A stretch of 21,001 nt of DNA from a virus: positions 1 through 21,001 of the IMG/VR virus record IMGVR_UViG_3300045950_000286; one strand, given 5' to 3'. Position 1 is the stretch's first letter. Each line of letters begins with the position of its first letter. The translations under genes and the position numbers were made by a program. Shown here one piece after another: positions 1 through 21,001 of the stretch. The notes beneath the pieces are model-generated. The model searched no databases. It was not told where the DNA came from and saw only the letters and a list, made by a program, of their open reading frames with translations.

Positions 1-891
1 ATGCAACCGTTCTCCATCACGCTCTTCGCAACCACCGGTGACCCCGAAGGGATTCGTCACGTCGACAAGTCGAACTGGTCTGGCTACGGCGTCGTCTTCA
101 ACAAAGAGCTTTTCCATCTGTTGAAGCAGGAGCCGGGCTTCTCGCAAGCCGGTATCTACATCCTCGTCGGGAATGCCGCCGAAGAGACGATCTACATCGG
201 CGAGGCCGACCCCGTTGGTGATCGGCTGAAGAACCACGTCTCGAACAAGGAAGGTTGGGTGTGGGGCGTCTACTTCTTCGACCGCAACCACAAGATCGGC
301 AAGACCGAAGTCCAATACCTTGAGTCGGCGCTGGTTGCGCTGGCCAAGAAGCATGACCGGGCCATCCTTCTGAACAAGAACAACCCGACGGCTCCGACGA
401 TGGCCCCCGCCGCTAAGGCCACCGCGCAGGCCTTCCTGGCCGATATGTTGCTGATCCTGCCGATGCTCGGCATCAACGCCTTCACCCCGCCGAAGCAGGA
501 AGACCCGAGCGATCAGGTGCAGCCAGTTGGTTCGGAGAACGATAAGTTCGACACCATCGTCGTTCCCGCACGCGAGGAAGGATTCAAGCAGCGCTTCCTA
601 AACGAGAACTGCTGGTTTGCCGTTCGGATCAATGCGAAGCACATCTCGAAGCTGAAGTTCATTGCTGCCTATCAGGTCGCCCCCGTCGCGGCGATTACCC
701 ACATTGCCGAAGTTGAGGCCATCCTGCCTTACAACGACACCGGGAAATACATGATCAAGTTCAAAGGACCTGCCACGGCGATCGTCCCGATCCCGCGTCC
801 GGAGAACAGCGAGGTCAATATGCAGTCGTCTCGCTACGCGCTGCGGGAAAAGCTATTGGCGGCTAAGAATTTGGATGAAGTCTGGGCCTAA
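1..891 (+). CDS. GIY-YIG nuclease family protein with unassigned C-terminal domain
   Basis: This 296-residue protein carries a GIY-YIG endonuclease core. GIY is at residues 51-53, YIG at 65-67, the conserved Arg and His sit in DRLKNH (74-79), and the candidate metal-binding Glu is E108 in QYLES. Such cores hydrolyse DNA using one divalent metal ion. A linker near residues 160-180 leads to a C-terminal part (about 184-296, starting TIVVPAREEGF, with AAYQVAPVAAITHIAEVEAI in the middle) that I cannot assign firmly. Its strand-rich W-x-A-x-R-I opening is reminiscent of PUA-like nucleic-acid readers, which is only a guess. The ATG falls on the first base of the window, so upstream context is missing; the MQPFSI opening looks like a natural start for this family. 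The gene points toward the phage lysis genes and ends 13 bases from the lysozyme stop. It looks less GC-rich than the phage block, which fits a cargo (moron or defence) gene or flanking host DNA. Confidence 0.85.
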   Translation: MQPFSITLFATTGDPEGIRHVDKSNWSGYGVVFNKELFHLLKQEPGFSQAGIYILVGNAAEETIYIGEADPVGDRLKNHVSNKEGWVWGVYFFDRNHKIGKTEVQYLESALVALAKKHDRAILLNKNNPTAPTMAPAAKATAQAFLADMLLILPMLGINAFTPPKQEDPSDQVQPVGSENDKFDTIVVPAREEGFKQRFLNENCWFAVRINAKHISKLKFIAAYQVAPVAAITHIAEVEAILPYNDTGKYMIKFKGPATAIVPIPRPENSEVNMQSSRYALREKLLAAKNLDEVWA

Positions 892-904
892 CCCCTGGGG
901 TGAT

Positions 905-1375
905 TCAGGCCGACAGAATTCGCGCTTCTGCTTCACGGCGAGCAACCAACCCAGGCAGTATCTTCCCGCCCCCGTAGACCCACCGCTGCAGCTCGCGCGC
1001 AGCGGCAGCCCAGTCCCGCTGATTGACCCGCCGCCGCAGCGTCGATGTCTGCAGCCGCCCCGCGCCGAGGTTGAACGTGAAGTCAACGATGGCCGCGAGC
1101 CGCCTCTCGGGTTCGGTGGCCAGCACCGGGCAGTAGCGCAGCGCCGCCGCCAGTGCCGTCTGCAGATCGCGCGCCAGATAGACCTCGGCTTCCGCCTCCG
1201 TGATCGGCGGATGATCCATAGTGCATAGATGCCCATAACCGATCGTTGGAAAGCCCGCCGGACAGAGGTACGGATAGGCTCGGTTTGGATCGTGCTTGGG
1301 AACACGGTGAAAGCCCTCAAAGCGTTTCGCAAGCTCAATGGCTTGAGGCGGAACGCGAATCACACGTGCGTCCAT
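905..1375 (-). CDS. Phage endolysin, GH24 lysozyme (muramidase)
   Basis: This protein of 156 residues belongs to the T4-type GH24 lysozyme family, which cleaves the glycan strands of peptidoglycan at the end of infection. The catalytic Glu is E20 in KRFEG. The usual Asp/Cys position is C38 in YLCPAG, and the conserved Thr is T44 in FPTIGYGH. The Glu-to-Cys distance is about nine residues longer than in T4 lysozyme because of an extra loop (HRVPKHDPNRAYP). There is no N-terminal signal-anchor segment, so export should depend on the holin encoded just upstream. The ATG at 1375 overlaps the end of the HNH gene by 16 bases, so the two are translated as a pair. It is the last phage gene at this end, and no spanin gene follows it. 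Confidence 0.93.
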   Translation of the reverse strand: MDARVIRVPPQAIELAKRFEGFHRVPKHDPNRAYPYLCPAGFPTIGYGHLCTMDHPPITEAEAEVYLARDLQTALAAALRYCPVLATEPERRLAAIVDFTFNLGAGRLQTSTLRRRVNQRDWAAAARELQRWVYGGGKILPGLVARREAEARILSA

Positions 1376-1833
1376 GTCACCCCCGCCTTGACCATGCCAA
1401 CGGTCGACTTGCCAATGCCGTAGTCCCTGGCAATGCGCCGATGGCTGCGGGCGTCGGCACGGATACGCGCCACCAGAGCCTCGTCGAGCCTGGCTTTGGG
1501 GTGCCTACTTCCACGCGGTGGGTTGTCCCGTCGCTTGACGCGCATGTCCCGAAGGTTGTCCGCCTGCGTGCCGAGGAAGAGATGCTGCGGGTTGACGCAA
1601 CCGGAGTTGTCGCAGCGGTGGCAAACCACCTGCTCGGACGGGATGTCCCCAACCACAAGGCGATAGGCGACTCGATGAGCGAGTTGGATGCGCCCCTCTT
1701 CATCGGCGATCTTGCCGTAGCCCCCATCCTTGGTCGATGCGAGCCACCGCCAGCATTCGTGCGGATCGCGAACATCAACCTTTTCCCAGAAACGCTCCGA
1801 CAACGGGCGTGGTCTGCGTGACCAGCCGCGCAT
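1360..1833 (-). CDS. HNH homing-type endonuclease with C-terminal helix-turn-helix
   Basis: This protein of 157 residues is a free-standing HNH nuclease. After an ERFWEKV opening and a CWRW stretch come LAHRVAY (H53) and then the zinc and catalytic core, CHRCDNSGCVNPQHL (C71, H72, C74, C79, H84), followed by GTQADN (N93). This order is typical of the HNH_3 family of phage homing endonucleases. The last 45 or so residues (KARLDEALVARIRADARSHR, then RIARDYGIGKSTV) look like a helix-turn-helix DNA-binding module, as expected for target recognition. The ATG at 1833 shares a TGATG junction with the holin stop, and the gene end overlaps the lysozyme start by 16 bases. It therefore sits inside the lysis cassette without interrupting a gene. 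A role in lysis is unlikely; self-propagation, or help with DNA packaging as proposed for some phage HNH proteins, is more plausible. Confidence 0.88.
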   Translation of the reverse strand: MRGWSRRPRPLSERFWEKVDVRDPHECWRWLASTKDGGYGKIADEEGRIQLAHRVAYRLVVGDIPSEQVVCHRCDNSGCVNPQHLFLGTQADNLRDMRVKRRDNPPRGSRHPKARLDEALVARIRADARSHRRIARDYGIGKSTVGMVKAGVTWTHV

Positions 1834-2309
1834 CACGGCCGCACCCGGTCGAACACGCGCCCGAGGAACCAGAAGTTCACCACCCCGGCCCACAGTGCCT
1901 GATCGGCTTCCGTCCAGGCCACCTGCATCGCATAGACCAGCGTTGCGCCGGCATCCACAGCTCCCACGAACGCGGCGGTCTTCGCAGCGCAGTAAATTGC
2001 CATGAACCAGTAGGTGATCACCGGCCGCACACTGATCGACAACGCATCGGCCCACTTCACGCCAGACGTTCTGCCCTGCGCTGCCACCGCCTCCCGCAAG
2101 GCCTCGATGGCCCCGGTATTCCACGCCGCATCGGCGGCAGCGCCGATCTCGGCCATGCGCTGCGCCCCGCGCAGCTTCTCGAATTCCAGCGCCTTGTCCT
2201 GCATCGCCAGTTCGTGACTGCGCTCACCCTTGCGGTCGAGCCACTTGAGGATTTCCGGGGCGAGCCGGAAGGCCCCACCGAGGAGGCCACCGAGCAGAGT
2301 CTCGATCAT
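1833..2309 (-). CDS. 3TM-type phage holin (GTA_holin_3TM-like)
   Basis: This protein of 158 residues opens with MIETLLGGLLGGAFRLAPE, followed by a charged stretch (DRKGERSHELAMQDKALEFE). That opening characterises the three-transmembrane holin family first described for gene-transfer-agent release. Hydrophobic segments are visible around residues 92-113 (SVRPVITYWFMAIYCAAKTA), 114-130 and 139-152 (ALWAGVVNFWFLG). Holins open the inner membrane so that the lysozyme can reach peptidoglycan. The start ATG overlaps the previous stop in an ATGA junction, and the stop overlaps the HNH start, so it is tightly coupled within the lysis cassette. The family call comes from the N-terminal pattern and the hydrophobic profile; the exact number of membrane passes is uncertain. 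Confidence 0.8.
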   Translation of the reverse strand: MIETLLGGLLGGAFRLAPEILKWLDRKGERSHELAMQDKALEFEKLRGAQRMAEIGAAADAAWNTGAIEALREAVAAQGRTSGVKWADALSISVRPVITYWFMAIYCAAKTAAFVGAVDAGATLVYAMQVAWTEADQALWAGVVNFWFLGRVFDRVRP

Positions 2310-2596
2310 TGCCCACCTCCGAACAGCTTGAGTTTCAGGAACGCGCCGGCCATGAGCGCCATGACGAGGCCCGTGACCAGCATCTTTACGATGGTGAGGC
2401 CGGCGGTTTTCTTGGCCTCGTTGAAGGCATCGAGCAGGCTGCGCAGCTCGCGGATGTCGTGTGCTGCCTCTGGCCCATCGAGACCGACGTCGGCCAGGGC
2501 GTGCCGGGCACCGCGCTCGGCGGCGCGCTCGAGCAACTCCTCGAATTCATCGCGCGGCATGACGACCATGCCGTCGTGCAGGGTGGGCGTGTTCAT
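2306..2596 (-). CDS. DUF6127-like single-span membrane protein of the lysis cassette
   Basis: This 96-residue protein has a soluble, acidic, helical N-terminal part (DEFEELLERAAERGARHALA, then HDIRELRSLLDAFNEAKKTA). One C-terminal hydrophobic segment follows at about residues 67-88 (LTIVKMLVTGLVMALMAGAF). The pattern matches the DUF6127 family of small phage proteins found next to holins; it may be a second holin, an antiholin or a pinholin-like partner. The start is clear: a GGAGA ribosome site lies 7 bases before the ATG and is itself preceded by a strong hairpin with a T tract. That hairpin leader is shared with the capsid gene (see the terminator entries). The stop overlaps the holin start by ATGA, which couples the two genes. 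Confidence 0.68.
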   Translation of the reverse strand: MNTPTLHDGMVVMPRDEFEELLERAAERGARHALADVGLDGPEAAHDIRELRSLLDAFNEAKKTAGLTIVKMLVTGLVMALMAGAFLKLKLFGGGQ

Positions 2597-2608
2597 TTTT
2601 CGCTCTCC

Positions 2609-2642
2609 AAAAATGCGAAACCCGCCACGTGGGCGGGTTCGC
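2609..2642 (-). terminator. Hairpin with T tract between the DUF2793 gene and the lysis cassette
   Basis: On the minus strand the arms GCGAA plus CCCGCC pair with GGCGGG plus TTCGC around a 5-base loop, with one bulged base. The hairpin is followed by CA and five T. It fits an intrinsic terminator or attenuator for the tail transcript. It is followed at once by GGAGA and the start codon of the lysis gene at 2596, so it may instead be a 5' structural leader. A near-copy lies before the capsid gene at 16313-16345. Confidence 0.6.
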
Positions 2643-2665
2643 GTGGGTTGGTGAATCGGTATGGG

Positions 2666-3016
2666 TCAGATGGCGATGCCGGCGCTCCAGCCGGTCGTCT
2701 TGTAGACCGTGAGCACCGCCTCGTCCTCGACGAAGCAGAGCCAGCCCACCTTGGGCGTGTAGTACTCCCAGGCGCTCGCTACCCGAACTGCAATCTGATT
2801 GGTCCTACCGGCCCACACGCCGGTAGCAGCGGCCGGAATGATGTAGCGGTCGCCGTCGAGAGGACTGGCCGGCGGCGTGGTCAGATCCCGATCCTTGACC
2901 GAGAGCCCGATCAGCGCGCCGAGCCGCTTCAGGTTGGCGTCCATGCCGGTATTCCAGCCCGACTCACCGAGTGTCCAGCCATAGGTGAGACCGAGATTGG
3001 GATCAGTGCTTGCCAT
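2666..3016 (-). CDS. DUF2793 family phage tail-associated protein
   Basis: This protein of 116 residues has the layout of DUF2793: an aromatic and Gly-rich opening (LTYGWTLGESGWNTGMDANL), then PPASPLDGDRYIIP, ATGVWAGRTNQIAV and a closing W-E-Y-Y-x-P-K-x-G-W segment. Members usually sit at the end of the tail-fibre region in proteobacterial siphophages and are thought to decorate the central fibre or tail tip; the function is not established. Its ATG overlaps the stop of the large central tail protein in a TGATG junction, so it is the last tail gene before the hairpin and the lysis genes. Confidence 0.78.
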   Translation of the reverse strand: MASTDPNLGLTYGWTLGESGWNTGMDANLKRLGALIGLSVKDRDLTTPPASPLDGDRYIIPAAATGVWAGRTNQIAVRVASAWEYYTPKVGWLCFVEDEAVLTVYKTTGWSAGIAI

Positions 3017-5223
3017 CAGATACCTCCGTAGTATTTGCCATAGTTCAGACCGTACCCTGCGCGCTCGACGCTGCGGGTCTGCTTCTGCCAGCTGGTGTAG
3101 CCGTTTCGCACGGCTTCGATCTCGACCCTGAACTTGCCGTTGATGCGACCCAGTCCACTGTCGGCCGCCTCGTCAGCCGTGAGATAAGTCCAGGCGGTCG
3201 TGGTGAGTCCGGTCAGGGTTTTCTGGAGAGCGTTGTTTTCGTTGTAAAAACGCACCGTGTAGGTAACGCCCGCCTCGGGGCCGATGTTGCCCTCGGCCTG
3301 CGCCACCAGATAGACCGTCTGCTGCATCCGGTCGCGATGCGCCCAGGTGAGCGTCATCTGACCGAGAATCGCGGTGGGCCACATGACGTTGTTCACCCGG
3401 ACATTCCCCGGCGGATAAGGCCGGATCATGCGGCCCGCAAAGGTGTAACCGTCCGTTGGCGCCGATGACTCCGCCAGTCGTCCGAGGCTGGTCGAAGGCA
3501 GCATCTTGACCTGCAAGGACTCGCCGGAGAGGTATTGCTCCGTGACCAGCGCCTCCAGGGCCTCGGCGAACCAGATGCGCGCCGAGGCCAGGTGTGGGGC
3601 CGGCACCGTGTCGAGCACGCCGCGTTCCACAGTGACCGTGCCGGCCACGAGATCGATCGCCTTCACTGCCACGATCTCGTCATCGAGGTAGGCATAGGTG
3701 TCGAGTTTCACGACGTCCAGATCCTGGCCGTTACCAATGGCGAGCACGGCCGTCTGTTCGTCGATGGCGTTGATTAGCGTTGCATTCGGCGTAAAGCCCA
3801 TCGTGGCCGCTTCGGCATACGCGGCGCTGCCCTGGCGCGTTAGGAGCTTCGCGTTGAGCGAATCGCCGGAGGGGCGGCTGGCGCAGGCCACCAGCAGCCC
3901 GCCTTGGGGATCGAGCTCGTTTTGTGCGGTCGCCGATTCGCCGACCACGCGCTTGACCACCGTCCACCACGGAGCCTCCCCCAATCGACGATACGGCACC
4001 TGAGCCGGCGAAGTCAGCGGCGACACCCACGAGGTCGGAGTCGGGGATACGTAGGAGGCAGACGGCAGGCCGAAGATGTCTTCAACGCACTCGATCCGCA
4101 CCCGGCCGTCGGTCAGCGTACCGTAGGAGATCCGCACGACACGCATCACCAGTTGCGCAATACCCAGTTCCGGCCAGGTGAGCTTGAACACGTCGCCGAT
4201 GTTGAGGCTCGATGCCTGCCGATTGGCGATCAGCGTGGCCTTGGCCAGCGGCACCGAGAGCTGCTTGAGGTCGCCCAGCGCCACCCGGGAGGCCAGGCTG
4301 CCATTACTGATGCCTGGATAGTCGACCGTGGCCGAGGACACCACGCCCCCCGCCAGTTCCAGCGCGGCCAGGTCGTGCACGGTGATCGCGGCATCCTTGT
4401 CGGTGGAACGATCACGGTAACGAACGGTGACCTGATTGACGAGTTCCGATTCCGAGGGCCGCGAGAAGCTCTCCAGTTCCAGGATGTTCGAGGCATCGAG
4501 CGTCATGAGGCTCGCGACGCTGTAGTCAGCCCGGGCGAGCTTCAACACGAACTTGCCGGTGCGCGGATGGACGTAGAGTGTGCCGTCGATGTGGCGTAGC
4601 ACCTCGGCGATGAATTCCTCCAGCGGCTGCTCGCGATCCCAGAGCAAGGACAGGCCGAACTGCTCCGAGGCCAGCGTGTTGGCCGCCGTCTGGAAACTGC
4701 CCGCATCGATCTCGCTCGCCGCGTAGCCCAGGCCCCAGGTGGCGTTGTTCAGGCACTCGTAGATGATGTGCGCCGGGTTGGCATCGCCGTTGATATTTCC
4801 GCTTCCCAGTGCCGATGGCGCCGGGATGCGCCGCGCCTCGATGCTCCAGGGCTTGATGTAGGGGTTCATCGCCGACAGCTGGCACTGCTGGGCGATGATC
4901 GACACCACCCCTCGGAAGGCCGGGATGATGCCGCCCAGCTTCTGCTGCAGATAGCCCGATACCGTTTCCGCCGCGCCCCCCATCCTGATCTCGACGTAGC
5001 CCTGGACGCCGCCTTCGCGCGAATCGCCGCCGAAGAGTTCCGGGGCATTGACGTAGATCGTCTGCGAGGACGTCACATTGCCGCTCCAGGCCGTGCGCTC
5101 ACCGACGATGATGCGGGTGACCGCGTCCACCGGCCCGTGGCAGATCGCCAAATGCAGGCCGGCGTAATACCGATGACCGACGACGTAGGATGACGAGCCG
5201 CCGTCTTTTCCGCCGCCGCCCAT
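3016..5223 (-). CDS. Central tail fibre / host-specificity protein (gpJ or Megatron-type, Phage-tail_3)
   Basis: This protein of 735 residues is the largest tail-tip protein in the window. The N-terminal region (a Gly-rich start, then YVVGHRYYAGLHLAICHGPV and VTRIIVGERTAW) and the middle region resemble gpJ/Megatron-type tail proteins. The middle region, about residues 240-385, contains LVNQVTVRYRDR, SSLNIGDVFKLTW and RVRIECVEDIFGLPS, the pattern of the Phage-tail_3 (pfam13550) domain. The C-terminal part, about 605-725, is fibronectin-like, with GNVRVNNV, LTWAHRDRMQQ and YTVRFYNENN. Proteins of this class form the central baseplate tip and contact the host receptor. The ATG abuts the preceding stop (TAAATG). 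It is shorter than lambda gpJ (about 1130 residues), which is usual for this lineage. The distal C-terminus is the part most likely to vary between relatives. Confidence 0.85.
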   Translation of the reverse strand: MGGGGKDGGSSSYVVGHRYYAGLHLAICHGPVDAVTRIIVGERTAWSGNVTSSQTIYVNAPELFGGDSREGGVQGYVEIRMGGAAETVSGYLQQKLGGIIPAFRGVVSIIAQQCQLSAMNPYIKPWSIEARRIPAPSALGSGNINGDANPAHIIYECLNNATWGLGYAASEIDAGSFQTAANTLASEQFGLSLLWDREQPLEEFIAEVLRHIDGTLYVHPRTGKFVLKLARADYSVASLMTLDASNILELESFSRPSESELVNQVTVRYRDRSTDKDAAITVHDLAALELAGGVVSSATVDYPGISNGSLASRVALGDLKQLSVPLAKATLIANRQASSLNIGDVFKLTWPELGIAQLVMRVVRISYGTLTDGRVRIECVEDIFGLPSASYVSPTPTSWVSPLTSPAQVPYRRLGEAPWWTVVKRVVGESATAQNELDPQGGLLVACASRPSGDSLNAKLLTRQGSAAYAEAATMGFTPNATLINAIDEQTAVLAIGNGQDLDVVKLDTYAYLDDEIVAVKAIDLVAGTVTVERGVLDTVPAPHLASARIWFAEALEALVTEQYLSGESLQVKMLPSTSLGRLAESSAPTDGYTFAGRMIRPYPPGNVRVNNVMWPTAILGQMTLTWAHRDRMQQTVYLVAQAEGNIGPEAGVTYTVRFYNENNALQKTLTGLTTTAWTYLTADEAADSGLGRINGKFRVEIEAVRNGYTSWQKQTRSVERAGYGLNYGKYYGGI

Positions 5224-5466
5224 TTACTTCCCCTCCTGCAATTCCCGTAGCCGTTCGACCTCATCCGCCAGCCGGGCCGCCATCGCATCGCCCGTCGCGC
5301 GCAGCCACTCGACGGTCACGCCGTGTTTCCGGAAGTCGTCGAAGGTCACGCCGTCACGCGGAAACCAGCGGCGCAGGCCGGCGTTGCAGTAGCCGAAAGC
5401 CTTGGCGTCGTCGTGGGTCACGACCTCCCCCTTCCTCGGGAAGGGGGCTTGGGGATTGGTCGTCAC
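5224..5466 (-). CDS. Small tail-region phage protein of unknown function
   Basis: This 80-residue protein has a compact conserved-looking body that begins around VTHDDAKAFGYCNAGLRRWF and ends in a charged helix (DEVERLRELQEGK). I recognise this type of protein as a recurrent small ORF between tail-tip genes, but it has no known function. The annotated start is GTG at 5466, in a GTGA overlap with the preceding stop. The first 14 or so residues (GTG through KGEV) are encoded by a perfect palindrome (5427-5447) and its flank, which looks like a REP-type insertion. A second in-frame GTG at the VTHDD position could be the ancestral start, although its purine-rich ribosome site would lie very close. 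Confidence 0.62.
   Translation of the reverse strand: MTTNPQAPFPRKGEVVTHDDAKAFGYCNAGLRRWFPRDGVTFDDFRKHGVTVEWLRATGDAMAARLADEVERLRELQEGK
5427..5447. repeat. REP-like palindrome inside the small tail gene
   Basis: A perfect 9-bp inverted repeat (CCCCCTTCC / GGAAGGGGG) has a 3-base loop (TCG) and is flanked by further C- and G-runs. It lies inside coding sequence and encodes part of the PQAPFPRKGE stretch of the 80-residue protein. Palindromes of this composition recur as intergenic REP-like elements in GC-rich proteobacterial genomes, which is general knowledge. Only one copy is visible in this window. Confidence 0.55.
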
Positions 5467-5702
5467 TTCTTGCCTCCACTACCGGACGACTGGCGAATCT
5501 CGGTGGTCTTGACGTCGCCGTACCAGACCACGTTGGCCTGCCGGATGACGCGGGTGCCGAACAGCACCGGGATGGGTTTGCCGGATTCGGCCACCGGCAC
5601 GTCGAGATTCCCCGGCGTGGGGGCGGCCGGTTTTGGCAGCTTCGGTGCAAGCAACATGCCGATGACCGTGGTGATGACCCAGATCGCGATCTGTACCCAC
5701 AT
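5463..5702 (-). CDS. Short tail-tip protein with hydrophobic N-terminus
   Basis: This protein of 79 residues has a hydrophobic N-terminal helix (MWVQIAIWVITTVIGMLLAP, about residues 2-19), a Pro-rich linker, and a short beta-rich segment (NLDVPVAESGKPIPVLFGTR, then NVVWYGD). It ends in a Ser/Gly/Lys tail. The VPVAESGKPIPVLFGT and WYGD motifs occur near the beginning of gpJ-like or GTA gp15-like tail proteins and in small separate proteins encoded just before them. It is likely a tail-tip assembly factor, although the exact role is not established. GAGG lies 7 bases before the ATG, in the short gap after the hub gene. The gene overlaps the next one by GTGA. Confidence 0.65.
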   Translation of the reverse strand: MWVQIAIWVITTVIGMLLAPKLPKPAAPTPGNLDVPVAESGKPIPVLFGTRVIRQANVVWYGDVKTTEIRQSSGSGGKK

Positions 5703-5711
5703 GGTGTGCCC

Positions 5712-6509
5712 TCAGACGATGGAATCCCCGACGAAGGGGTTCTTGGCGGGAATCCAGGGAAACCCACCGAAATTGAGACTGTTGCCAAACTTGGACTGGC
5801 AGGTGGCAAACGTCCGGTCGCAGCCGGCGAAGGCCTCGAACGCCACGCCCACGGCAAGCCCAGGCAGCACGGCCGAGAGCGTGATGGTGTCGCCCGAATG
5901 GTTGGTGATCATGCGTGGCACCCCGGCCACGCGCAGATAGCCACCCGTCAGCCAACCTGATGCCTGCGCGAGAAAGGCGCTGGAGGTTACGTTCAGCCCG
6001 GAGAAAGAAGCCACCGTGCCCGCGATCTTGTAGGCATGGTTGTTTACCCCGCACCCCGGATCGAACAAGGCGTGCCGGCAGCCGGTCTGGTAATGGGCGC
6101 GCAAGCCCGGTCGCTTCAATGCAGTAAAGATCGACTCACAGCGAATCCTGGCGGTGCTGCCGGCAAACACGACCGAGGCCACACGCCCCTTCCACCAGGT
6201 GATGTATTCCGAGTCGCCGAGGTGGTTGCGGAACACCGTCAGCGACACCACGCCATTGGGACGGGCCGCTGCGAACAGTTGCGCCACGGCGAAATCCCGC
6301 GCGCACTCGAGGTCGATGCCGTTGCGGGCGAATTCCGGGGACTGCTCTATGCCTGAGCGGCGGATCACGGCGGGCTGGTAGCTCTCGCTCTGATAGGTGA
6401 TGGGCTCGCTCGTGCTCGTCACCGTCCAGACCTGCTGGCCGAGGACGAAGCGATAGAGTTCCACCGGCTGGCCGGCGGCCACCGAGGTCTCCTGCGTGGT
6501 GTAGCTCAT
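5712..6509 (-). CDS. BR0599/DUF2163-type tail hub protein with gpL-like cysteines
   Basis: This protein of 265 residues belongs to the phage BR0599 (pfam09356) / GTA gp13-type tail hub family. These proteins sit between the distal tail ring and the central fibre and are the counterpart of lambda gpL. The N-terminal half is beta-rich (PVELYRFVLGQQVWTV, then GIDLECARDF). The C-terminal half holds four cysteines in two pairs: C144-x8-C153 (CRHALFDPGC) and C230-x6-C237 (CDRTFATC). It closes with the family signature FGNSLNFGGFPWIPAKNPF. In the lambda gpL family this cysteine arrangement coordinates an iron-sulfur cluster, so the same is inferred here. The gene lies between the distal tail protein and the short tail-tip gene, with gaps of 12 and 9 bases. 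Confidence 0.85.
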   Translation of the reverse strand: MSYTTQETSVAAGQPVELYRFVLGQQVWTVTSTSEPITYQSESYQPAVIRRSGIEQSPEFARNGIDLECARDFAVAQLFAAARPNGVVSLTVFRNHLGDSEYITWWKGRVASVVFAGSTARIRCESIFTALKRPGLRAHYQTGCRHALFDPGCGVNNHAYKIAGTVASFSGLNVTSSAFLAQASGWLTGGYLRVAGVPRMITNHSGDTITLSAVLPGLAVGVAFEAFAGCDRTFATCQSKFGNSLNFGGFPWIPAKNPFVGDSIV

Positions 6510-6521
6510 GAGGGTGTCCGA

Positions 6522-8210
6522 TCAGGATTTCACGGAAAGCATCGGCAGCGAGGCCTCCACGACACTGTCGGTCTGCCAGTAAAGTTCGATCTGGTCGGCG
6601 TCGAGCCGGGTCTTTTCCAGGAAGTAGATGGAGACCCAGTCCTCGGGATTGGCATCGAAGCCGAAGGACTGGTTGATCGTCATCACCTCTTCGTCGCCCG
6701 TGGTCCCGGCGCCGAATCCCTGGATGGTGCGGAAATACCAGCTGCCGTTCTTGTGCAGGAAGGCCGCCTCGGTGCGTCCCGGCATCGGGTTGAAGTACAG
6801 GGCGTAGCCGCGCGAGGCCACGGTCATCACCGTCTGGTTGGAGAGGATTTTCTTGGTCGGGACGATGGAAGCTTCCCAGGTCGGATGCCAGAACGCCGTC
6901 AATCGTCCCGCCCGCGCCGCCAGCCACCCCCGGAAGGCGGCGATCTCGTTGCGATTCTTGAAGAGGTAGTCGAAGGTGCGGCGCTGATAAGGCCGTGCGG
7001 CATGGTCATCCACCGCCGTGATGCCGGTGTCGAAATCGAGCACCTCCGCGAGTCGCCGGTAGTCCGTCTCGACATCGCGCACACGATTTGGCCGCGTCGT
7101 CCACACCGCCATCGAGTTGAAGGTGGTCGCCGATTCCTGCTTCGTGATCGCGGTGGTGCCGGCAATGTCGAACACGAGGCGCGCCGTGGCGATGGTCTCC
7201 GTCACGCGCGCCACCGGCTGGCTGATGTGCAGCCGCGCGGTGCGCGCCGGCGCGATCCACGCACCGGCAGGCCAGGTGTTCAGGAGCGGCGTCTTCAGCG
7301 TCACGGCATTGCTCGCCACCGATAGCACTTCGGCTGCCTCGGTGTTGCGGCTGTCCGATCCGATCACTAGTAGGCCATCTGGCTCATACTCCATGTTCGT
7401 GGTCGCGATCGGGATGACTGTGCTACCAGCCGCGACCTGGGTCGAGAGGATTGCCTTGTCGGGCCAGATGGGCAAGGCATAGACGCGCGACTGCCAGGCC
7501 GACAGCAGAACATCCAGCAGCGTCGCATCGTCGCGCCCGACCAGGATCGAGAACTCCAGCGAGCGGCGCGGCTTGGCGCGCAGGCTGACGCGCTGCTCGG
7601 TGCCGTCGCGGGCCGTCAGCACGTCGGTGGCCCACATCAGGCGCTCAAGCCACCCCTCCGCCCAGTTGGGTTTCAGGCCGAACACCACGACGCGTCGTCC
7701 GGAGATCGACAGCGTCGGCGCTTCGTCCGGGAACTGGAAGGTGAAACTCGCCTCGATCACCGGCGGCCCGTCGAGGCTCACCGAGACGTTGTAGAGGCGC
7801 GACTCCAGCATTCCGTAGGTGGTCGGCGGATTGGCCGGGGCCGCCAGCGTGATGCCGCCGTCGTTCTGGCCGACAACCGCCGACAAGGGCTTGGGGGCGA
7901 AATGGGCGTTCCACACCTCGACCTGTCTTACTTGCGTCGACAGCAGGTTGCCCAGCGCGATCTTGGCCGGCAGCAGATAGACATGGTGATACCAGTCCTG
8001 TTCGAACTGGCGAACCAAATTCCCCGCGAAGGTCGATACGATCTCGGTAACCGGCAGGTTGTTGGTCAGCAGGCCCGCGTTCGGCGGGTTGCCGGCCAGG
8101 GCACTCGGGTACGGCAGCGTCAGGGGCGCTGGCAGGAATTTGTACGCCGCGCCATATAGAGGATTGGCCGGCAGCCCGGAGGGCAGAAGGCTCCCCGCGT
8201 AGGTGGTCAT
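6522..8210 (-). CDS. Probable distal tail protein
   Basis: This protein of 562 residues is beta-rich and shows no enzyme motif. It opens MTTYAGSLLPSGLPANPLYG. The middle holds repeated strand-turn segments (RRVSLRAKPRRSLEFSILV can be read as the start of one; actual text RVSLRAKPRRSLEFSILVG), and the C-terminal third contains DYLFKNRNEIAAFRGWLAAR followed by GRLTAFWHPTW. That last stretch resembles the feature of DUF2460/Dit-type tail proteins in which a helix precedes G-R-x-x-x-F-x-x-P. Its place between the tape measure region and the gpL-like hub is where the distal tail (Dit or gpM-like) ring gene sits in related siphophages. The start overlaps the stop of the upstream gene (ATGA). The structural assignment is moderately sure; the exact equivalent in lambda is not. 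Confidence 0.68.
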   Translation of the reverse strand: MTTYAGSLLPSGLPANPLYGAAYKFLPAPLTLPYPSALAGNPPNAGLLTNNLPVTEIVSTFAGNLVRQFEQDWYHHVYLLPAKIALGNLLSTQVRQVEVWNAHFAPKPLSAVVGQNDGGITLAAPANPPTTYGMLESRLYNVSVSLDGPPVIEASFTFQFPDEAPTLSISGRRVVVFGLKPNWAEGWLERLMWATDVLTARDGTEQRVSLRAKPRRSLEFSILVGRDDATLLDVLLSAWQSRVYALPIWPDKAILSTQVAAGSTVIPIATTNMEYEPDGLLVIGSDSRNTEAAEVLSVASNAVTLKTPLLNTWPAGAWIAPARTARLHISQPVARVTETIATARLVFDIAGTTAITKQESATTFNSMAVWTTRPNRVRDVETDYRRLAEVLDFDTGITAVDDHAARPYQRRTFDYLFKNRNEIAAFRGWLAARAGRLTAFWHPTWEASIVPTKKILSNQTVMTVASRGYALYFNPMPGRTEAAFLHKNGSWYFRTIQGFGAGTTGDEEVMTINQSFGFDANPEDWVSIYFLEKTRLDADQIELYWQTDSVVEASLPMLSVKS

Positions 8211-8965
8211 TTCAGGAAGGCGTAGCCGCCGTAGCTCATGCTGAAGACCATCCAGTCGTTGCCGCCCAGCGTGACGATGTCCTTGTTGACGTACTGCCCG
8301 CTCATCCGCAGCAGGCGCACGCCGGGTGCGTAGCCCATCATCGAGTAGAAGTAGCTGGGCGTCGGGCGGCCGACATCGACCGTGCAGGGATACAGTGGGG
8401 TCACCCCGTTGAAGGCGATGGGCGAGTAGCTGTCGAGCTGCCGCGTCGTCGCGCTGTAGAACGCGCGCACGGCATGCTCACCATAGGTGCCGGATTTCCA
8501 CTTGTTGGTATTGCCGTCGATGTCCGCACGAACGTAGGTGGTGTAGGTGTCCGACAGGAAGGCTCCTCCGGTGAAGGTGCACGTCTTGGTGATCGCGCCG
8601 AAGATGATTGGTGCGTAGGTGGTGCTGGCCGTCTGCACGACGCAGTAGCACCAGCCATCGCCGCCGAAGAGGAAATACTCGGCGCTCCCCGACAGCTGGG
8701 TAAGGGAGTACGAACCCGAGGCGACGGTCTGCGATCCGTAGGCCAGGCCGCTGTTGAAGCTGGTCGAGCCATACCAGGCGATATAGCTCGCGTAGGAATG
8801 TAGATGGACGTACTGGCCACTGGCGGCGTGCGTGAGGTGCAGGCGAAAGTAGCCGGCGTCCGCCTGATACATCAGCTGCGTGTAGCCGCAGACACCGGTG
8901 GCGAAGAGCCGGATCTTGTCGAGAAGATCGTTCGGCGAGGTAGTGATGCCGGATTGAAATGCCAT
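8207..8965 (-). CDS. Phage virion-associated protein of unknown function (paralogue B)
   Basis: This protein of 252 residues is rich in Tyr, Ser, Gly and Thr and appears almost wholly beta-structured, with no recognisable catalytic motif. Its first residues (MAFQSGITTSPNDLLDKIRL) match those of the gene immediately upstream (MAFTSGTATDYLDLLNRLKA) at the MAF-x-SG, DLL and following hydrophobic positions, so the two probably share an N-terminal docking module. The remainder differs. Placement between the tape measure and the distal tail gene suggests a tail-tip or tail-surface component. Its stop overlaps the next start by ATGA. I do not recognise a named family. Confidence 0.6.
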   Translation of the reverse strand: MAFQSGITTSPNDLLDKIRLFATGVCGYTQLMYQADAGYFRLHLTHAASGQYVHLHSYASYIAWYGSTSFNSGLAYGSQTVASGSYSLTQLSGSAEYFLFGGDGWCYCVVQTASTTYAPIIFGAITKTCTFTGGAFLSDTYTTYVRADIDGNTNKWKSGTYGEHAVRAFYSATTRQLDSYSPIAFNGVTPLYPCTVDVGRPTPSYFYSMMGYAPGVRLLRMSGQYVNKDIVTLGGNDWMVFSMSYGGYAFLK

Positions 8966-8987
8966 GGATGACCTCGCGCGGGCCGCA

Positions 8988-9794
8988 TTACGCCAGCTTC
9001 AGGGCCCAGTAGTCGCTGTAGCCGGTGCGGTACACATCCTGCACCACCAGATGATCGTAGCCGCCCACTTGAATGATGTTCTCGGCAGCGTTGTTGAATC
9101 CCGGCACGGCGAAGCAGCCGTCCATCTCACCCAGACCGTTCAGGATGAAGGGCAGCAGCGGGTAGGAGCCATCCGGGCATTCCCGGGTATTGCTGCCCCA
9201 GCCGCCCGGCCACATCGCCGACACACCGGTCCAGACGCCGGTCGGCGCGTAGTACGCGCCCGAATACCCGGACGACTTGGGCAGGTGGTTGCGGTACTGG
9301 TAGGAATTGCTCCAGCGCGTCGAACTGTTGTAGGTTCCGCCGACCAGCAGCGGGTACGGGTATTGCCCCGGCGTGGCATAGGGCAGGAACAGGCCCAAGT
9401 GCATCATCTCGTAGTAGGTGCCGGTCTTGGCCACCATCACGATGCGGCGGCCGTTGGCCACGATCCAGTAGGGCATGGCGGACGCCATCAGCAGCGCGTA
9501 GAACGTGCCGCTCGGGTTGTACTGGCCGTCGAATGTCTGCGCCGGATTCCAGCCGACGAAGCCGCGCAGTTTCCAGTTGCCGTAGTCCGCGCCGGCCTCG
9601 GTGAGTATCCCCACGTTGATCTGGTCGGTGCCGGCGAGCCCCGGCCCCTGCAGCACCAGTTCGGCGGGCGGTCCGGGCACCCAGCGCAGTACCGACCAGC
9701 GTTCGTTGGCCGGCAGCATGTCCTGGGTGACGAACGCTTTGAGCCGGTTCAGCAGATCGAGATAGTCGGTGGCAGTGCCACTGGTAAAAGCCAT
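8988..9794 (-). CDS. Phage virion-associated protein of unknown function (paralogue A)
   Basis: This protein of 268 residues is aromatic- and Gly-rich with many Tyr/Trp-Pro turns (LGLFLPYATPGQYPYPLLVG, then WPGGWGSN). The N-terminus MAFTSGTATDYLDLLNRLKA is shared in pattern with the downstream gene. The rest looks like a beta-sandwich surface protein, and no enzyme motif is evident. It begins 3 bases after the tape measure stop, in the place where minor tail genes lie in siphophages. It may bind carbohydrate, since aromatic-rich surfaces are common in such proteins, but that is speculation. Confidence 0.62.
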   Translation of the reverse strand: MAFTSGTATDYLDLLNRLKAFVTQDMLPANERWSVLRWVPGPPAELVLQGPGLAGTDQINVGILTEAGADYGNWKLRGFVGWNPAQTFDGQYNPSGTFYALLMASAMPYWIVANGRRIVMVAKTGTYYEMMHLGLFLPYATPGQYPYPLLVGGTYNSSTRWSNSYQYRNHLPKSSGYSGAYYAPTGVWTGVSAMWPGGWGSNTRECPDGSYPLLPFILNGLGEMDGCFAVPGFNNAAENIIQVGGYDHLVVQDVYRTGYSDYWALKLA

Positions 9795-9797
9795 GGC

Positions 9798-12386
9798 TTA
9801 CCTCAGCAATTCACGCACGGCCGAGCCGTTGCGCGAGAGCACGTTGAGAATGGTTTTTTCACCGGCGGCGGAATTCAGATAGTCGGCCGCCATGCCGGGA
9901 TCGATGACGTTGACGATGCGCACCGCTTGCGACGGCGCGGCAGCCTGGGCTTGGGCGACCTCCGGCACGAGGCCACCGTCGGCAAAGGCCAGACGCGGCC
10001 CAGACCAGCGCGGCCCGAACAGACCGCCGTTCAGAGCGTGCAGGAAGTCCACGCCCACCCGGCGCACGGCTTCGGCGCGCAGGACGTACTCTCCGGCGGA
10101 AAGTCGTGCCGGAATTGAATCCGATGTCGAAGTGCCCGGCCCGGTGACGTAGCCTCCCGAAGCAAAGCCGGCCCATTGAAACAAACCCGAGATCAAGCCG
10201 CCCAACCCGCCGCCACCGCCCTTGCTCAACCCACCGAACAACTCTTCGGCGATCTTCTGCGCGGCAATGCGGTTGATGGCTGAAATCACCGAGCGGGCAA
10301 AGTCGGCAAAGGCATCCTTGGCCGATTTCGCGCCCGAACCGATCTGCTCGAACATCGTGGCGAAGGCGTTTTCGACATCGCCGTTAATACGCGTAGCGAC
10401 GTCGTCAGCGGCGGTCTTGAGGCCAGCGACCTCTACCTTGAGGCGGGCCACACGGTTGATGGCTTCCTCCGATCCGGTAGCGACAGCCAGTTCCTGCATT
10501 TTCGGGATCAGGCCTTCCACTTCGGCAACGGTCTGTTGGTGCAGTTCGAGCACGCCGCGCCGCATCTGCGTCTCGGTAAGCATGCCGGCATCTTTCTGCA
10601 CCTGCAGTTCCCGTTCGCGGATGGCCATGCGTTCGGTGACGATCTGGTACTGGCGTTCGAGTTTGCCGAGTTCGGCCAGGTCGGCTTCGACGTTGATCAG
10701 GCGACCGACATCGGCCGCGCCGGTAGTGTCACCCATGCGCTGCAGCTTCTCGATGAGTGGCTGGTATTCGCGCTCCAGCCGTGCCCGGGTCACGTCGCCA
10801 CCCGCACCGCCCCGGATCTCGGCCAAGCGGTCACGCACACGGGCGAGTTCGTCGGCCAGTTCCTTTTCAGCCTTGGCGGCGGCGTGGGCATTGACGACCT
10901 CGATTTCGCCGCGCTTCATGTTGAGCACGGTGATTTCGCCTTCGAGTTTCTTGACCTCGGACTTTGCGCGCAGACGCTGCGCCTCGTCCTTGCCATTGAC
11001 CGCCACTGCCGATTGGGCAGTCAGTTCCTGCTGTTTGGCGGCCAGTTCCTGATCGATGGCCTGCTGTTCGATCTGCGTCTTGCGGGCGTAGTAATCGCGG
11101 ATCGAGACCAGACGATCATCGAGCGCGCGATCCAGTGCGGATTTCTGCAGATCGAGTCCTTCCTTGACGGCTTTGAACTCGGCCTCGGCCTGCGCCTTGA
11201 CCACGGCCAATTGCGCGCCGGTCGTATCCTTCTCGGCACCACCTGCGGACTTCTTCTCACACTTGCCATTGACCCATTGACCTCCCGAAACCACGCAGGC
11301 GATGCGCTGCATGTCCTCGGTGGGCTTGCCGGTCGGGGTCTTTTCCTCGGGGCGCTTCGGACTGGTCAGTGCGTCCAGCCGTTGCTTCGCTGCCGCCAGT
11401 TCCTGCTCCCATTGCGTCAGGTTCTTCCTCAGCGTGGCCATCGCCGCATCGTTGAACTTGACGTCGAAGGGCATAAACGGCACCGGAGCCTTGCCGGTAT
11501 CGACCTTCTTGCGGGTCGAGTCGACCAGTTCCTGAATCCGTGCAACCTCGTCGCGGGCGCGCTTGATCTCGGTGCCGTTGAAAATCAGGTTGCCAACACC
11601 GCCCAGGCCGACCCACAACGCCTTCAGCGTTCCGGCCTCGTTGGCCGCCTCGCGCATGGCGTCGGTGATATTGGTCAGTTCCGGCAGGAAGTCGCGGGCC
11701 AGAGCAATGCCGAGCGAGGAACTTGATGCCTTGAGCGCCGTGAGATTATCGTTGAACGCCTCGGCGGAACGCGCCGTTTCTGTAGTGAGCTTCAGGCCAA
11801 GTCGTTCGGCCTCGGCGGTCAGTTGATTGATCCCGGCAGCCCCCTGATTGAGGAAAGGGATCATGTCCATGCCGCTCTTGCCGAATAGCTTTACGGCGAG
11901 CGCCGTCTTGACCGCGCCATCCTCCAGGTTGGCGAAGACATCGGCCACCTGCAGCAGCACGGCTTCGGTGGACTTCATGCTGCCGTCGGCGTTCTTGACG
12001 GAGACACCTAATGCCTCGAACACCTGAGCCCCGTCGCCAATCCCGGTATTGGCCTCGGCGATGTTCTGTGACAGCCCCTTGATGCCCTTCTGCAAGGTCT
12101 CCAGACTGACATCCGACAGTTGCGCGGCGAAGCGCAGGGTCGACAGCGCCTCGACCGAAATGCCGATCTTTTGCGAGAGCTTGTTCAGATGATCCGCCGC
12201 GTCGATGGCGCTCTTGATCATCGTGGCAAACCCAGCCACCGAGAGCGAGACGCCGAGGCCGGCGAGCAGCCCCTTCACGCGATTCGACTCATCACCGAGC
12301 TTGGCCAGGTTGCCGCGAATCGAGTCGAAGGCCGAGCGGGTCTGATCGATGGCGGTAATCAGCAGTTGGGCACGATCCTGGGTCAC
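9798..12386 (-). CDS. Tail tape measure protein
   Basis: This protein of 862 residues fixes tail length and, in the family, helps DNA delivery. The N-terminal part contains the classic tape measure opening (LLITAIDQTRSAF, AADHLNKLSQKIGISVEAL, LFGKSGMDMIPFLNQGA). A long charged coiled-coil region follows at about residues 380-700 (ELTAQSAVAV and ELERQYQIVTERM-type stretches). Near the C-terminus is a Gly-rich patch and the recurrent signature ASGGYVTGPGTSTSDSIPAR, then LSAGEYVLRAEAV. A hydrophobic stretch lies at about 38-56. An unusual Cys loop (C364 and C376, CVVSGGQWVNGKC) sits in the linker before the coiled coil. The start is GTG at 12386. A four-codon reading frame (MNPS, 12397-12383) ends in a GTGA overlap with it and could couple translation, since no strong ribosome site precedes the GTG. 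The length implies a medium-long flexible tail. Confidence 0.93.
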   Translation of the reverse strand: MTQDRAQLLITAIDQTRSAFDSIRGNLAKLGDESNRVKGLLAGLGVSLSVAGFATMIKSAIDAADHLNKLSQKIGISVEALSTLRFAAQLSDVSLETLQKGIKGLSQNIAEANTGIGDGAQVFEALGVSVKNADGSMKSTEAVLLQVADVFANLEDGAVKTALAVKLFGKSGMDMIPFLNQGAAGINQLTAEAERLGLKLTTETARSAEAFNDNLTALKASSSSLGIALARDFLPELTNITDAMREAANEAGTLKALWVGLGGVGNLIFNGTEIKRARDEVARIQELVDSTRKKVDTGKAPVPFMPFDVKFNDAAMATLRKNLTQWEQELAAAKQRLDALTSPKRPEEKTPTGKPTEDMQRIACVVSGGQWVNGKCEKKSAGGAEKDTTGAQLAVVKAQAEAEFKAVKEGLDLQKSALDRALDDRLVSIRDYYARKTQIEQQAIDQELAAKQQELTAQSAVAVNGKDEAQRLRAKSEVKKLEGEITVLNMKRGEIEVVNAHAAAKAEKELADELARVRDRLAEIRGGAGGDVTRARLEREYQPLIEKLQRMGDTTGAADVGRLINVEADLAELGKLERQYQIVTERMAIRERELQVQKDAGMLTETQMRRGVLELHQQTVAEVEGLIPKMQELAVATGSEEAINRVARLKVEVAGLKTAADDVATRINGDVENAFATMFEQIGSGAKSAKDAFADFARSVISAINRIAAQKIAEELFGGLSKGGGGGLGGLISGLFQWAGFASGGYVTGPGTSTSDSIPARLSAGEYVLRAEAVRRVGVDFLHALNGGLFGPRWSGPRLAFADGGLVPEVAQAQAAAPSQAVRIVNVIDPGMAADYLNSAAGEKTILNVLSRNGSAVRELLR

Positions 12387-12402
12387 GACGGGTTCATCTC
12401 TC

Positions 12403-13053
12403 TCAAATCTTGTTCAGTTGCTTCTCGACGGCGCGGGCCAGGACGGACAACTGACCCCGCACCGCACCTTCCAGATCGAAGCGGCGTTTCAGGGTGACGT
12501 TCGGCACCAACACGGCGATGGGAATCTCCGTGCCGCGCTTGATGGATTTCGCACCGGTGCGACTCCGCTCGGCGCGCTTGAAGCGGCGCAATTCGGCGGC
12601 GTTCTCCTTGATCGCTTCCGCCATCAGGATGACCTTGCCGTTCTTCTGGATGAAGAAAGCATTGCCGCTGCGCATCAGGCCATCGATCACGCGCCGGAAG
12701 GCCTTGCGCCCCATGCGCTGGTGCTCGGGCAGCAGCGGAATCAGCATCCGGCCCGACACGGTGCCACCCCGAACATGGATGCCAAGCCACGGTATCCGCG
12801 ACCCAATGAGCAGCGCCGGCAGCTTGTCCGGGTTGCGATCAAAGACCTTGGCCCGCAGCGATCTCACGAACGCCGCCTTCCTGACCGTGAAATCGGCGTT
12901 CATCCTGCTGCGCACGGCATCGGCCATGGGCTTGCCGCCCGATTGCATTCCGGCCGCGACCGCCTTGTGGATGGACGCCTGCTTCTGCCGAGCCCAGGCG
13001 TCGAGCTTGGACTTATCCAGCAGGCCAGTCGCGGTCAGGGAGAGCTTTAGCAC
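12403..13053 (-). CDS. Minor tail protein, DUF6441-like
   Basis: This protein of 216 residues lies between the tail assembly chaperone and the tape measure, the place of DUF6441 proteins in many siphophages. It opens as a basic helical region (GLLDKSKLDAWARQKQASIH, then MADAVRSRMNADF). Next comes a strand-rich core (LPALLIGSRIPWLGIHVRGG, GRMLIPLLP, NAFFIQKNGKVILMA), and IPIAVLVPNVTLKRRFDLE lies near the end. The chosen start is GTG at 13053, with AAGG about 6 bases upstream. It overlaps the stop of the frameshifted chaperone product by 7 bases. The reading frame stays open upstream to 13254, but that part overlaps the chaperone gene and has no domain character. The family call rests on position and motif order. 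Confidence 0.72.
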   Translation of the reverse strand: MLKLSLTATGLLDKSKLDAWARQKQASIHKAVAAGMQSGGKPMADAVRSRMNADFTVRKAAFVRSLRAKVFDRNPDKLPALLIGSRIPWLGIHVRGGTVSGRMLIPLLPEHQRMGRKAFRRVIDGLMRSGNAFFIQKNGKVILMAEAIKENAAELRRFKRAERSRTGAKSIKRGTEIPIAVLVPNVTLKRRFDLEGAVRGQLSVLARAVEKQLNKI

Positions 13054-13630
13054 GACAGCGCCTTCATCATTCGGCGCAGCGCCTCGCTGCTCCCCTGACT
13101 GCCGGTCGCGGTTATCGACAGGAGATTCGCCAGTTGCCGGGACTCCTGCCGGTCGATAGCTGCGAGGAATGCGTCGATTTGCGCCAGCGTGTAGCCGAGA
13201 ATATCGGCGTAGGCGTGCCCTGCGCCGATCAGCCGTTGGAGGGCGTCGCTCCACGCGTCGGGTTTTCCAGTAGCTGACCGATCCGCGCTGCTGCCTGTGT
13301 CACGCTCGGCAACAGGCGCCGGATAAAAAAATCGGCATTCACCCCGAACACCGCTTCTGCCAGGCGCACGGCTTCGTCGAGATCGAGCCCGGCCACCCAT
13401 TCGACCGGGCGGCGCGTGGCAACAGCGATCGCAGCGATCACGGCTTCGCCGTGTTCGGCCAGCAGTGCCAGCCAGTCGGGCGATGCCGACAGACTGGCGG
13501 CGATGGGTTGCATCGCCCGGGCGAACGCCGGCACCTCGCCCACCTTGAGCGGCGTGAGATCGATCTTCTCGCCCGATATCTCGACGAACACCGGCACCGG
13601 CGGCAGTGCCGCGAACATCTCGTTGCCCAT
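13047..13630 (-). CDS. Tail assembly chaperone, -1 frameshift fusion (gpGT-like)
   Basis: This is the predicted product of a programmed -1 ribosomal frameshift at the seven-T site 13331-13325. The first 102 residues are those of the short chaperone. After the two Phe codons (residues 101-102) translation slips back one base and continues as YPAPVAERDTGSSADRSATG, then KPDAWSDALQRLIGAGHAYA, ending RRMMKALSC at the stop 13047. The total is 194 residues against 133 for the unshifted form. In lambda and most siphophages the G and GT pair binds the tape measure and the tube subunit to start tail polymerisation. The -1 frame lacks its own credible start and ribosome site, overlaps the end of the short gene, and is followed directly by the next tail gene. 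All of this supports the fusion. Confidence 0.85.
13229..13630 (-). CDS. Tail assembly chaperone, short form (gpG-like)
   Basis: This protein of 133 residues lies between the tail tube gene and the minor tail gene. It opens MGNEMFAALPPVPVFVEISG and has a helical core (PDWLALLAEHGEAVIAAIAV, LDLDEAVRLAEAVFGVNADF). The start is taken as ATG at 13630 because it forms the TGATG junction used by several neighbours. A GTG one codon upstream is also possible. In this family the protein coats the tape measure and is absent from the mature tail. The unshifted reading ends at 13229; part of the ribosomes should shift at the T7 run to give the longer form listed separately. Sequence is poorly conserved in this family, so identification rests on position, size and the frameshift signal. 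Confidence 0.85.
   Translation of the reverse strand: MGNEMFAALPPVPVFVEISGEKIDLTPLKVGEVPAFARAMQPIAASLSASPDWLALLAEHGEAVIAAIAVATRRPVEWVAGLDLDEAVRLAEAVFGVNADFFIRRLLPSVTQAAARIGQLLENPTRGATPSNG
13281..13324 (-). promoter_or_regulatory. Frameshift-stimulating hairpin
   Basis: Directly 3' of the slippery run, on the minus strand, ATCCG, CGC and TGTTGCC pair with GGCAGCA, GCG and CGGAT. This gives 15 base pairs with two single-base bulges (G and C), one G-U pair and a 12-base loop. If the lowest 5 bp and the bulged G are melted by the ribosome, the remaining stem begins 6 bases after the T run, which is the usual spacing for a stimulator. Confidence 0.75.
13325..13331 (-). promoter_or_regulatory. Slippery heptamer for -1 frameshift (T TTT TTT)
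   Basis: On the minus strand the chaperone frame reads GAT TTT TTT ATC, giving a seven-T heptamer in the X-XXY-YYZ register. A -1 slip preserves Phe pairing in both ribosomal sites and enters the reading frame that ends at 13047. Confidence 0.88.
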
Positions 13631-14364
13631 CACAGCAGCACGATCCGGCCGAATTGTCCGAGGCTGCCGCTCGCCGACTTGGTGAGATCGGCCAGCACCT
13701 GGCCCGACAGTTCGAACTTCATCAGGTCGTTACCGATCACCGAGAGTTCCTTCGTTGGGTTGATCGCGACGCGGTAGAGATCGATGACGACCTCCTTGTT
13801 GCTGTCGGCGGTATTCAGCCCCTCGAACCGCACCCAACGCTCCGGTAGTGGCTGGGTGAACATCGCCGTGACGTTGGCCGTGCCGTAGCTGTAGCTGGCC
13901 GTGATCGCCCCGGTGACGCCCGTGAGGTCGGTGAACTGGATGGAGCCGTGCTTGGCATTGACGGTGTATTTGGTATTGGCGACCGTGGTCGCGCCGGCCT
14001 TGATGACCACGTTGGAAACGTTCTGCTTACCCAGCAGGTAGAGCTTGCCGAGCTCGGCCGTCGCGATGACGGGCTCGTCGGTCACGGTGCCGCTGGTGAC
14101 CGTCGCCGTCGAGCCATAGAGAGCCAACTCGAGATTGGTCTGGATCAGTTCTTCCAGCGTGCAGGCGAACTCGCCCTTCTTGGTTTTGATGAGCTGCAGG
14201 TCGGTCAGACGCTGGCCGGATTGGGACTCCTGGTGTTCCAGGGTTTCCACCGAGAGCGACACCTTGAGGTCGGGCACGTTGCCGACGAAGGTAAGCCCCT
14301 GCGGATTGCCATTGCTGTCACGCGCGCCGATGAAGACGCGGCCTTGTCCTGAGAAGTAGGCCAT
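13630..14364 (-). CDS. Major tail protein (tail tube subunit)
   Basis: This protein of 244 residues forms the tail tube. It opens MAYFSGQGRVFIGARDSNGN. It then has a beta-rich body typical of siphophage tube proteins, with VGNVPDLKVSLSVETLEHQE, KKGEFACTLEELIQTNLELA and WVRFEGLNTADSNKEVVIDL, and finally PTKELSVIGNDLMKFELSGQ. A central insert (about residues 95-165, strand-rich, with TKYTVNAKHGSIQFTDL) may be a domain facing outward. The ribosome site GGAG is formed by the last codons of the preceding gene (AAG GAG TAA), 9 bases from the ATG. The stop makes a TGATG junction with the chaperone gene, consistent with coordinated tube and chaperone synthesis. Confidence 0.87.
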   Translation of the reverse strand: MAYFSGQGRVFIGARDSNGNPQGLTFVGNVPDLKVSLSVETLEHQESQSGQRLTDLQLIKTKKGEFACTLEELIQTNLELALYGSTATVTSGTVTDEPVIATAELGKLYLLGKQNVSNVVIKAGATTVANTKYTVNAKHGSIQFTDLTGVTGAITASYSYGTANVTAMFTQPLPERWVRFEGLNTADSNKEVVIDLYRVAINPTKELSVIGNDLMKFELSGQVLADLTKSASGSLGQFGRIVLL

Positions 14365-14370
14365 GGCGGG

Positions 14371-14580
14371 TTACTCCTTTGCTTTGCGCTGGGATTGGGT
14401 TTCAGCAACGGTCGCCGTGCCGACAGCTGCCTCCTGCACTACCGGCGAATCGTCGACGGGTTTGCCGACGCCCCGCTCGATCAGCCAGCGTGAGGTGTGC
14501 TCGTCCACCTCGATGACGTGGCCGGCGGGATAGACCGTCCCGGCGTGGGTATGGGTGACTTTGAGTTCGATCTTGGGCAT
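14371..14580 (-). CDS. Small conserved phage protein (DUF7210-like)
   Basis: This protein of 69 residues opens MPKIELKVTHTHAGTVYPAG, then HVIEVDEHTSRWLIERGVGK, and has a low-complexity Ala/Thr/Glu C-terminus ending QSQRKAKE. The pattern of a polar beta hairpin, a G-x-V-Y-x-A-G turn and a helix with W-L-I-E matches small proteins (DUF7210-like) found between head-tail connector and tail tube genes in siphophages. Their function is unknown; they may be connector accessory proteins. It has an excellent ribosome site, AAGGAGG, 5 bases before the ATG. Its own last codons supply the ribosome site for the tube gene. Confidence 0.7.
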   Translation of the reverse strand: MPKIELKVTHTHAGTVYPAGHVIEVDEHTSRWLIERGVGKPVDDSPVVQEAAVGTATVAETQSQRKAKE

Positions 14581-14581
14581 G

Positions 14582-15010
14582 TCAGCCTCCTTGGGTGATA
14601 TCGGAAACGAGGGTGCGGTAGGTGATGCGGTAGGTCGCGGGAATGGCGACGGCATCCAGGTCGGCGTCCTCGGCTTGCCAGTCGGCCTCCATCTCGGCGA
14701 TACCGAGCGAGAGGCTGCCCAGGGTCGGGTCATTCATCAGCGCGCCATGCGCCCGGCAGACAAGATCGTCGGCGACGGCAAAGCCATCGACCGGGTCGCG
14801 CGCCAGGGCGATCAGGCGGACGACGAGCTCGCGCTCCATGCGGTCGTTGGCCCGCTTGGCCGGGTTGTCCGACTCGACCGTGAGGATCACCGCCGGTGTT
14901 CGCTCGCGCGGGATCGCCACAGTCGGCTGTCGCAGGACGGCAATGGGGGAAACGGCGGCCGCGATGCGCGCGAGAACCTCGCGAACGATCTGCTCGCGCC
15001 GCGAGATCAT
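14582..15010 (-). CDS. Probable tail terminator / head-tail joining protein (gpU-like)
   Basis: This protein of 142 residues opens MISRREQIVREVLARIAAAV. A strand-turn region follows (RTPAVILTVESDN, then ELVVRLIALARD), then a helix (DDLVCRAHGALMND) and a final strand (ATYRITYRTLVSD). The order, with an amphipathic first helix, a P-A-V strand, an R-x-x-x-hydrophobic strand and a closing Y-x-I-x-Y strand, resembles tail terminator proteins such as lambda gpU, which cap the tail tube and let the head join. The position between the connector and the tail tube gene agrees. The ATG at 15010 overlaps the previous stop (ATGA). An upstream extension of the frame to 15208 lies over the connector gene and is rejected. 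Confidence 0.68.
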   Translation of the reverse strand: MISRREQIVREVLARIAAAVSPIAVLRQPTVAIPRERTPAVILTVESDNPAKRANDRMERELVVRLIALARDPVDGFAVADDLVCRAHGALMNDPTLGSLSLGIAEMEADWQAEDADLDAVAIPATYRITYRTLVSDITQGG

Positions 15011-15291
15011 GACAACCTCGCAAGCTTGGCCACGGACTCCGAGCCGTCCCTCACCAGCCGCACTTCGCGTACCCGGTAGGTCATGCCACCGATCTCGACC
15101 GTGTCCCCGGCGGCGAGGGCCAGCCAGGCCGTCGGATATTCGATCTCGTAATCGCGGAAGAGCGCCAGGCCATCGAGCACCATCTCGTCGGGTGCGCGGA
15201 AACCGCACTCGACGGTCCGGGCGCCGACCTTGACGGGCGTGAGCAGCCCGGCTCGGGCGGCCGCGTCGTACAGATCAGCCGCGCCGACCAT
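15007..15291 (-). CDS. Head-tail connector protein (gpFII-like)
   Basis: This protein of 94 residues opens MVGAADLYDAAARAGLLTPV. It has a beta-rich middle (VKVGARTVECGFRAPDEMVL, then IEYPTAWLALAAGDTVEIGG) and the closing segment MTYRVREVRLVRDGSESVAK. The G-D-T-V-x-I-x-G-x-x-Y-x-V-R-E-V pattern is typical of the gpFII / phage-attachment connector family (about 117 residues in lambda), which forms the tail-binding ring on the filled head. The start ATG at 15291 makes a TGATG junction with the capsid stop and the stop makes ATGA with the next gene, so it is firmly placed in the operon. The same reading frame is open far upstream across the capsid gene, which is a composition artefact. Confidence 0.8.
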   Translation of the reverse strand: MVGAADLYDAAARAGLLTPVKVGARTVECGFRAPDEMVLDGLALFRDYEIEYPTAWLALAAGDTVEIGGMTYRVREVRLVRDGSESVAKLARLS

Positions 15292-16301
15292 CAGGCGCTC
15301 GTCAGCTTCACCAGCACGCCGGGGCGGTGGCACATCGGCAGCGGGTTCGACTGCGTGTGGAGATCCGTGCCGCGTTCGAACTTTCTCGGCTCCTGCTTGG
15401 CGTAGAGCGGCTGACCGAGGGTATTGACCGTCTCGTTGAAATCGGCCGGGGCATAGTAGGTGGCGAAGGTGTCGACCGTGCCCAGTGGGAAGGCGTGAGC
15501 CTCGCCCGGGGCGATGAACTTGCGCACCGTGCCGTTGATGTCGCTCGCCTGGCCGCGATATTCCTCGAAGGTGATGCCGGCGTAGGGAAACCCATTGCGC
15601 ACGTCGCTGAAGAGATAGATTCCCTGCTGGTAATTCTGGTATGCCGTCTTGACCTCCTTGTGGGTAGTGAGCGCGCGAAAGAACTCCGGCGAGCACAACA
15701 CGTGGATACCGGTCATGAACTCGCCCTTGAGTCCGTCCTCGACGAGTCCCAACACATCGAGGCAGGCCGCCTTGATCTGCCCGTTGTCCGCCGTATTCGA
15801 GAACGGGAAGGCCACCGACTGCTGGGGGATCTGAAACTCGCTGTAGAGGTCGTAGATGGTGCTGCCGTCGGCGTCCAGAATCTGGCCCTTGAGCGCACCC
15901 ATGCGCAGGTGCTCCAGGGTGATGGCGTGCTTGTTGCGCATGGTCTCCAAATGCCGCGCCATGACGCCGGAAATCGCCTCCATCTCGGTCTCCGAACCGA
16001 AGGCACGGATGCCCTGGACTTCCTCGGGCAGCACCACGTCGTCGTGCGGGATGTGGGGGATGACGAAGGAGCGCAGGGTGCGCGTGCCCCTGCTGCCCAC
16101 GGTGCCCGGCGAGCCGGGCGGCTTCGTCGGCAGGAGGTTCAGCCGCCCGGCGTACTCCTCGACGATGATCTGCCGGGTGCGCACCGGCTTGGCCGGAAAG
16201 AGGCCCAGCTGCTCGATGCGGCCGTAGCGGTTGGGAACGAGGTTGATGGCCGTGGTGAGGCTCGCCATCGAGAAGCCTGGGTTGTCGAAGGGGTTTTGCA
16301 T
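15291..16301 (-). CDS. Major capsid protein (lambda gpE-type)
   Basis: This protein of 336 residues belongs to the Phage_cap_E (pfam03864) family with the HK97 fold. Visible signatures are LTTAINLVPNRYGRIEQLGL near the start, then LFPAKPVRTRQIIVEEYAGR, and the spine-helix region MARHLETMRNKHAITLEHLR followed by MGALKGQILDADG. Near the C-terminus are YYAPADFNETVNTLGQPLYA and LHTQSNPLPMCHRPGVLVKL. The length is close to lambda gpE (341 residues). It assembles the icosahedral shell, and gpD-type trimers from the gene just upstream should stabilise it. The ribosome site is GGAGA, 6 bases before the ATG, immediately after a strong hairpin and T tract (16313-16345) that separates it from the decoration gene. 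Confidence 0.94.
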   Translation of the reverse strand: MQNPFDNPGFSMASLTTAINLVPNRYGRIEQLGLFPAKPVRTRQIIVEEYAGRLNLLPTKPPGSPGTVGSRGTRTLRSFVIPHIPHDDVVLPEEVQGIRAFGSETEMEAISGVMARHLETMRNKHAITLEHLRMGALKGQILDADGSTIYDLYSEFQIPQQSVAFPFSNTADNGQIKAACLDVLGLVEDGLKGEFMTGIHVLCSPEFFRALTTHKEVKTAYQNYQQGIYLFSDVRNGFPYAGITFEEYRGQASDINGTVRKFIAPGEAHAFPLGTVDTFATYYAPADFNETVNTLGQPLYAKQEPRKFERGTDLHTQSNPLPMCHRPGVLVKLTSA

Positions 16302-16312
16302 TTTGGATCTCC

Positions 16313-16345
16313 AAAAAACGAAACCCGCCGTGTGGCGGGTTTTCG
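16313..16345 (-). terminator. Hairpin with T tract between decoration and capsid genes
   Basis: On the minus strand AAACCCGCC pairs perfectly with GGCGGGTTT (9 bp) around the 4-base loop ACAC, and one bulge away CG pairs with CG. The hairpin is followed by CG and six T. It looks like an intrinsic terminator, yet it lies inside the head operon directly before the GGAGA ribosome site of the capsid gene. It may attenuate transcription, or protect the 5' end of capsid mRNA after processing. It nearly repeats the element at 2609-2642. Confidence 0.65.
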
Positions 16346-16365
16346 GGGGGGAAGAATGGGGCTCT

Positions 16366-16743
16366 TTACGCAGCGTCGCGCACCAGGATGCCGAGGGCGA
16401 TCAGCTGCGCTTCGGCGGCGGCCTTCTGCGAGGCAGTGATGCCGGCCGGCCAGATCAGGGCGCTGCGTGCGACGATGGCATGACGGACCACCGCGACGGC
16501 GTCGTCCCGGTCGATCAGCGTCGCGTCGGTGTCGGTGGCCAGCACGCCCACGGCGGTTTCGGTGCCGTCGGTAGCGGCTGGTGCCAGCGCATACAGCTTG
16601 CCGTCAGCGGTCTTCCTGCCGAGCACGGTGCCGAGTTGCAGGTTCTGTCCGGCGGCGACCGTCGCCACCTCGCGGGAATAGAGATTCGGCGCCTCGTACT
16701 TCAGGAGGTCGCCGAGGTTCTTGCTCTGGGTGATCGAGGGCAT
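16366..16743 (-). CDS. Head decoration protein (lambda gpD-type, HDPD)
   Basis: This protein of 125 residues belongs to the HDPD (pfam02924) decoration family, whose trimers cement the expanded capsid. It opens MPSITQSKNLGDLLKYEAPN, followed by LYSREVATVAAGQNLQLGTV (the characteristic R-E-x-x-T-V-x-x-G-x-x-L-x-x-G-x-V strand region). Later come GTETAVGVLATDTDATLIDR and VAVVRHAIVARSALIWPAGI, and a final helix (QKAAAEAQLIALGILVRDAA). The length is slightly above lambda gpD (110 residues). The ribosome site AAGGAG is supplied by the final codons of the protease gene (AAG GAG TAA), 6 bases before the ATG counting the stop, so the two are coupled. Confidence 0.9.
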   Translation of the reverse strand: MPSITQSKNLGDLLKYEAPNLYSREVATVAAGQNLQLGTVLGRKTADGKLYALAPAATDGTETAVGVLATDTDATLIDRDDAVAVVRHAIVARSALIWPAGITASQKAAAEAQLIALGILVRDAA

Positions 16744-16746
16744 GTC

Positions 16747-17076
16747 TTACTCCTTGTGAATGAGTTTCTTGACGGCGGCGACCACGGGTGATGCCTCGGG
16801 TCGATCGGAGGCTTCGGTGCCGGCTTCCGGCGTGATGGTGGAATGGATGGGCGTCGCCTCGGATCGCGCGGCCCGGGCCTCACAGAGCGCTCGGCGCACA
16901 TCCGCTTCGCTCTTGCCTTCCGCAATGAAGGTGGCGGCCTTGTCGGGACAGCCGGCGATCAGGCACAACTCGGCGATGGCTTGGGCGGATTGGGCAACTT
17001 CACGGCGGGCTTCAGCCACCAGGACGGCGGCCTGATCGACACCGATCATTTCCATTTGGGTTTCTTCGAGAGACAT
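16747..17076 (-). CDS. Nested scaffold protein from internal start (Nu3-like)
   Basis: An in-frame ATG at 17076, corresponding to Met303 of the protease, is preceded by a perfect AGGAGG with 5-base spacing. This would give a separate 109-residue protein identical to the protease C-terminus. It begins MSLEETQMEMIGVDQAAVLV and is helical and rich in Ala and Glu (EARREVAQSAQAIAELCLIA, then KSEADVRRALCEARAARSEA), as expected of a capsid scaffold. It ends with a basic helix (VVAAVKKLIHKE) that could bind the capsid protein. In lambda the scaffold Nu3 is made in exactly this way from inside gene C. Scaffold subunits help capsid protein build a prohead of correct size and are removed by the protease. 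Confidence 0.8.
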   Translation of the reverse strand: MSLEETQMEMIGVDQAAVLVAEARREVAQSAQAIAELCLIAGCPDKAATFIAEGKSEADVRRALCEARAARSEATPIHSTITPEAGTEASDRPEASPVVAAVKKLIHKE

Positions 17077-17982
17077 GTCGGCCTCCTGTAGGTGCGTCGC
17101 CCCGAGTCGTGCAAAGCTCCGTGCCGGGGGCGCCTTGCGGCCTCGGGAGCTGAGGTAAGTAGAGAATTCGGTGAGCGTTGCCTCCAGCGTACCGACGGCA
17201 TCGGCCAGCCCCGCCGCCATAGCGTTCGGCCCGAAGTAGAGCGCGGCCTCGGTCGCGCGTACTGCCCTTTCCGGCAGCCCGCGCATGGCGGCAACATGGC
17301 CGACGAAGATGTCGTAGAGGCGATCGACCTCGGACTGAAGTTCGCCTTTTGCGGTATCGGTGAGCGGCTCGTGGGGAGAGAAGTCGTTCTTGTGCCGGCC
17401 CGCCGTGATCGCGGTGTAGCGATAGCCTTCGTTGGCGTCCTTCACCGACTGATCGATGTGCAGCGCGATTACGCCGATCGAGCCGACGCCACCGGTTTCG
17501 GTGACGACGATGCGTTCGGCGGACGATGCAATGGCGTAGGCGGCCGAGAAGGCGGCGTCGTTGGCCACGGCCCAGACGGGTTTCACGGCAGCGATCTCGC
17601 GCACGCGGCGGGCGAGCTCGAAGCTGCCCGATGCCTCGCCGCCCGGCGAATCGACATCCAGGAGGATGCCGGTGACACTGGGGTCGGCTACGGCCTCCTC
17701 GAGCATCGCGCCGATGTCCTGGTAACTCGTGAGCCCCGAGGCCGCCTCCAACCCCAAGGTGCGCTTCACCAGCGTTCCGTGGATCGGAATCACGGCAATG
17801 CCGACAGCACCTTGCATGTTCGGACGGGACGCCGGTATTGCCGCCAAAAGTTCCGTGGCGTCAGAAGGGATCGGATTGTCGATCCCCAATCGTGGCCCGA
17901 GGGCAGACAGGATCACGTCGAGCTTGGCGCGATGGACGAGCAGCGGCGTCCCGAAAATGCGGGAGGCGAGATGGGGCAGCAT
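16747..17982 (-). CDS. Prohead protease-scaffold protein, S49 family (lambda gpC-like)
   Basis: This protein of 411 residues pairs an N-terminal S49/SppA-type serine protease (about residues 55-265) with a C-terminal scaffold region (303-411). Protease signatures are VIPIHGTLVKR, ILLDVDSPGGEASGS, the nucleophile Ser146 in NDAAFSAAYAIASSAERI, TGGVGSIGVI, and the general base Lys198 in AGRHKND. Ser and Lys are 52 residues apart, as expected for the family's Ser-Lys dyad. The enzyme digests scaffold and itself inside the prohead. GGAG 6 bases before the ATG overlaps the portal stop (GAG TAA). A strong internal ribosome site starts the separate scaffold product (entry at 16747-17076). A Pro/Arg-rich linker (about 280-296) joins the two parts. 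Confidence 0.93.
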   Translation of the reverse strand: MLPHLASRIFGTPLLVHRAKLDVILSALGPRLGIDNPIPSDATELLAAIPASRPNMQGAVGIAVIPIHGTLVKRTLGLEAASGLTSYQDIGAMLEEAVADPSVTGILLDVDSPGGEASGSFELARRVREIAAVKPVWAVANDAAFSAAYAIASSAERIVVTETGGVGSIGVIALHIDQSVKDANEGYRYTAITAGRHKNDFSPHEPLTDTAKGELQSEVDRLYDIFVGHVAAMRGLPERAVRATEAALYFGPNAMAAGLADAVGTLEATLTEFSTYLSSRGRKAPPARSFARLGATHLQEADMSLEETQMEMIGVDQAAVLVAEARREVAQSAQAIAELCLIAGCPDKAATFIAEGKSEADVRRALCEARAARSEATPIHSTITPEAGTEASDRPEASPVVAAVKKLIHKE

Positions 17983-17985
17983 GGG

Positions 17986-19461
17986 TTACTCCGTGGGTTG
18001 TTCGGTTGGTGGAGGCAGCGCGACGGCTGATGCCTGGTCGTGCCGTGGATCGGAATCGAACACCAACCCCAGATCATCCGCGCGCCGATTGTCTGCGGCG
18101 ATCTCCCGGTCGACATCCTCGGCGTCGTAGCCATAGGCCGAGATCGCCTCCGAGCGGCTGGTGAGGCCCGCCCGGATGGCGAGCTTCATGGCGTTGAACT
18201 CCTTCTGCGGATCGACCCACTGCCAGCCCTGCGGAATCCACTTGGCGACTTGGTATTCACGCCAACGACGGCTGTAGCCAGGGAACGCGAGCGAACCTTC
18301 GAGCACCGCCTGATCCATCCAGGCTCGCCAGATTGGGCGGCACAGCTGGTGGACGATCACGCCGTGCTGGATCACCTCGCAGCGGCGGCGGAACTCCAGT
18401 AGGCCGGCACGGATCGAGGAGTAGTTCACTTGCGTCAGGTCGCCGGTGAGCATCTCGTAGGTGATCCCCATGGCGGCCGCCACGGCCCGGAACTGCTGGC
18501 GCATGAACTCGGCGTAGGAACTGCCGACATCGGCCGGCGCCGAGAACTTGATGTCTTCGCCCGGCTCCAGGATTTGCAGGGTGCCCGGTTCGAGTCCGGC
18601 CAGCGCCACGCCGTTGGCGTCGGCCAGTCCCTCGCCCATCAGGTTGTCCTCGGGGGCCAGGCGCGTGATGAAACCGGCGAACATCGCGGCGGTCTTCTTG
18701 CGCACGAGTTCTGCATCGTCGTACTGGTCGAGTTCGTTGAGCTTCACCAGCGCCCGGGCGAGCCACGGTTCGCCCCGGATCTGGCCAGGACGCAGCGGTC
18801 GGAAGAGATGAACCACCTCCTCGGCCGGCACGCGAACCGTTTCGACACCACCCGACCCGGACATGGGGCCGAGGCTTCCGTCGTTCGGATGCGAACGGTA
18901 GAGGTGGTAGGCGACACGTCGTCCCAGCCGGTCGAACTCGATGCCGGCACGGATGACGTTGCCGTTTTCCAACTCGCGGTTCATCGCCAGCGGCAGGTGC
19001 TCCGCCTCCAGCACCTGGACCTGGAGCGCCACCGGCAGCCCATCCTCGGGACGCCGCCAGCGCAGCCGCACGATCGCCTCGCCGCCCTCCAGCATGGCCC
19101 GGCAGGCGAGCGACTGCAGGCCGTAGAAATCGGTGAGCCCCGCCGCATCGGCGGCCTCGCACCAGTCCCACCACAAGCGCTGGATGGCTTCGCGCTGGGC
19201 TGCGTCGGGCACCATGCTCTGCGGCTTGATCCCGGTACCGATGGCGTTGGCCACGAAGGCCTCGATGCCGGCGGCTGCCCAGGCGTTGCGCCGCACGAGG
19301 TCGCGGCTCTTGGCGCGCAATTGCTCCTGCGTGTAGGCGAGTGCCGCCACCGCACCGGGGTTGGCCACCGTCCAGGCGAGCGTGCGCCGGCCAAGGCCTG
19401 CGCCGTCGTAGGTGGGCGTGCCGCCGAAGAGACGGTGTTTGAGGTTGCCGAACCAGCCCAT
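17986..19461 (-). CDS. Portal protein (lambda gpB-type)
   Basis: This protein of 491 residues belongs to the lambda-type portal family (Phage_portal_2, pfam05136); lambda gpB has 533. It forms the ring at the capsid vertex through which DNA enters and leaves. Signatures include VRRNAWAAAGIEAFVANAIG followed by TGIKPQ, LQSLACRAMLEGGEAIVRLR, LQVQVLEAEHLPL, GNVIRAGIEFDRLGRRVAYH, EEVVHLFRPLRPGQIRGEPW, and YSSIRAGLLEFRRRCEVIQH in the C-terminal half. The tail is Gln/Pro-rich (PPPTEQPTE). The ATG shares a TGATG junction with the gpW-like gene. Gene order (terminase, gpW-like, portal, protease) is that of lambda apart from the two extra genes at 19688-20575. Confidence 0.94.
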   Translation of the reverse strand: MGWFGNLKHRLFGGTPTYDGAGLGRRTLAWTVANPGAVAALAYTQEQLRAKSRDLVRRNAWAAAGIEAFVANAIGTGIKPQSMVPDAAQREAIQRLWWDWCEAADAAGLTDFYGLQSLACRAMLEGGEAIVRLRWRRPEDGLPVALQVQVLEAEHLPLAMNRELENGNVIRAGIEFDRLGRRVAYHLYRSHPNDGSLGPMSGSGGVETVRVPAEEVVHLFRPLRPGQIRGEPWLARALVKLNELDQYDDAELVRKKTAAMFAGFITRLAPEDNLMGEGLADANGVALAGLEPGTLQILEPGEDIKFSAPADVGSSYAEFMRQQFRAVAAAMGITYEMLTGDLTQVNYSSIRAGLLEFRRRCEVIQHGVIVHQLCRPIWRAWMDQAVLEGSLAFPGYSRRWREYQVAKWIPQGWQWVDPQKEFNAMKLAIRAGLTSRSEAISAYGYDAEDVDREIAADNRRADDLGLVFDSDPRHDQASAVALPPPTEQPTE

Positions 19462-19691
19462 CAGAATCCCTTTCCGGTGGTCACGCGGATCTGGCGTGGC
19501 GCCCGCGGGTAGAGGCCGGTGGCCACGGCATCCTTGTGCATCACGGCCTCGACCTCGGCGATGGCGGCTTTGAGTTCATCGACGGTGCGGTACTCGACCG
19601 TCTTGTCGCCGAAGCTCACGCGCTTCTCGCCACGGGCCAAGCTGTCACGCAGGGCCTGCAACTGGGCTTCGGTGTAGGTCGGAATGGTCAT
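19461..19691 (-). CDS. Head-completion protein gpW-like
   Basis: This protein of 76 residues opens MTIPTYTEAQLQALRDSLAR, followed by GEKRVSFGDKTVEYRTVDEL, then KAAIAEVEAVMHK, and has a basic Pro-containing C-terminus (LYPRAPRQIRVTTGKGF). It has the gpW layout of helix, beta hairpin carrying R-V-x-x-x-x-K-x-V-x-Y, and helix with L-K-A-x-I-A-x-V-E, and is close to lambda gpW (68 residues). gpW binds the portal after packaging and stabilises the filled head. The ATG at 19691 is chosen because it makes an ATGA overlap with the preceding stop and has GGTGG upstream. The longer frame back to 19751 lies over the preceding gene. Confidence 0.88.
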   Translation of the reverse strand: MTIPTYTEAQLQALRDSLARGEKRVSFGDKTVEYRTVDELKAAIAEVEAVMHKDAVATGLYPRAPRQIRVTTGKGF

Positions 19692-20080
19692 CGATAGACC
19701 ACCAGGTTGATTTCCGTGGTGTCGGCAAGCGATCCGGCACTGGTGACGCACACGATGTCGAGCGTTGTGATCGTCTTGCCGTCTGTGGTGGAGCGAGCGG
19801 CGGCGAACCGGATCGTGCCGGTTGAGGTGTTGCTCCTGCCGGAGGCGACCCAGCAGTAATCCGTATCCGCGAAGGGTGTAGCGAAGGTGATGCGGTACCG
19901 ACCGGCAGCGAGGCGTGATACGGACGCCACGTTGTGCGCAGCGCGCAGATCGACCGTGCCGCCGACATAGCCGAAGTTCACCCAGGCCCGCGCAAGCCCC
20001 GGATGGTCGGGGCGGATCAGCCCCTTGATCTCGGTGCCGATGCGGGTGGCGAGTTGCGAGAGCTGCGCGACCAGGCTCAT
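19688..20080 (-). CDS. Tail-fibre-like virion protein in head cluster (tip-domain type)
   Basis: This protein of 130 residues has an N-terminal helix, MSLVAQLSQLATRIGTEIKG, of the kind that begins many phage head and tail fibres. A short beta domain follows with ARAWVNFGYVGGTVDLRAAH, NVASVSRLAAGRYRITFATP and FADTDYCWVASG, and a C-terminal hydrophobic strand (TTEINLVVYR). The A-W-V-N-F, N-V-A-S-V-x-R and G-x-Y-x-I-x-F-A series is a recurrent C-terminal tip module of phage fibres. It lies between the terminase and gpW-like genes, so it may be a capsid- or neck-attached fibre tip rather than a tail fibre. The start lies 3 bases after the previous stop; the ribosome site is weak, suggesting coupling. 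Confidence 0.68.
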   Translation of the reverse strand: MSLVAQLSQLATRIGTEIKGLIRPDHPGLARAWVNFGYVGGTVDLRAAHNVASVSRLAAGRYRITFATPFADTDYCWVASGRSNTSTGTIRFAAARSTTDGKTITTLDIVCVTSAGSLADTTEINLVVYR

Positions 20081-20083
20081 GCC

Positions 20084-20575
20084 TTACACCAGCGCCGCGT
20101 TGAAGATCGCGACGAAGTCGGTGTTCGTGTCGCCGATGTCGCTGGCCGCCACCGCGCCGATGTTGCTCCGGGCCTGGGCCTGCTCTGGCGCGGTCAGGGT
20201 CTGGGCCGCGTCGAAGCGCACCCGCTTGTCGATGGCGGCGGTGAGCGCGGCGATGCCGGTCTGGTCGTTCTGCAGCGCCTGCTGGAGTTCGAGCAGGGTG
20301 TCATAGGCGGGGTCGGCACCGCCCAGGATGTCGGCCTTGAGCGCATCGAGCAGGGTGACGACCTTGTTCGACGAATACGTGGTCGTCGTCGATACCTGCA
20401 GGTCGTCGATGGCCGCCGCCGCGACGATGGCGGCCTTGAGTTCGTTGATGGCTGCCACCAGGCTCGATTTGTCGTTGGTGGTCAGCGCGGTCAGCGTACC
20501 GGTGCGTCCCTTGACGGTGTTGAATTCCTCGGCGACGCGCAGGACGAAGCTGTTGAGTTGGGTTTGCAGACTCAT
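20084..20575 (-). CDS. Fibre-like virion protein in head cluster (shaft type)
   Basis: This protein of 163 residues opens MSLQTQLNSFVLRVAEEFNT, sharing M-S-L-x-x-Q-L and later R-x-x-x-E with the next gene. The body contains TNDKSSLVAAINELKAAIVA, LLDALKADILGGADPAYDTL, LELQQALQNDQTGIAALTAA and LTAPEQAQARSNIGAVAASD. These are stock phrases of phage tail-fibre shafts (trimeric fibre segments), though here they form a complete small protein. It is encoded between the terminase and the gpW-like gene. It is likely the shaft or adaptor partner of the following gene product, perhaps a head fibre. GGAG lies 9 bases before the ATG. No catalytic motif is seen. Confidence 0.68.
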   Translation of the reverse strand: MSLQTQLNSFVLRVAEEFNTVKGRTGTLTALTTNDKSSLVAAINELKAAIVAAAAIDDLQVSTTTTYSSNKVVTLLDALKADILGGADPAYDTLLELQQALQNDQTGIAALTAAIDKRVRFDAAQTLTAPEQAQARSNIGAVAASDIGDTNTDFVAIFNAALV

Positions 20576-20599
20576 GGTGGTGTTCTCCAGTGGCGGTGA

Positions 20600-21001
20600 T
20601 CAACTGAACCAGCGACTGCGGATGACGCGCCGGCCCGTTCTCGGGGTTCCAGAAACAGCGAGGCCACCGCCGGGTTGGTGTCCGTTGGTGGCCTCAGTGG
20701 GTTGCTCGGTTTGCGGATCGGAGTCACCGGGCGGCGAGAGTCCGACCTGCCGTTCCAGTTCGCGCCAGTGCCGCTCCTCGAAGCGATCCAGCCCGGCAGC
20801 ACTCGCCGCCGCGCGGGCATACACGTAACAATCCAGGGCTTCGTTGCGCTCGCGCATCTTCTGCCATTCGCGCACCGGGTAGCCGTTGCGGTCGCGCCGG
20901 GTGACCAGCTGTTCGGCGCACAGTTGCTGCAGGTACTCGGCATCGACCTTCGGCAGATGGACGAAGCCGGTGGGGTAACGGATTGTGACCCCATCCTCGG
21001 C
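20600..21001 (-). CDS. Terminase large subunit, C-terminal fragment (lambda gpA-type)
   Basis: Only the last 133 residues are in the window; the gene continues beyond the right edge and is open to its first base (AEDGVTIRYPTGFVHLPKVD). The segment REWQKMRERNEALDCYVYAR, followed by AAASAAGLDRFEERHWRELE, is the typical end of the nuclease domain of GpA-family terminases, where an Arg-Asn-Glu-Ala-Leu-Asp motif precedes a helix. A low-complexity linker follows, and then the basic tail RRVIRSRWFS, which in this family contacts the portal. The enzyme cuts the concatemeric DNA and pumps it into proheads. The ATPase part and the small terminase subunit are expected to the right. Confidence 0.9.
   Translation of the reverse strand, partial: AEDGVTIRYPTGFVHLPKVDAEYLQQLCAEQLVTRRDRNGYPVREWQKMRERNEALDCYVYARAAASAAGLDRFEERHWRELERQVGLSPPGDSDPQTEQPTEATNGHQPGGGLAVSGTPRTGRRVIRSRWFS

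Follow-up and report, generated by a model that had tools for sequence, protein, structure and literature searches.

The tail assembly chaperone gene of the siphophage studied here very probably carries a programmed -1 ribosomal frameshift of the type known from G/GT of lambda, as judged by comparison of its sequence with that of relatives. A frameshift of this type at a run of seven T's had been proposed in a preliminary description of the DNA, and it is strongly supported by the heptamer, the -1 frame, the chaperone homology and the gene order. The window, that is the whole stretch of 21,001 nucleotides analysed, is a 21-kb IMG/VR virus record whose minus strand carries a lambda-type late module with portal (PF05136), capsid protein E (PF03864), tail terminator, major tail protein and then tail genes; from the tail assembly chaperone on, it continues with a DUF6441 protein, the tape measure and tail tip genes. 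The following features are referred to, listed in the direction of the minus strand:

13630 to 14364, minus strand: major tail protein, upstream neighbour of G (phrog_807, E 2.4e-80)
13229 to 13633, minus strand: 0-frame gene G, tail assembly chaperone (open reading frame, phrog_1442, AlphaFold model match)
13340 to 13345, minus strand: Shine-Dalgarno-like (SD-like) element GGGGTG, proposed 5' stimulator (anti-SD pairing, synonymous recoding test)
13325 to 13331, minus strand: slippery heptamer T_TTT_TTT, 0 frame GAT TTT TTT (sequence, T_TTT_TTY in all distinct relatives)
13281 to 13324, minus strand: hairpin of 15 bp in 5+3+7 with two single-base bulges and zero spacer (folding; lineage-restricted, possible secondary stimulator)
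13047 to 13325, minus strand: -1 frame, T domain (-1 frame in relatives, phrog_13355 and phrog_14432, third-position bias past the G stop)
12403 to 13053, minus strand: DUF6441 protein, between GT and tape measure (PF20039, E 7e-87)
9798 to 12386, minus strand: tape measure protein (phrog tape-measure families)

The G protein has 134 residues when read from GTG 13633, with ATG 13630 as the other possible start, and ends at the stop 13231-13229. It matched the tail assembly chaperone family phrog_1442 with an E value of 1.2e-32. In a search of a viral structure library, its AlphaFold model resembled phage tail assembly chaperones and 'pre-tape measure frameshift protein G', the best fold match being that of phage DLP5 (E 2e-5). 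No significant sequence or fold match for G was obtained in the PDB, no match to it among the INPHARED phage records, and nothing useful in NCBIfam. The product of G is a homologue of tail assembly chaperones. The order of genes is also that of the G/GT frameshift class, namely major tail protein, G/GT, one DUF6441 gene and tape measure. The DUF6441 gene adjoins GT ahead of the tape measure in 153 of the 157 loci with sufficient sequence, and a role in tail completion may be guessed for it. The -1 frame had been said to abut the next tail gene; the overlap was indeed found (GTG 13053), and this gene encodes the DUF6441 protein and not the tape measure, which follows one gene later.

Some further observations were made in the window. 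The adjacent tail-region proteins encoded at 8207-8965 and 8988-9794 have similar starts (MAFQSG.. and MAFTSG..) and look like diverged tandem paralogs. The ORF at 1360-2124, which adjoins a lysozyme-like ORF at 905-1375, contains by eye an HNH-endonuclease-like region (CHRCDNSGCVNPQHL) and is a possible homing endonuclease. A search of 13000-13700 against Rfam gave no RNA family above threshold; a weak match to Proteo-phage-1 RNA, antisense to the chaperone gene at 13466-13536 (plus strand), scored 23.3 bits where 42 are required and was absent from eight relatives.

Relatives were sought in viral contigs and prokaryote genomes using the G protein, an alignment of G and an alignment of the T domain as queries. 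This yielded 256 loci with both G and T domains, many of them repeat copies of the same contig. Removal of duplicates left 166 distinct loci reaching down to about 40% protein identity, from which 46 representatives were taken as clusters at 85% DNA identity. Sequence comparison among these loci is what established the heptamer, selection on the -1 frame and the SD-like element.

The seven T's reported in the chaperone frame were confirmed at 13331-13325, where G reads GAT TTT TTT ATC. A heptamer was found at the same codon in all 166 distinct loci (72 with T_TTT_TTT, 94 with T_TTT_TTC), and it is also kept in loci detected solely via the T domain. Among the 46 representatives, GAT is present in 45 (one has AAT) and the first TTT in every one; both codons are synonymously invariant, where codon usage predicts a pairwise synonymous identity of about 0.55. 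The last heptamer base, third in the second Phe codon, is free to vary (31 T, 15 C), and at least five switches between the T7 and T6C states were counted on the protein tree. At the level of sequence, a fixed X_XXY_YY with a free Z is the signature expected of tandem tRNA slippage. In the other main genes of the window phage, TTT accounts for 24 of 140 Phe codons and no further in-frame T_TTT_TT occurs. Chance is excluded as the origin of the run, because all distinct relatives keep T_TTT_TTY although TTT is the less used Phe codon here. Another in-frame candidate, AAACCCG at the 3' end of G, was dismissed, as it is present in only 3 of 166 loci.

As described before, the -1 frame runs across the heptamer without interruption down to 13047, its stop 13049-13047 overlapping the GTG of the DUF6441 gene. 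The predicted G-T fusion has about 195 residues, of which 103 codons lie before and 92 after the slip. The conservation of this frame in relatives, anticipated in the preliminary description together with that of the heptamer, was borne out, with 255 of 256 loci carrying the T domain in frame -1 relative to G. When the window was compared with 15 relatives of equal length, substitutions past the G stop fell on positions 1, 2 and 3 of the -1 frame in numbers of 113, 97 and 297, so that 297 of 507 were at the third position. By this measure the -1 frame beyond the G stop appears clearly selected as protein. Within the overlap the corresponding numbers were 106, 52 and 100, as would be expected for double coding. 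Two families of 'unknown function', phrog_13355 and phrog_14432, match the -1-frame T domain of the window (13047-13325) and seem to be products of missed frameshifts.

The sole locus with G and T in one frame is a prophage of Thermomonas sp. S9 (L082:5297-5303). Its site reads GAT TTT TTT CGT and holds one extra T compared with its T6C relatives, which reflects either a homopolymer error of long-read assembly or a real constitutive fusion. The direct fusion of both frames in this prophage speaks against a programmed frameshift.

An SD-like element, which was missed in the preliminary description and is a new detail, was found 8 nt upstream of the heptamer. It reads GGGGTG in the window and GAGGTG in most relatives, and nowhere else in the gene is the anti-SD match as strong, the mean being -8.3 kcal/mol at this site and -1.3 over the whole gene. 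In a test by synonymous recoding with per-locus codon usage, the three windows over this site were the most extreme in the gene (z -5.8 to -6.1) and the next most extreme ones were near -2.9 and -2.4, the relatives being linked by phylogeny so that z-scores overstate independence. Codon choice at the site is strongly restricted. Glu is encoded by GAG in 129 of 135 loci; where Gly stands in its place, GGG (26) or GGA (2) is used and never GGC, the usual Gly codon in the other main genes of the window phage (222 of 372). GRGG is thereby kept, with at least seven changes of the residue on the tree. The most distant members (L255-L257) keep the heptamer, and the SD-like site is absent from them. 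No -1-frame start codon lies at initiation distance after the element, which therefore does not act as a hidden ribosome-binding site for T. On this comparative evidence the SD-like element is the better-supported candidate stimulator than the downstream hairpin, and we lean towards a frameshift driven here by pairing of 16S rRNA to GRGGTG upstream of the poly-U heptamer, without conserved downstream structure. The searchable open literature yielded no account of an SD-like stimulator acting in a tail chaperone gene.

Two ways of entering the -1 frame other than ribosomal frameshifting were weighed. With an internal start, T would be a separate gene in an ordinary gene overlap, and the window does contain an in-frame ATG (13398-13400) 69 nt upstream of the heptamer. 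This ATG is however not conserved. Between the upstream stop of the -1 ORF and the heptamer, no ATG, GTG or TTG occurs in 66 of 166 loci, 46 of these are also without a start in the 40 codons after the heptamer, and in several loci the -1 ORF opens just 0-12 nt ahead of the heptamer. No credible conserved internal start for the second frame was found in the 166 loci, so that neither of the two checks named in the preliminary description, conservation and an independent start, speaks against the shift. Independent initiation of T is unlikely from this distribution of start codons, and a separate gene, which would leave the synonymous invariance of GAT TTT unexplained, is considered extremely improbable. 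Stuttering of RNA polymerase on the T run could likewise give transcripts with an additional U, from which ordinary translation would enter the -1 frame. Such transcriptional slippage could be envisaged for the window and the 72 distinct loci with seven T's, but the other 94 have six T's followed by C, which is short for bacterial slippage. The documented bacterial examples are runs of 9 A or T (PMC5009743), a length that is not reached here, and the run is lengthened in no relative but the Thermomonas prophage. Moreover, the upstream SD-like element is sensible only for a ribosomal event, and transcriptional slippage is regarded as very unlikely.

The third alternative concerns the stimulator rather than the shift itself. 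In the preliminary description, a 44-base hairpin of 15 bp with two bulges was thought to set the ratio of G to GT. The structure was found at 13324-13281, but it begins on the first base after the heptamer and not on the last slippery base. Folded alone, these exact 44 nt are stable (-22 kcal/mol, z -2.65), and the apical 7 bp are paired in 82 of 84 cells across 12 near relatives. Because of the zero spacer, the lower 5 bp would presumably be melted already with the heptamer in the P and A sites, and only the upper stem could act; the remainder would then lie 6-10 nt from the heptamer, close to the 6 nt of dnaX (PMC11162774). Against this stand the behaviour of the hairpin in context and its fate in relatives. 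When 13260-13345 was folded, as had been suggested, the hairpin was present and its stability with surroundings was unremarkable (z -0.62), as was that of 13229-13325 (z -1.29). The middle 3 bp and lower 5 bp are disrupted in close relatives, the whole stem is lost in other T7 lineages, and the compensatory changes that had been looked for amounted to zero two-sided ones at any pair. Across the 46 representatives, folding just 3' of the heptamer was no better than in an upstream control (mean z -0.90 against -1.02). A crude stacking-energy scan for H-type pseudoknots in these representatives, the window not being among them, picked up no signal, with a mean z of -0.69 and 2% of values under -2. 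Conservation of the hairpin in the near clade can come from that of the two overlapping proteins, from which it is inseparable in the sequences. Thus the hairpin was rejected as a conserved, family-wide stimulator and its setting of the ratio is unsupported; that it is the main stimulator is held to be rather unlikely, and the apical stem is a plausible lineage-restricted helper.

We infer the occurrence and rate of slippage, the role of each stimulator and the functions of the proteins as follows. The majority of ribosomes would translate G through to its stop at 13229. In a minority, the two tRNA-Phe that occupy the P and A sites and read UUU UUU would re-pair one base upstream. In E. coli, slipping is weaker at U_UUU_UUU than at A_AAA_AAG (PMC5009743), and the yield of the fusion may therefore be low. 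Slipped ribosomes would go on in the -1 frame to 13047 and produce the G-T fusion. By analogy with lambda, G may form a coat on the tape measure, and the fusion may recruit the tail tube protein through its T part. Slippage is probably aided mainly by GRGGTG pairing with 16S rRNA, and the downstream hairpin would contribute in some lineages only.

Frameshifts conserved in the tail assembly chaperone genes of dsDNA phages were reportedly described by Xu, Hendrix and Duda in 2004. The G/GT system of lambda resembles that of the window in its site between major tail protein and tape measure, in a short G and a G-T fusion, in the -1 direction and in the slip near the 3' end of G. The lambda heptamer is G_GGA_AAG, for which the earlier wording of a 'slippery G-run' was imprecise, and that of the window family is U_UUU_UUU or U_UUU_UUC. 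The window family further differs by the SD-like element upstream of the heptamer, and the window by the DUF6441 gene between GT and tape measure, whereas in lambda the tape measure follows GT with no gene in between.

Frameshifting in tail chaperone genes is widespread among phages (PMC5009743), and 6-7% shifting was measured for two HK97-like chaperone cassettes (PMC3711429). A T TTT TTC slip site has been predicted in the tail assembly gene of the Pseudomonas Mu-like siphophages D3112/PaMx73 (Casadabanvirus) (PMC4378225). These share with the window the heptamer class, the FF motif (ANQGFFVRR, VNADFFIRR in the window) and the placement of T in the -1 frame; their upstream match to the anti-SD is weaker (-6.0 kcal/mol, -9.3 in the window), and DUF6441 is absent between GT and tape measure. 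The Stenotrophomonas phages DLP5 (Delepquintavirus) and Suso have T_TTT_TTT or T_TTT_TTC at the corresponding FF and T in the -1 frame, but are without the SD-like element (-2.4 and -2.7 kcal/mol). The annotation of Suso gives the slippery site and a joined product. In DLP5 (1052-1731), GenBank has the chaperone and a short hypothetical protein apart, and T_TTT_TTT with an open -1 frame represents an unannotated frameshift.

In dnaX of E. coli, the SD-like AGGGAG lies 10 nt upstream of A_AAA_AAG (PMC11162774), an arrangement with a homopolymeric heptamer similar to that at 8 nt in the window. dnaX differs from the window by its A-run with tRNA-Lys, an efficiency of about 50%, a downstream hairpin at 6 nt and a shift yielding the shorter product. 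Of the features of the dnaX type, the SD-like sequence some 10 nt upstream was found here, kept more strictly than the encoded residues require (GRGGTG at 8 nt, z about -6); a conserved downstream stem-loop was not.

The cassette of the window is ordinary in kind and belongs to a known type of phage frameshift. With it, the G/GT frameshift gains a wide range of phages and prophages, most of them from proteobacterial genomes, and the 'unknown function' families phrog_13355 and phrog_14432 are explained as matches to the -1-frame T domain. Gene callers that are blind to frameshifts will miss the fusion across all these genomes. From the comparison, selection beside the slip site appears to keep the upstream SD-like element and not the obvious hairpin, so that the SD-like motif is, as far as sequences tell, the best-conserved accessory signal.
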